From positions 744,001-808,000 of the forward strand of contig NZ_CP076326.1 of the NCBI RefSeq assembly GCF_018771565.1: a stretch of 64,000 bases of DNA. The letters run 5' to 3'. Below, piece by piece: positions 1-64,000 of the stretch. A program made the position numbers and the translations under genes. The stretch comes from Thermoflexus hugenholtzii. GTDB taxonomy: Bacteria > Chloroflexota > Anaerolineae > Thermoflexales > Thermoflexaceae. The notes below the pieces were generated by a model. It was not told the DNA's origin. It did no database searches and was given only the letters and a program-made list of their open reading frames with translations. The number at the start of each line of letters is the position of its first letter. The stretch's first letter is position 1.

Positions 1-1
1 G

Positions 2-769
2 GGAGGGTCACCTCGCTGTCTTGCACGTCAGGTGCTGATGCTGGCTTTAGGGGGGCTCCCGCCGGCCCTCCTCGCCGCCTGGCATAACGCCGTGGTGTTC
101 GGATCCCCCTTCCAGCTCGGCTACGCTTACTCTGCTCTCTGGCAGGATGTCCACCGACAGGGGTTTTTCAGCCTGCGCGGGCCTTCCCTGGAGGCGCTGT
201 GGGGGATTACCTTCAGCCCGTATCGGGGGCTGTTCTTCCGCTCCCCCTTTCTGCTCCTGGGCCTCCCCGGGATATGGCGGATGATCCGGGATCCGGGATG
301 GCGGGCGGAGGGATGGCTGGCGGCGTGGGCGGTCCTCAGTTTCATCGCCTTTAACGCTTCCTCGGTGATGTGGGACGGAGGCTATGCGGTGGGGCCTCGG
401 TATCTGCTCCCGATGGTGCCGTTCCTGGCCCTGGGGGTGGGCTGGATCGCGCCGTCCTGGATGCGGAGCCGCGTCGGTGGCGGGCTGTTCCTGCTCTCCG
501 TGCTCTGGAGCATTGGGATGGTGATGCTGGAGAGCCTGGCCGGCCAGCAGTTCCCCCAGTATCAGCGGTTCCCGCTGGTGGACTACGTCTGGCCCCGCTG
601 GCGGGAGGGGGACCTGGCGCGGAACTGGGGGGTGTTGCTCGGCCTGCGGGGCCTCTCCAGCCTGATCCCGCTGGTTCTCGTCTGGGGGTTCGGCCTCTGG
701 CGGCTGATCCGCCCCGCCGGGCCCGCGCTTCAGACGATGGCGCCAGGGATCCCGGGAGGCTCCCAATGA
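2..769 (+). CDS. C-terminal part of a polytopic membrane protein, probably a GT-C-type glycosyltransferase
   Basis: The frame is open at the left edge, so the true start is outside the window and 255 codons of the C-terminal part are visible. Long hydrophobic segments alternate with short Arg/Trp-rich loops. A GPRYLLP segment near visible codon 130, followed by another membrane span, is common in the C-terminal half of bacterial GT-C glycosyltransferases. The stop codon overlaps the next ATG (ATGA), indicating translational coupling to the membrane proteins that follow. The catalytic N-terminal loop is not visible, so the enzyme class is inferred from neighbours and topology. Confidence 0.6.
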   Translation, partial: GGSPRCLARQVLMLALGGLPPALLAAWHNAVVFGSPFQLGYAYSALWQDVHRQGFFSLRGPSLEALWGITFSPYRGLFFRSPFLLLGLPGIWRMIRDPGWRAEGWLAAWAVLSFIAFNASSVMWDGGYAVGPRYLLPMVPFLALGVGWIAPSWMRSRVGGGLFLLSVLWSIGMVMLESLAGQQFPQYQRFPLVDYVWPRWREGDLARNWGVLLGLRGLSSLIPLVLVWGFGLWRLIRPAGPALQTMAPGIPGGSQ

Positions 770-2295
770 GCTCCACGGCGACCGCGGTGGGGAGAGCGCT
801 TCAGCGGTGGGGGGCGGCAGCCCTCCGGGGAATCGGACGGCCGGAGGGATGGCTGATCCTCCTGGCTGTGGCCAGCCGGTGGCCGCTGCGGGGCCGCTGG
901 CTGTATCACTGGGATTCGGTCAACTTCGCCCTCGCTCTGGACCGCTTCGACGTGGCCCGGGGACAACCGCATGTCCCCGGCTATCCCCTGTATGTGGGCT
1001 TGGGGTGGATCAGCCGCCGGATCTTCGGAGATCCCCAGACGGCTCTGGTCGCCCTCAGCGTCGCGGGCACCGCCATGGCCGCGGTCCTGCTCTATCGGCT
1101 GGGGGAGGAGTGGATCGGGCGTGGGGCCGGGAAATGGGCCGCCCTCTTCTGGCTGAGCAGCCCGCTGGTCTGGTTCTATGGGGAGATCGCGCTCCCCCAC
1201 GCCCTGGACGCCGGATTCGTGCTGCTGGTGGTGTGGCTGGCGGGGCGGTGCGCCCGAGGGGAGCGGTGGCATCTCCCCCTCGCCGTGGCCCTGGCTGCCT
1301 CCTCGGGGCTTCGACCGCAGAACCTGCTTTTCCTCGGCCCGATCTTCCTCTGGGGGCTCCAGAGCCAGCGATGGCGGGCGCGGGCGGAGGCGCTGATCAG
1401 CCTGGGCGGGTTGACCTTGCTGTGGCTGATCCCTCTGCTGGCGCTCAGCGGAGGGCCCGGGCGTTACCTGGAGATCTCGCGGGCATACAATGCCCACTTC
1501 TGGTCCTCCACGCTGGTCTTCGGGCCCGCAGGCCTTTCCGCGCTCCAGCGGAACCTGGGCAAGCTGGCCGCTTACACCGCCTATGGGGTTGCCGGAGCCG
1601 GTTTGCCCCTGATCGGGGGGCTTCCTGCCCTTCTCACACTGTTCCGGCGGCTCCCCCAACGATGGCTGGCTGCAGTGGGATGGGGGCTCTGGGTGGCGCC
1701 TGCCCTGATGTTCTACACGTTCATCCACATGGGGCAACAGGGATTGGTGCTGGTGTTCCTCCCCGCATTGCTTCTCCTGGCCGCGGCCCTCGCTGCGCGG
1801 GACGGGCGGAGGGGGTGGAGGCTCGGCCTCGCCGGCCTGGCCCTCAATGTCGTCCTGTTCCTGGCCGCCCCCGAGCGCCCCCTGGGCCCGGAGGGGATCC
1901 GATTGCTCAATTTCTCGACGCTGCGCCGCCATGATGCGACCATGGCGGGCCGGTTCGCCCTCCTGCGCGCGGAGTTCCCACCGGACCGAACCCTGATCGT
2001 GGCCTCTCAGTGGCGGTTCTTCGACTTCTATGCGCCGGAATATCCGGTGCTCCCCTTCGGGCTGGAGGATCCGGCCGAGCGCCCCCGGGAGGAGCGCGTC
2101 TGGGTGCGGTTGGAATCCGAGGGGACAGGGTTCATCGTCCTCTTCGAGCCGGAGCTGACGCGCTGGGTCCTTCCGGGATCCCGGCCCTGGCGGTGGTGGG
2201 CATATGACGGCGTGGAGCTGCCGGGCTGGGCGTGGACCCCGGGGGACCGCTGGGTCTACGGACCCGGGGGGTTCGGGCTGTTCCGGGGACCCTGA
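766..2295 (+). CDS. Polytopic membrane protein, probable GT-C/PMT-like glycosyltransferase
   Basis: A 509-residue protein with about ten hydrophobic segments. The first extracytoplasmic loop after the first span holds HWDSVNFA and PGYPLY, resembling the acidic first loop of GT-C enzymes that use lipid-linked sugars. A GEIALPHALD segment follows in the middle. The ATG at 766 was chosen because it overlaps the previous stop as ATGA; the frame stays open further upstream only as an overlap with gene one. A soluble C-terminal tail of about 120 residues follows the last span. A substrate cannot be read from sequence. It could also be a flippase-like protein, but the neighbourhood favours glycosyl transfer. 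Confidence 0.6.
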   Translation: MSSTATAVGRALQRWGAAALRGIGRPEGWLILLAVASRWPLRGRWLYHWDSVNFALALDRFDVARGQPHVPGYPLYVGLGWISRRIFGDPQTALVALSVAGTAMAAVLLYRLGEEWIGRGAGKWAALFWLSSPLVWFYGEIALPHALDAGFVLLVVWLAGRCARGERWHLPLAVALAASSGLRPQNLLFLGPIFLWGLQSQRWRARAEALISLGGLTLLWLIPLLALSGGPGRYLEISRAYNAHFWSSTLVFGPAGLSALQRNLGKLAAYTAYGVAGAGLPLIGGLPALLTLFRRLPQRWLAAVGWGLWVAPALMFYTFIHMGQQGLVLVFLPALLLLAAALAARDGRRGWRLGLAGLALNVVLFLAAPERPLGPEGIRLLNFSTLRRHDATMAGRFALLRAEFPPDRTLIVASQWRFFDFYAPEYPVLPFGLEDPAERPREERVWVRLESEGTGFIVLFEPELTRWVLPGSRPWRWWAYDGVELPGWAWTPGDRWVYGPGGFGLFRGP

Positions 2296-2309
2296 GGAGA
2301 TCTCATCGG

Positions 2310-3968
2310 ATGGAGATGCAAATGATCGATGGAATTCGATGGTTGGCCAGGAAGCATCGATGGGGGCTGGAGCTGGGGCTGTGGGCGGTCGGGATCGGTC
2401 TGGTCTCCAGCCTCCCTTACGTCGCCGGTTACCTCGCCGTCGGCCCGGAGCGGCGCTTTATGGGATTCGCCTTTAACGTGAGCGATCACGTGCAGTATTT
2501 CGCGTGGTGGCGGGCCTTTCAGCAGGGTTTCCTGGCGCCCAACCTGCTGACTCCCGAGCCCACGCCGGCGACCTATTTCAATCTGCTCTGGTGGCTCCTG
2601 GCCCACGTCTCCCGGATCACCGGGCTGGGTTACGAGGCCATATATCAGATATTGCGCGCCCTCTCGATCTGGCTGGCCGTGGCCGTCCTGGGCCTTCTCT
2701 ACCGCCGGGTGGCTCCCACGGTCTCGCAAGCCCGGGCGATGCTGGCCATGGCCGTGCTGGGGAGCGGTTTCGCCTGGTTGCACCCGGTGGTGAAGCGTCT
2801 GCAGGGATGGCTTCCGTTCCCCTCCCTGATGGCCCCTTATGTTCCCTCCATCGCGGAGCCCAACACGTTCTTTTCGGCCATCGCCTATCCCCATTTCCTG
2901 CTGGCGCTGGCCTCCATCGCTGCCATCCTCCTGCTGGCCTTCGAGGGGATGACGGGCGGCCGCTGGCGGGCCAGCCTGGGAGCCGGCTTGCTCGCCCTCT
3001 CCCTCAGCCTGCATCACACCTATGACCTGCTCACCGTCGGGGCGGTCCTCGGGGGGTGGCTCCTGTGGCGGCTGATGACGCGCCGCTCGCTCCCATGGAC
3101 GGAGGGCGCTCACGCGGCGCTGGTGCTGGGGATGGCGGCTCCGGGGGCGCTTTACATGGCCTGGCTGACCCGCCAGGATCCCACGTGGCGGGAGGTGCTG
3201 GCCCAGTTCGTCAACGCCGGGGTGTTCACGCCGCCCCCGCTGCAGCTCCTCCTGCTCCTGGGCCTTCCCTTCCTGCTGGCCCTCGTCGGTCTGGGGGATC
3301 CCCGGCGCTGGCGGGCCTGGACGCCTGTGGAGGCGTGGATGGGGGTGTGGTTCCTGGTCCATCTCCCCCTCGCTTATCTACCCCTGAGCTTTCAGATCCA
3401 TCTCCTGAACGGATGGCAGGTTCCCATCGCCTACTGGGCCGTGCGCGGGGTGGAGCGCATCGTCCGGCGGCGGCCCGCGCTGACTTTCTCCCGGGGGATG
3501 CGATGGGCGTTGATCCTCTCTCTTCCGGCGAACCTCTATCTGCTGGGATGGCGCATCCTGGACTTGAGCCGGGGGCAGCCTCCTTACAGCCTGCATCGGG
3601 ATGAAGTGGCCGCGCTGGATTGGGTGGCCGCGCATGGCTGTGCGGACGGAGTGGTCATGGCCCCCGAGCCGGTGGGGGCTTTCGTCCCCATGTGGACCGG
3701 CTGCCGGGCCTTTCTCGCTCACTGGACCGGGACGCTGCGGTTTTTCGAGCGCCGGGAGCAGGTTCGCGCTTTCTACAGCCCGGCGATGGGAGAGCCCGCG
3801 CGCCGGGCGCTGATCGAGCGCTATGGGATCACTCGGGTGATCGTAGGGGCGGATGGAGCTTCGCTGGAGGGGATCCCGTGGCTGATCCCCGTGTTCCAGC
3901 GCCCGCGTGCCGCAGTCTTTGTGGTTCAGATGGCCCGTGAAGGCGCAAGCCCGGGGGGAGCGCCATGA
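2310..3968 (+). CDS. Polytopic membrane protein of unknown function, GT-C-like
   Basis: A 552-residue protein with roughly ten membrane spans. The start at 2310 is supported by AGGAGA nine bases upstream, just after the previous stop; ATG codons at 2316 and 2322 are alternatives. After the first span a loop with SDHVQYFAWW gives the Asp/Trp-rich first periplasmic loop often seen in GT-C proteins. An SLHHTYD motif lies in the central part and a short Cys-containing soluble segment near the C-terminus. It is coupled to the next gene by an ATGA overlap at 3965-3968. I do not recognise a specific family; a glycan-related role is inferred from position. Confidence 0.55.
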   Translation: MEMQMIDGIRWLARKHRWGLELGLWAVGIGLVSSLPYVAGYLAVGPERRFMGFAFNVSDHVQYFAWWRAFQQGFLAPNLLTPEPTPATYFNLLWWLLAHVSRITGLGYEAIYQILRALSIWLAVAVLGLLYRRVAPTVSQARAMLAMAVLGSGFAWLHPVVKRLQGWLPFPSLMAPYVPSIAEPNTFFSAIAYPHFLLALASIAAILLLAFEGMTGGRWRASLGAGLLALSLSLHHTYDLLTVGAVLGGWLLWRLMTRRSLPWTEGAHAALVLGMAAPGALYMAWLTRQDPTWREVLAQFVNAGVFTPPPLQLLLLLGLPFLLALVGLGDPRRWRAWTPVEAWMGVWFLVHLPLAYLPLSFQIHLLNGWQVPIAYWAVRGVERIVRRRPALTFSRGMRWALILSLPANLYLLGWRILDLSRGQPPYSLHRDEVAALDWVAAHGCADGVVMAPEPVGAFVPMWTGCRAFLAHWTGTLRFFERREQVRAFYSPAMGEPARRALIERYGITRVIVGADGASLEGIPWLIPVFQRPRAAVFVVQMAREGASPGGAP

Positions 3969-5458
3969 GCCGGCTCGCGCGTGTGCTCCTGGTGGTCATG
4001 GGCGGGATCGGGTTAAGCGCCCTGGCCTTCTATCGGTTAGCGCTCTATCCTCCGACCTGGTTCGACGAGGGCTCTCACCTGCATGTGCCCAAAGCGCTGG
4101 TCCGCTGGGGGGTATACGCCGATTACAGCAGCGAGGGCTTCCGGTTCTCGGGGCCGATCCTGGGGGTCGGGCCCACCGTGCTGTTGCCGATCGCCGGCGC
4201 CTTCCAGGTGTTCGGGGTGGATCTGTGGCCGGCGCGCTGGGTGATGACCGGTTACCTGTTGCTCACGGCCAGCCTGTTCTTCGCCATGGCGCGCCGCTGG
4301 GTTCCGGGATCCGGGGCGGCCTTCGCCACCTTGTGGTTCGTGTTCACGCGGAGCCTGGACACCGTGGCCTACGGGCGTCAGGTGCTGGGGGAGGTGCCGG
4401 CGATGGCCTTCCTGGCCCTGGGGCTGATCGGCTGGGCGCGGATGGCCCGGGACCGGCGGGGTGGGATCCTCCTGGCGGGGATCGGATTCGGGCTGGCCCT
4501 GATCACCAAGAACCAGTGGGGCATCTTCCTCATCCCCGGCCTGCTGGCGATGGCGATCTTGGGGAAGGCGTTCTATCGGGAGCGGACCTGGGCGGGGAAT
4601 CTGGCGATCGCGGGGCTGGCGCTGGGGTTCTGGGGGGTCTGGCAGGGGATCCTGTGGGGTCTCCTGAACCCGGATCCGGTGCGGAGCCTGACGGAGCTGC
4701 GGACCATCGCCGGCGGGAGCGTGATGGTGTTCCCCTCGCCGCGCATGGGAGCGACCGCCCGCAGCCTGCTCACTGTCTTCGACGGAGCCTTCCTCCCCCT
4801 CCTCCTGTATGTGGCGGCGCGGAGCGCCCGGCGGACGCCGGAGGGGTATCGCTGGGGGATGATCGGGATCCTGGCCGCCCTCAACATCGGATGGCTGGTG
4901 ACGGCCTCGAACGGCTGGCTGCGCTACGCTTACCCGGGCCTGGCGCTCCTGAGCCTGGGGGCCGGCGGCATGCTGGAGGACCTCCGGAGGCAGGCAAAGA
5001 AGTCGTGGGGCCTTTCCGCGGCCCTGACCGCCTGGCTGGCGGTTCTGCTGCTCGGCTCCGCCGGGGTGGTGGCGGCGCGGGTGGCCCGGGGCGGTGACGG
5101 CTCGGCCTTCGAGATGGCCCGCTATCTACGCGCCCATATCCCGGAGGCGGCGCGGATCGAGACGTGGGAGCCGGAGATGATGGTCCTCACGGATCATCGC
5201 TACCATCAGCCCCCTCAGCCCCTGCTGGATGTCGCCTCCCGCTTTATCTGGTTCGGTGGCCCGCCGCCCTCGGCCGTCTATCGATGGGAGGCCAGTGATC
5301 CGGACTATGTGCTGGTGGGGGCGTTCGGGCGGTGGGTGCAGCTGTATCGGGAGGTAGAGGAAAGCTGTCCGCCGATCGCCTCTTTCGGCCCTTATCGCCT
5401 GTATGCGCCCCGGGAGTGCACGATGCTTCGATCCGGAGAAGGGAGCGTGCAGCCATGA
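3965..5458 (+). CDS. Glycosyltransferase family 39-like (PMT-type) membrane protein
   Basis: A 497-residue polytopic protein. The N-terminal span is followed by WFDEG at residues 32-36, the acidic pair that in PMT/ArnT-type (GT39/GT83) enzymes sits in the first extracytoplasmic loop and is catalytic. At least eight further hydrophobic stretches follow, then a soluble tail of about 100 residues with several Tyr and Trp. Enzymes of this type move a sugar from a polyprenyl phosphate carrier to a protein or lipid on the outer face of the membrane. It overlaps both neighbours by start/stop overlap, so genes from 1 to about 7 kb look like one transcription unit. Confidence 0.7.
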   Translation: MSRLARVLLVVMGGIGLSALAFYRLALYPPTWFDEGSHLHVPKALVRWGVYADYSSEGFRFSGPILGVGPTVLLPIAGAFQVFGVDLWPARWVMTGYLLLTASLFFAMARRWVPGSGAAFATLWFVFTRSLDTVAYGRQVLGEVPAMAFLALGLIGWARMARDRRGGILLAGIGFGLALITKNQWGIFLIPGLLAMAILGKAFYRERTWAGNLAIAGLALGFWGVWQGILWGLLNPDPVRSLTELRTIAGGSVMVFPSPRMGATARSLLTVFDGAFLPLLLYVAARSARRTPEGYRWGMIGILAALNIGWLVTASNGWLRYAYPGLALLSLGAGGMLEDLRRQAKKSWGLSAALTAWLAVLLLGSAGVVAARVARGGDGSAFEMARYLRAHIPEAARIETWEPEMMVLTDHRYHQPPQPLLDVASRFIWFGGPPPSAVYRWEASDPDYVLVGAFGRWVQLYREVEESCPPIASFGPYRLYAPRECTMLRSGEGSVQP

Positions 5459-6978
5459 AGAGCTGGAAGCTTCGATCCGGGTGGATCGCTCTGCTTGCCG
5501 GGCTGTTCCTGGCTCTGGGGACCGGAAGGTTCGCTCCCGCCTTCGGACAGGGCGAGGCGGTCCGGTGGGAGAAGCCGGTGCGGCTTTCGGATCCGAACTG
5601 GATGGCCTGGTTCCCCGATGTGGTCGCGGATGACGCGGGGAACGTCATCGTGGTCTGGGCCGGAGGGACACGCCGTGGGCAAACGGCCTTCGATGCATTG
5701 ATGCTGACCCGGTGGCAAGGAAGCGCGTGGTCCACTCCGGTGGATGTTCAGGCCGTTCCGATCGTGAACAACGAAAGCTATGCGGTCCGCAATTCCATCA
5801 CGCTGGATCGATATGGGGATGTGCTGGCGACCTTCCGGGTGCCGATAATTTTGTATTTCTCGAAGGCCCCGATGGCTCAAGCGACCTCAGCGCAAGCCTG
5901 GGCCTCGCCCCGGCGGCTCAGCGGATCTGGCGTGGCCTATTACAACGAGCTGGGAGTGGATTCGGAGGGCCGGATCCATGTGGTCTGGTCGGAGATCGTA
6001 ACCGCTCCTTCCTGCGAAGGATGCGCGGATATTTTTTACCGGTTCTCCGACGATGATGGGGAAACCTGGTCATCCCCGGTGAACCTCGCGCGATCTCCGG
6101 GACATGATTCCCTGAAGCCTCATCTCTGGATCGGCAAGGGGGGCTGGCTGTATGTGACATGGCAGGAGAGCGAGGGCCTCTTCGTAGGCGGCGGGAAGCC
6201 CGCCGGCGTCCGCCTGGCCCGTTCGCCGGATCGAGGCCGCACCTGGAGGGAACCGGTGTGGATCACGGCCACTGTGGGCACCCCTCAGCAGGCGGTGATC
6301 GGGGAGGATGGACAGGGGACGCTCCTCCTGGTCTGGCGGGTGGCAGAGGGACCCGGCGTCTATTTTCAACGCTCCCGCGATCATGGGGAGACCTGGACCT
6401 CGCCGACCCTGCTTCCCGGCTTCCAGGCCCGGCCCTGGACTCAGATCCCGTATGATGACTACGACATCGCTGCGGACAGCCTGGGCCGGTTGCATTTCGC
6501 GGGCGTGGGGGCGGTGGGGGCGGAGGGCCAGCTGGGGGTCTGGCATCTGATGTGGGATGGGACCACCTGGCAGGGCCCCTTCCTGGTCTCCACAGGGCGG
6601 AATTTCCCGGAATGGACCCGGCTGGCGGTTTCGGAGGGTCGCCGGTTGCACCTGGTATGGTTCGAACGGGACCCGGAGAATATGTATAACTCGGACGCGG
6701 CCCGCTATACAGTCTGGTATAGCACGGCCCTGACGGATGCCCCACCGGTTCGGCGCACGCCGGTGCCCACTCCTACCCCGACGCCCTCGCTCCCGATGCC
6801 CTCCGGAGGGCGGGTGCTTCCGACCCCCACCCCCTTTGTCCCGCGGACGATGGATCCGAACCTGCCGGCGGGTCAGCCCCGGCCGGACTCCGAGGCGCTG
6901 CGCCTGATCGTTCTGATGGGCGGAGGAGTGATCGGGTTGAGCGCCATCGGCGGATGGGCGTTACGGCGGCGCTCATAG
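5455..6978 (+). CDS. Secreted, membrane-anchored sialidase-fold (BNR/Asp-box) protein
   Basis: A 507-residue protein. An N-terminal signal peptide (basic start, hydrophobic core, cleavage likely near AFGQ, residue 31) leads into a beta-propeller with three clear Asp-boxes: SDDDGETW (about residue 197), SPDRGRTW (256) and SRDHGETW (306). A Thr-Pro linker (TPTPTP, near 440) is followed by one C-terminal membrane span and an RRRS tail, so the propeller is displayed outside the cell and anchored at its end. The ATG at 5455 overlaps the preceding stop. Sialidase catalytic residues cannot be confirmed, so it may bind rather than cleave glycans. Confidence 0.7.
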   Translation: MKSWKLRSGWIALLAGLFLALGTGRFAPAFGQGEAVRWEKPVRLSDPNWMAWFPDVVADDAGNVIVVWAGGTRRGQTAFDALMLTRWQGSAWSTPVDVQAVPIVNNESYAVRNSITLDRYGDVLATFRVPIILYFSKAPMAQATSAQAWASPRRLSGSGVAYYNELGVDSEGRIHVVWSEIVTAPSCEGCADIFYRFSDDDGETWSSPVNLARSPGHDSLKPHLWIGKGGWLYVTWQESEGLFVGGGKPAGVRLARSPDRGRTWREPVWITATVGTPQQAVIGEDGQGTLLLVWRVAEGPGVYFQRSRDHGETWTSPTLLPGFQARPWTQIPYDDYDIAADSLGRLHFAGVGAVGAEGQLGVWHLMWDGTTWQGPFLVSTGRNFPEWTRLAVSEGRRLHLVWFERDPENMYNSDAARYTVWYSTALTDAPPVRRTPVPTPTPTPSLPMPSGGRVLPTPTPFVPRTMDPNLPAGQPRPDSEALRLIVLMGGGVIGLSAIGGWALRRRS

Positions 6979-7002
6979 CCCTTTCGTTAAAGGAGAGAGC
7001 CC

Positions 7003-8187
7003 GTGCGGATCCTGATGCTCACACAGGTGCTGCCCTATCCGCTGGCCAGCGGGCCGCAGATCAAGACGCATTACACCCTGCGTTATCTGGCCCGACATCA
7101 TCGCATCACCCTGGTCTCCTTTGTCCGCTCCGACGGAGAGGCCCGGTCCGCTGAGGCGTTGCGCCCCTATTGCGAGGCGATCCACACGGTTCTCCTCCCC
7201 CGCTCCGGATTTCGGGATGGGATCGCCCTCTTGCGGGCGATGGTCACCGGCGAGCCCTTCGTGATCGCCCGGGATCACCGGCCTGCTCTCTACCGCTTGC
7301 TGGAACAATTGGACATGGCCGGATCCTTCGACGCGGTCCACGCGGATCAGCTCAACATGGCGCCCTATGCGCTTCCGGTGCGGGCGCGGCGGGTGCTGGA
7401 TGCCCACAACGCGGTCTGGCAGATTGCGGAGCGGCTGGCCCGGGCGATGCCGCCGGGACCCTTGCGGTTCCTCGCGGCCCAGGAGGCCCAGCGCCTGAGG
7501 CGGTATGAGGGGAGGATCTGTCGGGCCTTCGATCACGTGGTTGCCGTGAGCGAAAGCGACCGGGCGGCGCTGGAGGAGGCAGCAGGTGGGAAGCTGCCGA
7601 TCCTTGTGGTCCCCATCGCCCTGGATCCTGAGGATTTCCCTCCCATCCCCCGGGAGCCCGGGGCGATGGGGGTGTTGCATATCGGGGGGCTGCACTGGCC
7701 GCCGAACGCGGAGGGGATCCGGTGGTTTCTGCGGGAGGTATGGGGGCGGGTGCGGGCGGCGGTGCCGGAGGCCCGGCTGTTTCTGGTGGGGGCCCGCCCT
7801 CCCGCGGATCTGCAGGCGTGGGCGACCCGGGATCCCTCGGTGGTTGTGTCGGGCTTTGTGGCCGATCCCACCCCCTACTGGCGGCAGAGCGCGGTGGTGA
7901 TCGTCCCGCTCCACGCGGGCAGTGGCATCCGGGTTAAGATCCTGGAGGCGTGGTCCCGGGGAATGCCGGTGGTGAGCACCGCCATCGGCTGTGAGGGGCT
8001 GAGGGCTCACCATGGGGAAAACATCTGGATCGCGGACGATCCAGAGGGCTTCGCCCGGGCGGTGATCGCCATGCTCCAGGACCCCGGGGAGGCGCGTCGG
8101 ATCGGGGAGGCCGGCCGGGAGACCGTCCGGGCGTTTTATGACTATCGGGTGGCCTATCGTCCCCTGGACGCGGTTTACCCGCCTTGA
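7003..8187 (+). CDS. Glycosyltransferase family 4 protein
   Basis: A 394-residue cytoplasmic glycosyltransferase with the two-Rossmann GT-B layout. The N-terminus has PYPLASGPQIKTHY, a donor/acceptor loop common in GT4 enzymes of exopolysaccharide clusters. The C-terminal half has GSGIRVKILEAWSRGMPVV followed by GCEGL, the usual nucleotide-sugar binding region. The start is GTG at 7003, supported by AAAGGAGAG eight bases upstream. It lies 24 bp after the propeller gene on the same strand, so it probably belongs to the same surface-glycan unit. Donor and acceptor are unknown. Confidence 0.85.
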   Translation: MRILMLTQVLPYPLASGPQIKTHYTLRYLARHHRITLVSFVRSDGEARSAEALRPYCEAIHTVLLPRSGFRDGIALLRAMVTGEPFVIARDHRPALYRLLEQLDMAGSFDAVHADQLNMAPYALPVRARRVLDAHNAVWQIAERLARAMPPGPLRFLAAQEAQRLRRYEGRICRAFDHVVAVSESDRAALEEAAGGKLPILVVPIALDPEDFPPIPREPGAMGVLHIGGLHWPPNAEGIRWFLREVWGRVRAAVPEARLFLVGARPPADLQAWATRDPSVVVSGFVADPTPYWRQSAVVIVPLHAGSGIRVKILEAWSRGMPVVSTAIGCEGLRAHHGENIWIADDPEGFARAVIAMLQDPGEARRIGEAGRETVRAFYDYRVAYRPLDAVYPP

Positions 8188-8207
8188 TGGGGTCTTCCCT
8201 CGATCCG

Positions 8208-10412
8208 CTATGGGCGTGTGACCCCGGTGCGGAGGAGGAACGCCAGATCCGTGAGCCACAGGGAGTCCACGATACGGATCTGATCCGGTTGCTCTACGAG
8301 GATCTGCGGATCTCCCTGATACCAGTCAATCTGGCCGCGCACCCGGATCGCGGTGCCGGGCCGGATCATCTGCTCGGGCGGCAACGGGAAGCGATCCCAG
8401 TAGGGGCGCAGGATGCGGATTTTCAACGCGCCTTGATGTGGGTTCTGGAATCCCAGGTAAACGGCTTTCCCGTTGTTGAACACGAAGCGGATGACCCCCT
8501 CCACCTCCCGGACCTTTCCCACGTGCATCGCCGCGAGCGAAGCGGGGATCGGTCGATTCAGGTTCGGAGCGCGTTCGGCAGGCCTCTCCTTCTCCGGCCA
8601 TGAGGTTTCCACGCGGGCGTCCGGAAGGCTTGGAGAGGAGCCCGAGGAGACCGAGAGGGGATCCCCGTGCTCCAGCGCGACCACTGCGCCATCCGTGCTG
8701 ACGAAATAGATGGTGTTGTTGCTGATCACCCAGGCGGCGTATTCGGACCAGTATTGGTCATACACCCTTCCCTGGTTGTAGTAGATGTAGAAGCCGCTCG
8801 GTACAGTTCGCGAATCACCGTCCTGAACCAGAGAACCTGGGCAGTAGTGGGTGGGGCTGAAGCCGCAGTTGCTGGCCGAGGTGATGATGTGGGGCAGGTT
8901 GCGGGTGACGATGGGATTGCTGCTGGTTCCCCGGGAGGGGGAGCGATCCACGATTTGATGGGCCAGGCCGAACATCCAGTGAGCCCCGAAGATGAAGTCC
9001 CCAGCCATGGAAAGATTCGCCTGTTCGTCGGTGGGGAAGAAGGTGTTTTGCATAAAGCGAACGTCCCCGGCCCGGTAGCCCGGGACTGTGGTATCATCCA
9101 GCATCATCTCCCCCAGCCGGGAATCGTAACGCCCATCGCATGGGGACTGCAGGCACGGGGATCCGCGCATGACGACGTAGGCGACCTCCTGGCCGTCCGG
9201 GAAGCGCTTGACGACCGGCTGGGGGCCCATGGGGAGATAGCCGCCGTCCCCGAACCCGCCGTGGCCGACGTTGGCAATGAAGGCCGGGGAGCCGTCTGAC
9301 AGGCGCAGGGCCAGCAGAGCTTGATATTGGGGCTGGGCGGCCAGCCCGCTCCGCATCGTCGCGTTATCGCCCGGCCATGGGCTCCACGGCTTCCACATCG
9401 CCTCCCAGTCCAGGCGCAGCTTGATGAGGACCAGGCCATGGCCCTCGGCGATCACCGGCCACCCGTTTTTGACCTCCGCGTTGTTGGAGGAGGAGCCGGG
9501 ATCCCCCGGCTGGCGGGGTGTGGGCTTGACCCGCCAGGCCCGCCTCCCATCGGTGTTTTGGATGGCATGGACGTAGAGATCCTGGGAAACGACCACCACT
9601 CGATCCCAGGAGGGAGAGTAGGCTGGCGGGGTGTGCACAGGAGCTCCGGCGTCGTAGGACCAGAAGGGGAAGAGGGTGAACTTGTTGAGGGCGTAAACCC
9701 GGTTCCCCATTGCGATGAACACACGATCCCCGAACAGCGCCGGCGGGAGCGGCAGATCGCTGGAGGCGCCTGTAGGGAACTGGCCCCGGATCTCGCCGGT
9801 GGCGGCATCCAGCTTATAAAGGACGCCATTGGTGGAGAGGATGAAGAGGGCTCCGGTCTCCGGGTCATAAGCGGGGGTGGAGTTCACTCGCGCGCCGCCC
9901 GGGTTGCGATTCCAGAGCACTCGTCCGGTGGCGTTGTCCAGGGCGAAGACGCCGCGATCGCCGGCGGCGATGTAGACCCGCCCCCCACCGGTGACCGGCT
10001 GGCTGTTGCGGGGGAGGGGGAACTTGCCGGGGCTCACCCGGCCCTGGGCATCCGGCCCGTTCCATGCCCACTTCCAGCGCCAGGGAGGGGGAACCACCTG
10101 GGAGGTGTAGCTGGTCCGCTGGGCATCATGGGCGTGCTGGGTCCATTCGTCAGGGCTGCTCGGGACGAACTGGCGAAACACTCCTGGGAGATAAAGCCGA
10201 TAGGTGGCGGTCGCCGAGATCTCCGCGGAGGCCGTCGGGGATGGCGAGGAAGCCGGCTCCGCGGAGGGGGAGACGAGCGGCCATGGAAGGGCCGACAAAG
10301 GGGAGGGGACCCCAATGGCCTCCGCCGTTTGCAACGGAGTGGGGGAGGGCGAAGGGCTCCCACAGAATGTCAATCCGAAGATCAGCAGCCCAATCGGGAT
10401 CCGGCGGACCAT
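8208..10412 (-). CDS. Exported PQQ-like beta-propeller protein
   Basis: A 734-residue protein. The ATG at 10412 is preceded by GAGGAGG, which is better than the upstream TTG. The N-terminus has an export signal ending in LTFCGS. The Cys suggests lipidation, but Phe before Cys is not a standard lipobox. A Ser/Pro/Thr-rich linker follows, then blades with repeats such as VYIAAGDRGVFALD and LDAATGEIRG, typical of PQQ-type eight-bladed propellers (YVTN/BamB-like). The C-terminal 100 residues resemble an OB-like domain (GTAIRVRGQIDWYQGDP). No catalytic residues of quinoprotein dehydrogenases are evident, so a binding or scaffold role is more likely. It is convergent with the GT4 gene. Confidence 0.7.
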   Translation of the reverse strand: MVRRIPIGLLIFGLTFCGSPSPSPTPLQTAEAIGVPSPLSALPWPLVSPSAEPASSPSPTASAEISATATYRLYLPGVFRQFVPSSPDEWTQHAHDAQRTSYTSQVVPPPWRWKWAWNGPDAQGRVSPGKFPLPRNSQPVTGGGRVYIAAGDRGVFALDNATGRVLWNRNPGGARVNSTPAYDPETGALFILSTNGVLYKLDAATGEIRGQFPTGASSDLPLPPALFGDRVFIAMGNRVYALNKFTLFPFWSYDAGAPVHTPPAYSPSWDRVVVVSQDLYVHAIQNTDGRRAWRVKPTPRQPGDPGSSSNNAEVKNGWPVIAEGHGLVLIKLRLDWEAMWKPWSPWPGDNATMRSGLAAQPQYQALLALRLSDGSPAFIANVGHGGFGDGGYLPMGPQPVVKRFPDGQEVAYVVMRGSPCLQSPCDGRYDSRLGEMMLDDTTVPGYRAGDVRFMQNTFFPTDEQANLSMAGDFIFGAHWMFGLAHQIVDRSPSRGTSSNPIVTRNLPHIITSASNCGFSPTHYCPGSLVQDGDSRTVPSGFYIYYNQGRVYDQYWSEYAAWVISNNTIYFVSTDGAVVALEHGDPLSVSSGSSPSLPDARVETSWPEKERPAERAPNLNRPIPASLAAMHVGKVREVEGVIRFVFNNGKAVYLGFQNPHQGALKIRILRPYWDRFPLPPEQMIRPGTAIRVRGQIDWYQGDPQILVEQPDQIRIVDSLWLTDLAFLLRTGVTRP

Positions 10413-10459
10413 TCCGCCTCCTCTCTTCTCCGTTCTCAAACCAGCAGCAAACTAACCAG

Positions 10460-10488
10460 ATCCTAACATCATGAGGACAACCTGTCAA
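10460..10488 (-). promoter_or_regulatory. Sigma70-type promoter of the PQQ-like propeller gene
   Basis: On the minus strand a perfect TTGACA (10488-10483) is separated by 17 bases from TAGGAT (10465-10460). The predicted start of transcription is near 10453, about 40 bases before the ATG at 10412. The same TAGGAT box at the same spacing recurs before bioY. Confidence 0.6.
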
Positions 10489-10575
10489 GCCTCAGGGTGG
10501 CTGGAGTGCTTTCCTTCCGGGTCCGGATCCGGTAGGGATCCAGAGTAACACGATCGCTGCGAAAGGGGGTGTGGC

Positions 10576-11910
10576 ATGACGGAATTCTCCGTTCGCCTTT
10601 TCGAGCCGATCCCCGGTCTTCGGGTGGCGCTGGCGGAGGGGCCGGATTACGAGGCGTTGCTGGCCTGCATCCGGTGCGCCCGTTGCCTCCCGGTTTGTCC
10701 CACGTATCAGGAGACCCTCCACGAGGCGCAATCCCCGCGGGGGCGCCTGGCCCTCCTCCGGGCGGTGGAAGAGGGCCGGCTGTCCCTCGATGAATCCGTG
10801 GAGGCCCATCTCTATCATTGCCTGGATTGCCGGGCGTGCAACACGGTCTGCCCGGCGGGGGTTCCCATCGGGGAGCTGATCGTGGCCGGGCGGGCGGCTG
10901 CGGCGGCCCAGCGCCCGCGGCCGTGGTGGCTGCGTCTGCTGCTGGAGCGCGCCCTGGGCTCGCCCCGGGCGGCCGAGTGGGCGGCTGTGCCTCTCCATTG
11001 GGCCTGGCGTCTGGGCCTGATCCCCCTCGCCCGCTGGCTGTTCCGTTTCTTCCCCCCGCTGCGGGAGCTGCTGGACCTGGTTCCGCGTCCCGCCCCTCCG
11101 GTCCGCCGGGCGCTGCGCCATCGCCCGGCCCCGGCGGGGGCTCGTTACCGGGTGGGCTTCTTTCTGGGCTGTGTGATGAACGCAGTGTATGGGGACGTGG
11201 TGCGGGCCAGCGTTCGTCTGCTGGAGCGTCTGGGGTGCGCGGTGGTGGTTCCGCGGGATCAGGCGTGTTGTGGCGCGCCTCAGGACGATCAGGGCCTGCG
11301 GGAGGCGGCCCGGCGCTTCGCCCGTCGCAACATCGCCGCCTTCGAGGCCCTGGGGCCGCTGGATGCGATCGTGGCGGACTGCGCGGCGTGCAGCGGTTTC
11401 TTGAAGGAATACCCCCATCTGCTGGCGGAGGATCCGGAGTGGGCGGATCGCGCGCGGGCCTTCGCCGCCCGCGTCCGCGACCTCACCGAGTGGCTGGAGG
11501 CGATCTGGCCGGAGGAGCTTCAGCCGGTCGCTTCAGGTCTCCGCCTGACGTATCATGAGCCATGCCATCTAAGCCACGTCCAGGGAGTGCGGCGGCAACC
11601 CCGGGCGTTGCTCCTGCGGCTGCGAGGGGCGACGTTCCGGGAGCTGCCCGACGCGACGCGCTGTTGCGGCAGCGCCGGCATCTACAACCTGACCCATCCG
11701 GCCATGTCCCGCCGGCTGCTGGAGCGGAAGATGGCGGACATCGCCGCCACGGGAGCCTCCGTGGTGGTCACCGCCAACCCGGGATGCCTGCTCCAGCTGG
11801 AGTGGGGCGCCCGCCGGTCGGGACTCGCCGTGCAGGTCCGGCATCTCTCCGAGCTCCTGGACGCGGCGCTCTCGTCTTCCGAGGGGAGGGAAGGATGGGG
11901 CGCTGGGTGA
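10576..11910 (+). CDS. glcF: Glycolate oxidase-type iron-sulfur subunit (GlcF-like)
   Basis: A 444-residue protein of the GlcF/CCG family. Two 4Fe-4S ferredoxin motifs lie in the first 95 residues (CIRCARCLPVCP and CLDCRACNTVCP), and two CCG domains follow, each ending in a CCG motif (CCGAPQ near 235, CCGSAG near 364). GlcF passes electrons from the flavin subunits of glycolate oxidase to the respiratory chain. No GlcD or GlcE gene is adjacent, so partners would be elsewhere, and a lactate or other 2-hydroxyacid system is possible. ATG at 10576 follows AAAGGGGGTG. It overlaps the next gene by 16 bp. Confidence 0.8.
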   Translation: MTEFSVRLFEPIPGLRVALAEGPDYEALLACIRCARCLPVCPTYQETLHEAQSPRGRLALLRAVEEGRLSLDESVEAHLYHCLDCRACNTVCPAGVPIGELIVAGRAAAAAQRPRPWWLRLLLERALGSPRAAEWAAVPLHWAWRLGLIPLARWLFRFFPPLRELLDLVPRPAPPVRRALRHRPAPAGARYRVGFFLGCVMNAVYGDVVRASVRLLERLGCAVVVPRDQACCGAPQDDQGLREAARRFARRNIAAFEALGPLDAIVADCAACSGFLKEYPHLLAEDPEWADRARAFAARVRDLTEWLEAIWPEELQPVASGLRLTYHEPCHLSHVQGVRRQPRALLLRLRGATFRELPDATRCCGSAGIYNLTHPAMSRRLLERKMADIAATGASVVVTANPGCLLQLEWGARRSGLAVQVRHLSELLDAALSSSEGREGWGAG

Positions 11911-14258
11911 TCCCGCCGGAGGTCCATGGGAACGGCCGCTTCGTCATCCCCCGCCGCGAGTTCGTCCCGGCTTACTTGAAGACCTACGAAGAGGGCCGGC
12001 TGAAAGAGAAGGTGGAGGAGGCCCTCTCCCACCTGGGGCCCTCCTGTCGGGTCTGTCCGCGCCTGTGCAAGGGCGTGAACCGCCTGGAGAACGCCTTCGG
12101 GGTCTGCCGGGTGGGGCGCTATGCCCGCGTGGCCAGCGCCTTCCCCCATTTCGGGGAGGAGGACGTCCTGCGCGGCTGGCGGGGGTCCGGGACCATTTTC
12201 TTCTCCTGGTGTAACTTGCGTTGCGTCTTTTGCGTGGCGCCGGAAACCATGATCGCCACGGAGGAAGGGCCGCTGCCGATTCGGGAGATCTACGAACGGG
12301 GGGATCGGGAGCTGGATTACGCTGGCGGGCAGGTGCGTTTCTTCGAGAAGCCATTGAGGGTCTTCACGCGTCTCGGTCGGCTGGCCTGTGTGAGCAAGGC
12401 CTTCCGGCATCCCTTCGAAGGCCATCTGATTCAGATTCAGCCTTACTACTGCCCGCCGTTGCTTCTGACCCCGAACCACGAAGTGTTTGCGGTCCATCCC
12501 TCGGCGCCGGATCAGGTGCGGAAGATCCGTGCAGATCAGCTGACCCGCGAGCACTGGCTTCTGGTCCCCAAGCGGATCGGATGGGAGCCGGTGGAGTGCC
12601 TGGAGGTTCAGGGGATCCTTTCCCAGGAGAAGGTCCGTTTCCGCAAGATGACTCATCGTTTACCAATGGAGACATTGATCTCCCTATTCTCTCAACCGAT
12701 CTCCTCAAATTATCTGGCTCTTTTGACTGGTTATCATCCTGCTTATGTGCGTAAACTTCGTGGAATGTGGCGACGTGGATTGCTAAATGCAGAAACATTC
12801 GCGACGAATGATTTGGTCGTTGAAGGGAAGACGGTGCGTTTTAAGACGGAGAAGCGACCGGGCATACCCAGCCATATACCTTTGACTCCGGATCTCGCAT
12901 GGCTTTTGGGTATATATTGTGCAGAAGGGCACGTAACGAAATCTCGAGATCGACTACAATCATATCGATTAATCTTTTCGTTTGGTCTTCATGAGGGCAG
13001 GTTAGCCAATGGTGTCGTCCAGATCTTGAAGCGCCGCTTCGGAGTTCAACCTCGACAAGTTCGGCGACGAACTACGATCACTGTAGAAGTTGGGAAGACC
13101 TCCCTTGCTCTATTGTTTGCCAAGTTGTGCGGTTTTAACTCTCATAGCAAGCGCGTTCCTCTTCATTTGCTTCGATCTTCCGATCTTCTGTTGCGTTACT
13201 TTCTAAGGGGGCTGCTAACAGGGGATGGTCACACGGAGCGTTCCTATGAGGTCTTAACAACCGTGTCCAGGAATCTGGCTTTCGGCATCTTTGAAGTTGG
13301 TCTTCGCTTGAACAGTATCCCTGCGATTTATAAATGGAATGGACCGCCAATAAGTCGCATAGAAGGTCGAAAGATAAGGCAATCTCCCATATTCATCGTG
13401 AAAATCCCTAAGAAAGGTCTTCGTCGCTATTTCTACCGGGATGCTGGAGATTTCTATCTGATACCAATACGGGAGATCCGTCGAAAGAGTTATAAGGGCT
13501 GGGTGTATAATCTCGAAATATCAGACCCGGATCATTCCTATGTCGCGTCATTTGTTGCAGTTTCGAATTGCCAAAACTATGAGATCAGCCAGCTGGGGGA
13601 GGGGGAGGAGCTGACACCGAAGGAGCTGGCCCGGTTGATGATCCGCCTGCAGGAGATGGGCTGTCACAACATCAACTTCGTCACCCCGGAGCACGTGGTC
13701 CCGCAGATCGTGGAGGCGCTCCCCTATGCCATCGAGATGGGCTTGCGGGTCCCTCTGGTGTATAACACCAGCGCCTACGACAGCCTGGAGAGCCTGCGGG
13801 TGATGGAGGGGCTGGTGGACATCTACATGCCGGATTTCAAGCTATGGACCCCCGAGCGGAGCCGGAAGTATCTGCTGGCGGCGAACTATCCAGAGGTGGC
13901 CCGCCAGGCCATCGCCGAGATGCATCGCCAGGTGGGCGAGCTCCGGGTGGACGAGGACGGCCTGGCGGTGCGCGGCGTGCTGGTGCGCCATCTGGTGATG
14001 CCCGGCCTCCTGGACGAAACCCGGGAAATCATGCGCTGGCTGGCCGGGCTCTCCCGGGACACCTATGTCAACCTGATGGATCAGTATTACCCGGCCTGGA
14101 AGGCGAAGACGGACCCCCGCTACGCGGAGATCAACCGGCGGGTGTTCCGCCGGGAGATGGAGGAGGCCTTCCGGATCGCCCGGGAGGCCGGGCTGTGGCG
14201 TTTCGACGTCCGCTGGCGGATGGTGATCCCCGGCCTGGAATGGATCGCCGTCGAATAA
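11895..14258 (+). CDS. pflX: PflX-family radical SAM protein precursor containing an intein
   Basis: A 787-codon precursor. The extein parts (residues 1-112 and 559-787, 341 residues together) match the PflX group (COG1313), homologues of pyruvate formate-lyase activases: an N-terminal Cys region (CRVCPRLCKG), the radical SAM CX3CX2C motif and a C-terminal barrel with LRVPLVYNTSAYD. The motif is split: C106 and C110 are in the N-extein, and the third Cys is the +1 residue (559) after the intein. Spliced protein reads CNLRCVFCQNYEIS. The substrate of PflX is not known and no glycyl-radical enzyme gene is nearby. ATG at 11895 has GGGAGGGAAGG just before it and overlaps glcF. Confidence 0.88.
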   Translation: MGRWVIPPEVHGNGRFVIPRREFVPAYLKTYEEGRLKEKVEEALSHLGPSCRVCPRLCKGVNRLENAFGVCRVGRYARVASAFPHFGEEDVLRGWRGSGTIFFSWCNLRCVFCVAPETMIATEEGPLPIREIYERGDRELDYAGGQVRFFEKPLRVFTRLGRLACVSKAFRHPFEGHLIQIQPYYCPPLLLTPNHEVFAVHPSAPDQVRKIRADQLTREHWLLVPKRIGWEPVECLEVQGILSQEKVRFRKMTHRLPMETLISLFSQPISSNYLALLTGYHPAYVRKLRGMWRRGLLNAETFATNDLVVEGKTVRFKTEKRPGIPSHIPLTPDLAWLLGIYCAEGHVTKSRDRLQSYRLIFSFGLHEGRLANGVVQILKRRFGVQPRQVRRRTTITVEVGKTSLALLFAKLCGFNSHSKRVPLHLLRSSDLLLRYFLRGLLTGDGHTERSYEVLTTVSRNLAFGIFEVGLRLNSIPAIYKWNGPPISRIEGRKIRQSPIFIVKIPKKGLRRYFYRDAGDFYLIPIREIRRKSYKGWVYNLEISDPDHSYVASFVAVSNCQNYEISQLGEGEELTPKELARLMIRLQEMGCHNINFVTPEHVVPQIVEALPYAIEMGLRVPLVYNTSAYDSLESLRVMEGLVDIYMPDFKLWTPERSRKYLLAANYPEVARQAIAEMHRQVGELRVDEDGLAVRGVLVRHLVMPGLLDETREIMRWLAGLSRDTYVNLMDQYYPAWKAKTDPRYAEINRRVFRREMEEAFRIAREAGLWRFDVRWRMVIPGLEWIAVE
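12231..13568 (+). other. Intein with LAGLIDADG homing endonuclease, inserted in the radical SAM cysteine motif
   Basis: The intein covers 446 residues, from Cys113 (CVAPETMIAT, block A) to Asn558, followed by Cys+1. Block B is LLLTPNHEVFAVH. Two LAGLIDADG-like helices are present: LAWLLGIYCAEGH (block C) and FLRGLLTGDGH (block E). Block F is VYNLEISDPDHSYVA and the end is VAVSN|C. The penultimate residue is Ser rather than the usual His. Bases from about 12,645 to 13,568 are clearly richer in A and T than the surrounding gene, while the first 400 bp of the intein look host-like. Precise removal rebuilds a canonical CX3CX2C motif, which makes the boundaries firm. Confidence 0.92.
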
Positions 14259-14324
14259 CCCGAAGCGAGGCGCATTCCGATCCGGAACGCAGATCTCAAA
14301 AGCACCCCTTTATGGAGCGGCGCG

Positions 14325-15230
14325 ATGGCAGCGGAGATGATCCCAGACGGTGAAAGGGTGGTGGGCGTCCGGTTCCATCCGGTCGGCAAGATCTATCACT
14401 TTGACCCAGGGCCTTACGACCTGCAGGTGGGCGATTGGGTGATCGTGGAGACCCCCCGTGGCAAGCAGTTGGGCCGCGTGGTCTCCCTGGGGATGCCCCG
14501 CAGCGGACGGATTGAAGGCCCCCTGCGGCCGGTGGAGCGGCCGGCCACCAACCGGGACCTGGCCATCCGCAAATACTGGGAACGCAAGGAGATCGAGGCG
14601 CTGGTGGTGGCCCGTGACCACGCCCGCCAGCTGGGCCTTGCCATCAAGATCGTGAAGGTCGAGATCTCCTTCGACGGCAAGCACATCTCCTTCCTCTATC
14701 ACACGGAGGAGAAGGTGGACCTGGAGCCCCTTCGGGAGCGGCTGGCGGCCATCTACCGGGGCCGCCAGGTGGAGCTCCGGTTGATCGGGCCCCGGGATGT
14801 GGCGAAGATCATCGGCGGGATGGGGGCGTGCGGCCTCGAGACCCGGTGCTGCGCCCTGTTCCTCACCGAGTTCAGCCCCATCTCCATCAAGATGGCCAAG
14901 GAGCAGGGCCTCTCCCTGAACCCGGAGGACATCACCGGGATGTGCGGGCGGCTCCGGTGTTGCCTGATCTACGAATACGAGCAATACGTCCGGGCGAAGC
15001 AGGAGCTGCCCAAGAAGGGCAAGGCGGTGATGACCCCTTACGGGGAAGGGGTGGTGGTGGAGGTGCTCCCCCTCAAAGAGGCGGCCCTGGTCCGCGTGGG
15101 CGATCAGATCCACGAGGTGCCGAAGGAGCAGCTCCAGCCCCTGGAGGAGCTGAAGGCCCTCCAGCAGAAGGCGGAGCAGCCTTGCTCCGGCGGCGAGAAC
15201 TGCACCTGCGGCCGGCGGAACGGAGGGTAG
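14325..15230 (+). CDS. ricT: PSP1-domain protein RicT (YaaT)
   Basis: A 301-residue cytoplasmic protein of the PSP1 C-terminal family. The core has GRVVSLGMPRSG, the block GGMGACGLETRCC and a second Cys group MCGRLRCCLIYE, the conserved residues that in Bacillus RicT help bind an iron-sulfur cluster in the RicA-RicF-RicT complex, which affects RNA maturation. Length is near the usual 270-300. A Cys-rich tail (CSGGENCTC) is an extra feature. The ATG at 14325 has only a weak ribosome site; the conserved N-terminus starts shortly after. RicA and RicF are not seen here. Confidence 0.85.
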   Translation: MAAEMIPDGERVVGVRFHPVGKIYHFDPGPYDLQVGDWVIVETPRGKQLGRVVSLGMPRSGRIEGPLRPVERPATNRDLAIRKYWERKEIEALVVARDHARQLGLAIKIVKVEISFDGKHISFLYHTEEKVDLEPLRERLAAIYRGRQVELRLIGPRDVAKIIGGMGACGLETRCCALFLTEFSPISIKMAKEQGLSLNPEDITGMCGRLRCCLIYEYEQYVRAKQELPKKGKAVMTPYGEGVVVEVLPLKEAALVRVGDQIHEVPKEQLQPLEELKALQQKAEQPCSGGENCTCGRRNGG

Positions 15231-15277
15231 GCACGCGCGGGCCGCGCTCCCAAGCCTCTCTCCATGGCGAGCGGACG

Positions 15278-16651
15278 ATGGGGGTAGCCGATGTGGTGAT
15301 CTGCGGGGCGGGGATCGCGGGGATCTCCGCCGCTTATCATCTGAGCCTTCGGAAGCCTTCCCTCCGGATCCTCCTGGTGGATTCAGGCCCCCCGCTGGGC
15401 CTCACCAGCGACAAGTCCACCGAGGCCTACCGCAACTGGTGGCCGGGGCCCGACGGGGCGATGGTCCGCCTGATGAACCGGAGCATTGATCTCCTGGAGG
15501 AGCTGGCCCGGGCGACGGGGAATGCCTTCCGCCTGAACCGGCGGGGCTACCTTTACGTGACCACGGATCCCTGCCGGGCGGAGGGGTTGCTGCGGGCGGC
15601 GGAGCAGACCGCCCGGGAAGGGGCGGGGCCGGTCCGTCGCCACACGGGCTCCCCGGGGGATCCACCGTATCTCCCCTCGCCCCCTGAAGGGTTCGAGGGC
15701 CTCCCGGATGGTGTGGACGCGTTTCTGGATCCTGGCCTCATCCGCCGTCGTTTTCCGTATCTCACCGAGCGGGCGGTGGCCGTGTTCCACGTCCGCCGGT
15801 GCGGCTGGTTAAGCGCCCACCGTCTGGGGATGTTGCTTTTGGAACAGGCCCGGGCGCGGGGCGTCGCCTTCCGATCCGCCCGTCTGGTCGGCGTGGAAGT
15901 TCGGGGCGGACGGGTGCAGGCGGTCCGCCTGAGCGTCCCGGGGGGTGAGGAGACGGTGGCCACAGGATGCTTGGTCAACGCGGCCGGCCCCTTCCTCCGG
16001 GAAGTGGCCCGGATGATGGACGTGGAGCTCCCTGTGTTCTGCGAGCTGCATCGGAAGGTGATGTTCCCGGATGTGGAGCGGGTGATCCCCCGGGACGCGC
16101 CGTTGATCATCGGGATGGATCCCCTTCCGCTGTCGTGGTCGGAGGAGGAGCGGGATCTGCTGGAGGAGATGGGGCGTTCGGAGCTGCTCGGGGTGTTGCC
16201 CGGGGGGGCCCATCTGCGCCCGGAGGGCGGCCCGGAGAGCCCCTACGTCCTGATGCTCTGGCCTTATGCGGCCCGGCCGGTCGAGCCGGTTTTCCCGCTT
16301 CCGGAAGATCCGCTGTTTCCCGAGGTGGTGCTGCGCGGGCTAGCGGAGCTGATCCCCGGGCTGCGGATCTATATCTCGCGCATGCCCCGCCCGGCCGTGG
16401 ACGGCGGATACTATGTGCGGACGCCGGAGAACCGCCCGCTGATCGGCCCGCTGCCGGTGGCGGGGGCGTATGTCATCGGGGCCCTCTCCGGCTTCGGCAT
16501 CATGGCCGCGATGGGGGCGGGGGAGCTGCTCGCCGCCCACATCCTGGGGGAGCCGCTCCCGGACTACGCGCCCGCCTTCACCCTTGATCGCTACGAGCGA
16601 CCGGATTACCGGGCCCGCCTGCACGCATGGGGGGAAACATGGCAACTTTAG
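15278..16651 (+). CDS. FAD-dependent amine/amino-acid oxidoreductase (DAO family)
   Basis: A 457-residue flavoprotein with the N-terminal dinucleotide fold VVICGAGIAGISAA and the DAO-family layout (glycine oxidase, sarcosine oxidase, DadA). The C-terminal FAD-binding region has SGFGIMAAMGAGELLA, the usual second FAD contact. The start at 15278 is the first ATG before the Rossmann motif; the ribosome site (GAGCGG) is weak. It probably oxidises a secondary amine or D-amino acid, using FAD and passing electrons to oxygen or a quinone; the substrate cannot be told. It overlaps the following sugar-dehydrogenase gene. Confidence 0.8.
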   Translation: MGVADVVICGAGIAGISAAYHLSLRKPSLRILLVDSGPPLGLTSDKSTEAYRNWWPGPDGAMVRLMNRSIDLLEELARATGNAFRLNRRGYLYVTTDPCRAEGLLRAAEQTAREGAGPVRRHTGSPGDPPYLPSPPEGFEGLPDGVDAFLDPGLIRRRFPYLTERAVAVFHVRRCGWLSAHRLGMLLLEQARARGVAFRSARLVGVEVRGGRVQAVRLSVPGGEETVATGCLVNAAGPFLREVARMMDVELPVFCELHRKVMFPDVERVIPRDAPLIIGMDPLPLSWSEEERDLLEEMGRSELLGVLPGGAHLRPEGGPESPYVLMLWPYAARPVEPVFPLPEDPLFPEVVLRGLAELIPGLRIYISRMPRPAVDGGYYVRTPENRPLIGPLPVAGAYVIGALSGFGIMAAMGAGELLAAHILGEPLPDYAPAFTLDRYERPDYRARLHAWGETWQL

Positions 16652-17523
16652 CACTCCTTGCAAGAGGACAGCCCAGCAGGAGCCCTGGGAGGGCGCTTCC
16701 CTTGGCGATCCCCCTCTTGGTTCTCCTGGTTCTTTCGGCGTGCCAGGTTCAGCCCTCCGGCCGAATCGGCTTGCCGTCTGAACAGCCCGTCCGCTTTCCC
16801 TTCCATCTGCTCCCTGATCTTCATATGCTCCCTCCAGGGGCGAGCGTGGCCCGTATGTTCTCCCTCTCCTCTGTGCCAACCGCGCTGGCCTTCGCGCCGG
16901 ATGGTCGGATGTTCATCGCTGAGAAAGGCGGGTTCGGTGGGAACCAGGAAGCGCATGTGTGGACCTTTGATGGCGCATCCCTCCAGCGCTGGCTGACCCT
17001 GACAGTGAGCACGGAGGGGGAGCGTGGCTTGGTGGGACTGGCCCTGGATCCCCATTTTGAGCGGAATGGGTTCGTGTATCTGGTTTACACATCCGCTCGG
17101 CCCCAGCCGGAGTGGCGTCTGGTCCGGTATCGGGACGAATCGGGCCGTGGCGTGGATCCAACGGTTTTGATGCGCGTGGCTTTTGACCCCTCGTGCCCCT
17201 TTCACTTCTCGGGCCACGTGGAATTCGGGCCGGATGGGCGTCTTTACGTGACGATCGGGGATCTCTGCCTGGGGAACCCTGCCCAGTATCTCGAACATCC
17301 GGCCGGCAAGATGCATCGCCTGAATCCGGACGGAACGATCCCTCGCGACAACCCGTTTTACGATGGTGATGGTCCGAACTTGGACAGCGTGTTCGCGTTG
17401 GGGTTCCGGAACACCTTTGCCTTCACCTTCGATCCGTTCTCCGGGCAGATCTTGGGAGCAGAGAACGGGCCCCAGTGCAACGATGAGCGGAATCTATCGA
17501 TCCTTCTCCCGCTCCCCCGTTAG
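16639..17523 (+). CDS. 3'-truncated PQQ-dependent sugar dehydrogenase-like lipoprotein
   Basis: A 294-residue product with a lipoprotein signal (LSAC, Cys35) followed by the N-terminal blades of a glucose/sorbosone dehydrogenase propeller: GHVEFGPDGRLYVTIGD, then FRNTFAFTFDP and ENGPQCNDE. Family members run to about 380-480 residues and continue after the NDE motif with NYGWP-type sequence. Here the frame changes to unrelated residues and stops at 17521, so roughly the last third of the fold, including part of the Ca2+/PQQ site, is missing. Start at 16639 is favoured by GGGGGGA just upstream; ATG 16627 is also possible. Likely a decaying gene or a product without enzyme activity. Confidence 0.65.
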   Translation: MATLALLARGQPSRSPGRALPLAIPLLVLLVLSACQVQPSGRIGLPSEQPVRFPFHLLPDLHMLPPGASVARMFSLSSVPTALAFAPDGRMFIAEKGGFGGNQEAHVWTFDGASLQRWLTLTVSTEGERGLVGLALDPHFERNGFVYLVYTSARPQPEWRLVRYRDESGRGVDPTVLMRVAFDPSCPFHFSGHVEFGPDGRLYVTIGDLCLGNPAQYLEHPAGKMHRLNPDGTIPRDNPFYDGDGPNLDSVFALGFRNTFAFTFDPFSGQILGAENGPQCNDERNLSILLPLPR

Positions 17524-17539
17524 GCGGGGATCGGGTATC

Positions 17540-19726
17540 TCACGGCCTTCCGTGGAAGGCGCTGAGGCACAGGAGGGCAAACGCCATCCCGGAGAGGGCC
17601 AGGCCCAGGCGCACGGAGAGCGGCTCGTAGCGAAGGATCACGACGTGGGCCCCCGCGGGCACGGGGACCGCCCGCAGGGTCGTATAGGCCCGCAGCACCG
17701 GGGCGGGCTGTCCATCCACCCACGCCCGCCAGCCGGGATACCAGACGTCCCCGATGATCAGGAACCCGGGCTTCTCCGTCCAGACTTCCAGCTGCAGCGC
17801 CTCGGGGGCCCAGGCTTGCACCGTCAGGCGCGGCGGCGTCGAGGGCGCAGACATCCCCGGCAGCGGCCACGGGCGGTCCAGGATCACCGTCCGCAGAGGG
17901 TCGAAGGCGGCGTCCCGCAGGGCGCGTAACGCGGTTTCCTCATCGAAGGCCACTGCCTCATACACCAGATGGAAGCGGGAGAAGGGGGCCTCCAGGCAGC
18001 GCAGCTCGACGGCTTTTTCCCCGAGCGTGAGGGATCGAACGGGGCGGGAGGGGAAGGGAAGGGGCGGCTCATCGGTGCGCTGGAGGTAGCATCCCACGCC
18101 CATCAGCGCCCAGACCCGCTCCCCCGGCGCTTCCTGGCGGAACCGCAGGAAGGGACGCAGGGCCAGCGTGACGGAGCCATGAAGGTCCTCCACGCCGACC
18201 CGGGCGGTCCAGTTCCCGGTGGCCAGCCCCCGGGTGTCGACCCGGTAGGGAGACCCGCTCGCCGGGAGCATATCCGGGGTGATGGGGGGCGCGTTGACCG
18301 CCTCCGGATCCTGCCAGACCCGATGGCCCGCCTCCGCGGTCCGCCAGGCGACGGAGCCTACATCCAGGGCCAGCAGGGCGACGAGAGCCCAGCGGGTGCG
18401 GGGCCAGCCGCGCAGGAGGAGGAGCGCGCCCGCGGCCATCGCCCACGGCCACCCGGCCTGGGCGAGCAGCCGATGGAGGCGAGGCCACTGCGAGATGTCC
18501 TGCGCCTGGATGAGCAGAAGGGCCCCCAGGAGCAGCAACCCGGTGCCCCCTACGATCCATCTTAGTGCGCGCCGGAGGGATTCAGTGGGCGGACGGGGCC
18601 AGCCTTCCACCGCCAGGGCGACGAGGCACCAGGCGAGGATCAGGGCCGCCCGCTCCTGGTTGCGGAAGAGCTCCAGGACCGGCAGGAGACGGACGAGGGC
18701 CGGATACAGGGCGGCTTCTCCTCCCAGCGCCCACAGCCCGCCGATGCCCGCCAGCCCTCCCCACAGGACCGGCAAAGGCCGTCCCTCCGAGATCCCCGCG
18801 GCGAGGCCGATGAGGGCCAGAAGCAGCGTAGGGATCCCCACATAAAGGGGAGACCACAGGGTCAGATGCGGCCAGAGCACACCGGCCAGCTCCCACAGCT
18901 CGAACCCGCCCGCCCGCTGGAGGAAGGTCCACTCCGGCCGCTCCGTCCAGGGGATGAGCTCCAGCGTGGCGAGGAGCGGCGCCGCCGTGAGCCCGGTGCC
19001 CAGCAGGATCACCCGAGCCAGCTCCCGCGCTCCCCGGGCGCGCCCGGCCTGCCGGGCCCACAGCTGAGCCCCCGCGAAGGAGAGCGCGATCAGATAGACG
19101 TAGAGCGTGGTCTGCGTGTGCCCTCCGAGGAACGTCATCGCCCAGGCGAGGATCGCCAGGGCGCGCCAGCGGCCGGGATGGGGAGCTCCCTCCAGCAGCC
19201 CGGCCAGCCCCCACAGGAGCCAGGGCAGCCACGCCAGGCTGGCGACGATGGGGGGATCCTGAAGGGGGTAGCCGGTGAGATACCCGCTCAGCCCCCAGGC
19301 GAAAGCGCCGAAGGCCGCGGCCGCGCGATCGCGGGCGGTGCGGCGGAAGAACCCGTAGGCCCCCCATGCGGTCAGGATCAGATGCGCGATCGTCTCCGCG
19401 GCGTAAGCTCGGGCGCTCAGGGGATGTCCCTGGCTGAGGAAGGCGACCGCCCAGCGGACCGGATAGAAGGCCTGGGCCTGGATGTCCGCGGCGAAGGGAT
19501 GGCCGCCCAGGGTGTAGGGATCCCAGAGGGGCAGCTGCCCCTCCTGAAGGCGTCGGTGGGCGTAGGCCGCGAACGGGTAGTGGTGCTCGGTGAAGTCCCC
19601 CGGCCGGAAGGCGGCCTGCGCCCTCGGGTCTCCGGACCAGAAGGGCCAGTAGAGGAGAGCGATCCATCCGGCCAGGGCGAGGAGGACCCCACTGTCCGCC
19701 AGCCCAAAGGCGCGTCGGCCGCTCAT
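17540..19726 (-). CDS. YfhO-family polytopic membrane protein
   Basis: A 728-residue protein with ten or more membrane spans and a C-terminal soluble region. The first loop GDFTEHHYPFAAY and QLPLWDPYTLGGHPFAADIQ are characteristic of YfhO-like proteins, which are GT-C-related membrane proteins; Bacillus YfhO is needed for glycosylation of lipoteichoic acid. The C-terminal VWYPGWRAWVDGQPAPV segment is the conserved soluble domain of the family. It lies three bases downstream of ctpA and is presumably cotranscribed with it. It is convergent with the truncated sugar dehydrogenase gene, with 16 bp between stops. Confidence 0.8.
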   Translation of the reverse strand: MSGRRAFGLADSGVLLALAGWIALLYWPFWSGDPRAQAAFRPGDFTEHHYPFAAYAHRRLQEGQLPLWDPYTLGGHPFAADIQAQAFYPVRWAVAFLSQGHPLSARAYAAETIAHLILTAWGAYGFFRRTARDRAAAAFGAFAWGLSGYLTGYPLQDPPIVASLAWLPWLLWGLAGLLEGAPHPGRWRALAILAWAMTFLGGHTQTTLYVYLIALSFAGAQLWARQAGRARGARELARVILLGTGLTAAPLLATLELIPWTERPEWTFLQRAGGFELWELAGVLWPHLTLWSPLYVGIPTLLLALIGLAAGISEGRPLPVLWGGLAGIGGLWALGGEAALYPALVRLLPVLELFRNQERAALILAWCLVALAVEGWPRPPTESLRRALRWIVGGTGLLLLGALLLIQAQDISQWPRLHRLLAQAGWPWAMAAGALLLLRGWPRTRWALVALLALDVGSVAWRTAEAGHRVWQDPEAVNAPPITPDMLPASGSPYRVDTRGLATGNWTARVGVEDLHGSVTLALRPFLRFRQEAPGERVWALMGVGCYLQRTDEPPLPFPSRPVRSLTLGEKAVELRCLEAPFSRFHLVYEAVAFDEETALRALRDAAFDPLRTVILDRPWPLPGMSAPSTPPRLTVQAWAPEALQLEVWTEKPGFLIIGDVWYPGWRAWVDGQPAPVLRAYTTLRAVPVPAGAHVVILRYEPLSVRLGLALSGMAFALLCLSAFHGRP

Positions 19727-19729
19727 GGG

Positions 19730-20968
19730 TCAACGCCCCTGAAGCAGGACCTCCACCGCGCGCTGCAGCTGGGGATCGGCCCCGCCGGCCTCCGCCCCGG
19801 GCTCCACCTTTACCTCCACATCGGGGTTCAACCCTTCCCCGTGGATCGCCCGGTTCTTCGGGGTGAACCAGCGGGCGATGGTCACCCGGAGCTCCGAGCC
19901 GTCGGATAGGGTGTGGGAGAGCTGGACCGATCCCTTCCCGAAGGTGCGCTCGCCGATCAGGAGGGCGCGTCCGCGGTCCTGCAGGGCGCCGGCGACGATC
20001 TCCGAGGCGCTGGCGCTGCCGGCGTTCACCAGCACGACCATGGGGATCTTCTCGCCCGGATCGCCGTTCTTCGAACGGAAAACCCGCTCCTCGCCGTCCT
20101 TCGTCCGTTCGTAGGCCACGATCCCTTCATCCAGGAAGAGATCCGCCACCTGGATCGCCTGGTCCAGGAACCCGCCGGGGTTGTCGCGCAGGTCGAGGAT
20201 CAGGCCGCGGGGGTTCTGAGCCAGCAGGGAGCGGAGCTGATCCCGGAGCTGTCGGGTCGCCTGAGCGCTGAAGTCGAAGAGGCGAAGGTAAGCGATGCCC
20301 TCGGGCAGCATGCGGGCTTCCACCACCGGGATGGTGATGCGGGCCCGGGTCACGGTCACCCGGATGGGATCGCGCTGGCCGGGCCGTTCGATGGTGAGGG
20401 TCACCGAGGTGCCTGCCGGGCCCCGGATCAGGGTGACGGCCTCGTAGATGCTGTAGCCGACGATGGACTGCCCGTTGACCTCGATCACCAGATCCCCCGC
20501 GCGGAGGCCCGCCTTCTGGGCCGGGGAGCCCTCGAAGACGCGCACGATCTCCAGTTTGTTGTCCCGGTTCATGCGCACCATGGCCCCGATCCCCTCGAAC
20601 TGCCCGGAGGCGTCCTCCTCCAGGATGCGGGCGATCTTCGGCTCGATGAAAGACGTGTAGGGATCCCCCAGGGTCTGCAGGGCCCCCCGGATGGCGCCGT
20701 AGGCGACGGTCTGGGGGGAGGGGATCTCCCCGTAGTATTCCTCCTGGATCAGCTTCCACGCCTCCCAGAACACGCCGAAGGCTTCCTGGAGGTCCTGCGG
20801 AGGAGCGGCCGGCGCAGCGGTCGTTGGGGTTGTGGGGAGGGCGTGGGGGACGCGGGCGGTCATCCCCCAGGCGACGCCGAACCCGGTCAGGAACGCGGCG
20901 CCGACGAGGCCGGTCGCCAGCACGGCGAAGAGGAGGAGGTTTCCCAGCCGTTTGCCCAGATCGCTCAC
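19730..20968 (-). CDS. ctpA: S41-family C-terminal processing protease (CtpA/CtpB-like)
   Basis: A 412-residue protease. One N-terminal membrane span (about residues 10-35) anchors it with the rest outside. A PDZ domain (GSPAQKAGLRAGDLVIEVNG) is followed by the S41 core: ILDLRDNPGG, the Ser-bearing AGSASASE (about 315) and the Lys-bearing ERTFGKGSVQ (about 342), together the Ser-Lys dyad. It cleaves proteins near their C-terminus in the cell envelope. The start is GTG at 20968, with AGGAGG six bases upstream. YfhO-like protein follows three bases after its stop. Confidence 0.93.
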   Translation of the reverse strand: MSDLGKRLGNLLLFAVLATGLVGAAFLTGFGVAWGMTARVPHALPTTPTTAAPAAPPQDLQEAFGVFWEAWKLIQEEYYGEIPSPQTVAYGAIRGALQTLGDPYTSFIEPKIARILEEDASGQFEGIGAMVRMNRDNKLEIVRVFEGSPAQKAGLRAGDLVIEVNGQSIVGYSIYEAVTLIRGPAGTSVTLTIERPGQRDPIRVTVTRARITIPVVEARMLPEGIAYLRLFDFSAQATRQLRDQLRSLLAQNPRGLILDLRDNPGGFLDQAIQVADLFLDEGIVAYERTKDGEERVFRSKNGDPGEKIPMVVLVNAGSASASEIVAGALQDRGRALLIGERTFGKGSVQLSHTLSDGSELRVTIARWFTPKNRAIHGEGLNPDVEVKVEPGAEAGGADPQLQRAVEVLLQGR

Positions 20969-21061
20969 GTTCAGCCTCCTGAGCGCAACCCGATGGATCC
21001 CTTGAGGATTTTAGGGCCGCATCCGGCGGGGCTCCAAAACCGCCGGGGCCCCCGCCTGAAC

Positions 21062-21091
21062 AAAAAACGCCGCAGCCCAGCGGCTGCGGCG
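21062..21091 (-). terminator. Intrinsic terminator downstream of tRNA-Val
   Basis: Read on the minus strand, a 9-bp GC stem (21091-21083 with 21076-21068) is followed directly by six T residues (21067-21062). It lies four bases after the mature tRNA end. Confidence 0.8.
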
Positions 21092-21094
21092 GGA

Positions 21095-21168
<74 letters not shown>

Positions 21169-21178
21169 GTCATCGAAA

Positions 21179-21207
21179 ATTATAGCAACGTCCGTCCGAA
21201 CCGGCAA
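21179..21207 (-). promoter_or_regulatory. Promoter of tRNA-Val
   Basis: On the minus strand TTGCCG (21207-21202) and a perfect TATAAT (21184-21179) are separated by 17 bases. The TATAAT box ends ten bases before the tRNA 5' end. Confidence 0.75.
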
Positions 21208-21222
21208 GCCCCGCGCCGGACC

Positions 21223-21302
21223 GGGTGTGTCCCAAGATCGTAGGACAACTGCTCGCAGTTGTCCTACAAGGCGGCCAGGCCCGACAAAATCGGGACACAC
21301 CC
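21223..21302. repeat. 80-bp palindromic element, full copy 1
   Basis: Perfect 11-bp terminal inverted repeats (GGGTGTGTCCC at 21223-21233, GGGACACACCC at 21292-21302) enclose a 28-bp near-perfect hairpin at 21240-21267 (arms GTAGGACAACTG/CAGTTGTCCTAC, loop CTCG). A second full copy of the same 80-bp length lies at 55535-55614 with three base differences. The surrounding bases (21203-21222 and about 21316-21332) form a further imperfect inverted repeat. No coding capacity; resembles a miniature mobile or REP-like element. Confidence 0.8.
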
Positions 21303-21517
21303 GCCGGACCGCTTCCCGGTCCGGGGCTTGCCCGCTCTCCGGTCGGGACGGAGCTCGGATCCGTCAGGGAAAGGATCCCCGGCTGCGGAGGCACCCTCGC
21401 TGATATACTGAGGATGAAGGCGGTTGCGGTTATCCGGGAGGCGATCGGTTACGGGGACGCCAGGGGAGCGCAGCGGAAGCCATCGGTCGCGGCGGAGGAT
21501 GTTCCTGCAATGCAGAT

Positions 21518-21557
21518 GCCGAAATGAATTTCGGCTTACGTGGGGGCTTTCGCCCCG
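21518..21557. repeat. GCCGAAATGAATTTCGGC-type palindromic element, copy 1
   Basis: An 18-bp palindrome (21518-21535) is followed by TTACGT and a second hairpin, GGGGCTTTCGCCCC. The same sequence order occurs at 60513-60560. It lies in the 462 bp between tRNA-Val and the GMC oxidoreductase gene. Apart from this, the tRNA promoter and the 80-bp element, I see nothing defined in that gap. Confidence 0.7.
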
Positions 21558-21630
21558 AACCTCGGTCTTCGATGGCGCGAGGGGCGCGGCGGAAGCCGCT
21601 CTGACAGGGATCTTCGGGAGGGGGTCCGGG

Positions 21631-22941
21631 ATGGGGATGCTTCGGTGGGAGGCGGAGGTGGTGGTGGTGGGCACGGGGCCGGGCGGGGCGACGGTGGCCC
21701 GGGAGCTGGCCCGAGCGGGCCGGCGGGTGCTGTTGCTGGAGCGCGGCGGCCCGGAGCGGGGTCGCCCGCTGTATGGCACGCATCTGGGCGCCCTCCGCTA
21801 CACCGAGCGGGGCGGCCTCTTCTTCACCCCGGAGGGGATCCAGGTGGTGGCCCCCCGTATGGTAGGCGGGGCCACCGGCATGTTCGCCGGCTGCGCCGCG
21901 CCGCCGCCGGATTGGCTGCGGACGAAATATGGGATCGATCTCCGGCAGGAGGTTGCGGAGACCATCGAGGAGCTGGGGATCGCCCCGCTGCCCCCGGAGC
22001 ACCGCGGCGCGGCCTCGACCCGCCTGGCGGAGGCGGCCCGCGCCCTCGGCTACGCCGTCTACCCTCAGCCCAAATTCATCCGCCCCGAGCGCGCCCCGCG
22101 CTTCCGGTGCGGCGCCCACTGCCTCCTCGGATGCCGCTGCGGGGCGAAATGGAGCGCCGCGGAGTTCGTGGAGGAGGCGGTTCGGGCAGGCGCGCTCCTC
22201 CTCCCCTACGCGTTCGTGGAGCGCGTCCTCCTCGAGGGAGGCCGCGCGGTGGGGGTGGCGGGTCGCATCCGGGGGCAGCCCTTCATCGCGCAGGCGGATC
22301 AGGTGGTGCTGGCCGCCGGGGGCCTGGGCACCCCCCGCATCCTGCAGGCCTCCGGTTTCCGTGGGATCGGGGAGGGGCTGGCGATGGATCTCACCGTGAT
22401 CGTCTACGGCCGATCCCGGACGGATGGGAACGCTTCGGATCCCCCGATGACCTGGTCCTGGGAGGATCCGGGGCTGGAGGTCATGTTCAGCACGCTGATG
22501 GATCCCTGGCTGCTGTATCCGCTGGTGGCGGGGATGAGCGGCCTGCGCCATGTGGCGACCTGGCCGCGCTGGCGGCAGATGCTCGGGGTGATGATCAAGC
22601 TCCGGGATGCGCTCTCCGGCCGCCTCCACCCGGATGGATCCCTCTCGAAGCCGCTGACCCCGACGGATCGGGACCGGTTGCAGGAAGCCGTGGGCATCGC
22701 CCGACGCATCCTGGCCGAGGCCGGCGCGGATCCCGCCTCGATCTTCGTCTCCCCGATGCGGGGGACCCATCCGAGCGCCACCGTGCGCATCGGGGAGTGG
22801 GTGGACGCGGACCTGCGGACGGAAGTGCGGGGGCTTTACGTCTGCGACGCCAGCGTGTTCCCGGAGGCGCTGGGACGGCCGACGGTGCTCACCCTCATCG
22901 CCCTGGGCAAGCGCCTGGCCCGGTCCCTGGTTGAAGCGTAG
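21631..22941 (+). CDS. GMC-family FAD-dependent oxidoreductase
   Basis: A 436-residue flavoprotein. The N-terminus holds VVVGTGPGGATVAREL (FAD dinucleotide fold) and LLLERG. The middle has a Cys-rich segment (CGAHCLLGCRCGAKW) that may bind metal or a cluster. The C-terminus has VCDASVFPEALGRPTVLTLIALGKRLA, the GMC C-terminal signature. GMC enzymes oxidise alcohols or sugars. The ATG at 21631 is preceded by GGGAGGGGG; longer frames upstream run through the palindromic repeat and were discarded. It is shorter than most GMC proteins (500-600), and the substrate is unknown. An ACC-deaminase-like gene follows after about 31 bp. Confidence 0.8.
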   Translation: MGMLRWEAEVVVVGTGPGGATVARELARAGRRVLLLERGGPERGRPLYGTHLGALRYTERGGLFFTPEGIQVVAPRMVGGATGMFAGCAAPPPDWLRTKYGIDLRQEVAETIEELGIAPLPPEHRGAASTRLAEAARALGYAVYPQPKFIRPERAPRFRCGAHCLLGCRCGAKWSAAEFVEEAVRAGALLLPYAFVERVLLEGGRAVGVAGRIRGQPFIAQADQVVLAAGGLGTPRILQASGFRGIGEGLAMDLTVIVYGRSRTDGNASDPPMTWSWEDPGLEVMFSTLMDPWLLYPLVAGMSGLRHVATWPRWRQMLGVMIKLRDALSGRLHPDGSLSKPLTPTDRDRLQEAVGIARRILAEAGADPASIFVSPMRGTHPSATVRIGEWVDADLRTEVRGLYVCDASVFPEALGRPTVLTLIALGKRLARSLVEA

Positions 22942-22972
22942 GAGCGATGCGCTCGGAGAGGGGAGCCGCGCG

Positions 22973-23995
22973 ATGGATGCGGAGGAGCTGGCGCGTCGTC
23001 TGGAGGCGATCCCTCGAGTGCCGCTCTTCGCCGCGCCCACCCCGCTGGAGCCTCTCCCTCGCCTGAGCGCGGCGCTGGGCCGGCCGGTTTACCTCAAACG
23101 GGAGGACGCCATCGGGCCGGCGCTGGGGGGCAACAAGGCCCGTCCCCTGGAGTATCTGCTGGCCGACGCCCTCCGCCGGGGCCATCGCCGCGTGGTCACC
23201 TACGGCGGCCTGCAGTCCAACCACGCCCGGATCACGGCTGCCGCCGCCCGGCGCCTGGGGCTGGAGCCCCATCTCTTTTACTTCGCTCCCCGTCCTTCGC
23301 GCTGGAGCGGCAACCTGCTGTTGAACGAGTTGCTCGGCGCCCATATGCACTTCTTCCCTTTCGGCCAGGGGGGAGGCCCCCGTTCCATCGCGTGGACGGA
23401 CTTTCTGGTTCGGATCCTGGCCCGGGTGTGGGTGGGTCGTCACTACTTCATCCCCGTGGGTGGACGCTCGGTCCTGGGCGGGCTGGGCTACGTGCGGGCC
23501 GCTCTGGAGCTCCACCGGCAGGCCCAGGAGCAGGGGTTGGGACCCGCGTGGGTGGTGACGGCTGTGGGAACCTGGGGGACGCTGGCCGGATTGTGGGCGG
23601 GGTTGACCATGCTTCGCTCTCCGCTGCGCCCCCTGGGCATCGACATCGGGGGGTTGTGGAAGGACCTCCCGGCCGCCATCGCCCGCCTCGCCGGGCGGAT
23701 CTGCGCCCGCCTGGGCGAGCCCCACCGGTTCCCGACGAGCGAGGCGCCTCTGATTGAGCGGACCTACGCGGGATCGGGTTACGGCCTGCCCTCCCCGGAG
23801 GGAAACCGGGCGTTGCGGGAGCTGGCGGGTCTGGAGGGGATCCTGCTGGATCCGGTTTACACGGCGAAGGCCTTCGCCGGGATGCTGGATTTGCTCCGAA
23901 AGGGAGCCCTGGGGGAGCGCGAGCCGATCATCTTTCTGCACACAGGTGGGATCCCCGCGCTGTTCGCTTTCGAGGCCGGCGACCTCGCCGCGTGA
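22973..23995 (+). CDS. PLP-dependent D-cysteine desulfhydrase/ACC deaminase-family enzyme
   Basis: A 340-residue fold-type II PLP enzyme. The PLP-binding lysine lies in GGNKARPLEYL, followed by TYGGLQSNHARITAAAA, the substrate/PLP contact region of the DcyD/ACC deaminase group. HTGGIPALFAF near the C-terminus is the phosphate-binding end segment. These enzymes deaminate D-cysteine, 1-aminocyclopropane-1-carboxylate or related amino acids. ATG 22973 follows GGAGAGGGGAG; the upstream TTG would overlap the GMC gene. Which substrate is used cannot be told from motif level. Confidence 0.83.
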   Translation: MDAEELARRLEAIPRVPLFAAPTPLEPLPRLSAALGRPVYLKREDAIGPALGGNKARPLEYLLADALRRGHRRVVTYGGLQSNHARITAAAARRLGLEPHLFYFAPRPSRWSGNLLLNELLGAHMHFFPFGQGGGPRSIAWTDFLVRILARVWVGRHYFIPVGGRSVLGGLGYVRAALELHRQAQEQGLGPAWVVTAVGTWGTLAGLWAGLTMLRSPLRPLGIDIGGLWKDLPAAIARLAGRICARLGEPHRFPTSEAPLIERTYAGSGYGLPSPEGNRALRELAGLEGILLDPVYTAKAFAGMLDLLRKGALGEREPIIFLHTGGIPALFAFEAGDLAA

Positions 23996-23998
23996 AGG

Positions 23999-24907
23999 TC
24001 AATCCGCGGGAGGCAGCAAGGGCATCCGCCAGCGCGGGATCGGGGCGCGGGGGCTCTCCCGGGCGATCAGCATCACGCTGGCGATCATCAGCAATGCGCC
24101 GAGCCACTGAACCGGCGTCAGGTGTTCCCCCAGGAACCCAACGGCCAGCCCCACGGTGACCAGGATCTCCAGCACCGTGAGCAGGGCGGTCTGGACCCCT
24201 CCCAGGCGCTTGACGCCGAGGAACATCGTCAGCCGCGAGAGCATCAGCACCCCCGCCATGGCGGCGATGGGGCCCAGGGCGGCCGTCGGGACGGAGGCGT
24301 GGGCGTTGCCCATCACCCAGCCGGCGACCGGAGTGAAGGCGGCCGTGGCCGTCAGGGCGTAGAGGGTGAGGGTCTGGGCCGGCATCTCGTAGAGCACCCG
24401 CTGGCTGAGCACCACGTGGAGGGCGTAGAGCCCGCTGGAAAGCAGCACCAGGATCACCCCTAGGAGATCCGGCATCCCCTGGAAGCGGCCCAGCAGCAGC
24501 CCCACCCCCAGCCCGGCCATCAAGATCCGCAGACGGGTCCATCCCGGAACAGGCTCCCCGTTCAGGTGGGTGATCACCGCGACCAGGACGGGATACATGG
24601 AGTAGATCAGATGGGCGACCGCGGCGTCCAGCCGGTAGAGGCCCATATAGTAGAAGATCGAGCCCAGGGCATTGGTGAAGCCCACGGCGAGGCATCCGAG
24701 CAGGCCCACCGGATAGATGTAAAGATAGCGGCGCCAGCGGGGATGGATCAGATAGAGGGCCCACAGGGCCAGGGCGGCGATCCCGCTGCGCAGGATGACC
24801 ACCATCGCCGGATCCGCGCCCTCCCGATAGGCCAGCTTGGCCAGGATCGGCGCCCCGCCCAGCATAATCGCCGAGGCCAGCGCCGCCAGGATCCCTTCCC
24901 ACGCCAT
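23999..24907 (-). CDS. EamA/DMT-family transporter
   Basis: A 302-residue integral membrane protein with about ten hydrophobic segments arranged as two EamA repeats, typical of drug/metabolite transporters (RhaT/YdcZ type). ATG 24907 is chosen because the hydrophobic part begins immediately and GAGGA lies eight bases upstream; a longer frame would overlap the neighbouring amidase gene. The C-terminal tail is basic and cytoplasmic. It lies 23 bp downstream of the double-amidase gene on the same strand and converges with the PLP enzyme gene (3-bp gap). The transported compound is unknown. Confidence 0.85.
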   Translation of the reverse strand: MAWEGILAALASAIMLGGAPILAKLAYREGADPAMVVILRSGIAALALWALYLIHPRWRRYLYIYPVGLLGCLAVGFTNALGSIFYYMGLYRLDAAVAHLIYSMYPVLVAVITHLNGEPVPGWTRLRILMAGLGVGLLLGRFQGMPDLLGVILVLLSSGLYALHVVLSQRVLYEMPAQTLTLYALTATAAFTPVAGWVMGNAHASVPTAALGPIAAMAGVLMLSRLTMFLGVKRLGGVQTALLTVLEILVTVGLAVGFLGEHLTPVQWLGALLMIASVMLIARESPRAPIPRWRMPLLPPAD

Positions 24908-24930
24908 CGTCGCTCTGTCCTCTGAGGAGA

Positions 24931-27423
24931 TCAGACAGCCAGGCCGTGCCGCCGCCGGATCGCCTGAATCTGCGCCCACAGCAGCCCCCGCCACGCGATC
25001 CCCGTCCGCCATCCACCCGGGCACGGAGTCCCGTCCAGCTCCTCGTGGCCCTTCACCGCCTCGATCCCCAGCCCGAGGTGCTCCAGGAGGAAGGCGATCA
25101 GCTCCGCCGTGGCGGTGAGCTGACCCTCCTTCGGGGGTTGCCTCCGGAAGTCCCCAATCAGCCCGATGCTCACGGAGCGCGTCGGATCGGCCCCTGCATG
25201 GGAAACCGCTGCCGTCAGGGGATGGATCCGGTAAAGGGTTCCATCTCCGGCCACCAGGAAATGATACGTCGGCCCGGGCAGCCCGAGCCGCTCCACCTGG
25301 AACGCAACGATCTGCTCCGCCGGGACGGCCGGATCGGTCCCGGTGTGATGGAGGACCAGCTCCCGGATCCCCCAGAGCGGGCGGGGCGGGAAGGGAGAGC
25401 GGGAGGGGAGGTCGCGCCAGCCGGGCTCCGGCAGCCCGGGGATCGGCAACCCGGTTTCTTTCAGGATCTGCTGCGTTGCCTCCCGAACGGCCGCGCCGGA
25501 AAGGGGGACAGCGCCGGCGGAGGGGAAGAGCTCATCGATCGTCCGGATCTGAGCAGGTCCCAGCCGGAAGCGGATCCCCAGCCACGCGCACAGCCGGGCG
25601 GCCCGGTCCAGCTGCACGGGGGCGAGCGGCTGGCCCTCCCGCCATCCGGCGATGGCGATGCCCACGCTGATGCGTCCGCAGCCGCCGGCGTGATCCGTCA
25701 TCGCCTCCAGCGGGAGGGTCCAGAAAACCCTTCCGTCCGCCGTGAGGTAAAAATGATAGGGAAAGCCCGGGCGTCCCTGACGCTCGATCAGGAAGTCCGC
25801 CAGGGTCTGCGGGGGCAGATCCCCGGGGATCTCCAGAGGATGCAGGATCAGATACCGGACCCCCTCCAGGGGGCGGCGGGGCCATGGGGAAGGCTTCCGG
25901 CGGGGCAGCAGGGGTTCGATCCACTCCAGGGAGAGGTTCAGGCGCTGGAGGTCCGCATCGGTCCAGGGGTGGGGGGCTGTCAGGACGCGGCCGGGATCCC
26001 CTTCCAGGGCGACGTCCAGGGCGTGCACCCAGCCGGCGCCTCCCTCCCATCGGACTCTCCACCATCGGCGGTCGGAGGTTGTCAGCTCGGCGACGCCCCG
26101 GCTCCCCGCCGGGAGCTCGGCGAGGGCGGGGGCGGTGGGGGAGGGCGCGAGGCGGAGCGCCGTGGCCCGGCGCAGGGTCAGCCGGACCGGGCCGTCGCGC
26201 CGCACCGGGATCTCCTGGGGATCGCCCTGGAGCGTGAGGGCTTCCCGGGGCGCCCAGCCCCACCGCCCCTGATCCGGCAGGAGCAGGGCGACCCAGCGGC
26301 CGTCCTCCGTCCGCTCGACGGCGAAGGCGGCCTGCCCGGTCGGGAGCGCCCGCCCGATGGGTTCTCCTTCCGGCCGATCGCGAAGCGGCGTCTCCATCCG
26401 GAGGGTGATGCGTGGGTATCGCTGGAGCCCCACATCCCATCGAAGGCGGGCCGTGAGCGCGCGGTCCAGATCGCGCAGCAATCCCGCCTTGCCCTCCATG
26501 AACCAGGGATCCACGCGTTGCCAGCGGTAGAGGGCCATGCAGCGGATCGGAGGATGGGCCGGATCCGCGTTCCAGCGGTGGATCTCCGCGTAGGCTTCGG
26601 AGATCCAGCCGGTGTCGGCGTCGGGCCAGGGGATGGGCCGGCCGCCCTGATCCCCCATAGAGGCCTCGGTAATGAAAAGGGGGAGATGGCGCAGGTGAGG
26701 CGGGATCGCCTCGATGAAGTCCTGATAGGCGCGGAAGCCCCATCGTCGGGCCTCATAGGGCGGCGGGCAGCGGAGGTCCCCGGTGAGGGCCTGAGGGTCC
26801 GCGCTCTGGCCGGCGATGTGAAGGGCGATCCCGTCCAGGTCCTCCCCCAGGGCGGTGATCAAATCGTGGAAGTAGACGATCCAGTCCCCGGTGGGGTTGC
26901 CGGGGTAACGGAGGATGGCCGTGAAGGGGGCCACGGCGGCCGGGATCACCCAGTCCTCCTCGTGCCCGGGCTGGTTGCGGATTTGCTCCCGACAGCGCTG
27001 GAAGCAACGGGCGTAGCGCTCCGGGGTGATCCATTCCGCGGCCTCGCAGACGGCGCCGCGGGGGTCGAGGCGAGCGCCGGGCTGTTGCTGGGGGTGGTTG
27101 GGCTCGTTCCCGATGATCCAGATATGCGCCCCCGGCGAGGCGGCGACGAAGCGGGCGCAGCGCCGGGCGAAGGCTTCGTAGCGGTCGGAGGAGGGGAGGG
27201 TGCCGTTCGGATAGCGGCCGTGGTTGAGGACCACGATCACCCCGAAGCCCGCGTCCGCCCATTCCTGATAGATGGATCCGCGGCCGCTAAGATCCTCGGG
27301 GTCGGCCCCGATGGTCTCCTCGAAGATCACCCAGCCGGTCACGCCCGCGGCGCGGAACCGCTCCCGCCATGGGCCCGGGTCGTGGATGCCGTAAAGATAG
27401 ACTGGCAGGCTCCGCCCCACCAT
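24931..27423 (-). CDS. Glycosidase-like protein fused to SH3b and two N-acetylmuramoyl-L-alanine amidase (Amidase_2) domains
   Basis: An 830-residue multidomain protein. Residues 1-330 resemble a TIM-barrel glycoside hydrolase (IIGNEPNHP and LFITEAS hold two candidate catalytic Glu). SH3-like segments follow (GWVHALDVAL). The first Amidase_2 unit is degenerate (LILHPLE where HHT is expected). The second unit is intact: ELVLHHTGT, VSHAGADP and GHEELDGTPCPG give the zinc ligands. The product would cleave peptidoglycan at MurNAc-L-Ala bonds. ATG 27423 has GGAGG five bases upstream. No signal peptide is visible, which is odd for a wall hydrolase and recalls phage-type lysins. Confidence 0.8.
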   Translation of the reverse strand: MVGRSLPVYLYGIHDPGPWRERFRAAGVTGWVIFEETIGADPEDLSGRGSIYQEWADAGFGVIVVLNHGRYPNGTLPSSDRYEAFARRCARFVAASPGAHIWIIGNEPNHPQQQPGARLDPRGAVCEAAEWITPERYARCFQRCREQIRNQPGHEEDWVIPAAVAPFTAILRYPGNPTGDWIVYFHDLITALGEDLDGIALHIAGQSADPQALTGDLRCPPPYEARRWGFRAYQDFIEAIPPHLRHLPLFITEASMGDQGGRPIPWPDADTGWISEAYAEIHRWNADPAHPPIRCMALYRWQRVDPWFMEGKAGLLRDLDRALTARLRWDVGLQRYPRITLRMETPLRDRPEGEPIGRALPTGQAAFAVERTEDGRWVALLLPDQGRWGWAPREALTLQGDPQEIPVRRDGPVRLTLRRATALRLAPSPTAPALAELPAGSRGVAELTTSDRRWWRVRWEGGAGWVHALDVALEGDPGRVLTAPHPWTDADLQRLNLSLEWIEPLLPRRKPSPWPRRPLEGVRYLILHPLEIPGDLPPQTLADFLIERQGRPGFPYHFYLTADGRVFWTLPLEAMTDHAGGCGRISVGIAIAGWREGQPLAPVQLDRAARLCAWLGIRFRLGPAQIRTIDELFPSAGAVPLSGAAVREATQQILKETGLPIPGLPEPGWRDLPSRSPFPPRPLWGIRELVLHHTGTDPAVPAEQIVAFQVERLGLPGPTYHFLVAGDGTLYRIHPLTAAVSHAGADPTRSVSIGLIGDFRRQPPKEGQLTATAELIAFLLEHLGLGIEAVKGHEELDGTPCPGGWRTGIAWRGLLWAQIQAIRRRHGLAV

Positions 27424-27494
27424 CGCAGCCTCCATGCCGGGTTTACATCCGCCCGAGCCTTTCGGCAAGCAACAGGGTGAGAGCGGCGTCCGCT

Positions 27495-28712
27495 TTACCC
27501 GATGCCGGGCGGATCCGGATCTTCCCGGAGGAAGCCGGCCTGCACGTGGAAGCGCCGGACCCGCTCCCGGAAATCGGGCGCGAAGAGCATGGGATCGGTG
27601 GTGGTGAGGATGGCCTGTTCCGCATCCTCCAGGACCCGGAGCAGGTAGCGACGGCGTTCCTCGTCGAGCTCCGCCATGACCTCATCCAGCAGCAGGAGCG
27701 GGCTTTCCCGGAACACGGAGGCCAGCCAGCGGGCCGCGGCGAGCTTGAAGGCCAGGATGGCGGTCCGCTGCTGTCCCCGGGAGCCGTAAAGGCCGATGTC
27801 CACGCCGTCCACGATGAAGCGCAGGTCGTCCCGGTGGGGGCCGACCCGGGTGCTCCCCCGCCGGATATCCGCGGCCCGTTCCCGGAGCAGCGCCTTCCGG
27901 AAGATCTCGGCCAGCTCGGCCTCGGCCAATCCCTGACCCCACAGGAGGGCGTCCAGGGCCATCTGCCCCTCGACCTGGGCGGGGTCCAGGCCGGGGATGT
28001 AGCGCAGCATCAGGGGCTCCCCGCCGCTGAGAGTCCGATGGATCTCCTCGGCGTAGCCGGCGATGGCGTGCAGGGCGCGGGCCCGCTGGCCCATCAGCGG
28101 CGCTCCATAGCGGGCCACCGATTCGTCCCACAGGTCCAGCTGGCCGGGATCCCCGCCCTCTTCCTGAAGGCGGCGGAGCAGGGCGTTGCGCTGGGCGAGG
28201 GCCCGCTGATAGGCGGCCAGGGTTCGGGCGAAGGCGGGGGAGGTCTGGGCGATGAGCAGATCCATCAGCCGCCGTCGTTCGGCGGGGGGTCCGCCCACCA
28301 CCTCCACATCCTGGGGGGTGAACACCACCACGGCGGCCTGTCCGAAGAGGTCCAGGGCCCGATGGGGGACGCCGTTGATCCGCACCTGTTTGCGGAGGGA
28401 GGCGATCTCCGGGGAGGGGGTTCCCCCTTCGGCGACCAGGGCGATCTCCAGGCGCACCGGGCCATCCTGGCGCACGAACTCGGCGATCACCCGGGCGAAG
28501 GGCATGGGATCCCGCCAGGCGGCCCAGTGGATCAGCTCCCGGTCGCTCCCGGTGCGGAAGGAGTGGCCGGTGGCGGCGTAAGCGATGGCCTCGAGTAGGT
28601 TGGTCTTCCCCTGGGCGTTCCCCCCGTAGACCATGATCACCCGCGGCTCGAGACGCCACTCGAGCCGCGCGTAGTTTCGGAACTGGGTCAGGCTGAGAGA
28701 GCGGAGCCACAT
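27495..28712 (-). CDS. recF: DNA replication and repair protein RecF
   Basis: A 405-residue SMC-like ATPase. The start MWLRSLSLTQFRNY is the classic RecF N-terminus. Walker A is GGNAQGKTNLLEAI (about residue 31), a signature-like GSRGQQR segment follows near 330, and Walker B is LLLLDEVMAELD. RecF loads RecA at gaps with RecO and RecR. Length is usual (360-400). It is not beside dnaA, dnaN or gyrB, unlike the classic origin arrangement. It is divergent from the sugar ABC permease operon, sharing a 105-bp intergenic region. Confidence 0.95.
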   Translation of the reverse strand: MWLRSLSLTQFRNYARLEWRLEPRVIMVYGGNAQGKTNLLEAIAYAATGHSFRTGSDRELIHWAAWRDPMPFARVIAEFVRQDGPVRLEIALVAEGGTPSPEIASLRKQVRINGVPHRALDLFGQAAVVVFTPQDVEVVGGPPAERRRLMDLLIAQTSPAFARTLAAYQRALAQRNALLRRLQEEGGDPGQLDLWDESVARYGAPLMGQRARALHAIAGYAEEIHRTLSGGEPLMLRYIPGLDPAQVEGQMALDALLWGQGLAEAELAEIFRKALLRERAADIRRGSTRVGPHRDDLRFIVDGVDIGLYGSRGQQRTAILAFKLAAARWLASVFRESPLLLLDEVMAELDEERRRYLLRVLEDAEQAILTTTDPMLFAPDFRERVRRFHVQAGFLREDPDPPGIG

Positions 28713-28817
28713 CCCCGGGCTCGTGTTCGGGATCTCAAGCGCTCGACGCTCAGGGATATAATCATAGCCGATCCTCGATGAACGATCCGGGCTCTCCGGA
28801 AGGTCAGGAGGTGGGAG

Positions 28818-29840
28818 ATGAGGCGTGGGGAGAGGGATCCGGCCCTCGAGGCGGAAGCCTCCCGGCCGGCGGCGCGTGCCGTGCCGGCTCCCCGATGGCG
28901 GGAACGGGCGTGGGAGCTCCGGCGTCGGATCGAGGCCGGGCTGCCGGTCCTGTTGATCGCTCCCTCGGCCCTGGCGGTGGGGATCTTCGTTTACGGGTTC
29001 ATCGGCTGGACGGTCTACGTGTCGATGACCCGCTGGAACGATGTGCTGCCGGATTACACCTTCGTGGGCCTCCGCAATTACGTTGGCCTGTTCCAGACCC
29101 CTCGCTTCCAGGCGGACATCCGCAACACGGTGGTTTTCACTGCCTTCTTCCTGCTGGGGGCGGTCCTGCTGGGCTTCTTCGCGGCGCTCCTTCTGGATCA
29201 GCGGGTGAAAGGGGAGGCGTTCTTCCGCAGCGTCTTCCTGTTCCCCATGGCCATCTCCTTCATCGTGACCGGGATCGCCTGGCAGTGGCTGTTCAACCCG
29301 CAGACGGGGATCAACCTCCTGCTCCGGCAAGCGGGCTACGCGGGGCCGCTCCCCCGCTGGTTCACGGATCCGACGATCATGTTCGGCGTGAAGGTGGGGG
29401 CCATCCAGGTGGGGATCCCCGTCGCGCTGATCCCGGTGGTCATCGCGGCCACCTGGCAGCTCTCCGGGTTCACCATGGCGATGTATCTGGCCGGCCTGCG
29501 GGGGATCCCGGAGGAGCTGCGGGAGGCGGCCCGGGTGGATGGGGCGAGCGAGTGGCAGGTTTATCGCTATGTGGTGCTGCCGCTGTTGCGGCCGGTGACC
29601 CTGAGCGCCCTGATCGTGCTGGGGCACATCTCCCTGAAGATCTTTGACCTCACGGTGGCCATGACCGGCAGCGGCCCGGGCTTCGCCACGGACATGCCCG
29701 CGTATTTCATGTTCGAGACCACCTTCCGGGGGAACCATTTCGCCCAGGGGGCGGCCATCGCCACGCTGATGCTGATTATGGTGGCGGCCCTCATCATCCC
29801 GTATCTGCGCTACAGCCTGAGCCGGGAGGCCGAGCTATGA
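28818..29840 (+). CDS. Sugar ABC transporter permease (MalF/UgpA-like)
   Basis: A 340-residue permease. A charged N-terminal tail of about 40 residues leads into six membrane spans. The EAA loop, which docks to the ATPase, reads EELREAARVDGASEWQVYRY. This fits the MalF/LacF-type first permease of CUT1 carbohydrate importers. The ATG at 28818 is preceded by AGGAGGTGGGAG. It overlaps the second permease by ATGA (29837-29840). Neither the binding protein nor the ATPase gene is adjacent, so they must be outside this segment or encoded elsewhere. A TATAAT at 28757-28762 may be its -10 box, though no good -35 is seen. Confidence 0.9.
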   Translation: MRRGERDPALEAEASRPAARAVPAPRWRERAWELRRRIEAGLPVLLIAPSALAVGIFVYGFIGWTVYVSMTRWNDVLPDYTFVGLRNYVGLFQTPRFQADIRNTVVFTAFFLLGAVLLGFFAALLLDQRVKGEAFFRSVFLFPMAISFIVTGIAWQWLFNPQTGINLLLRQAGYAGPLPRWFTDPTIMFGVKVGAIQVGIPVALIPVVIAATWQLSGFTMAMYLAGLRGIPEELREAARVDGASEWQVYRYVVLPLLRPVTLSALIVLGHISLKIFDLTVAMTGSGPGFATDMPAYFMFETTFRGNHFAQGAAIATLMLIMVAALIIPYLRYSLSREAEL

Positions 29841-30652
29841 AGGCGGGCCGCGTCCTGATCTACCTGGCCTTGATCGGCCTCACCGTTTTCTATCTGCTGC
29901 CGGTCTACGTCCTGTTCCTCACCGGCCTCAAAAGCTTCGCCGAGGCCGACCTCACCCGGATGTGGAACTGGCCGACGCAGCCTTCCCTGGCCGCCTTCGC
30001 CAAGGCCTGGGAGAAGCTCTCGCCGAACTTCATGAACAGCGTCTATCTGGTGATCCCCGCCACGCTGATCTCCTCCCTGATCGGCTCCGTCAACGGCTAC
30101 ATCCTTTCCAAATGGCGCTTCCGGGGGTCGGAGATCCTGTTCCCGGCCATCCTCTTCGGGATGTTCATCCCGTATCAGAGCATCCTGATCCCCCTGGTGC
30201 GTTTCCTGCAATCCATCGGCCTTTACGGCAGCATCCCCGGCCTCATCCTGGTTCACGTGGTGTATGGCATCCCCATCACCTCCCTGATCTTCCGCAACTA
30301 TTACGCCTCGATCCCCGGGGAGCTGGTGGAGGCGGCCAAGATCGATGGGGCCTCTCTGTTCGGGATCTACCGCTGGGTGATGCTGCCCCTCTCCCAGCCG
30401 GGATTCGCGGTGGTGGCCATCTGGCAGTTCACGCAGATCTGGAACGACTTCCTGTTTGCGGTGACGGTGACGAACAAGCCGGCCCAGCAGCCCATCACGG
30501 TGGCGTTGCAGAACCTGGCGGGCAGCCAGATCGTCGAGTGGAACGTTCAGATGGCGGGGGCGCTGCTGGCGGCGCTGCCTACGCTGCTGGTTTACGTTTT
30601 TCTGGGCCGCTTCTTCCTGCGGGGTCTGCTGGCCGGGGCGCTGAAGGGATGA
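29837..30652 (+). CDS. Sugar ABC transporter permease (MalG/UgpE-like)
   Basis: A 271-residue permease with six membrane spans. The EAA loop ELVEAAKIDGASLFGIYRWVMLPL is in the usual position after the fourth span. It is the MalG-type second permease of the CUT1 importer and is translationally coupled to the first permease. Substrate is likely a mono- or oligosaccharide, but none can be named. It is followed by the terminator and tRNA-Leu on the other strand. Confidence 0.9.
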   Translation: MKAGRVLIYLALIGLTVFYLLPVYVLFLTGLKSFAEADLTRMWNWPTQPSLAAFAKAWEKLSPNFMNSVYLVIPATLISSLIGSVNGYILSKWRFRGSEILFPAILFGMFIPYQSILIPLVRFLQSIGLYGSIPGLILVHVVYGIPITSLIFRNYYASIPGELVEAAKIDGASLFGIYRWVMLPLSQPGFAVVAIWQFTQIWNDFLFAVTVTNKPAQQPITVALQNLAGSQIVEWNVQMAGALLAALPTLLVYVFLGRFFLRGLLAGALKG

Positions 30653-30670
30653 ACCGGACGGACGCTCTTT

Positions 30671-30700
30671 ACAAAAAACCCCGGCGGCAGGGCCGGGGTT
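30671..30700 (-). terminator. Intrinsic terminator downstream of tRNA-Leu
   Basis: On the minus strand a 9-bp stem AACCCCGGC/GCCGGGGTT (30700-30692 with 30685-30677) with a six-base loop is followed by a T-run (30678-30673). Confidence 0.8.
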
Positions 30701-30707
30701 GGGGCAG

Positions 30708-30792
30708 TGCCCGGGGCGGGATTTGAACCCGCACGGCCTTAGGGGCCAGCGCCCCCTCAAGACGCCGCGTCTGCCTGTTCCGCCACCCGGGC
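30708..30792 (-). tRNA. tRNA-Leu (anticodon GAG)
   Basis: Read on the minus strand, an 85-nt class II tRNA: acceptor GCCCGGG/CCCGGGC with discriminator A, D arm GCGGAACAGGCAGACGC, anticodon stem GCGTC/GGCGC with loop TTGAGGG (anticodon GAG, reads CTC/CTT), a long variable arm, and a T arm with TTCAAAT. CCA is not encoded. Confidence 0.95.
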
Positions 30793-30804
30793 AAGACCAC
30801 TGTA

Positions 30805-30834
30805 ATTATAATAGGGCGACAGGCGGTTCGACAA
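30805..30834 (-). promoter_or_regulatory. Promoter of tRNA-Leu
   Basis: On the minus strand TTGTCG (30834-30829) and a perfect TATAAT (30810-30805) are separated by 18 bases; the tRNA begins 12 bases after the -10 box. Confidence 0.7.
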
Positions 30835-30947
30835 GGCCCTGGGATTCCCCTCGGAAGGCTTTCCGGGCGCTTCCCCAGAGGATCCGGGTGGGAGGCGGCC
30901 GGCGGCGTGGATCCCCCCAATCGGACGATGCGGACAGGAGGAACGGG

Positions 30948-32276
30948 ATGGCCCTGCACCCTCGACGGGCGAGCCCTGAAGAGCGGAAGGCGCTCCTCCT
31001 GATGGAGCGAACGGGCTACATCCCGCTTGAGCTCACCCCCTATTTTGCCTGGCGGATCAGCGAGGAGCGGCGGGAGGAGTATGACCGTCGGGCCATTCGG
31101 GTCGATTCCCCTCTGGCCGACTTGTTGAAAAAGCTGCCGGCCCCCTGGCTCGGCGCCATCGCCCGGAATCTGGGCGTAAAGAAGCAGGGGAAGAAGCAGG
31201 ATTGGATCCCCCGCATCGTTTCCCGTCTGAAGGATCCGGAGCGGCTTCGGGAGATCGTGCGGGGGTTGCCGGTGGACGCCCGCCTGGCTCTGGCCGGGGT
31301 CCTGGAGCGGGGCGGCTGGGGGCCCCTTTCGGATCTGGAGCGGGAGTTCGGCGCGATGGCCGGAGACGGGTGGTTCTGGGAGGACGAGCCGCCCCGATCG
31401 ATCCTGGGGCAACTGCGAGCGCACGGCCTGCTCTTCATCGGTCAGGCCCGGGTGGGCCGGCGGCGCCGTCAGGTGGCGGTCATCCCGAAGGACCTCCGGG
31501 AGCCCCTGGCGCAGTGGCTTCGGGATCCCGAGGCGCTCCCCCCGGAGGCCCGTTCGCGGACGGCGACGACGCGCGCCCTCGAGCGGCTGGCGGCCTTCTA
31601 TGCCACCCTCGAGCGTCCGCTCCTCCCCCTGGAGGATCTGAACGACTTCCTGCGACAGGTCCACCCCCGGCAGGTCCTGGAGGTGGAGGAGGATGTGGAG
31701 GATTTCCTCCTGGGGATGGAAGACCTGGAGATGAAGTCCGCGGACGATGTGGCGGGCCATCATCTGAGCCTCTGGATGAGGCGCTTGAGGTATCTCTACG
31801 TCGGGGAGGTGCCCCTGGCCCGCAAGCGCCGGATGCTGAGGACCACGGCGCGGCTTTATCAGTTCCTGGCGGAGCGGGGGCGGGTGATGCCGATCACCGC
31901 GGAGCGGATCTCCGAGGCGGTGGCGGAGATCACCGCTCCGACGCGGGGCCTTGGGAAGATCCCGTTGCCGCCGCCCCTCGGAGGGGAGTTGTTGATGCGG
32001 CTGCAGGATCCGGAGGGCAACGAATACGACCTCGTCATGAACGATTACTGGCTGGTGGCCGCCTGCGCCGTGCTGTTCACGGGGGACTGGGACGCGATGG
32101 AGGAGGAGGCGGCCCGGGCTCGGGATGGGGCGCGCAAGCGGGAGCGCATCCGGTGGCTGCGCCGGCTGCCGGAATGGGTCTGGATGGAGCTGCTCACGAT
32201 GTTCGATCCGGAGGAGATTGATTTCATTCGGGAGTGGTTTTACGAGCACGAGATGTCCGAGCTGAGCGCGTGGTGA
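30948..32276 (+). CDS. Protein of unknown function, basic/helical, possibly winged-helix
   Basis: A 442-residue soluble protein with no family I recognise. The ATG at 30948 has AGGAGG six bases upstream. Residues about 55-95 (ADLLKKLPAPWLGAIARNLG followed by a Lys-rich stretch) look like a small SAP-like helical DNA-binding module. Residues about 110-180 (GVLERGGWGPLSDLEREF and ILGQLRAHGLLFIG) resemble a winged-helix unit. The rest is mostly charged helix with a Glu-rich C-terminus. No signal peptide or membrane span. It stands alone between tRNA-Leu and a convergent Uma2 gene. Codon use is like the neighbours. A nucleic-acid-related role is only a guess. Confidence 0.75.
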   Translation: MALHPRRASPEERKALLLMERTGYIPLELTPYFAWRISEERREEYDRRAIRVDSPLADLLKKLPAPWLGAIARNLGVKKQGKKQDWIPRIVSRLKDPERLREIVRGLPVDARLALAGVLERGGWGPLSDLEREFGAMAGDGWFWEDEPPRSILGQLRAHGLLFIGQARVGRRRRQVAVIPKDLREPLAQWLRDPEALPPEARSRTATTRALERLAAFYATLERPLLPLEDLNDFLRQVHPRQVLEVEEDVEDFLLGMEDLEMKSADDVAGHHLSLWMRRLRYLYVGEVPLARKRRMLRTTARLYQFLAERGRVMPITAERISEAVAEITAPTRGLGKIPLPPPLGGELLMRLQDPEGNEYDLVMNDYWLVAACAVLFTGDWDAMEEEAARARDGARKRERIRWLRRLPEWVWMELLTMFDPEEIDFIREWFYEHEMSELSAW

Positions 32277-32315
32277 GGGGGAGCGGCCGCCCGGCGCCCG
32301 GGGGAGAGGGGTCCT

Positions 32316-32912
32316 TCAATCTCCGAGCACCTCCTCCACCCGCACCGTGAATCCCTCCAGGAGGCCGGACGCGGCCGTCTCCCCCGGCCCCCATTTGCCC
32401 TGCAAGACGTAGGCGCCGCGCCGCAGCGTATAAACCTCCACCGTCCGTGCCTCAGGGTCCACGATCCAGTATTCCAGCACTCCGGCCCGGGCATACTCCT
32501 GAAACTTCTCCATTCGATCCACACGGCTTGTGGAAGGGGAGGTGACCTCGATGATCAGATCCGGCACGCCGCAGACCTGTTCCCCGATGCGGTCGGCATG
32601 CGCCTTGAGGAAGAAGAAGATGTCGGGTTCGCGGATCTTGCCCGGCCACAAGCGCACGGGCAGCGGGGCGATGCGCACCTCGCCGAGATCGCGCGCCCTC
32701 ACGAACTCCCTCAGGCGGACAGCGAGCTCCAGCACCGCGACCTGGTGGCGGTTTGTGGGATGCGGCGGCACGATCAGCTCCCCCTCCGAGAGCTCAACGT
32801 AGCGATGGGTGTCCGGCAGGGCGAAGTAATCCTCCTCCGTCCACTGCCCCGGGGGAGGGAACAGCTCGGCCACAGACGCCTGACGTCGCCTTCGAAGGCC
32901 CCCCGATGCCAT
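32316..32912 (-). CDS. Uma2-family (DUF820) putative endonuclease
   Basis: A 198-residue protein. The Uma2 core is clear: TEEDYFALPDTHRYVELSEGELIV, then EPDIFFF and LIIEVTSPST, which supply the Asp and Glu of a PD-(D/E)XK-like nuclease site, and LEYWIVDPEARTVEVY. Family function is not established; it is very abundant in Cyanobacteria and Chloroflexota. ATG 32912 is supported by GGAGGAGG seven bases upstream; longer frames have no such site. A second Uma2 gene lies at 49191-49838 in this window. It converges with the unknown 442-residue gene. Confidence 0.85.
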   Translation of the reverse strand: MASGGLRRRRQASVAELFPPPGQWTEEDYFALPDTHRYVELSEGELIVPPHPTNRHQVAVLELAVRLREFVRARDLGEVRIAPLPVRLWPGKIREPDIFFFLKAHADRIGEQVCGVPDLIIEVTSPSTSRVDRMEKFQEYARAGVLEYWIVDPEARTVEVYTLRRGAYVLQGKWGPGETAASGLLEGFTVRVEEVLGD

Positions 32913-33133
32913 GTCCGGCCTCCTCCGCACGCCCGGCTCCGACCCCCTGCAGGGAAGAGCCCCGCCGGCCGGCTCGGTCTCCGCAAGGCCCATTATATCG
33001 GGAATGCGGCATCCTTTGCCCGAGCGGCCGAGGGCGGCCGGCGAAAGGGGCCGTCCGCGAATGGGAGCCACGAATGCACGGATGATATACTCTGGGCCTC
33101 AGAGGCCGGATTCGCGCATGAGGGAGGTCTCTG

Positions 33134-34228
33134 ATGCGCACCTATGCCATCCCGCTGGTCCCGGGGCCGACGACGGTCCCGGCGGAGATCCGGGCGGCCT
33201 ATCAGGAGGACTACGGCTCGGCGGACCTGGAGCCGGAATATTACGAGCTCTATGCGGAGACCCAGGAGCAGTTGCGGGCCATCCTGGGGACCCGCAACGC
33301 GGTGGTGATCATGACCGGGGAGGCCATGGTGGTCCTCTGGGGGGCGCTCAAGAGCGTCCTGCGCCCGGGGGATCGGGTGGTGGCGGTGGCCACCGGGGTC
33401 TTCGGCTACGGCATCGCTGACATGGCCCGCCGCATCGGCGCCGAGGTGGAGGTGGTCGGGTTCGCCCATGACGAGGCCGCCGACCCGGCGCGGGTGGAGG
33501 AGGCCATCCGGCGGGTCCGCCCCAAGATGGTCACCATGGTCCACTGCGAGACGCCCTCCGGGATCCTCAACCCGGTGGCCGAGGTGGGGGCGCTGGTGGA
33601 TCGCTACGACGTGCCGCTCTTCTACGTCGACGCCGTCTCCAGCGCCGCGGGGGTCCCCCTGCGGGTGGACGAGTGGCGCATCGATCTGTGTCTGGTGGGC
33701 ACCCAGAAGTGCCTCTCGGCGCTGCCGGACCTGGGGATCGTGACGGTGAGCGAGCGGGCCTGGGAGATCGTGCGGGAGGTGGACTATGCGGGCTACGATG
33801 CCCTGGGCCCCTTCCGCACCGCCCTGGAGGACCGCTGGTTCCCTTACACGCCGTCCTGGCATGCGCTGGCAGCCCTGAACGTGGCGTGTCGGCGGGTGCT
33901 GGGGGAGGGGCTGGAGAACGTCTTCCGTCGCCACGAAGAGGTGGCGGCCTACTGCCGGGAGCGGTTGAAGGCCATGGGGCTTCGCCTCTTCCCCCGACGG
34001 GAGGAATGGTCTTCGCCCACCGTCACCGCGGTCTACGTCCCGGAGGATCTGCCCTGGCCGGAGCTGGATCGCCGCCTGCGGGCGCGGGGGATGGGGGTGG
34101 GCGGGAGCCTGGGGCCGCTGGCCGGGAAGGTGTTCCGCATCGGCCACATGGGCGCCCAGGCGGATCCGGAGCTCGTGCGGCGGGGGATGGACGTGCTGGA
34201 GGAGGCCCTCGCCGAAGCCCGATCGTAG
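33134..34228 (+). CDS. Class V aminotransferase (alanine/serine-glyoxylate aminotransferase family)
   Basis: A 364-residue PLP enzyme. N-terminal LVPGPTTVP is the usual start of the AGXT/SGAT family. DAVSSAAGVPL carries the PLP-contact Asp, and the Schiff-base lysine lies in GTQKCLSALP. RIGHMG near the C-terminus binds the substrate carboxylate. It transfers an amino group from alanine or serine to glyoxylate, or acts on related acids such as ureidoglycine. ATG 33134 is preceded by GAGGGAGG. With the GlcF-like subunit elsewhere in the window, glyoxylate metabolism is plausible, but the genes are 22 kb apart. The hairpin repeat array starts 18 bp after its stop. Confidence 0.85.
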   Translation: MRTYAIPLVPGPTTVPAEIRAAYQEDYGSADLEPEYYELYAETQEQLRAILGTRNAVVIMTGEAMVVLWGALKSVLRPGDRVVAVATGVFGYGIADMARRIGAEVEVVGFAHDEAADPARVEEAIRRVRPKMVTMVHCETPSGILNPVAEVGALVDRYDVPLFYVDAVSSAAGVPLRVDEWRIDLCLVGTQKCLSALPDLGIVTVSERAWEIVREVDYAGYDALGPFRTALEDRWFPYTPSWHALAALNVACRRVLGEGLENVFRRHEEVAAYCRERLKAMGLRLFPRREEWSSPTVTAVYVPEDLPWPELDRRLRARGMGVGGSLGPLAGKVFRIGHMGAQADPELVRRGMDVLEEALAEARS

Positions 34229-34245
34229 GTCGAGATGGATTTCGC

Positions 34246-34883
34246 GCCGAATGAATTCGGCCTCCAGGGGCCTTCGGCCAATGGTCGGCCTGGGGCGCCG
34301 AATGAATTCGGCCTCAAGGGGCCTTCGGCCAATGGTCGGCCTGCGCCGACCGGGAAGGGGTTTTGCGTCGGCGGAGGCCGACGCTTGGCGCGGAGCGCCT
34401 TGGGAGGCCGATTTCAATCGGCGTGGGCGCCTTTGGCCGGTGGTCGGCCTGCGCGCCGAATGAATTCGGCCTCCAGAGGCCTTCGGCCGACGGTCGGCCT
34501 GCGCCGACCGGGAAGGGGTTTTGCGTTGGCGGAGGCCGACGCCTGGCGCGGAGCGTCTTGAGAGGCCGATTTCAATCGGCGTGGGTGCCTTTGGCCGGTG
34601 GTCGGCCTGCGCGCCGAATGAATTCGGCCTCCAGAGGCCTTCGGCCAATGGTCGGCCTGCGCCGACCGGAAAAAGCCTCTTTGCGTCGGCGGAGGCCGAC
34701 GCCTGGCGTGAAGCGCCTGGAGAGGCCGATTTCAATCGGCGTGAGAGCCTGCGCCGACCGAGAAGGGGTTTTGCGTCGGCGGAGGCCGACGCCTGGCGCG
34801 TAAGCGCCCCAGAAGGCCGATTTCAATCGGCGCGAAGGCCGACGCTTGGCGCGTAGCGCCCTTGGAGGTCGAATTCATTCGAC
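34246..34883. repeat. Tandem hairpin array, 158-bp period, GCCGAATGAATTCGGC-type palindromes
   Basis: The 646 bp between the aminotransferase and the NTPase consist almost wholly of imperfect tandem repeats. Palindromes GCCGAATGAATTCGGC begin at 34246, 34297, 34455 and 34613; the last two intervals are both 158 bp. Each long unit also holds hairpins such as GGCCTTCGGCC, GCGTCGGCGGAGGCCGACGC and GGCCGATTTCAATCGGC. The 3' part (34737-34883) is degenerate and ends inside the NTPase gene. Open frames here on both strands are by-products of the repeats, not genes. Confidence 0.85.
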
Positions 34884-35417
34884 GACATATAGGCCGTGGG
34901 CCCGCAGCCACGCCAGCGCCCCTTCCCGCAGGCGCTCCCGGTTGGCCGGCGTCAGCTCCCAGCATTCGACGCCCGGACGGCGTTTGAAGGCGTCGGCCCA
35001 GGGGTGGGGGCTGGCGGTGATGGTGGCGATCAGGGGGCGGGGGCCGGCGGCCGCCTCCTCCAGGGCCTGGCGGAAGGCGGCGCTGAGCAGCTCCATCTTC
35101 CCGATCTCATCCACCAGGGCCACGGCCTTCTCCGCCACGGCGGCGCGCAGGGCCGGCACCCCCAGGCGATCCAGGGCCTCCAGGTCCACCCCGTAGCGTC
35201 CCACCCGATGCGGGGCGCGCCCCGCCCAGTCCACGTGGGCGAAAACCGCGGCGCGGCCGTCGAGGGTGACCAACCGGAACCCGAGGCGGCCCTGAGGGCC
35301 GCGGATCTCCTCCGTGTAGAACCCTCCGGCCTGTTCCCCTAAGGCGCGGGCAAGGGCTCGGATCAGGGTGGTCTTGCCCGCGCCGGGCCGTCCGGTGATC
35401 AGCAGGATGGCGCCCAT
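34875..35417 (-). CDS. THEP1-type nucleoside-triphosphatase
   Basis: A 180-residue P-loop NTPase. Walker A GRPGAGKTT (Lys15), the GGFYTEEI segment and Walker B VALVDEIGKMELLS (about residue 103) are the THEP1 (NTPase_1) signature; ITASPHPWAD follows. THEP1 enzymes hydrolyse NTPs in thermophiles; the physiological role is unclear. Length is standard (170-190). ATG 35417 is preceded by GAGAGGAGCC. The last codons and stop lie in the repeat palindrome 34868-34883, so its C-terminus (VVE) is repeat-derived. Confidence 0.88.
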   Translation of the reverse strand: MGAILLITGRPGAGKTTLIRALARALGEQAGGFYTEEIRGPQGRLGFRLVTLDGRAAVFAHVDWAGRAPHRVGRYGVDLEALDRLGVPALRAAVAEKAVALVDEIGKMELLSAAFRQALEEAAAGPRPLIATITASPHPWADAFKRRPGVECWELTPANRERLREGALAWLRAHGLYVVE

Positions 35418-35550
35418 GCCGGCTCCTCTCTTGAGGTCCCTTAGGGATCCCGTCGCGCGGCGGCCGCATCTCAGGCCGGTTCAGGGGGCGTCGAGGGGAC
35501 CCCTTCGGATTTTACGCGGGGCGTTGGGGGTCGAGCGCAGGGGGCGGTTA

Positions 35551-35587
35551 GGGGCCATCCCCCGGAAGCGGGTTTCGGCTCTGTTCG
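35551..35587. repeat. Decayed CRISPR repeat outside the array
   Basis: 35554-35583 (GCCATCCCCCGG...TTTCGGCTCTG) aligns with the CRISPR repeat consensus, with CGGG and TTTCGGCTCTG in register and about 25 of 31 bases matching. It stands 224 bp from the degenerate terminal repeat at 35811, in the same orientation, and is separated from it by a gene fragment and a palindrome. Confidence 0.5.
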
Positions 35588-35600
35588 AGGAGCGGCCCTT

Positions 35601-35750
35601 CTACGCCTTCGGGCGGGAAAGCAGGCCCTCGATGGCCTTCAGGTTCCGTTCCAGGCAGTCCGCCGGCATGATCCACGGCGTGCCGCACAGGTCCCGGATC
35701 TGCCCGTCCTGCAGCGCCTGGCGGATGTCCTCGGGATCCGGCCGGATGTC
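35601..35750 (-). pseudogene. Remnant of an unidentified coding sequence
   Basis: On the minus strand a 49-codon stretch runs from just after an in-frame TGA (35753-35751) to TAG (35603-35601) and reads like real protein (IRPDPEDIRQALQDG, CGTPWIMPADCLERN). There is no start codon or ribosome site. I do not recognise the parent family. It sits between two degenerate CRISPR repeats at the trailer end of the array. Confidence 0.35.
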
Positions 35751-35781
35751 TCACTCCCGCAGCCGACGTAACGCGAGAAAC

Positions 35782-35810
35782 GTAGGGGCGACCCGGCGGG
35801 TCGCCCCTAC
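35782..35810. repeat. 29-bp perfect palindrome at the trailer end of the CRISPR array
   Basis: Arms GTAGGGGCGACCC and GGGTCGCCCCTAC, 13 bp each, perfectly paired around GGC. It ends one base before the first (degenerate) repeat. No other copy is seen in this window. Confidence 0.7.
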
Positions 35811-36949
35811 ATCGAAATCCCCTGAGAACGGGTCTCGGCTCTGCAAGGGTGATCGAAATCACCCTCACTTCCGGAGTGATTGCTCCGGGTCGCAATCCCC
35901 TGAGAACGGGTCTCGGCTCTGCAAGCTCGGACCATGCGGATCAGCATCAAGCAATATGATGAGTTTTGTCGCAATCCCCTGAGAACGGGTCTCGGCTCTG
36001 CAAGCGTCGTCCATGGGCGCGCGTATAAGTTCGCTTTGGAATACCGTCGCAATCCCCTGAGAACGGGTCTCGGCTCTGCAAGCCCGGGCCTGGCGCTGCG
36101 CTTCCTGCGCCAGACCTTCGGGTCGCAATCCCCTGAGAACGGGTCTCGGCTCTGCAAGGCCCGGTTGCCCTGGCGCGGGCCGCGATTCCCGTCAAGAATG
36201 TCGCAATCCCCTGAGAACGGGTCTCGGCTCTGCAAGGGGCGGATCGAAGCGGTTGAAGGCACCCGCCGTGAACCGCGTGTCGCAATCCCCTGAGAACGGG
36301 TCTCGGCTCTGCAAGGTTGCATGCAGTATGCGGGGGAGGAGCAAATGGCGCTGGCAACGTCGCAATCCCCTGAGAACGGGTCTCGGCTCTGCAAGGGAAT
36401 TCGACGCGATCATCCATCACCTCCCGAATAAGCGCCGTCGCAATCCCCTGAGAACGGGTCTCGGCTCTGCAAGCCTGCTCGCGCCGCTCGCGCTCGCGCT
36501 CGACCTCGCGCAGTCGCAATCCCCTGAGAACGGGTCTCGGCTCTGCAAGGGAATTCGACGCGATCATCCATCACCTCCCGAATAAGCGCCGTCGCAATCC
36601 CCTGAGAACGGGTCTCGGCTCTGCAAGCCAACCCAAGGGGGTTCCCATGGTGTCCCCGGCTGAGTTCGCACGTCGCAATCCCCTGAGAACGGGTCTCGGC
36701 TCTGCAAGGTGTATGGTTTCGGCTGGCTGAAGGAGGAGTGGTATGACCGCGTCGCAATCCCCTGAGAACGGGTCTCGGCTCTGCAAGTCGAGGCCGTGTG
36801 CCGCGGCCACCGGCTCCAGCGTTCGTCCAGATCGTCGCAATCCCCTGAGAACGGGTCTCGGCTCTGCAAGCTGGATGGCCTGCTCGGGCTATCATCCAAC
36901 GGAGAGCATCGTGTCGCAATCCCCTGAGAACGGGTCTCGGCTCTGCAAG
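35811..36949 (-). CRISPR. CRISPR array, 15 repeats of 37 nt, 14 spacers, type III-A associated
   Basis: Fourteen identical 37-nt repeats begin at 35889, 35968, 36046, 36122, 36200, 36279, 36359, 36437, 36513, 36591, 36672, 36751, 36834 and 36913; a degenerate one lies at 35811-35847 (two mismatches). Spacers are 39-46 nt. On the minus strand the repeat starts CTTGCAGAGCC, has a GAGA/TCTC stem and ends GGGGATTGCGAC, so the last eight bases ATTGCGAC fit the usual 5' handle of Cas6-cut crRNAs. The degenerate repeat at the left and the promoter-bearing leader at the right both indicate transcription leftward. Spacers at 36396-36436 and 36550-36590 are identical. Confidence 0.97.
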
Positions 36950-37034
36950 AGCCCTAAAGCCTCTTTCCGTCAAGGGTTCCCTCTTATGAGCCGGATCCTC
37001 CGGTTCGCTTGTCCCCTTCCGGTCTCTGGTTCTA

Positions 37035-37063
37035 TTTCTACCATCTTCTCGTCGGTTTGTCAA
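37035..37063 (-). promoter_or_regulatory. Leader promoter of the CRISPR array
   Basis: On the minus strand a perfect TTGACA (37063-37058) and TAGAAA (37040-37035) are separated by 17 bases. Transcription would begin near 37028 and enter the first repeat (36949) about 80 bases later. Confidence 0.6.
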
Positions 37064-37233
37064 GGATGTTTCCCAGGCCATCGTCGAGGCCGCGAATCCC
37101 CCCCGGGAATCGGCCCCCCGGGCGATTCGCGGAAACCCGCTCCGATGCCCCTTCCGGGAGCCCCCATATCTGGCGGATCAGAGGACATCAGGCCCGATAT
37201 ATGGGTGCCTCTTTCGGTTTGTTTTCATAAATT

Positions 37234-37278
37234 TCCGCGAATCCCCCCGGGTTTTGCGGGATAAAGGGGATTCGCGGA
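37234..37278. repeat. Inverted repeat just downstream of cas2
   Basis: Thirteen-base perfect arms TCCGCGAATCCCC (37234-37246) and GGGGATTCGCGGA (37266-37278) lie five bases beyond the cas2 stop. A related inverted repeat with arms CCGCGAATC/GATTCGCGG is at 37090-37132. Possible terminator of the cas operon or a leader protein-binding site; no clear T-run follows. Confidence 0.55.
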
Positions 37279-37282
37279 CGCC

Positions 37283-37561
37283 TTAGATCACCCAAACGTC
37301 CGGGTCCGCCCGGAGGGGGGATGGGCCGATGCGCCGGATGCGTCGCCGGCACGCGGGGCACAGCGGGTAAATCCGGATGGCGTCTTCGCGGGCCTCCACC
37401 ACCCGGCGGATCCGCTCCTCCAGCCGGTCCAACTGATGCTCCTCCAGCTCCCCCTCAAACACGCTCTTCTGCACCCGGTCCAGCATCCCCCACAGGACCC
37501 GCGATAGGCGCAGCCGCCGCCGATCATCCGGAATGTCATAAGCGACCACGCAATACGGCAT
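37283..37561 (-). CDS. cas2: CRISPR-associated endonuclease Cas2
   Basis: A 92-residue Cas2. The ferredoxin-like fold begins CVVAYDIPDD with the conserved Asp9 at the end of strand one, and SVFEGEL follows as in most Cas2 proteins. With Cas1 it forms the spacer-integration complex. ATG 37561 has GGAGGG seven bases upstream; the longer frame would run through the palindrome at 37597-37624. The C-terminus has a CX2C pair (CPAC), unusual for Cas2 but seen in some thermophile versions. It is the last gene of the cas unit, next to the leader. Confidence 0.93.
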   Translation of the reverse strand: MPYCVVAYDIPDDRRRLRLSRVLWGMLDRVQKSVFEGELEEHQLDRLEERIRRVVEAREDAIRIYPLCPACRRRIRRIGPSPLRADPDVWVI

Positions 37562-37596
37562 CTTCACCCTCCATGGCGTTTCGGATTTTTCGGCAT

Positions 37597-37624
37597 GTCG
37601 GGCAACTGCGAGCAGTTGCCCCAC
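37597..37624. repeat. Copy of the 28-bp hairpin core, reverse orientation
   Basis: In the reverse orientation it reads GTGGGGCAACTG, CTCG, CAGTTGCCCGAC: the same stem-loop as the core of the 80-bp element but with G-C where the others have A-T at the sixth pair. It lies between cas1 and cas2. Confidence 0.7.
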
Positions 37625-37682
37625 ATCCCCGCTTGGGCCGGCGATGCGACAGGAGGCGGGCCGCCCGCCCGGACCGGACGCC

Positions 37683-38672
37683 TCACGCCTCCATGCGGAA
37701 GGGCGTATACAGCGACCCGCTCCAGACCGCCCGCGCCATCCGCCGGACCTGCTCGTCAAGCCGCTCCCGCCAGGACGACGCCCCCTCGCCAGGCGAGCGA
37801 CGCATAAACGCCTCATAGGCTGTCAGATATCGCCGCAGGGCTTCCGGCCGTAGCAGCACCGCTCCATCTTCCTCCCGCTCCTCAAAGTCTTCAGCGCGGA
37901 AGGCCCGTCGGTTCACCAGGCTCAGCACCAGCCGATCCACCACCGCATGCCGGAACTCCTCCACCAGATCCAGGGCCAGGGCCGGGCGACCATGTCGCAC
38001 TTCGTGATAGAACCCGATGTAAGGATCCAGCCCGCAGGCCGCGATCTTGCCGATCATCTCCCCGGTCAGCAGCGCATATCCCAGAGACAGCATGGCGTTC
38101 ACCGGATCCCGAGGCGGGCGCCGATGACGGCCTTCGAAACGGAGCTCCCCCCGGACCATCTCCCGGAAGGCCTCGAAGTAGGCCGCGGTGCCGCTCCCCT
38201 CGATCCCCCGCAGCGTCTCCAGGTCCGGCGCCTCCTGGACCTGGGCGATCCGCCGCTCCATGGCCTGCAGGGGCTTCTCCCATCCCGGACCGGGGTAGGC
38301 GCGCGCGTAGCGCAACAGCAGGCGGCGCGCGTTCTCCAGCTTGGCCGCCACGATCCGCGCGGCGATCTCCCGCCGAAACCCCTCGTTCGTATAGCGCTCA
38401 AACTGCCGCAGCCGGAGCAGGGCGTTCCGCGAGAGGATCGGCGTCAGGCGCCCTTTCAGACGCCCCTCCACGGTGAAGAAGCACACTTCGATCCCCTGGG
38501 CCAACAACAGCCCGATGGCCGGGGTCGTCAACTGCACGCCCCCGAAGACCCATACGCCTTCCACTTTGAAAGCCGGGACGCTGAGGAGAACCTCCTCCCC
38601 CTTGCGCACCACCAGGCGGTCCCCCTCGCGTCCCAGGACCGCACCCTGTTCGGTGAGATAAAGCATCGGCAT
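37683..38672 (-). CDS. cas1: CRISPR-associated endonuclease Cas1
   Basis: A 329-residue Cas1 integrase. The N-terminal beta domain starts MPMLYLTEQGAVLG; the helical C-terminal domain holds the metal site: Glu in RGIEGSGTAAYF (about 158), His in GFYHEVRHGRPALALDL (about 224) and Glu/Asp in LVEEFRH (about 237). It inserts new spacers with Cas2. Length is standard. No strong ribosome site precedes ATG 38672; ATG 38666 is an alternative. It lies 37 bp after csm6 and 121 bp before cas2, the gap holding a palindromic hairpin. Confidence 0.95.
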   Translation of the reverse strand: MPMLYLTEQGAVLGREGDRLVVRKGEEVLLSVPAFKVEGVWVFGGVQLTTPAIGLLLAQGIEVCFFTVEGRLKGRLTPILSRNALLRLRQFERYTNEGFRREIAARIVAAKLENARRLLLRYARAYPGPGWEKPLQAMERRIAQVQEAPDLETLRGIEGSGTAAYFEAFREMVRGELRFEGRHRRPPRDPVNAMLSLGYALLTGEMIGKIAACGLDPYIGFYHEVRHGRPALALDLVEEFRHAVVDRLVLSLVNRRAFRAEDFEEREEDGAVLLRPEALRRYLTAYEAFMRRSPGEGASSWRERLDEQVRRMARAVWSGSLYTPFRMEA

Positions 38673-38709
38673 GGCCGGGCCGAACGGGATCGGATATGGG
38701 CGTGCCCCC

Positions 38710-40188
38710 CTACTCCCGAGACAGCCGCCTCTGGATGAAGTCCGCGATGGCGGAATACGGATCGTCCCGCGCCTCGATCCGGAGCATCTCCAGGATGCGC
38801 GCCAGCCCTTCTACTGGATCGTCGACCTTCCCCTCCCGCCACGGCGCGTAGGCGGCCCGCAGGTCCTCCTCCGAGACGCCCACGAAGTCGTGGCCGATGA
38901 TGGTGCGATGCCGCCGCTCCACCAGGGGATCCAGCTGGTTCACCTGCTTGAGCAGCGCCTGGTAGCGCCCTCGCTCTCCCTCGGGGACCAGCGGACGGCC
39001 CTCGGCGTCCGTCCCGCCCTTCTCGATGGCGAAGGCGAGCAGGGCTTTGTAAGTCGGCCGGGAGATCTGCCGCCAGTCCAGGGGCTGCCCCTCCACCTCC
39101 TGCTGCTCCAGGAAACGCAACAGCGCCGGGTTCCCCCGGATCCCCTCCTCCCAGCGCCGGCGGGTCTCCTCCCGGACCTCCCGGGCGAGGTCGGTGGGGA
39201 GGCCGAGAAGCGTCTCCACCAGATAACGGAGGAGGGCCTCCTGGAACCGGTAGACGCGGCCCAGGAAGTCGGCGTAGCGGCCGCTCCGATAGGCCGCCCG
39301 GGCGTTCCAGAAGAGCTCCCGCAACAGGGCTTCCCAGCGACGCGGAGGATCCCCCGGCCCGAGCAGGGGGTCCAGATCGTGGAGCAGCCGTTGCTGGATG
39401 AAGGCCCGGGTCGCCGCATCCCCTTCCCTCATCGCCTGATCCAGGGCCTCCCGGGCCCCCTCGAAGTCGAACTCCATCCGCCGGGCGGCGTAGGCGGCCA
39501 GGGCGATCAGGCCCGGCGGGGCCCCGAGGTCCCGCAGGAGCGCCTCGGCGCGGGCGAAATCCCCCTCCTGCAGCCGATCCCGGACGGCCGCCTCCTGGAA
39601 GGCCTGAAGGATCTGGTGGCCGACCCGCAGCTCGTGGGGCTCCCCGCCGTAAGGGGGATAGAGGGCCCGCAGCCGCTCGCCGTAGCGGCGGATCCCCTGC
39701 AGCAGCAGCCCCATGTTGCAGGCCGGCGTGCCGCCCGCCAGGATGACGTAGGCGTGTTGAAACCCTTCCGGGAGCGGGGGCAGGAGGCGCCCGAAGGCCT
39801 CGAAGGCCTCGTCATACAGAGCGGGGTTGATGCCCTCGATCCGCCGCGCCTCCACCCGGAAGTCCTCCCGGAACCCGGCCTCCCGCAGGCGCCCCGGCAG
39901 ATGGCGGGCGATGATCTCGGCGAAATGCAGGGTGTCGGAGCCGCGGTGCTTGGGATCCGGCTGATCGGTGCCGAAGAGGATCACCTGCCAGGGACGCTCC
40001 GCGCGATGGCGGGAGAGGAGATAGCGCAGGCACGGCTCCAGGATGGGGAAGCGCAGCCGCGCCGCCTGCCCGGGATCTCGCTCCAGCTCCCGAAGGAGGC
40101 GCTCGCCTCCCTCGCGGGCCGGCCGGATCTCCTGATCCTCCCACATCACGTCCCGCGCGCCGATGTTGCACAGGATCAGCAACGCCAT
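38710..40188 (-). CDS. csm6: Csm6-type CARF-HEPN ribonuclease
   Basis: A 492-residue protein with a Csm6/Csx1 layout. The N-terminal CARF domain begins LLILCNIGARDV and has ILAGGTPACNMGLLLQG near 150, matching the ligand-binding loop motif. The C-terminal HEPN domain has RTIIGH (about 428-433), the R-X4-H catalytic motif. In type III systems such proteins bind cyclic oligoadenylate made by Cas10 and then cut RNA non-specifically. ATG 40188 is preceded by GGAGGAGG. It follows csm5 after a GC hairpin with a T-run (40211-40235) that could lower its expression. Confidence 0.88.
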   Translation of the reverse strand: MALLILCNIGARDVMWEDQEIRPAREGGERLLRELERDPGQAARLRFPILEPCLRYLLSRHRAERPWQVILFGTDQPDPKHRGSDTLHFAEIIARHLPGRLREAGFREDFRVEARRIEGINPALYDEAFEAFGRLLPPLPEGFQHAYVILAGGTPACNMGLLLQGIRRYGERLRALYPPYGGEPHELRVGHQILQAFQEAAVRDRLQEGDFARAEALLRDLGAPPGLIALAAYAARRMEFDFEGAREALDQAMREGDAATRAFIQQRLLHDLDPLLGPGDPPRRWEALLRELFWNARAAYRSGRYADFLGRVYRFQEALLRYLVETLLGLPTDLAREVREETRRRWEEGIRGNPALLRFLEQQEVEGQPLDWRQISRPTYKALLAFAIEKGGTDAEGRPLVPEGERGRYQALLKQVNQLDPLVERRHRTIIGHDFVGVSEEDLRAAYAPWREGKVDDPVEGLARILEMLRIEARDDPYSAIADFIQRRLSRE

Positions 40189-40210
40189 GGGCCTCCTCCT
40201 TCCACGGACG

Positions 40211-40235
40211 CGAAAAGGCCGGGCGCGCCCGGCCT
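40211..40235 (-). terminator. Hairpin/terminator-like element between csm5 and csm6
   Basis: A perfect 20-bp palindrome (40216-40235, AGGCCGGGCGCGCCCGGCCT) starts at the csm5 stop codon. On the minus strand it is followed by a short T-run (TTTT) and then CG. The stem is strong and the T-run short, so partial termination or mRNA protection is more likely than full stop. Confidence 0.55.
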
Positions 40236-41365
40236 CATTCCGGGATCAGGCGGATCCATCCCAGGGGGAGGGTGGGCTTTCCGTCCTCGAAGAGCACCCG
40301 CCGGGTTTTGGGGAAGGGATCCCCCTTGCCCAGGTTGAAGAGGCGCCGCAGCCGGCCCACGGCCTCCGCCCCCATGGCCTCGGCCGCCGCCTTGCTCCGC
40401 CAGCCGCCTCCCCAGCCCAGGTTCAGGTAGATCGCCTGGGGCTCCGCCTCCATCTGCGTCAGCAGGCGGCGATAGAAGGCGGCCCACGCCGCCAGGCCCA
40501 GGCGCTCCCCGAAGCGCAGCTCCCCCTCGGCGACGTGTCGGGCGAAGGCGTTGCAGGCGCGCGCCCATTCCCGAACCCGCGCCCGCCGCTCCTCCGGCCC
40601 CAGGACGTCCCGCCCGAGCAGGAAGGCGTCGGCCTCCACCTCCACCCGCAGGGCGGCCCGGGGATGGGGCCGGAGGATCTCCGCCACGATCTCGAAGGCC
40701 TGCCCGGGGTCCGCGACGTGTTTCCCCGGCGCCTGGAGCCAGCTCAGGGCCCCGCTGGGCTCGTGGACCGCCACCCGGATCCGCCCGACGTCCAGGGCGT
40801 CGGAGGGGGCGGGCCCGCTGTCGAAGACCCGCAGGGCCCGCAGCGCGTCCTCGTGAGGCTCTTTCCCCATCAGCGCCTGCATCAGGGGGTCGTCGGCGGA
40901 CTCTCTGGCCCGGCTCCCGGATTTCCGGGCCTCCTCGGCCCTTCGCGCCACCGCATCCAGCCAGGCCTGGCGCTGGGCCGGGGAGGCCGCCCGGAGGGCG
41001 GCGAAGGCCAGGGCGGTGCGGATCGCCCCCTTGAGGGAGGAGCCCGGCAGATACGGCCGCCCGAGGGCATCGGCGATGTGCTCGCGGATCTCCCGGGGGG
41101 GCGGGCCGGACCAGGGGCGGACGTAGCGGGCGAGGGGGCGGCGGTCGGCCTCGCTCCAGAACCGCAGGGCCGCCGCTCCCTCCTGGATGTAGCGATCCAG
41201 GGCCCGGGGGTCGCGGGCCAGGGCCGCCGTCAGGTGCTCGGGATCGAACCGCCACAGGCGTCCGTCCAGGACGGCGAAGTCCGCCGGGCCCAGCCGCTGG
41301 CCGCTGCCGATGTGCACCGGCGAGAGGAGCTCCACGCGATAGATCCGACGCTCCAGGATCCCCAT
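40235..41365 (-). CDS. csm5: Type III-A CRISPR RAMP protein Csm5
   Basis: A 376-residue RAMP protein. N-terminal YRVELLSPVHIGSGQRLGP is the first RRM strand with the Gly-loop, and YLPGSSLKGAIRTAL (about 105) is the insertion loop typical of Csm5. A C-terminal LGWGGGWRSK completes the second RRM. Csm5 caps the 3' end of the crRNA in the Csm complex. The csm4 stop lies three bases before its start, so the two are coupled. ATG 41365 was taken because the RRM strand begins at once. Confidence 0.9.
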   Translation of the reverse strand: MGILERRIYRVELLSPVHIGSGQRLGPADFAVLDGRLWRFDPEHLTAALARDPRALDRYIQEGAAALRFWSEADRRPLARYVRPWSGPPPREIREHIADALGRPYLPGSSLKGAIRTALAFAALRAASPAQRQAWLDAVARRAEEARKSGSRARESADDPLMQALMGKEPHEDALRALRVFDSGPAPSDALDVGRIRVAVHEPSGALSWLQAPGKHVADPGQAFEIVAEILRPHPRAALRVEVEADAFLLGRDVLGPEERRARVREWARACNAFARHVAEGELRFGERLGLAAWAAFYRRLLTQMEAEPQAIYLNLGWGGGWRSKAAAEAMGAEAVGRLRRLFNLGKGDPFPKTRRVLFEDGKPTLPLGWIRLIPE

Positions 41366-41368
41366 CGT

Positions 41369-42415
41369 CTACGCTCCTGTCTCGGGAAGGGCCTCCTTCG
41401 AGACGCCGATCGGGAAGGCGAAGCCGTAGCGGTAGATCGGGTGCGGGAGGGCCTCCGGCGTCTCCCGGGGCGTGACGTCGGCCATCGCCCCCCACAGGCC
41501 CCGGGGGTCCCCGGTGAGCAGGGAGCCCTCGGCCAGCATCCGGACGGCGCGCCGGCGGTAGGGCATGGCCAGCCGCCCGCCGATCCATCCGCTGCGGGTC
41601 AGCCACCCGTATCGGGCGGCCTCGCCGAGGAGGGCCTCGATTTGATCCCGAGGCGGGTAGACGGGGGCGAGGGTGACGAAGGCAGGGGCCGCCGGATCGC
41701 CGAGGGGATCGGCAGGCTCGAAGCGGGGCACAAACAGCCCGTGGCCGGCGGTGCGGTCGCCGCCGATGCCGTGGTCGCCCAACAGCCGGACCGCCGCCCG
41801 GAAGCGATCCGCCGAGGCGGGATCCCGGTAGCGGACCCGGAAGAACAGCCCGGCCCGGGCCTCGGGGTGGGGCCCCGCCTCCCGGAAGACCAGGCGCCCG
41901 AAATGCCAGAGGCTGGAGGTCTGGGTGGCGAGATCGAGGGCCACCCGGGGGATGCGATGGCGGGCCCAGAAGCGCTCCCCCGCCAGCTCCCGCCGCCCGA
42001 AGGCCGCCCGCAGGGCCTCCGCCTCCTCCCCGGTCATCCAGACCGTCCCCTCGTGGATCCGGACCCCCTCCTCCGGGGGCTGGCCTGCGAGCATCCGGCG
42101 GAGCACGCCCTCGGAGACGAAAGCGATGTCCTTCAGCGAGAAGGGGAGGGCAGGGCCCCGCACCGGGAGGTAGGGCCGCGGGTAGAAGCGGACCGGGCCG
42201 GCGAAGGGGAAGGCGGAGGAGATCAGGACCGGCGGCTCCGGGCGGAACCACTCCTCGGCGAGGGCGGGTTCTCCGAACAGCATCGCCCAGGCCACCCCCA
42301 GGGCCGCGTAGAGGGTGTCAGCGTGGAGGAGGGGCGAGGTCTCCTCCAGGCCGATCCCCCGCTCCCCGAGGTGGAAGGCGCCGCGGGGCTCCAGGTAGAC
42401 GATCTCCTCCCTCAT
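41369..42415 (-). CDS. csm4: Type III-A CRISPR RAMP protein Csm4
   Basis: A 348-residue protein. The N-terminal VYLEPRGAFHLGERGIGLEE, the ADTLYAALGVAWAML helix and GDHGIGGDRTAGHGLF (about 215) with its Gly-rich loop are Csm4 hallmarks. It binds the crRNA 5' handle and contacts Cas10 at the foot of the complex. It overlaps csm3 by four bases (ATGA at 42412-42415). Confidence 0.92.
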   Translation of the reverse strand: MREEIVYLEPRGAFHLGERGIGLEETSPLLHADTLYAALGVAWAMLFGEPALAEEWFRPEPPVLISSAFPFAGPVRFYPRPYLPVRGPALPFSLKDIAFVSEGVLRRMLAGQPPEEGVRIHEGTVWMTGEEAEALRAAFGRRELAGERFWARHRIPRVALDLATQTSSLWHFGRLVFREAGPHPEARAGLFFRVRYRDPASADRFRAAVRLLGDHGIGGDRTAGHGLFVPRFEPADPLGDPAAPAFVTLAPVYPPRDQIEALLGEAARYGWLTRSGWIGGRLAMPYRRRAVRMLAEGSLLTGDPRGLWGAMADVTPRETPEALPHPIYRYGFAFPIGVSKEALPETGA

Positions 42416-43269
42416 CCCTGCTTCCCCTCAAAGGCCGGGATCCGGGCGGCCAGCTCATCGAAGCGGGCGATCACCTCCTCCACCGTGCGCCCCTCGGTCA
42501 GCGGGACGGCGGGATGTCCCTGGGGGTCCAGGTAATGGGCCACCGGCTTCCACCGCACCTGAAGGTCCCGGAAGGCCACGCGGCCGTAGCCCCGGCTCCC
42601 GCTGCCGCCCAGGTAGTCGTCCTCCAGCAGGCGCATCCCCAGCAGCACCGTGCGGAAGGCCTCGCGGTCGTCGGCGTCGTAGACCGAGAAGAGCATCTCG
42701 ACCTCGAAGCGGGCGCCGGCGGGGACCCGCTCCATCTGTCGGGGGTTGGCGGCGGCGGTGAGCACGTCGATGGCGGCCTCCCATTTCACCTCGGTGTAGG
42801 GGAGGTCGGTGTTCACCTCGCTCCAGCGCTTGCGGGCGGGCTGGCCGTTCTCGTCGAGGATCTCCAGCTCCTCCAGCAGGCGGGCGTCGCGGACGATGAG
42901 GCGGACGGGCTCCAGGGCCCGCTGGCCGGCGACGCCGAAGGCGCGGCAGAGGGGGCACGGCCGGCCCCCGCTTCGGTATTCCGCCTCGGTCTCGCACCAG
43001 TGGATACGGATGGCCGGGATGTTCCCGCGGGGCTCCACCAGGGTCTTGAGGGGCTTGCCCAGGGCGCGGGTCAGGAGAGAGCGCATCTTGCCCTTGAGGG
43101 AGGAGCCGGGGACGTAGGGCCGGCCGGTCACCGGGTCGCGGATCACCACGTTGTCCAGGCCGCCGATCTCCATCCCGGCCCCCGCCCCGCCGATCCGCAG
43201 GCCGGTCAGGGCCTGCAGGGCCCCGGTGATCACGATCTTCCCCTGCAGCTGGACGCTGTTCCCGCTCAT
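42412..43269 (-). CDS. csm3: Type III-A CRISPR RAMP protein Csm3 (target RNase subunit)
   Basis: A 285-residue backbone subunit. GGLDNVVIRDP contains Asp39, equivalent to the catalytic Asp that cuts target RNA every six nucleotides. VPGSSLKGKMRSLL is the G-loop, and CPLCRAFG is the usual Cys segment. The C-terminal GSGSRGYGRVAF is the second Gly-rich loop. ATG 43269 overlaps the csm2 stop (TGATG); a GTG codon directly before it (43272) is an alternative start. Length is a little over the common 215-250 because of two insertions. Confidence 0.95.
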   Translation of the reverse strand: MSGNSVQLQGKIVITGALQALTGLRIGGAGAGMEIGGLDNVVIRDPVTGRPYVPGSSLKGKMRSLLTRALGKPLKTLVEPRGNIPAIRIHWCETEAEYRSGGRPCPLCRAFGVAGQRALEPVRLIVRDARLLEELEILDENGQPARKRWSEVNTDLPYTEVKWEAAIDVLTAAANPRQMERVPAGARFEVEMLFSVYDADDREAFRTVLLGMRLLEDDYLGGSGSRGYGRVAFRDLQVRWKPVAHYLDPQGHPAVPLTEGRTVEEVIARFDELAARIPAFEGKQG

Positions 43270-43712
43270 CACCGATCCCTCCCGCCGTAAGCTTTGTGGT
43301 AGGCCAGGATGGCCTCGAAGAAGTCGACCATGCGCCGGAACCGTTGCTCCACCTCGGAGCCTGCGGGGTTGCCGCTGAAGACGGCGTCCACGGCCGCGCT
43401 CAGGACGTTCTGGAGGCGCTCGCCGCCCTTGCCGGCCCGGGCGCCCATATAGGCCAGCTTGGGCTTGAGCATGCGCAGGCGGTTGGCGTCGAAGCGCATC
43501 TGCAGCCGCTTCACCTCGCCGAAGACGTTGCGGATCTGGGAGGTGGTCAGCCGCTGCGTCACCAGCTCCTGACCGATCCGCTCCGCCTCCTCCACAAGGG
43601 TCTGGTAGTCCCCTTCGAGGATGATGCGGCGGATGCGCTCCTTTTCGTTCGTCGGCGCCGCGGGGGCCGGGCCGCCCCGGGCGCCCGGAGGAGAAGGACT
43701 CCGGTTGCTCAT
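43269..43712 (-). CDS. csm2: Type III-A CRISPR small subunit Csm2
   Basis: A 147-residue, mostly helical protein with a Pro/Ala-rich disordered N-terminus, then LTTSQIRNVFGEVKRLQ and a C-terminal FFEAILAYHKAYGG, the recognised Csm2 pattern. Csm2 forms the inner filament of the complex and contacts target RNA. It lies 22 bp after cas10 and overlaps csm3. ATG 43712 follows GGAGG on the minus strand. Confidence 0.93.
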   Translation of the reverse strand: MSNRSPSPPGARGGPAPAAPTNEKERIRRIILEGDYQTLVEEAERIGQELVTQRLTTSQIRNVFGEVKRLQMRFDANRLRMLKPKLAYMGARAGKGGERLQNVLSAAVDAVFSGNPAGSEVEQRFRRMVDFFEAILAYHKAYGGRDR

Positions 43713-43734
43713 CGCTCCACCTCCTGTCTGCGGG

Positions 43735-46203
43735 TTAATCGGGGGATCCTCCGCGGGTCATCCATTCCACCCATCGGGCCAGGGGGCTCAGCCAGCGCAG
43801 GCGGCGTCCCCCCTCGGCCAGCAGCTCCTCCTGGAGCCGTTGCAGGATCGGCTGGACCTCCTTCGGCTGGCGGGCCAGGACATACACCAGGCGCCAGCGG
43901 GCCCGGTGGAGCCCCACCATCCGCCGCAGGTCCTCCGGGCCCAGGCGCTCGGAGCCCGCCAGCCGGACCTCCTCTTCCAGCAGGCCGGCGATGCTCATCA
44001 GGCGGTGCAGGAAGCCCCGGGCCAGCCGCGGCCCGTCGCGATCCTCTGGCTGGATCAGCCGGCCCAGCTCTCGGGCCCATCCCCGAACCCACTCCGCGTC
44101 CTCCCAGGCCATCGGGAGCCCGAAGAACCCGAAGGCGTCCTTGTCGCGGCCGTCCGCCCGCCGCAGGCCCTTGGCCGCCTCCAGGTGGTCGCCGGCCTCC
44201 GCCGCCGCCTGATACAGGGGGAACTTCTCAGGATGCATGGAGATGCCGCCGCTCAGGGTCACGCTTGGGTTGTCGGCCGCGAACCGCCGGAAGTCCTCCC
44301 GCGCCCGGAAGGCCAGCTCCAGCGCCCGATCCCACGACCCCACCGTTAGGAGATCGTCGCCGCCGGAGTAGATGAGATAGAGATGCCGGGCTTCGGGATC
44401 GACCTGCCGGCAGAGGACCCGCAGGTAGCCCTCGAAGAACAGGGCGATGAGGTGGCTCAGGGTGGCCACCCGGGAGAGGGAGTAACGCGCCCCCAGCCCG
44501 TAGCGGAACAGCCGCCCCAGGTGGTCCACGTCCATCCGCAGGCACGCCCAGGCCGGCGTCCCCTCTGCGGACTTCGCCATCTCCCCGAGCTCCACGATGG
44601 TGCCATCCCGATCCATCGGCGTGAAGGCGGGCAGGTAGCGGAAGTCGTGGACCGGGACGCCCTCGACGGGGGAGAGGTCCCCGTCGTGGAGGCGGATCAC
44701 CCGATCCCCCGGTCGGAAGGAATCCCGCAAGCCCCGCCGGTCGCAAAAGCGGAATTCCACCCCCAGAGCGCCAAGGACCGTCCGCCAGGTGAGGCGTCCG
44801 CGGAGGGCGCCCTGGGCCGGGCGGAGGATGAGGAAATCGCTGCGGCGGGCGATGTCGTCGCCCAGCTCCTCGAAGCTGCGGCAGAGGGCGCATTTGGCCA
44901 CGCCCTCGTCGGGGCGGGTTTCCACCGGGCGCGCGAGGGGGCCGCCGGTCTCTTCTTCCGCGTGGCAGACCTCGCAGCGGGGCCGGAGGCCGCCGCCGCC
45001 GAAGGGGCCGAACAGGATCTCATAATGGCGCGCCATGGATCGGCGGAACCGGCGGCTCTTCTGCGCCCCCAGGCGGGCGGAGAGGTCCGCCCAGCGCTCG
45101 GGGAGGCCGCCTTCCTTCAGGTGGAAATCCCTGGCCTTCAGCGGGACGGCGTCCAGGGCGATGGCCAGATCCCCGCCGTGGGCCTGGATCAGGATCTCAT
45201 CGAGGCGATCGGCCAGCTGGGGAAGGCGGTCCCGGGCGGAGAGGGGGGCCAGCAGGTAGAAATGGCCCCCCGAGCGGTAAACCACCTGCGTGGGGGGAAG
45301 GTCCAGCTCCCGCAACAGGAACTCCACGGCGGCGTCGGCCAGGAGGGCGAGGTAGGCCGATCGGCCGCGCAGGCTCTTGGCCGCTCCCTCCGAGCTGATG
45401 GCATACAGGAAGCGCTGGATGCCGGAGAGATCGCCGCCGATGAGCAGGGCGACCGGCTCCTCCGGGAACTCCCCCGTTCGGGTCTTTTCCTCCAGGCGTC
45501 GGAGGGTTTCTTCCGGGAGCTCGGCGAGGCACACCGTGAGGGCGGCGGTCATCCGCAGATGATCGTAGAGGCTGACGTCGGGCTCGTCGCGGTAGGCGGC
45601 CGCGGGGACGCACCAGGTGAACCGGCGCAGCAGCGCCATCAGGGCGGTCAGGGCCTCCTCGGGCGTCTCCCAGATGGCGGGGTGCAGGGCCTCCAGGGCC
45701 GCCTCGAAGCCCTCCCAGAGGCCGGGGTAGTCCGGGGCGATGGAGGCGATGGGCTGCGGGAAGATCGCCTTCCAGGCCTCCACCTCGGCGGTCCCGCCCG
45801 GAAGCGGGGCTGTCCCGAAGCCCCAGCCGGACGCCGCCGGATGGGGCGTTCGCTCGGGGAGCCGCAGGGCCGGCAGGAGGGCCCGCAACGGCTCCCGGGC
45901 GGGATCTCCGGGCTCTTCCTCCTCCCGGGGGGCTCGTTCCCCCGAGGCCAGGCGGTCGGCGGCGATCAGCGCCCGGGCGTCCCGATCGTAGGGGGAGCCG
46001 TGGTGATCCCGGATCGCTGACGCCAGGCGCTGCCGGTCTTCAGGGGAGAGGAATTTCAGGCGGGGGGCCAGCCGCTGGGCGACCCAATCGGCCCCCTGCT
46101 CCTCGTGGGGCCGTCGTTCCTGGCCCCAGCGGGCGCGCTGACGGAATTTCCCGATGTCATGGAGGAGTCCGATCAGGGCCTGAAACGCGCGATCGGTGTT
46201 CAT
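43735..46203 (-). CDS. cas10: Type III-A CRISPR large subunit Cas10/Csm1
   Basis: An 822-residue signature protein. The HD nuclease motif LLHDIGKF (His15-Asp16) opens the protein, with RDHHGSPYD as its second metal group. A zinc-binding stretch CEVCHAEE...CALC lies around 411-445. The Palm cyclase motif YSGGDDLLTVG (about 612-616) is intact, so synthesis of cyclic oligoadenylate from ATP is expected. Csm6 downstream would receive the signal. ATG 46203 overlaps the cas6 stop (ATGA, 46200-46203); a longer upstream frame lies inside cas6. Confidence 0.96.
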   Translation of the reverse strand: MNTDRAFQALIGLLHDIGKFRQRARWGQERRPHEEQGADWVAQRLAPRLKFLSPEDRQRLASAIRDHHGSPYDRDARALIAADRLASGERAPREEEEPGDPAREPLRALLPALRLPERTPHPAASGWGFGTAPLPGGTAEVEAWKAIFPQPIASIAPDYPGLWEGFEAALEALHPAIWETPEEALTALMALLRRFTWCVPAAAYRDEPDVSLYDHLRMTAALTVCLAELPEETLRRLEEKTRTGEFPEEPVALLIGGDLSGIQRFLYAISSEGAAKSLRGRSAYLALLADAAVEFLLRELDLPPTQVVYRSGGHFYLLAPLSARDRLPQLADRLDEILIQAHGGDLAIALDAVPLKARDFHLKEGGLPERWADLSARLGAQKSRRFRRSMARHYEILFGPFGGGGLRPRCEVCHAEEETGGPLARPVETRPDEGVAKCALCRSFEELGDDIARRSDFLILRPAQGALRGRLTWRTVLGALGVEFRFCDRRGLRDSFRPGDRVIRLHDGDLSPVEGVPVHDFRYLPAFTPMDRDGTIVELGEMAKSAEGTPAWACLRMDVDHLGRLFRYGLGARYSLSRVATLSHLIALFFEGYLRVLCRQVDPEARHLYLIYSGGDDLLTVGSWDRALELAFRAREDFRRFAADNPSVTLSGGISMHPEKFPLYQAAAEAGDHLEAAKGLRRADGRDKDAFGFFGLPMAWEDAEWVRGWARELGRLIQPEDRDGPRLARGFLHRLMSIAGLLEEEVRLAGSERLGPEDLRRMVGLHRARWRLVYVLARQPKEVQPILQRLQEELLAEGGRRLRWLSPLARWVEWMTRGGSPD

Positions 46204-47180
46204 TGCGGATCCGCCTCCATGCGGCCGAATCCCATGCTGGTGAGCTTGCCGATGTGGAGAAGCTCCCCCAGGGCCAGCAGCAGGGCGAAGGGCTGGAAGC
46301 CTTCCGGGCTTTCGTAGATCACCGTCCCCACCGCCCCGCCGATGCGCATCGCCGTTCTCTGTCGGGTTGAATAGCGCCGCAGATCCAGCCACCGCGTCCG
46401 ATCCTCCACGCGGCGGACCGCCTGCGCCGCCTCAGCCAGATGGCTGGGAAGCTCGATCCCATCGAGCAGCCCGTAGCCGGCATCCAGGGCCCGCAGGCGC
46501 TGGAGCAGCGCCCGGATCAGATGGTGGAACTCGATGGGATAAACCAGGTCGTCCCGGAGCTCCAGACGGGCCGGGGCGGTGAAGCGAACGGCGACCCGAT
46601 GGGTGGACAGATCCCGGGGAGCCAGCCGGGTGGGAGGAGCCGGCGGATGTCTTAAGAAGCCCGTGTCCGCTTCGTAGAGGTTCAGGGCGCCGTTGGGGGT
46701 CAGGATCTCCGCCCGGGCCAGGCGGAAGCGCTGTCGCGGGCTTCCCAGGCCGGCGCGGGCCATCTCCATGATGGCGTGGACATAGTAGGGCATATGCTCC
46801 CGGGCGCGCCCCAGCAGGGTCATGCCGAACACCAGAGGCTCGCCGGGGGCAAGGGAGCGAGGCGGCGGCTCGCGGCCCTCCCAGGTCGCCGGGAGCTCCA
46901 GGGGGATCTCCAGGGTGAACGGGGTGGGGAGGCGGGCGTAGCGGTGGGCCTCCGGATGATCGGGGGGCGCGTAGGGCTCGAAGAGCAGCGGATATGCGCA
47001 CGTGAAGCGGAAAGGGCAGGGGGCGCAGGCGGGCATGCGGGTGGCGCAGACCAGGCGGCGCAGCGTGTGGCCCAGCGCCCCTCTCAGCGTCGGGCCGGGG
47101 AAGGCCGGAAGGGTCGCGGGGGTTTCCGCGATCAGCGTGAACCGATATGAGGTGATGGGCAGCTCCGGAGCGTGTGCCAT
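46200..47180 (-). CDS. cas6: CRISPR RNA endoribonuclease Cas6
   Basis: A 326-residue Cas6-family RAMP protein. The second ferredoxin-like domain carries MRIGGAVGTVIYES and the C-terminal G-rich loop LLHIGKLTSMGFGRM. A Cys-rich part near residue 50 (CATRMPACAPCPFRFTC) may bind metal and is seen in several thermophile Cas6 proteins. It cuts the precursor crRNA within repeats. ATG 47180 is placed where the first RAMP strand (YRFTLIAE) begins; ATG 47237 is possible but neither has a strong ribosome site. It is the first gene of the cas unit. Confidence 0.88.
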   Translation of the reverse strand: MAHAPELPITSYRFTLIAETPATLPAFPGPTLRGALGHTLRRLVCATRMPACAPCPFRFTCAYPLLFEPYAPPDHPEAHRYARLPTPFTLEIPLELPATWEGREPPPRSLAPGEPLVFGMTLLGRAREHMPYYVHAIMEMARAGLGSPRQRFRLARAEILTPNGALNLYEADTGFLRHPPAPPTRLAPRDLSTHRVAVRFTAPARLELRDDLVYPIEFHHLIRALLQRLRALDAGYGLLDGIELPSHLAEAAQAVRRVEDRTRWLDLRRYSTRQRTAMRIGGAVGTVIYESPEGFQPFALLLALGELLHIGKLTSMGFGRMEADPQ

Positions 47181-47282
47181 CGCGCTCGGGACCCCCTTCG
47201 ATGTGGAGCAGGAGCGGGCTGCGAGAGCCACGAACATCGGCTGCGGGTTCGGCCGCCTCTCGAAGGGACGGGCCTCGCTCCC

Positions 47283-47786
47283 TCAATCACGGATGGCCCC
47301 CTGTGACTCCGGCGGCCAGATCGCCTCTTCATCCTGAACGGCCACGATGGGCCGGCCCTCCTGATGCAGCCGCTCGATCGCCTCCCGGGCTCCTTCCGTC
47401 AGTTCGCGCCCGGCCACCGCCGGCCAGGTCTTCCCCAGGGCCTTCGTCAGGATCTCGGCCCGCCTCACCGCCTGCTCCACATCCCCTCGGTCGATGAGCC
47501 AGGAGACCTCCAGGGCCAGGTGAAGCCAGCCCTGGGCGCGTCGTCCTCGGATCACCGCATCCACCCGCCGCGCCTCCTCGAATTCCTCCAGCGTGATCGC
47601 TCCGGCGTCCAGGGCCTTCTCCAGGGCCGCCATCACCGCTTCGAACGGCAGGGCCCGCACCTGACGGAAGTCGGGATGGCTGAAGTAGACCGCCGCCCGC
47701 TCCCGATATCGCCGCTCCAGGAACATTTCCCTCAGAACAGACATATCGTCTGCCGGATCCCTCAGGTCCTCCATCGTGAACGCCAT
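47283..47786 (-). CDS. Conserved-looking hypothetical protein upstream of cas6
   Basis: A 167-residue soluble protein. The N-terminal half is charged and helical (LREMFLERRYRERAAVYF); the second half has WLHLALEVSWLIDRGDVEQAVRRAEILTKALG, then WPAVAGRELTEGA and a short beta end. I do not recognise a named domain, though similar helical proteins occur in Chloroflexota and Cyanobacteria. ATG 47786 is preceded by AAAGG seven bases upstream. It ends 102 bp before cas6 on the same strand, so a link to the CRISPR unit is possible but unproven. Confidence 0.7.
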   Translation of the reverse strand: MAFTMEDLRDPADDMSVLREMFLERRYRERAAVYFSHPDFRQVRALPFEAVMAALEKALDAGAITLEEFEEARRVDAVIRGRRAQGWLHLALEVSWLIDRGDVEQAVRRAEILTKALGKTWPAVAGRELTEGAREAIERLHQEGRPIVAVQDEEAIWPPESQGAIRD

Positions 47787-47873
47787 CCACGGCCTTTCGG
47801 GGAAATTTTACTATTAGTCGGGGCTGCGTTCGGGGATGATGCCCTCCGGCGTGGAAGCCGGGATGCGCCCCGG

Positions 47874-49067
47874 TCAGGAGACTCCCCGCTGGGCGATCTC
47901 CCAGATCCAGCGGGCGGCGTCCAGGGCGGCGTCGGGGTAGCCCATGGCGGCGGCCCGTTGCGCGAAGGAGGTCAGGACCTCCGGGCGGCTCAGCCATTCC
48001 CGGACGGCCTCCTTCACCTGCTCGGGCTCCGGCGCGTATCGGCCCGCCCCTCCCTGAACCACATAGTCGACGTTCCCTTCCTCCTGGCCGGGCAGATAGT
48101 GGGTGAGGATCATCGGGCGGCCCACCGCCAGGGCCTCGGCGATGGTGTTCGGTCCCGCCTTGGTGACGATGACATCCGCCGCCGCCATCATCTCCGGGAT
48201 GGTGCGCACGAACCCATAGATGTAAGTGGGCACCGGCCAGTCGACGGCCTCCAGGCGGCGCCGCAGCCGCTCGTTCCGACCGGCCACCACCGCCAGCTGG
48301 AGCGGCAGGCCGGCTTCGGCGACCGCCCGGGCGTTCTCGAAGACCTTCCCCATCCCTTCTCCGCCTCCCATCACCAGCACGGTGGGGAGATCCGGCCGCC
48401 AGCCCAGTTGCGCCCGCCAGAAGGCTTTCGGCCGGCCCCGCACTTCCCGAAAGCGCAACCGGATGGGGAAGCCGGTGACCACCACCCGCTCCGGCGGCAC
48501 CCCGCAGGCGATGGCCCGCCGGCGCGCCCCCTCGTGGGGGGCGATGACCAGGTCCGCGTTCGCGCACCAGAGGGCGTGGATGGAGCCGATGTCGCAGATG
48601 ACGATGACGAAGGGAACCCGACGCGGGGCCTTCATCCAGTATCGCAGGGTGACGTCGTTGAAGAGCGGGTGGACGGAGACGATGACATCCGCCGGGTTCT
48701 CGGCGAAGAGCCGGGCGATGCGCTGGCGCACCCACGGCCAGAACAGATAAACCAGCTGCCGGGCCCGGCGGGGATGGTTGGCGAAATGCCAGGCCCGGGC
48801 GTAGAAGGGCACGAGGGCCGGCTTGACCATATAGGGGTAGAGGGCAGGGGAGCGGTTCAGGGGGAAGGGCGCATACTGGATGAAGGCGTCCACGATGCGG
48901 GGCTCGACGGCCGCCCCGTAAAGGGCCCGCAGGCCCTCGGCCAGGGCCTCCGAAACGCTGCGATGGCCGCCCCCGGTGTCGGACATCAAAAGGAGCACCC
49001 GGGTGACCGAACGGACCGCCGACCGGGCCTCCGGCCGGAGCTCCTGCTCGTTGGCCTGCGTCTCCAT
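47874..49067 (-). CDS. Glycolipid synthase of MGDG synthase/UgtP type (GT28)
   Basis: A 397-residue GT-B protein. The N-terminal MSDTGGGHRSVSEAL is the acceptor-binding Gly loop of MGDG synthases and UgtP; VICDIGSIHALW gives the conserved His region; VTKAGPNTIAEALAVGRPMIL is the UDP-sugar site. Such enzymes add galactose or glucose to diacylglycerol at the inner membrane face. ATG 49067 has GAGGGAG seven bases upstream; the longer frame has no good site. Product could also be a processive diglycosyl lipid. It stands alone, divergent from the Uma2 gene. Confidence 0.85.
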   Translation of the reverse strand: METQANEQELRPEARSAVRSVTRVLLLMSDTGGGHRSVSEALAEGLRALYGAAVEPRIVDAFIQYAPFPLNRSPALYPYMVKPALVPFYARAWHFANHPRRARQLVYLFWPWVRQRIARLFAENPADVIVSVHPLFNDVTLRYWMKAPRRVPFVIVICDIGSIHALWCANADLVIAPHEGARRRAIACGVPPERVVVTGFPIRLRFREVRGRPKAFWRAQLGWRPDLPTVLVMGGGEGMGKVFENARAVAEAGLPLQLAVVAGRNERLRRRLEAVDWPVPTYIYGFVRTIPEMMAAADVIVTKAGPNTIAEALAVGRPMILTHYLPGQEEGNVDYVVQGGAGRYAPEPEQVKEAVREWLSRPEVLTSFAQRAAAMGYPDAALDAARWIWEIAQRGVS

Positions 49068-49114
49068 CGTGGGCTCCCTCGAAGGCAGGCTTCTTGAATC
49101 GGCAAAGGCTACTC

Positions 49115-49143
49115 TCGACAACCTTCGCCGCTATCATTATACC
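49115..49143 (+). promoter_or_regulatory. Probable promoter of the second Uma2 gene
   Basis: TCGACA (49115-49120) and TATACC (49138-49143) are separated by 17 bases; the ATG is 48 bases downstream. Confidence 0.35.
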
Positions 49144-49190
49144 GGGAGGCTGAAGATCGGAGCCTGTGGGTCCGGATCGAAGGAGGCGGG

Positions 49191-49838
49191 ATGCCGGTGA
49201 TGGGGGTGGATATGCAAAAGGAACCGATCTCCGGCCCCTACCTGGTGCGAATGGGGGGCTGGACCCTGGAGCGCTACCTGGCGGAGGCTCCTGAATCCGC
49301 TCGCTGGGAATACGTCCGCGGTGAGGTGGTGGTGCACTCCCCCGCCACCGCTGAGCATCAAGATCTGGTCCGCTTTCTCCTTCGGCTTCTCGATGGCTAC
49401 TGTGAGGCGCAGGGTTGGGGGAAGGTCCTGATGGGGCCGGCGGCGGTGCAGGTGCTGCCCGAAGTGGTGCGGGAGCCCGACCTCTTCGTGCTGCCCCCCG
49501 AAGCGGCCGAACAGGCCCAGGGCGTGCCCATCCGGGCTCGTCCCGCCCTGATCATCGAAGTTGTGAGCCCTGCCACCCGCAGCATGGACCTGGGCGAGAA
49601 GGCTCAGGAATACGGGCAGGGCGGCGTGGACGAATACGGGGTGGTGGACGCCGAACGTCGGGAGGTCGTTGTGCATCGACGCGGGGGATCGGGATGGGAG
49701 GTGGAGCGGGTTTCCCGGGGACGCCTCGTTAGCGCAGCGGTCCCCGGCTTCTGGCTGGAGGTCGAGTGGCTGTGGGCCCGCCCGCTTCCCCCTGCGGAAG
49801 CCTGCCTCCGGCGCATCCGGGGGGAGGAGGGACCCTGA
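49191..49838 (+). CDS. Uma2-family (DUF820) putative endonuclease
   Basis: A 215-residue protein. WTLERYLAEAPESARWEYVRGEVVVHSP is the Uma2 N-terminal core, and EPDLFVLPP with PALIIEVVSPATRSMD gives the Asp/Glu pair of the nuclease-like site; DEYGVVDAERREVVVH follows. Sequence differs clearly from the first Uma2 protein (32316-32912), so it is not a recent duplicate. ATG 49191 is preceded by GGAGGCGGG. A partial copy of the palindromic element starts two bases after its stop. Confidence 0.85.
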   Translation: MPVMGVDMQKEPISGPYLVRMGGWTLERYLAEAPESARWEYVRGEVVVHSPATAEHQDLVRFLLRLLDGYCEAQGWGKVLMGPAAVQVLPEVVREPDLFVLPPEAAEQAQGVPIRARPALIIEVVSPATRSMDLGEKAQEYGQGGVDEYGVVDAERREVVVHRRGGSGWEVERVSRGRLVSAAVPGFWLEVEWLWARPLPPAEACLRRIRGEEGP

Positions 49839-49839
49839 A

Positions 49840-49884
49840 GTAGGACAACTGCTCGCAGTTGTCCTACAAAATCGGGACACACCC
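49840..49884. repeat. Partial copy of the 80-bp palindromic element
   Basis: Hairpin core 49840-49867 is identical to the full copies and is joined directly to the right end (AAAATCGGGACACACCC). The left arm and the GGCGGCCAGGCCCGAC segment are missing, i.e. an internal deletion of about 18 bp and loss of the left end. Flanking bases form an imperfect inverted repeat (GGGGAGGAGGGACCC and GGGTCCTCCTCCCC). Confidence 0.75.
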
Positions 49885-49911
49885 CTGAAGGGTCCTCCTC
49901 CCCCTCGTTTT

Positions 49912-52900
49912 TTATGCGCGCGAACCGGTTTCTTCCGTCCGGGCCTCCCGGAGGGCCCGCCAGACCCGCTCCGGGGTGGCGGGGATCTGGGTGATCCACA
50001 CCCCCACCGCGTCGTAGATGGCGTTGACCACCGCCGGGGCCACGCCGTCCATGGGGATCTCGGCCACGGCCTTGATGCCGAAAGGATGGGTGGGCTCGAC
50101 CGTCTCGATGAAGATCACCCCCAGCTCCGGGACTTCGTGGGCCTGGAAGATCTTATAAGGCCCGAAGCGCGGGTTGACCACGCGGCCTCGCTCGTCGAAG
50201 ACCATCTCCTCCGAGACCGCATAGCCCAGGGCCTGGATCATCCCGCCCTCCACCTGGCCGGAGGCCGTCAGCGGGTTGACGATGCGCCCGGCGTCCACGG
50301 CCATCACCAGGCGATCCACCCGCACCTCGCCGGTCTCGATGTCCACCGTCACCTCCGCGAACTGGGCGGCGAAGGGCGGCGGGGAGACCGGGGAGACATA
50401 CGAGGCCACCGCCATGATCTGGCGCTGGTCCCGATGGTGCAGGGAGGAGAGGGCCACTTCCTCCAGGGTCACGCTGCGGCCGTCGGGCGCCCAGGCCCGG
50501 CGATCGGCCAGGCGGATCTCGGCGGGGGAGACCGGGGCGCCGCGCTCGCTGAGCAGCGCCGCTGCGACTTCTTTGATCTGCTCCGCCACCTGCTCGGCGG
50601 CCCGCACCGCCGCCGCCCCCGAGATATACGTGGTGGAGGACGCATACGCGCCCTTGTCGAAGGGGGTGAAATCGGTGTCCGAGGAGTAGACGATGATGTC
50701 CTCCACCGCGCACCCCAGCACCTCGGCGACCATCTGGGCGATCACCGTGTCGGAGCCCGTGCCCAGGTCCGTGGCCCCGATCAGCAGGTTGAAGGAGCCG
50801 TCGTCGTTCATCTTCAGGCTGGCCGCCCCCATGTCCAGGTAGGGGATGGCCGTTCCCTGCATCACGCATGCCACCCCGATCCCCCGGCGCAGGTGGGGCC
50901 GGCCCGGCACCCGATGCCACTCCGGGTTCCCGAACTTCTCATGCCAGCCCACGTAGGCTGCCCCGTAGCGCACGCACTCCGGCAGCCCGCAGGTATGGAC
51001 GATCTCCGGGCGCGGCTCCCGGCCCTCGCTCCAGGCCCGGCTGAAGGGATGCTCCTGCCCGGCCTTCAGGGCGTTCTTCAGGCGGAACTCCAGGGGATCC
51101 AGCCCCAGGGCCCGGGCGATGCGCTCCATGTGGACCTCGACGGCGAAGAAGCCCTGGGGGACGCCGTAGCCGCGGAAGGCACCGGAGGGCGGGGTGTTGG
51201 TGTAGACCACATCGGCGTGGAAGCGGATGCGGGGCTCGCCCTTCTCATCCCAGGCCGGATACAGGGCCATGGCCTTGTGCCCGGTGTTGCCCGCCACCGT
51301 CAGGGCATGGCTGCCGTAAGCTCCGGTGTCCGAAAGCACAACCATCTCATTGGCCACGATGGTCCCATCCCGCTTCACGCCGGTGCGCAGCCGGATGCGC
51401 ATCGGGTGCCGGGAGCGAGCGGCGGTGAACTCCTCCTCCCGGGTCCACTCCAGCCGCACCGGCCGCCCCGTGGCGATGGTGAGGTGGGCGGCGATGTCCT
51501 CGATCAGCACCTCCTGTTTGCCTCCGAAGCCGCCGCCGATCCGCGGCTTGATCACCCGGATCCGCTTCGGGGGGAGGCCGAGCACCGGCGCCAGGATCCG
51601 CCGCACGTGGAAGGGAACCTGGGTGGAAGTGCGGATCACCAGGCGGTCGTCCTCATCCCAGTAGGTGATCACCACGTGGGTCTCCAGGCTGGATTGCTGG
51701 ACCTTGGGGACGATGTATTCCCCTTCGAAGATGTAATCGGCCTCCTCGAACCCCTTGTCCACCTCTCCGATCTCGATATGGATCTGGGCGGCCAGGTTGC
51801 GGGAGGGATCCGAGCCGTCGAAGGGCACATACTCCGGCTCATCGTGGATGATCGGCGCCCCCGGTTTCATGGCGTCCCGGGGATCCAGGATGGCCGGGAG
51901 CTCCTCATACTCGACCTCGATGAGCTCCAGGGCCTTCTCGGCGATCTCGGGGGTCTCCGCGGCCACGAAGGCCACGCGGTCCCCCACGAAGCGCACCTTG
52001 GAATCCAGAGAGAAGGTGTCCAGCGGCCCGGGGATGGGGTCCGATTGCCCGGCCGTCGAATAGATCACCCGCGGCAGATCCTGATACGTGAGCACGGCAA
52101 CCACCCCCGGGAGCGCGCGGGCTTTGCTGACATCGATGCGTTTGATCCGGGCGTGAGGGACCGGGCTTTTGAGCACTTTGGCGTAAAGCATGCCGCGCAG
52201 CTCGAAGTCATCGGTGAAAGCCGGCTTGCCCTGGACCAGCCGCAGGGCGTCCACCTTCTTCTCCGGCTTGCCCACCACCCGGGTCTCCGGGACCGGCTGG
52301 GGGAGCACGATGGTCGGCAGGATGATCGTCCGGGTCCGGAGGCCGGGCCCGCCCTCCGGCGCCGGTGGGGAGATCTCCTCCGCGGGGAGCGCTTCGGTGA
52401 GGGGGATCGGCCCTTCCGGGGGGATGATCATCCGCCGCGCCTCTTCTTCGATCGGGGGAACCGGCTCCCCGCGCATGCGGGCGGCGGCCCGCAGCACCGC
52501 CTGCACCGGCTTCAGGTAGCCGGTGCACCGGCAGAGGATGCCGCTGAAGGCCTCCCGGACCTCCGCCTCGGTGGGGTTGGGGTTGCGGTCCAGGAGGGCT
52601 TTGGCGGCCAGCACGAGGGCGGGGGTGCAGAAGCCGCACTGGATGGCGCCGGTCTCCACGAAGGCCTCCTGGATCGGATGCAGGCCCTCTGTCCGTCGCC
52701 AGCCCAGCTCCGGCGTCCGTCCCACTCCCTCCACGGTGAGGATGGAGCGGCCGTCGACCTTCGCCGCCAGGGTGACGCAGGCGAGGATAGGGGTTCCATC
52801 GAGGAGGACGGTGCACATCCCACAGGAGCCGTCGTCGCACCCATGCTTGACGCCGTAATATCCGGCGCGCCGGAGCATGTCCAGCAGCCGCGTGGATGGG

Positions 52901-52950
52901 GCGATGGAGAAGGTCCGCCGCTCCCCGTTGACGGTGACGGTGATCTCCAT
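49912..52950 (-). CDS. Molybdenum hydroxylase with fused 2Fe-2S domain (xanthine dehydrogenase family)
   Basis: A 1012-residue fusion. The N-terminus is a 2Fe-2S ferredoxin domain (Cys38, Cys43, Cys46 in CDDGSCGMC) and the helical 2Fe-2S domain (QCGFCTPA, LCRCTGY). After a Pro-rich linker comes the molybdopterin-binding large part (RIGGGFGGKQEV, GAFRGYGVPQ, GTGSDTVIAQ), ending with AVAEIPMDGVAPAVVNAI that holds the likely catalytic Glu. Order and length match XdhD-type fusions. No FAD subunit lies nearby, so electrons must leave by another partner. Substrate (aldehyde or N-heterocycle) is unknown. ATG 52950 has GAGGAGGG upstream; the longer frame runs through a palindrome. Confidence 0.9.
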   Translation of the reverse strand: MEITVTVNGERRTFSIAPSTRLLDMLRRAGYYGVKHGCDDGSCGMCTVLLDGTPILACVTLAAKVDGRSILTVEGVGRTPELGWRRTEGLHPIQEAFVETGAIQCGFCTPALVLAAKALLDRNPNPTEAEVREAFSGILCRCTGYLKPVQAVLRAAARMRGEPVPPIEEEARRMIIPPEGPIPLTEALPAEEISPPAPEGGPGLRTRTIILPTIVLPQPVPETRVVGKPEKKVDALRLVQGKPAFTDDFELRGMLYAKVLKSPVPHARIKRIDVSKARALPGVVAVLTYQDLPRVIYSTAGQSDPIPGPLDTFSLDSKVRFVGDRVAFVAAETPEIAEKALELIEVEYEELPAILDPRDAMKPGAPIIHDEPEYVPFDGSDPSRNLAAQIHIEIGEVDKGFEEADYIFEGEYIVPKVQQSSLETHVVITYWDEDDRLVIRTSTQVPFHVRRILAPVLGLPPKRIRVIKPRIGGGFGGKQEVLIEDIAAHLTIATGRPVRLEWTREEEFTAARSRHPMRIRLRTGVKRDGTIVANEMVVLSDTGAYGSHALTVAGNTGHKAMALYPAWDEKGEPRIRFHADVVYTNTPPSGAFRGYGVPQGFFAVEVHMERIARALGLDPLEFRLKNALKAGQEHPFSRAWSEGREPRPEIVHTCGLPECVRYGAAYVGWHEKFGNPEWHRVPGRPHLRRGIGVACVMQGTAIPYLDMGAASLKMNDDGSFNLLIGATDLGTGSDTVIAQMVAEVLGCAVEDIIVYSSDTDFTPFDKGAYASSTTYISGAAAVRAAEQVAEQIKEVAAALLSERGAPVSPAEIRLADRRAWAPDGRSVTLEEVALSSLHHRDQRQIMAVASYVSPVSPPPFAAQFAEVTVDIETGEVRVDRLVMAVDAGRIVNPLTASGQVEGGMIQALGYAVSEEMVFDERGRVVNPRFGPYKIFQAHEVPELGVIFIETVEPTHPFGIKAVAEIPMDGVAPAVVNAIYDAVGVWITQIPATPERVWRALREARTEETGSRA

Positions 52951-53051
52951 TGGGCCCTCCTCGCAAGCGGTGGGGATCTCAAGACGCTGAAGACCGATCC
53001 CGGGCACGCCCGGTTCGCCTGAAATTGTATCCGAGAAGCCGGCGGGCCGGA

Positions 53052-53079
53052 GTAGGGCAACTGCTCGCAGTTGCCCTAC
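53052..53079. repeat. Copy of the 28-bp hairpin core with compensatory changes
   Basis: Reads GTAGGGCAACTG, CTCG, CAGTTGCCCTAC. The sixth base pair is G-C instead of the A-T of the full copies, changed on both arms so pairing is kept. It lies between the Mo-hydroxylase and the ABC ATPase genes. Confidence 0.75.
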
Positions 53080-53122
53080 ATGCGAAAAACTGAAAACCCC
53101 TGCACGAAGCAGGACCTGCTGC

Positions 53123-54034
53123 TCAGCCGGTCTCCATCCCGACCACCCGAAGGAACACATCCTCCAGGGAGAGGGATTGGGGGATCAGGGCTTCCAGGTC
53201 CAGGCCCTGACCGATGAGCCAGCGGGCGAGGTCCGCCGGGCGCCGCCCCGGCGCCAGCCGTAAGATGATCCGCGCATCGGTGAAGGCGAGGAGCTCCCCC
53301 CACTCCTGCAGCGCGGCCTTCAGCTCCGGAGGGCTCGGGCGGATCTGAAGGGTCACGACGGCGGCCGCCGCCTCCCGCAGATCCAGGGTTTCCACTACGA
53401 CGCCGCTCTTGATGAAGGCGACGCGATCGCAGATCCGCTCGACCTCGCTCAGGAGATGGGAGTTCAGGAAGAGGGTGACCCCCTGCGCCTTCTGCGTGAG
53501 CAGGAAATCCCGCACCAGGATCCGTCCCGCCGGATCCAGGCCGGAGGTGGGCTCGTCCAGGAAGACCAGCCGGGGCTCGTGGATGAAGGCCTGGGCCAGT
53601 CCCAGGCGCTGCCGCATCCCCTTGGAGAAGGTGCGGATGGGGCGTCGGGCATCGGCGGCCAGCCCGACCTGTTCGAGCAGCTGCGGGATCCGCCGCCGCA
53701 AGCGCGCGGGATCCACCCCGGAAAGACGGCCGTGGAACCAGAGAACTTCCTCTGCGGTGAGCCAGTCCGGGAAGGCGAAGCCTTCGGGCAGGAAGCCGAT
53801 CTCCCGCCGGGCGTTTCGATCCCCCAGGGGGCGGCCCCGCACCCATCCGCGCCCGGCCGTGGGGCGGATCAGACCCAGGAGCATCTTCACCGAGGTCGTC
53901 TTCCCGGCCCCGTTGGGGCCCAGGAAACCGAAGATCTCCCCCTCCGCCACCCGGAGGGTGAGATCCGCCACGGCCACCCGCCCGGAGAACTCCTTCCGCA
54001 AACCCTCCGCTTCGATGGCCCAGGTGCCCGCCAT
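53123..54034 (-). CDS. ABC transporter ATP-binding protein (ABC-2 type)
   Basis: A 303-residue ATPase. Walker A GPNGAGKTT (about residue 40), signature FSKGMRQRLGLA, Walker B LVFLDEPTSGLD and a switch His in LNSHLLSEVERICDRVAF are intact. The C-terminal 80 residues form the extra domain typical of ABC-2 exporters. No permease gene of that type is next to it; the neighbour is an unrelated-looking exported protein. ATG 54034 follows GGGAGGG. It presumably powers export of a lipid, drug or envelope component. Confidence 0.9.
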   Translation of the reverse strand: MAGTWAIEAEGLRKEFSGRVAVADLTLRVAEGEIFGFLGPNGAGKTTSVKMLLGLIRPTAGRGWVRGRPLGDRNARREIGFLPEGFAFPDWLTAEEVLWFHGRLSGVDPARLRRRIPQLLEQVGLAADARRPIRTFSKGMRQRLGLAQAFIHEPRLVFLDEPTSGLDPAGRILVRDFLLTQKAQGVTLFLNSHLLSEVERICDRVAFIKSGVVVETLDLREAAAAVVTLQIRPSPPELKAALQEWGELLAFTDARIILRLAPGRRPADLARWLIGQGLDLEALIPQSLSLEDVFLRVVGMETG

Positions 54035-54053
54035 CCCCAGCAGCCCTCCCGGT

Positions 54054-54914
54054 TCACCGGAGGGAGCGGGCCCACCGGATCAGCTGCTCCGGATCCGCAT
54101 CGGGACCGCCAATCAGGTAGATCCCATGATCATCGCTCCAGAGCAGGAACCGGACCGGAACCATCTCCCCGTTCGGCGCTTGCATGGCTTCGGGGAAGGT
54201 GAAGAGGGTGGCCTCCCGATCGCCCAGCGCGCGCGGTTCCACCTCAAGGGTCATCCCCGGGGCCATGGGGATCGGCAGCAGCAGGGTGGTCCCCCAGTCC
54301 ACGGTGTGGGCCAGGCGCCGGGCCTCCGCCGCCGGCATGCCGATGAGCCGGAGGGCCGCTTCCGCCAGCGGGCGCACATCCCCCTCCGGTTGCATGGTGT
54401 AAACCGGCGGGGCCGCATGGAGCCACCCGTAGGGAGCGCCCTGGAACTCGAACGTCCCGATGAAGGCCGGCCCCACGGTGACCGTCACCACCGTCCCTTG
54501 CAGGGCCTCCGGGACCTCCACATCCTCGGCGCCGGCGGCCCGCAGGGCCTCCCGCAGGTGCCCCACATCCACCGTCCATCGAACCGCGGTCTCGGGGATC
54601 ACGCCCATCGAGGCGAAGGTCTCCACCCCGGCCGGGCGACGGACGGCGAAGCCCAGGATCCCCTCGGCTTCGGAGAGGCTCTGGACCGAACGGGGCTCCG
54701 GCGGCTCGAAGGAGACATCCCCCTCCAGGGCGCGATGGAGCGTCGGGATCGCGTTCTCGCTGAGAGAAAAGGCATAGGGGACGACCATCAGGCGTCGGAG
54801 GCGGAATCCCTGGAGAAACTCGTGGGCGGCCGCCCGTAGGGCCGGGGAGAGGATCACGGCGAGGGCGGAGAGGGTCAACAGGAGCCCTCCGATCCATATG
54901 GCGCGTGAACGCAT
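54054..54914 (-). CDS. Exported protein of unknown function (DUF4367-like)
   Basis: A 286-residue protein with an N-terminal membrane anchor or uncleaved signal (residues 7-30) and an extracytoplasmic remainder. The C-terminal MVPVRFLLWSDDHGIYLIGG resembles the end of DUF4367/anti-sigma-like carboxy domains. Its N-terminal part (EAEGILGFAVRRP) is consistent with that. Function is unknown; it may sense the envelope state. ATG 54914 follows TAAGGAGG. It ends 20 bp before the ABC ATPase gene, so they are probably one operon. Confidence 0.6.
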   Translation of the reverse strand: MRSRAIWIGGLLLTLSALAVILSPALRAAAHEFLQGFRLRRLMVVPYAFSLSENAIPTLHRALEGDVSFEPPEPRSVQSLSEAEGILGFAVRRPAGVETFASMGVIPETAVRWTVDVGHLREALRAAGAEDVEVPEALQGTVVTVTVGPAFIGTFEFQGAPYGWLHAAPPVYTMQPEGDVRPLAEAALRLIGMPAAEARRLAHTVDWGTTLLLPIPMAPGMTLEVEPRALGDREATLFTFPEAMQAPNGEMVPVRFLLWSDDHGIYLIGGPDADPEQLIRWARSLR

Positions 54915-55223
54915 GGGAAGACCTCCTTACCCCGGAAGGGGCGCTGGATAGCGGCACAGAGCCCGATGCCGCTGTGCCTCCTGTTGGAAAGACGAACGGC
55001 GGTGGGCTTTGGTTCCCTGGAAGCGCCGCACCGCCCATTATAGAGGCCGTGGGAGGTTCGTTCCAATCTACGCCCTGCGCGCGATCGAGGGATGGGAAGG
55101 GGCCGGGCGGGGCCTGCGCGCTCCACCCAGCCCCTTCGGGGGTTCCGGGAGAAGGGCAAGCGAAGATGCAACCGGTGCTCCGGGGTTCCGGACGCCGCCG
55201 GTCGGGGGTCGGGGAGGGCGGAT

Positions 55224-55463
55224 CTACTTCACCATGTGCTTCTCGATGTAGGCCACCGCCTCCCCTACCGTGGTGATCTTCTGCGCGTCCTCGTCGGAGA
55301 TCTCACCTCCGAAACGCTCCTCCAGGGCCATGATGAGCTCCACCAGATCGAGGGAATCGGCTTCCAGATCCTCCCGGAAGCGAGCTTCCGGGGTTACCTT
55401 CTCCGGCGGCACCCCGAGCACTTCGACGATGACGTCCCGCACCTGTTCGAACACCGTGCTCAT
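55224..55463 (-). CDS. acpP: Acyl carrier protein
   Basis: A 79-residue acidic protein. The phosphopantetheine-binding serine is Ser37 in ADSLDLVEL, at the start of helix two, and [22 protein letters not shown] is the usual following sequence. It carries growing acyl chains in fatty acid synthesis. ATG 55463 has GGGAGG seven bases upstream; the longer frame would read through the palindromic element. No other fatty-acid genes lie next to it. The 326 bp between it and the next gene hold the 80-bp element and a promoter for the IPP isomerase. Confidence 0.96.
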
Positions 55464-55534
55464 AGAAACCTCCCGTTCGCGTTTGTTTAGGATTCTACCC
55501 GGCGTCGGAGGGACGTCAAGGCGACCTTTAGACC

Positions 55535-55614
55535 GGGTGCGTCCCAAAATCGTAGGACAACTGCTCGCAGTTGTCCTACAAGGCGGCCAGGCCCGACAAA
55601 ATTGGGACACACCC
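55535..55614. repeat. 80-bp palindromic element, full copy 2
   Basis: Terminal repeats GGGTGCGTCCC and GGGACACACCC enclose the same hairpin core (GTAGGACAACTG/CAGTTGTCCTAC) and internal GGCGGCCAGGCCCGAC. It differs from the copy at 21223-21302 at three of 80 bases and has no gap. It lies between acpP and the IPP isomerase gene, 34 kb from the other copy. Confidence 0.8.
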
Positions 55615-55648
55615 TTCAGACCTCCGGGCGCATCCCCGGATCCCATCC

Positions 55649-55678
55649 TTGACATGCCCCTCCGCGCCAAAGTAAGAT
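55649..55678 (+). promoter_or_regulatory. Promoter of the IPP isomerase/polyprenyl synthase genes
   Basis: A perfect TTGACA (55649-55654) and TAAGAT (55673-55678) are separated by 18 bases. Transcription would start about 100 bases before the ATG at 55790. Confidence 0.5.
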
Positions 55679-55789
55679 GATTCCGCATTGAATGCAAACA
55701 CCACAGGATGGTGCATGTTACGCCTCAGGACCGGGCGGCAGGAGCGAGCCGTTCGCCTGTAGACCCAGGGGAGGAGAGCGCGTCCTTCA

Positions 55790-56809
55790 ATGATCTCGCA
55801 GCGGAAAGCGGATCACATCCGGATCAATCTGGAGGAAGATGTCAGCTTCGGGCGGCTCACCACCGGATTCGAGCGCTTGCGGTTCATCCATCGGGCCCTT
55901 CCCGAGCTGGACCTTCGGGAGGTGGATCTCTCCACCACGTTCTTCGGCAAGCCCCTGAAGGCTCCGTTGCTGATCTCCTCGATGACCGGCGGCACGGAGG
56001 AGGCGGCCCGCATCAACCGGAACCTGGCGGAGGCCGCGCAGGCCCGGGGCATCGCCATGGGCCTGGGCTCCATGCGCGCCGTCCTGGAACACCCGGAGCT
56101 CCTGCCCACCTTCCAGGTCCGTCGCTATGCCCCGGACATCCTGTTGTTTGCGAACCTGGGGGCGGTGCAGTTGAACTATGGCTACACGGTGGATCACTGC
56201 CGGCGGGCGGTGGAGCTGGTGGAGGCGGACGCGTTGATCCTTCACCTCAACCCCTTGCAGGAGGCCCTTCAGCCGGAAGGGGATACGAACTTCTCGGATC
56301 TCCTGCGCAAGATCGAGGTCGTGTGCCGCGCCCTCCCGGTTCCGGTGGTGGTGAAGGAAGTCGGATGGGGGATCTCCGAAGAAGTCGCCCGCCTCCTCGC
56401 CAACGCCGGGGTGGCGGCCCTCGACGTCGCCGGGGCCGGGGGCACCTCCTGGAGCCAGGTGGAGATGCATCGGGCGCCGGACGAGGTGCACCGGCAGGTG
56501 GCCGCCGCCTTCCGGGAGTGGGGGATCCCCACCGTCGAGGCCATCCGGATGGCCCGCCGGGGGGCGCCGGATCTCCCCCTCATCGCCAGCGGAGGGATCC
56601 GGGACGGCGTGGAGGCGGCCAAGGCGCTGGCCCTGGGAGCTTCCCTGGTCGGGATGGCCGGGCCTTTCCTGCGCGCGGCGGTGGTCTCCGCGGAGGCGGT
56701 GCTGGAGACCATCGAGATCATCACCCGCCAGCTGCGCATCGCCATGTTCTGCGTCGGGGCGCGGAACCTCGACGCCCTGCGTCGCGTTCCCCTGATCGAG
56801 GAGCGCTGA
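55790..56809 (+). CDS. fni: Type 2 isopentenyl-diphosphate delta-isomerase (FMN-dependent)
   Basis: A 339-residue TIM-barrel enzyme. [14 protein letters not shown] at the start, [16 protein letters not shown], the [15 protein letters not shown] loop and [21 protein letters not shown] (FMN phosphate site) define Idi-2/Fni. It interconverts isopentenyl and dimethylallyl diphosphate using FMN and NAD(P)H. A polyprenyl synthase gene follows after 53 bp, giving a small isoprenoid unit. ATG 55790 is the only start that gives the conserved RKADH beginning; GGGGAGGAGAG lies about 13 bases upstream. Confidence 0.95.
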
Positions 56810-56862
56810 GCCGGCCGCGCGGGGGAGGCGGCTTCGCCGATTAGACCGGGGAGGGATGTCCG

Positions 56863-57873
56863 GTGAGGAGCACCTGGGAATCGTTTTTCGCGGAATGGTT
56901 GCCGCCCCTGGAGGCGGAGATGCGCCAGGCGGTGGGGGAGCCGACCCATCCCGGGGAGCAACTCTTCTACGGGATGCTGATGTATCACCTGGGATGGGCC
57001 GATGCGCAGCTCCGGCCGGCCCGGGTCGATGCCGGCAAACGGATCCGCCCCATGCTCTGCCTGCTGGCTTGCGCCGCCGGCGGGGGGGATCCCGCCCAGG
57101 CCCTGCCCGCCGCCGCGGCCATCGAGCTCCTCCACAATTTCTCCTTAATCCATGACGACATCCAGGATCGCAGCGAGACCCGCCGGGGCCGTCCTACGGT
57201 GTGGGCCCTGTGGGGAGTGGCCCAGGCCATCAACGCGGGGGACGCATTGTTCGTCATCGCCCATCGCGCCCTCTGGCGCCTCCGCCAGCGGGGGGTCCCG
57301 GCGGAGCGGATCCTGGAGGTGGCGGAGCGCTTCGACGCGGCCTGTCTGATGTTGACCAAAGGGCAGCACCTGGACCTGGCCTTCGAGACGGCGGATCGGG
57401 TGACGGTGGCGGATTACCTGGAGATGATCCGGGGTAAGACCGCCGCCCTGCTGGCGGCCTCCCTGGGGATCGGCGCCCGCCTGGCGGGGTTCCCCCACCA
57501 GGAGCTGGAGGCTTTCGGGGAGGCGCTGGGGATGGCCTTTCAGGTCCAGGATGACCTCCTGGGGATCTGGGGGGATCCGGCGGTCACCGGAAAGCCCGTG
57601 GCCGATGACCTGCGGGCGCGCAAGAAGACCCTTCCGGTGATCTACGCGATGGAGCGGGCTCCGGGGTTCGCCGAACGCTATCACGCGCCGGACACCCCCC
57701 TGGAGGTCCTGCTCCGGGATCTGGAGGCGTGTGGGGCTCGGGCCGAGGCGGAGGCCACGGCCGCGGCGTTCACCCGACAGGCTCTGGAGGCCCTGGAGCG
57801 GGCCGGGCTTCGAAACCCCTACGGGGAAGCGTTGCGGGAACTCGCGCTGGCCCTGCTTTCTCGATCCCGGTGA
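56863..57873 (+). CDS. Polyprenyl diphosphate synthase (geranylgeranyl-type)
   Basis: A 336-residue all-helical prenyltransferase. The first Asp-rich motif SLIHDDIQDRS (about residue 95) and the second MAFQVQDDLLGIWGD (DDXXG, about 230) bind the diphosphates through Mg2+; GKRIRPML and GKTAALL are the other conserved boxes. It condenses IPP with allylic diphosphates; chain length cannot be read with certainty. The start is GTG at 56863, eight bases after GGAGGG. It shares a promoter with fni. Length matches GGPP synthases. Confidence 0.92.
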   Translation: MRSTWESFFAEWLPPLEAEMRQAVGEPTHPGEQLFYGMLMYHLGWADAQLRPARVDAGKRIRPMLCLLACAAGGGDPAQALPAAAAIELLHNFSLIHDDIQDRSETRRGRPTVWALWGVAQAINAGDALFVIAHRALWRLRQRGVPAERILEVAERFDAACLMLTKGQHLDLAFETADRVTVADYLEMIRGKTAALLAASLGIGARLAGFPHQELEAFGEALGMAFQVQDDLLGIWGDPAVTGKPVADDLRARKKTLPVIYAMERAPGFAERYHAPDTPLEVLLRDLEACGARAEAEATAAAFTRQALEALERAGLRNPYGEALRELALALLSRSR

Positions 57874-57994
57874 AACCGGAGAGATCATCCCGCCGTCGGG
57901 ACCCCCTCGTGGGATCCTCGCTTCACACCCCTCTGCCGCCTCGAGTTAAACTACATCCGTGCGAATCCTTTCCCCGCTTGCGCAAGGAGGCGAG

Positions 57995-60451
57995 ATGGCC
58001 GTAGAGCGCATCCAGACCGTGGAGATCCAGGAGGAGGTCCAGCAGGCCTATCTTTCCTACGCGATGAGTGTGATTGTGGCGCGGGCGCTGCCGGACGTGC
58101 GGGACGGGCTGAAGCCGGTGCAGCGGCGCATTCTGTATGTGATGCACGAGATGGGGCTGCATCCGAACGCCCCTTACAAGAAGTCGGCCCGCATCGTGGG
58201 GGAGGTGCTGGGCAAGTTCCACCCCCACGGGGATATGGCGGTGTATGAGGCCCTGGCCCGGATGGCCCAGGACTTCACCATGCGCTACCCTCTGGTGGAC
58301 GGGCAGGGGAACTTCGGGTCGGTGGATGGGGATCCGCCGGCGGCGATGCGGTATACCGAGGCGCGGCTGACGCCGATGGCGGAGGAGCTGCTGGCGGATC
58401 TGGAGAAGGAGACGGTGGAGTGGGTGGACAATTTTGATGGTTCGCTGCGGGAGCCGGTGGTGCTGCCGGCGAAGGCGCCCCAGCTGTTGATCAACGGGGC
58501 TTCGGGGATCGCCGTGGGGATGGCCACCAACATCCCCCCCCATAACCTCCAGGAAGTCTGCGACGCCCTGTGCTACCTGATCGACAACTGGGGCCGCCTG
58601 GATCGCATCACTGTCGATGACCTGATGAACTTCATCAAGGGCCCCGACTTCCCCACCGGCGGCGTGGTGTTCCGGTATGCAGACGATGGGGAGACGGACG
58701 CCTTGCGGGCAGCCTACGCGGTGGGGAAAGGGCAGTTCGTCGTCCAGGCGCGGGCGCACATCGAGGAAGCGGAGCGGGGGAAGGTCCGCATCGTGGTGAC
58801 GGAGCTGCCCTATCAGGTGAACAAGGCGGCCCTCATCGAGCGGATCGCCGAGCTGGTCCGCGAAGGGCGCATCGAGGGGATCACCGATTTGCGGGATGAG
58901 TCGGACCGCCGGGGGATGCGGCTGGTGATCGAGGTGGCCCGCACTGCGGACCCCCGCCAGGTCCTGGCGGCGCTCTACAAGCACACCCCCCTTCAGACCA
59001 CCTTCGGGGTCCAGATGCTGGCCCTGGTGGACGGGGAGCCCCGGCTGTTGCCCCTTAAGCGGATGCTGCAGCTGTTCATCGAGCACCGCCAGCAGGTGGT
59101 GCGCCGGCGCAGCGAGTATGAGCTGGCGCGGGCCCGGGAGCGGGCCCACATCCTGGAGGGGCTGCTCACGGCCCTGGCCCATCTGGACGAGGTGATCGCC
59201 CTCATCCGGCGCTCAAAGGATGCGGAGGAGGCGAAGGCCGGCCTGATGCGGCGCTACCGGCTCACCGAGGTCCAGGCCCTGGCCATCCTGGAGATGCCCC
59301 TCCGGCGGCTGGCCCGGCTGGAGCGGGAGAAGATCGAGGCGGAATACAAGGAGAAGCAGCGGCGGATCCGGGAGCTGGAGGATCTGCTCGCGCACCCGAA
59401 AAAGATCCTGGGGGTGATCCGCGCGGAGCTGCAGGAGCTGAAGGCGAAGTATGGCGACGCCCGGCGGACCTGGATCGCGGATCGGCCGCGGGGGGCCCTC
59501 ACGGTGGAGGATCTGCTGCCCGATCAGGCGGTCTGGGTGACCATCACCGCCGGGGGCCGCATCCTCCGCGCGCCGGTTCGGGGCGGCCCCGCCTGGCCGA
59601 GCGGGGATCCGCCGGTGGCCCTGGCCCGGGGGAGCACGCGGGGGGTGGTCGTTCTGTTCACCGAGCGCGGCACCGCAGCCGGGGTGGCCGTCCATCGCAT
59701 CCCGGAGGGCGAAGAGGGGGCCCCGGTTCGGGATCTGGTCCCCTTGCCGGAGGGCGAGAAGATCGTGGCGGCCCTGCCGATGCCCGGCCGGATCAACGGG
59801 AACGGAGCCGGGCCTTACGTGTTCCTGGTCACCCGGAACGCGCTGTGCAAGCGGATCGCCTGGGCGGACCTGAACCGGCCGGGCGCCTTCCCGGCGATCG
59901 GGGTGGCGGAGGACGACGCCCTGGTCGCGGCCTTCACCACGTGGGGGGAGGGAGAGGTTCTCCTGGCCACCGCCGCCGGACAGGCCATCCGCTTCGCCGA
60001 AGAGGAGGTTCGGGTGATGGGTCTGAGCGCCGCCGGGGTGCTGGGCATCAAGTTGGGGGAGGACGACCGCGTGATCGGGGCGACCCTGGTGAAGCCTCAG
60101 GGAGATATCGTCGTGGGGATGGCGCAGGGATTCCTCAAGCGGACAGCGGCGAAGGAATATCCCCGCCAGGGCCGCTACGGCGTGGGGGTCCAGACCGCAA
60201 CGGTTTCCGCGAAGACCGGCCCCCTGGTGGCGGTGGCCGCGGTGGAGGAATCGGAGACCCTGTGGGCGGTGGGCAGCCGGGGCACGGTGAAGGCCGTGAA
60301 AGTGAAGGAGCTCCCGCGCTCCGGTCGGGCGCGGCCGGGGACGCCGGCCCTTTCTTTGAAGAGCAACGAGACGCTGGCCCGCCTGATCGCTCCGGCCGTC
60401 TACGAGAAGCCGGCAGGCCAGAAGGAGCAGCGCGCCCGGAACCGCCGCTGA
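57995..60451 (+). CDS. gyrA: DNA gyrase subunit A
   Basis: An 818-residue type IIA topoisomerase subunit. [29 protein letters not shown] at the start, the catalytic tyrosine Tyr120 in MRYTEARL, and [10 protein letters not shown] are conserved. The C-terminal beta-pinwheel has six GyrA-type repeats; the GyrA box itself is not obvious, so topoisomerase IV subunit A (ParC) is the alternative. ATG 57995 has AGGAGGCGAG directly upstream. gyrB is not in the window. A palindromic repeat region starts soon after the stop. Confidence 0.92.
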
Positions 60452-60481
60452 GCGGGCAGGGGGCCCTTTTGTCGAAGGCGA

Positions 60482-60604
60482 GGGCTTTCGCCCCGAACCT
60501 TCGATCCTGGAGGCCGAAATGAATTTCGGCTTACGTAGGAGGGGCTTTCGCCCCGAACTTTCCGCCTGCGATGACCCAAGGTTCGCGGCGAAAGCCGCTC
60601 CTAC
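60482..60604. repeat. GCCGAAATGAATTTCGGC-type palindromic element, copy 2
   Basis: The 18-bp palindrome (60513-60530) is preceded and followed by copies of GGGCTTTCGCCCCGAAC. A longer inverted repeat has arms GTAGGAGGGGCTTTCGCC (60535-60552) and GGCGAAAGCCGCTCCTAC (60587-60604), one mismatch in 18. It fills most of the 203 bp between gyrA and the dehydrogenase gene. Confidence 0.75.
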
Positions 60605-60654
60605 TCCTACAATTCGTTTCATTGTGAGGGTGATCCTGGATCCGGGAGGAGGCC

Positions 60655-61695
60655 GTGGCGGAACGGATGCTGGCGGCCCGGTTGCATGGGCCGGGGGATC
60701 TGCGGCTGGAGGAGGTGCCGGTGCCGGAGCCCGGGCCGGGCGAGGTGGTGATCCGGGTGGAGCGGGCGCTGACCTGCGGGACCGACGTGAAGATCTTCCG
60801 GCGGGGCCGGCATCCGGCCCTGGGCCCGTTGCCCTCTCCCTTCGGCCATGAAGTGGCCGGGGAGGTGGTCGCGGTCGGGGAGGGGGTGACGGATTTCCGG
60901 CCCGGGATGCGGGTGGTGGCGGCCAACTCCGCCCCCTGCGGATCGTGCCGCATGTGCCAGCGGGGCGAGTTCAGCCTTTGCCCTCACCTCACGTTTTTCT
61001 TCGGGGCCTTCGCCCAGTATGCCCGCATCCCCGCGCCCATCGTCCGGGTGAACCTGTATCCGATCCCGGACTCCCTCCCGGCGGCCGCCGCGGCCCTGGT
61101 GGAGCCCCTGGCCTGCGCCCTCCGGGGGGTCGAGGCCGCGGAGATCCGGCCCGGGGAGACGGTGCTGGTGCTGGGGGGCGGTGCCCTGGGCCTGATGCTG
61201 GCCCATCTGGCGCAGCTCCGGGGCGCCCGTGTGGCCCTGGCGGATCCCCATCCGGAGCGCCGGGAGGCTGCCCGATCCATCGGCGTGGATCTCCTCCTGG
61301 ATCCTCGGGATGCCCTCGCGGCGAAGCTGGAGGAGGCCTTCGGAGAGCGGCCCGATGTGGTCATTGAAGCGGTCGGGCGGGTGGAGGCCTGGGAGGCGGC
61401 CGCGGAGCTGGCGCGGCCGGGCGGGCGCGTGATCCTGTTCGGCGGCTGCCCGGTCGGCACGCGGGCCTCCTTCGACACCGCCCGCCTGCACTATCAGGAG
61501 CTCACCCTGCGCGGGGTTTTCCATCACCATCCTCGATTCGTCCGCGCTGCCCTGAGCCTGCTGCGCGCGGGGCGGATCCCGGTGGATCTCCTGATCAGCG
61601 GGGAGCTTCCGCTCACGCGCCTGTGGGAGGCCTTCGAGCGGATGGAGCGCCGCCAGGGGTTCAAGTTCGCGATCGACCCGTGGTCTGACGGGTGA
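60655..61695 (+). CDS. Zinc-binding medium-chain dehydrogenase (sorbitol/threonine dehydrogenase-like)
   Basis: A 346-residue dehydrogenase. Catalytic zinc ligands are in CGTDVKIF and GHEVAGEV; the structural zinc site CGSCRMCQRGEFSLC is intact. VLVLGGGALGLMLAHLA is the NAD(P) Rossmann loop. It oxidises an alcohol or polyol. The start is GTG 60655 with GGGAGGAGG four bases upstream. Its 3' end overlaps mutY, on the other strand, by 35 bp. Confidence 0.88.
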   Translation: MAERMLAARLHGPGDLRLEEVPVPEPGPGEVVIRVERALTCGTDVKIFRRGRHPALGPLPSPFGHEVAGEVVAVGEGVTDFRPGMRVVAANSAPCGSCRMCQRGEFSLCPHLTFFFGAFAQYARIPAPIVRVNLYPIPDSLPAAAAALVEPLACALRGVEAAEIRPGETVLVLGGGALGLMLAHLAQLRGARVALADPHPERREAARSIGVDLLLDPRDALAAKLEEAFGERPDVVIEAVGRVEAWEAAAELARPGGRVILFGGCPVGTRASFDTARLHYQELTLRGVFHHHPRFVRAALSLLRAGRIPVDLLISGELPLTRLWEAFERMERRQGFKFAIDPWSDG

Positions 61696-62803
61696 GCGAA
61701 GAGGATCCTTCCTGCCGTAGCCACTCCACGATCCGCTGATCCGTGCGGGGGAAGGCGTAGCGGTCCAGCTCCGCGATGGGCACCCAGCGGACGTCGGCGC
61801 AGCCGATGGGTTGCGGGGTGCCGGAGAGGATGCGGCATCGGAAGACGTGGAGGGTGATGCGCATGTGGGTGTAGGTGTGACGGAGGGTCAGCAGGGGCTC
61901 TCCCACCTCCACCTCGATCCCCAACTCTTCCCGGAGCTCCCGCCGCAAACACTCCTCCAGGCTCTCGCCGGACTCCACCTTGCCTCCGGGGAACTCCCAC
62001 AATCCCCCCAGCATGCCTTGCAGGGGCCGCTGGGCGATCAGCACCCGGCCGTCCGCCTCGATCACCCCTGCCGTCACGTCGTAATGGGGGAGCATCCGTC
62101 GGGGAGCCCGAACCGGGAAGGCTTTCGGATTCCCCTGGGCGTAGGCGGCGCAGAAGGCGCGGAGGGGGCACTCCGGGCAGCGCGGGGATTTGGGGGTGCA
62201 GAGGGTGGCGCCCAGATCCATCAGGGCCTGGTTGAAGACGCCGGCCTGCCCGGACGGGAGCAGGCGTTCCGCCCGTTGCTGGAGCTGCCGCCGGCCCGCC
62301 GGGCGTCGGGGATCCTGCTCGAAGGCGAACAGGCGGGCGAGCACGCGGATGGCGTTGCCATCCAGAGCGATGAGGTCCTGGCCGAAGGCGATGCTGAGGA
62401 TGGCCGCCGCCATATAAGGGCCGACCCCCGGCAGGCGCCGCCACTCCGCCAGGGTGCGGGGGAACTCTCCGCCGCGTTCTTCCATCAGGCGGCGGGCCGC
62501 TTCGTGCAGGTGGCGGGCCCGGGCGTAGTAGCCCAATCCCTCCCAGGCCTTGAGCACCTCCTCCAGGGGCGCGGCGGCCAGATCCTGCAACGTGGGGAAG
62601 CGGGCCAGGAACCGCTCGTAATACGGGATGACCGTCTCCACCCGGGTCTGCTGCAGCATCGCCTCCGCGACCCAGACGGCATAGGGGTCCTGCCGTCGCC
62701 GCCAGGGCAGGTCGCGCCGATGGGTTTCATACCAGCGGAGCAGCGCCTCCCCGATGGCGCGTTCTACGTCGGAGATCCCGGAGGACTTTCCTTCGCGCTC
62801 CAT
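61661..62803 (-). CDS. mutY: A/G-specific adenine glycosylase MutY
   Basis: A 380-residue DNA glycosylase. MLQQTRVETVIPYY, the helix-hairpin-helix LPGVGPYMAAAI and IALDGN with catalytic Asp form the core. The 4Fe-4S motif C-X6-C-X2-C-X5-C is in CTPKSPRCPECPLRAFC. A C-terminal NUDIX-like domain (GLWEFPGGKVESGESLEECL) recognises 8-oxoguanine. It removes adenine paired with 8-oxoG. The ORF overlaps the dehydrogenase gene end-to-end; the tail RQTTGRSRT is probably dispensable. Confidence 0.95.
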   Translation of the reverse strand: MEREGKSSGISDVERAIGEALLRWYETHRRDLPWRRRQDPYAVWVAEAMLQQTRVETVIPYYERFLARFPTLQDLAAAPLEEVLKAWEGLGYYARARHLHEAARRLMEERGGEFPRTLAEWRRLPGVGPYMAAAILSIAFGQDLIALDGNAIRVLARLFAFEQDPRRPAGRRQLQQRAERLLPSGQAGVFNQALMDLGATLCTPKSPRCPECPLRAFCAAYAQGNPKAFPVRAPRRMLPHYDVTAGVIEADGRVLIAQRPLQGMLGGLWEFPGGKVESGESLEECLRRELREELGIEVEVGEPLLTLRHTYTHMRITLHVFRCRILSGTPQPIGCADVRWVPIAELDRYAFPRTDQRIVEWLRQEGSSSLTRQTTGRSRT

Positions 62804-62953
62804 CGCCCTCGTCCGGCCCTGTCTCGGGTTCCTGAGAGAGAATTGTCCTCCGGAGCGTGGGAAGGCTCAACTTCGTCGGATCGGTGAGGAAGGCGCGGTG
62901 GGGGCATAAGGGGAAGGCCTCGCCCCCACCGCTTTCCGGGAGGCCTGGATCCG

Positions 62954-63553
62954 TTACGAGGCGCGGGCGTGGCGGACGAGGAGCCAGGCGGAAGGGAAGG
63001 CGAGGGTCGCCAGGAGGAGCTTCAGAAGATCGCCGGGCACGAAGGGCAGAAGACCCAGGGCCAGCGCGCCCTTCGGGCCCAGGAAGCCCCCGACGAACCA
63101 GGCCAGCCACGGCAGACCGAAGAGATAGATGACGGCGTTGCCCGTTAGCATCGCCAGGGCGGTCGTCGCCGGCCGTCGATCCCATCCTCGCTCTGCCAGC
63201 CAGCCGGTGACGAACGCGGCGGCGATGAACCCGATGAGGTAGCCCCCCGTCGGCCCCCGCAGCCGGGCCAGCCCGGCCGCTCCTCCGGCGAACACCGGCA
63301 GGCCAAGGGCTCCCTCGAGGAGATAGACCGCCATGCTGAGGGCTCCCCGCCGGCTCCCCAGGGCGGCCCCCACCAGCAGCACCGCGAAGGTCTGGCCGGT
63401 GATGGGCACCGGAGTGAAGGGCAGGGGGATCTCCACACGGGCCATCAGCGCGGTGAGCAGGCTGCCGCCCAGGATCAGAACCGCATCCGCCAATCGCTGC
63501 TGCGCCCGGGTCCGGCGCAGCGCCGCCGGGATCAGAAGATCGCTGAGCACCAT
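62954..63553 (-). CDS. bioY: Biotin transporter BioY
   Basis: A 199-residue protein with about six membrane spans. VEIPLPFTPVPITGQTFAVLLVGAALG is the BioY S-component signature that binds biotin, and GPTGGYLIGF follows. It is the substrate-binding part of an ECF transporter; BioM/BioN are not seen here, though some BioY proteins work alone or use a shared ECF module. ATG 63553 has GGAGGG about nine bases upstream. A good promoter precedes it; no BirA-type palindrome was seen. Confidence 0.93.
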   Translation of the reverse strand: MVLSDLLIPAALRRTRAQQRLADAVLILGGSLLTALMARVEIPLPFTPVPITGQTFAVLLVGAALGSRRGALSMAVYLLEGALGLPVFAGGAAGLARLRGPTGGYLIGFIAAAFVTGWLAERGWDRRPATTALAMLTGNAVIYLFGLPWLAWFVGGFLGPKGALALGLLPFVPGDLLKLLLATLAFPSAWLLVRHARAS

Positions 63554-63588
63554 GAAGACTTCCCTCCACAACGTGCTCTGAGACCCCC

Positions 63589-63617
63589 ATCCTAATGTCC
63601 CGCCGGGAGCGCGTCAA
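63589..63617 (-). promoter_or_regulatory. Promoter of bioY
   Basis: On the minus strand TTGACG (63617-63612) and TAGGAT (63594-63589) are separated by 17 bases; the ATG at 63553 is about 36 bases downstream of the -10 box. Confidence 0.6.
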
Positions 63618-63750
63618 ATCCGCAGGAACGCCGCACCGGGCGCGTCCGTTTTTGCTGATCAATTGCAGCGAAAAAGGGGCCCTCGAATTACGCATCCTTC
63701 CAAACATTCGTTAAGATTTGCGGCGGAGATCTCCTCGCAACGAGGCGCTT

Positions 63751-64000
63751 ATGGACGATCCTCTTGCGCCCTTCTGGAACGCTCGCGGGATCGCCCTGGT
63801 GGGGGCGAGCGCGCAGCCGGTTAAGCTCAGCTATGGCGTCCTGCAGAATCTGGTGCGCTCGGGATATCCCGGGCGGATCTATCCGGTGAACCCGCGGGGG
63901 GGTGAGATCCTGGGCCTGCCCGTTTACCGCTCCCTGGCGGAGGTCCCGGACCCGGTGGACCTGGCGATCTTGATGGTCCCTGCGGAACAGAGCGTGGCGG
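63751..64000 (+). CDS. ADP-forming acyl-CoA synthetase, N-terminal CoA-binding domain (partial)
   Basis: The first 83 codons are visible; the gene runs off the right edge. IALVGASAQPVKLSYGVLQNL and YPGRIYPVNPRGGEILGLPVYRSL, with VDLAILMVPAE, are the CoA-binding Rossmann fold of acetate-CoA ligase (ADP-forming) alpha subunits and related acyltransferase fusions. The family makes ATP from acyl-CoA or acetylates proteins when fused to GNAT. Which of these applies depends on sequence outside the window. Confidence 0.85.
   Translation, partial: MDDPLAPFWNARGIALVGASAQPVKLSYGVLQNLVRSGYPGRIYPVNPRGGEILGLPVYRSLAEVPDPVDLAILMVPAEQSVA

Follow-up and report, generated by a model that had tools for sequence, protein, structure and literature searches.

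The window analysed here is a 64-kb stretch (G000:C1:744001-808000) of the 3.32-Mb, single-contig genome of Thermoflexus. Within it, palindromes repeated at a period of 158 bp form an array free of genes at positions 34244-34883, which takes up the 646-bp gap separating an aminotransferase gene from an NTPase gene (Table 1). The two genes are convergent, with both 3' ends directed toward the array, and the last hairpin of the array shares 9 bp with the NTPase gene at its 3' end. This hairpin is the source of the last codons and the stop codon of that gene, both here and in the congener G004; the NTPase protein of other congeners ends differently. Tetraloop hairpins of two types number 15 within 34200-34900, compared with 4 in the remaining ~63 kb of the window.

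TRF delineated a stretch at 34270-34750 with a period of 158 bp, 3.0 copies, 91% matches and a score of 781, followed by a second stretch with a 90-bp period (34655-34832). Ungapped repeats form a 62-bp family, spaced by 158 and 158 bp, and a 71-bp family, spaced by 158, 160, 90 and 53 bp. The sequence-only reading of this locus had described an array of distinct nested palindromes in fixed order, repeated twice at exactly 158 bp and then decaying, which fills an intergenic gap, has no protein features and differs from a CRISPR array; this description agrees with the spacings, with the recurring b-a-A-B order of the units and with the gene-free gap. A CRISPR array was ruled out, since the entire 158-bp period repeats without unique spacers. 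The number of units is given as assembled, from the assembly sequence alone. No Rfam match was found within the array and no promoter-like or terminator-like site at 34000-35100, and nothing in these results supports the earlier suggestion of a small-RNA source. At a distance of ~1 kb, the stretches 35889-36709 and 37283-41365 hold a CRISPR-like array and, after it, Cas2, Cas1, a protein with weak similarity to Csm6 and a RAMP protein.

Table 1. Parts of the palindrome array and flanking genes, in window positions.
Feature	Position	Strand	Details
Class-V aminotransferase gene (PF00266), flanking	33134..34228	+	
Leading half unit	34244..34294	+	hairpin b 34246-34261 (GCCGAA-TGAA-TTCGGC), GGCC-TTC-GGCC hairpin, truncated hairpin a; 51-bp spacing
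Unit 1, b-a-A-B	34297..34422	+	folds into a single long hairpin
Unit 1, hairpin b	34297-34312		loop TGAA
Unit 1, hairpin a	34334-34351		loop CTGC
Unit 1, hairpin A	34365-34384		loop GGAG
Unit 1, small third hairpin between A and B	34387-34399		visible in the sequence
Unit 1, hairpin B	34407-34422		loop TTCA
Unit 2, b-a-A-B	34455..34580	+	158 bp after unit 1; mismatch in A hairpin
Unit 3, b-a-A-B	34613..34740	+	158 bp after unit 2
Decayed half unit	34753..34831	+	A 34773-34792, B 34816-34831
Terminal half unit	34836..34883	+	hairpin B 34868-34883 = GTCGAATTCATTCGAC
NTPase_1 gene (PF03266), flanking	34875..35417	-	

Four kinds of hairpin, defined in this genome on perfect stems, recur in the element: b (loop TGAA), a (CTNC), A (GNAG) and B (TTCA). 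Hairpins A and a are the same, as are B and b, each read on the opposite strand, and the 126-bp b-a-A-B unit consists of two half elements inverted to each other. A half element combines an A stem of 6-8 bp carrying the GNAG loop, a short linker that forms the small third hairpin in Thermoflexus, and a B stem of 6 bp carrying the TTCA loop. The foot before B is RGAG/GAAG-like here and GTAG(CC) in many cyanobacterial relatives; among relatives, the second hairpin comes directly after GTGTAGCC or GTGTAGAC in 33 of 129 cases. The feet of the 258 b/B hairpins in the Thermoflexus genome were chiefly GGAG (63), GAAG (59), AGAG (42), CGAG (22) and TGAG (12), and a strict GTAG foot was not found among them. 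Their stems occur in versions with compensating changes, namely GCCGAT (122), GCCGAA (82) and GTCGAA (25). Folded as single-stranded DNA with DNA parameters, the 126-nt unit forms one long imperfect hairpin at -47.5 kcal/mol (z = -7.2), equalled by none of 200 shuffles. The GNAG loop of the first hairpin, mostly closed by a C-G pair, presumably belongs to the extra-stable tetraloops (GNAB) of DNA, not of RNA, and its read-out would therefore be single-stranded DNA; the term for such an extra-stable GNAB DNA tetraloop was not found among the open-licence papers listed for it.

Distribution of the repeat family

At E <= 0.001 the array matches 134 places in the Thermoflexus genome, which were grouped by eye into ~38 loci. 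Exact occurrences number 86 for GCCGAATGAATTCGGC and 124 for GCCGATTTCAATCGGC, each with 0 for the reversed control, and the core pattern RYCSRCCTNCGYSGRY is found 312 times compared with 19 for its control. Clusters of at least three hairpins, collected from 33 genome stretches together with the window and with genes predicted by a simple codon-usage caller, number 35; all of them (35/35) are intergenic, none overlaps a called gene, and their hairpins mostly follow the order b-a-A-B. The genes around the clusters are co-directional in 22 cases, divergent in 9 and convergent in 4, and the corresponding counts for other gaps are 78, 18 and 7. Cluster gaps are thus much like other gaps in gene orientation and display no 3'-end bias, and a preference of the arrays for convergent genes, as expected of a 3'-end role, was not found in these counts. 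Median identity is 0.929 among units of the same locus (86 pairs) and 0.869 among those of different loci (2470 pairs), and the within-locus mean was reached by none of 1000 label permutations. The greater similarity within loci fits local expansion of the arrays, a point with some bearing on the recombination hotspots suggested in the sequence-only reading.

The array has a match in 24 of 100 genomes, its own included, and in 7 of the 9 genomes within the genus. At the gene pair considered here, G004, whose NTPase is 88% identical, carries the array with another length. The site is empty in four congeners: the gap is well under 150 bp in G001, G005 and G008, and G003 has a longer gap without the array. 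G007 has no aminotransferase gene at the NTPase site, no NTPase match was found in G002, and G006 was left out of this comparison on account of its short contig. The sequence-only reading had named strain-specific expansion without conserved palindromes as the contrary outcome; length and presence do vary among congeners, but the palindromes are conserved.

A Y1 transposase and its flanking hairpins

Y1 transposase matches in the Thermoflexus genome number four. The best of them (G000:C1:1827597-1828028; 144 aa), referred to here as tnpA, has an array of this family on either side, on the same strand. Its protein reaches 76 bits to Pfam Y1_Tnp (PF01797); it scores 58.3 bits in the NCBIfam IS200/IS605 model, above the cut-off of 55, and 25.4 bits in the REP_Tyr model, below the cut-off of 80. 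Its PDB relatives include the ISHp608 transposase. It is the single close match in its genome, the next standing at 25% identity, and no GNAG hairpin was found near any of the other three Y1 matches.

Relatives were sought with a profile built from 15 of them, and the best 80 of at least 554 relatives in named genomes were kept, many of these 80 loci being close relatives and not independent. Within this set, the Y---Q--HH motif is present in 76/80, W[QM] in 77/80 and [DE]HuH in 75/80, and Y---NP in 0/80. Judged by its motifs (Y---Q--HH, WQ), its length of ~144 aa and its low copy number, the tnpA protein fits TnpA-Y1 subclass 1.2. Identity as a RAYT (TnpA-REP, class 2) was rejected on the absence of Y---NP from the best 80 of at least 554 relatives and on the REP_Tyr score below cut-off, and an IS200/IS605 insertion sequence was rejected on the single close copy and on end hairpins that are mostly inverted rather than same-strand. 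Two loci hold altered genes. At L068 (G051:C39:8095-8505), an 83% identical tnpA without six residues, the HuH motif among them, has kept its flanking hairpins and is perhaps a decaying copy; the reading frame of tnpA at L159 (Brasilonema sp. CT11) is broken by many stops beyond the first ~25 codons.

The hairpin counts in this paragraph all refer to the best 80 of at least 554 relatives. Within 700 bp of tnpA, 324 tetraloop hairpins were found in 106 kb at the 80 loci, 242 of them CTNC/GNAG, compared with 141 tetraloop hairpins in the far flanks (1200-3000 bp, 245 kb), where CTGC accounts for 8, CTCC for 5, CTTC for 4 and CTAC for at most 3, in sum at most 20. A CTNC/GNAG hairpin lies within 700 bp of tnpA at 70 of the 73 loci that have 300 bp of sequence on both sides of the gene, and on both sides at 57 of these 73. 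An outward GNAG hairpin within 300 nt is present on at least one side at 68/74 loci versus 42/2916 pseudo-genes, i.e., control positions set in the far flanks, and on both sides at 40/74 versus 0/2916. End hairpins point '>' in 76 and '<' in 44 cases upstream, and '<' in 89 and '>' in 33 downstream. As a shared signature, the TGAA/TTCA hairpin proved weaker than expected, with 24/324 perfect stems near tnpA at 8 loci versus 242/324 for CTNC/GNAG.

Outward-facing inverted hairpins ~45 nt from tnpA recur throughout the clade. The enrichment is also seen without stem selection: GNAG is flanked by at least 5/6 stem pairs at 233/1625 positions near tnpA (14.3%) versus 64/7986 far from it (0.8%), and TTCA by at least 4/5 pairs at 128/544 (23.5%) versus 55/2059 (2.7%), while sixteen control loops give 0.6% near and 0.56% far in the same test. 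The GNAG loop is common to 26 distinct 6-bp stems. A column profile reveals that A, linker and B keep the same order, and in many cyanobacterial loci GTAG stands ahead of B. In relatives, the B loop is often other than TTCA (TCC, TTTA, TCT), and the GNAG hairpin was therefore taken as the key. Array matches adjoin the tnpA orthologues of G003, G008 and G051.

In a tree of 97 proteins, where a few rows represent the same genome twice and rows with stops are excluded, a branch with support 99/97 splits 83 rows, 77 of them with the hairpin, from 14 sister rows, none of which has it. The hairpin label changes 6 times on the tree, compared with a mean of 18.6 after shuffling, and none of 500 shuffles was as low; the link between hairpin and transposase is thus clade-specific. 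Of the six rows of the positive clade without the hairpin, one lies on a contig that provides no sequence upstream of the gene, and another has just 72 bp downstream. Positive rows come from Chloroflexota and Cyanobacteriota, plus single or paired MAGs of other phyla. Absence from the 14 sister rows rules out the GNAG hairpin as a mark of all Y---Q--HH proteins. Beside tnpA, some loci of the sister clade (L079, L086 and others) are dominated by hairpins with the loops TGAA (18), TCAA (9) and TAAA (8), in 5, 4 and 3 of 14 loci respectively, a sign that a different kind of repeat may accompany that transposase clade.

Genomes were regarded as expanded when the core-pattern count was at least 2.5 times the control with an excess of at least 15. 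By this measure, 28 of the 47 tnpA-bearing genomes, which cover 47 of the 80 loci (best 80 of at least 554 relatives), are expanded (sum 2978 versus control 453), the other 19 lying below the threshold; the genomes of the Microcoleus, Oscillatoriales PH2015_09S and Lyngbya loci reach 204-256 versus a control of at most 2. For the 100 relatives, the ratio has a median of 3.7 in the 14 genomes with a strong tnpA match versus 1.24 in the 86 without (p = 6e-5), and the difference holds outside the genus (11 with versus 80 without, p = 3e-4). Expansion is found in 7/14 genomes with a strong match versus 11/86 without; G052, G014, G036 and G023, all outside the genus, look expanded without a tnpA match. 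Within the genus there is no tracking, and tnpA presence predicts copy number only in part. G001 and G004 contain 167 and 101 core-pattern matches, yet no tnpA relative was found in either, which means that arrays persist or arise without tnpA or that these draft assemblies do not include the gene.

The genome also encodes a canonical RAYT (G000:C1:304772-305101; REP_Tyr 121.5 bits), located among repeats with a GTAGGAG foot and GGGGC/GCGGC hairpins, whose core pattern occurs 208 times genome-wide versus 0 in the control. No GNAG hairpin was found near it. Two transposases and two repeat families in one genome provide an internal contrast. Copies of this second family lie in the window at 21518-21535 and 60513-60530, adjoined by GGGGC-TTTC-GCCCC-type repeats.

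Interpretation and relation to known systems

The array is very probably a run of REPIN/BIME-like, non-autonomous elements of a REP-transposase pair. The hairpin arrays behave like tiny hitch-hiking mobile DNA, and the single-copy Y1 transposase is their likely mover. Association of a hairpin with tnpA is not activity, and the following steps are proposed by analogy. The b-a-A-B layout corresponds to the outward ends of the tnpA locus minus the gene (B'-A'-tnpA-A-B), and a miniature derivative would arise by joining both ends without it. The HuH/Tyr transposase would recognise the A and B hairpins in single-stranded DNA, e.g., on the lagging-strand template, then cut and rejoin them, giving copies at new intergenic sites; once a unit was in place, recombination or replication slippage would produce an array with concerted units. 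In vitro, class-2 TnpA-REP proteins recognise and cut the folded repeat strand-specifically, with an influence of the loop bases in one group (PMC8266576); the TnpA of this genome would, by analogy, read the A/B element as single-stranded DNA. Neither a cleavage site nor a target sequence was found. The protein docking site envisaged in the sequence-only reading would be near the mark if the protein were the cognate transposase acting on single strands.

Alternatively, tnpA could be an ordinary IS200-like element that inserted by chance into older arrays, the arrays having spread otherwise, e.g., through the canonical RAYT of the genome or by recombination. Such an origin agrees with the scores of the protein in the IS200/IS605 and REP_Tyr models and with the two congeners that have arrays without a tnpA match; it is nevertheless unlikely, given the inverted outward hairpins at ~45 nt from the gene throughout a clade and the status of tnpA as the only close match in its genome; in addition, the repeats around the canonical RAYT belong to another family, and no GNAG hairpin lies near that gene.

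Host functions, namely transcription termination, mRNA 3' protection and binding of gyrase or nucleoid proteins, have been proposed for E. coli REPs. Arrays kept at gene ends for such a function would be consistent with the intergenic location of 35/35 clusters, with the very stable folds and with an array that lies here between convergent genes and supplies one stop codon. As convergent gaps are not in excess (4 of 35 clusters), the array region has no terminator-like site and the gene pair is without the array in four congeners, we regard this explanation as quite improbable; the arrays may have a secondary host role, and none is claimed here. Tandem copy number is difficult to assemble, but an assembly artefact, or a simple tandem repeat of misjudged copy number, is least probable of all and hardly credible, since the family occurs with the same parts at ~38 places and in most genomes of the genus, and the independent assembly G004 has the array at the same gene pair.

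Beyond the REPIN/BIME-like nature of the array itself, we lean towards the view that a clade of subclass 1.2 drives a REP-dissemination system of its own, which extends over Chloroflexota, Cyanobacteriota and several further phyla. A two-hairpin element with a GNAG first loop would be the signature of this system, and in Thermoflexus it would operate alongside the ordinary RAYT/GTAG-REP system (>200 copies). Excerpts from Quentin et al. 2018 (PMC6006769) describe subclass 1.2 by Y---Q--HH, WQ, about 148 aa and low copy number, generally without IS200-type terminal structures, and with the table entry 'REP: no'. In the open-licence literature, none of the papers listed in a text search for the hairpin sequences contained a palindrome, their matches being to the 9-mer, and no paper linking a subclass 1.2 protein to such repeats was found; the excerpted part of RepRanger 2025 (PMC12306157) mentions no transposase. 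Repeats of this general kind and the protein subclass are already known, and their link appears to be new, none earlier having been found in the open-licence literature. Through this link, subclass 1.2, to which the Quentin classification assigns no DNA partner, gains one in a directly testable form, and REP-transposase pairs reach beyond class-2 RAYTs. The GNAG hairpin combined with the TTCA hairpin is a strong search key for repeats that are otherwise perhaps unannotated, and in genomes with both systems, such as this one, a single cell would offer a comparison of how specific two REP machines are.

The closest counterparts are the REPINs/BIMEs of E. coli and Pseudomonas with their RAYT, which share the many extragenic palindromes in inverted pairs and clusters, the low-copy Y1 HuH transposase gene flanked by matching repeats, and a presence that varies among close relatives. 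Unlike these, the half element of Thermoflexus has three hairpins (two in general), the conserved one with a GNAG tetraloop, and a strict GTAG foot was not found; its transposase has Y---Q--HH rather than Y---NP and, unlike RAYT, fails the REP_Tyr model. The IS200/IS605 elements, such as ISHp608, belong to the same Y1 HuH catalytic family (PF01797) but differ from the single close copy, inverted end hairpins and array-forming repeats observed here. Di Nocera et al. 2013 (PMC3733652), as excerpted, list GTAG-12, -15 and -16 as cyanobacterial and GTAG-23 of Thermomicrobium roseum as occurring in large blocks; these GTAG-tagged palindromes of Cyanobacteria and Chloroflexi, which might include the B hairpin, were compared with it by description only, and the excerpts describe RAYT/TIRYT genes and do not mention a GNAG-loop partner hairpin. 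With TnpA-Y1 subclass 1.2, in the catalogue entries available from PMC6006769, the protein shares the motif, the length of ~144 aa, the low copy number and the strong presence in Cyanobacteria; unlike the subclass as catalogued there, one clade is here flanked by a conserved hairpin pair.
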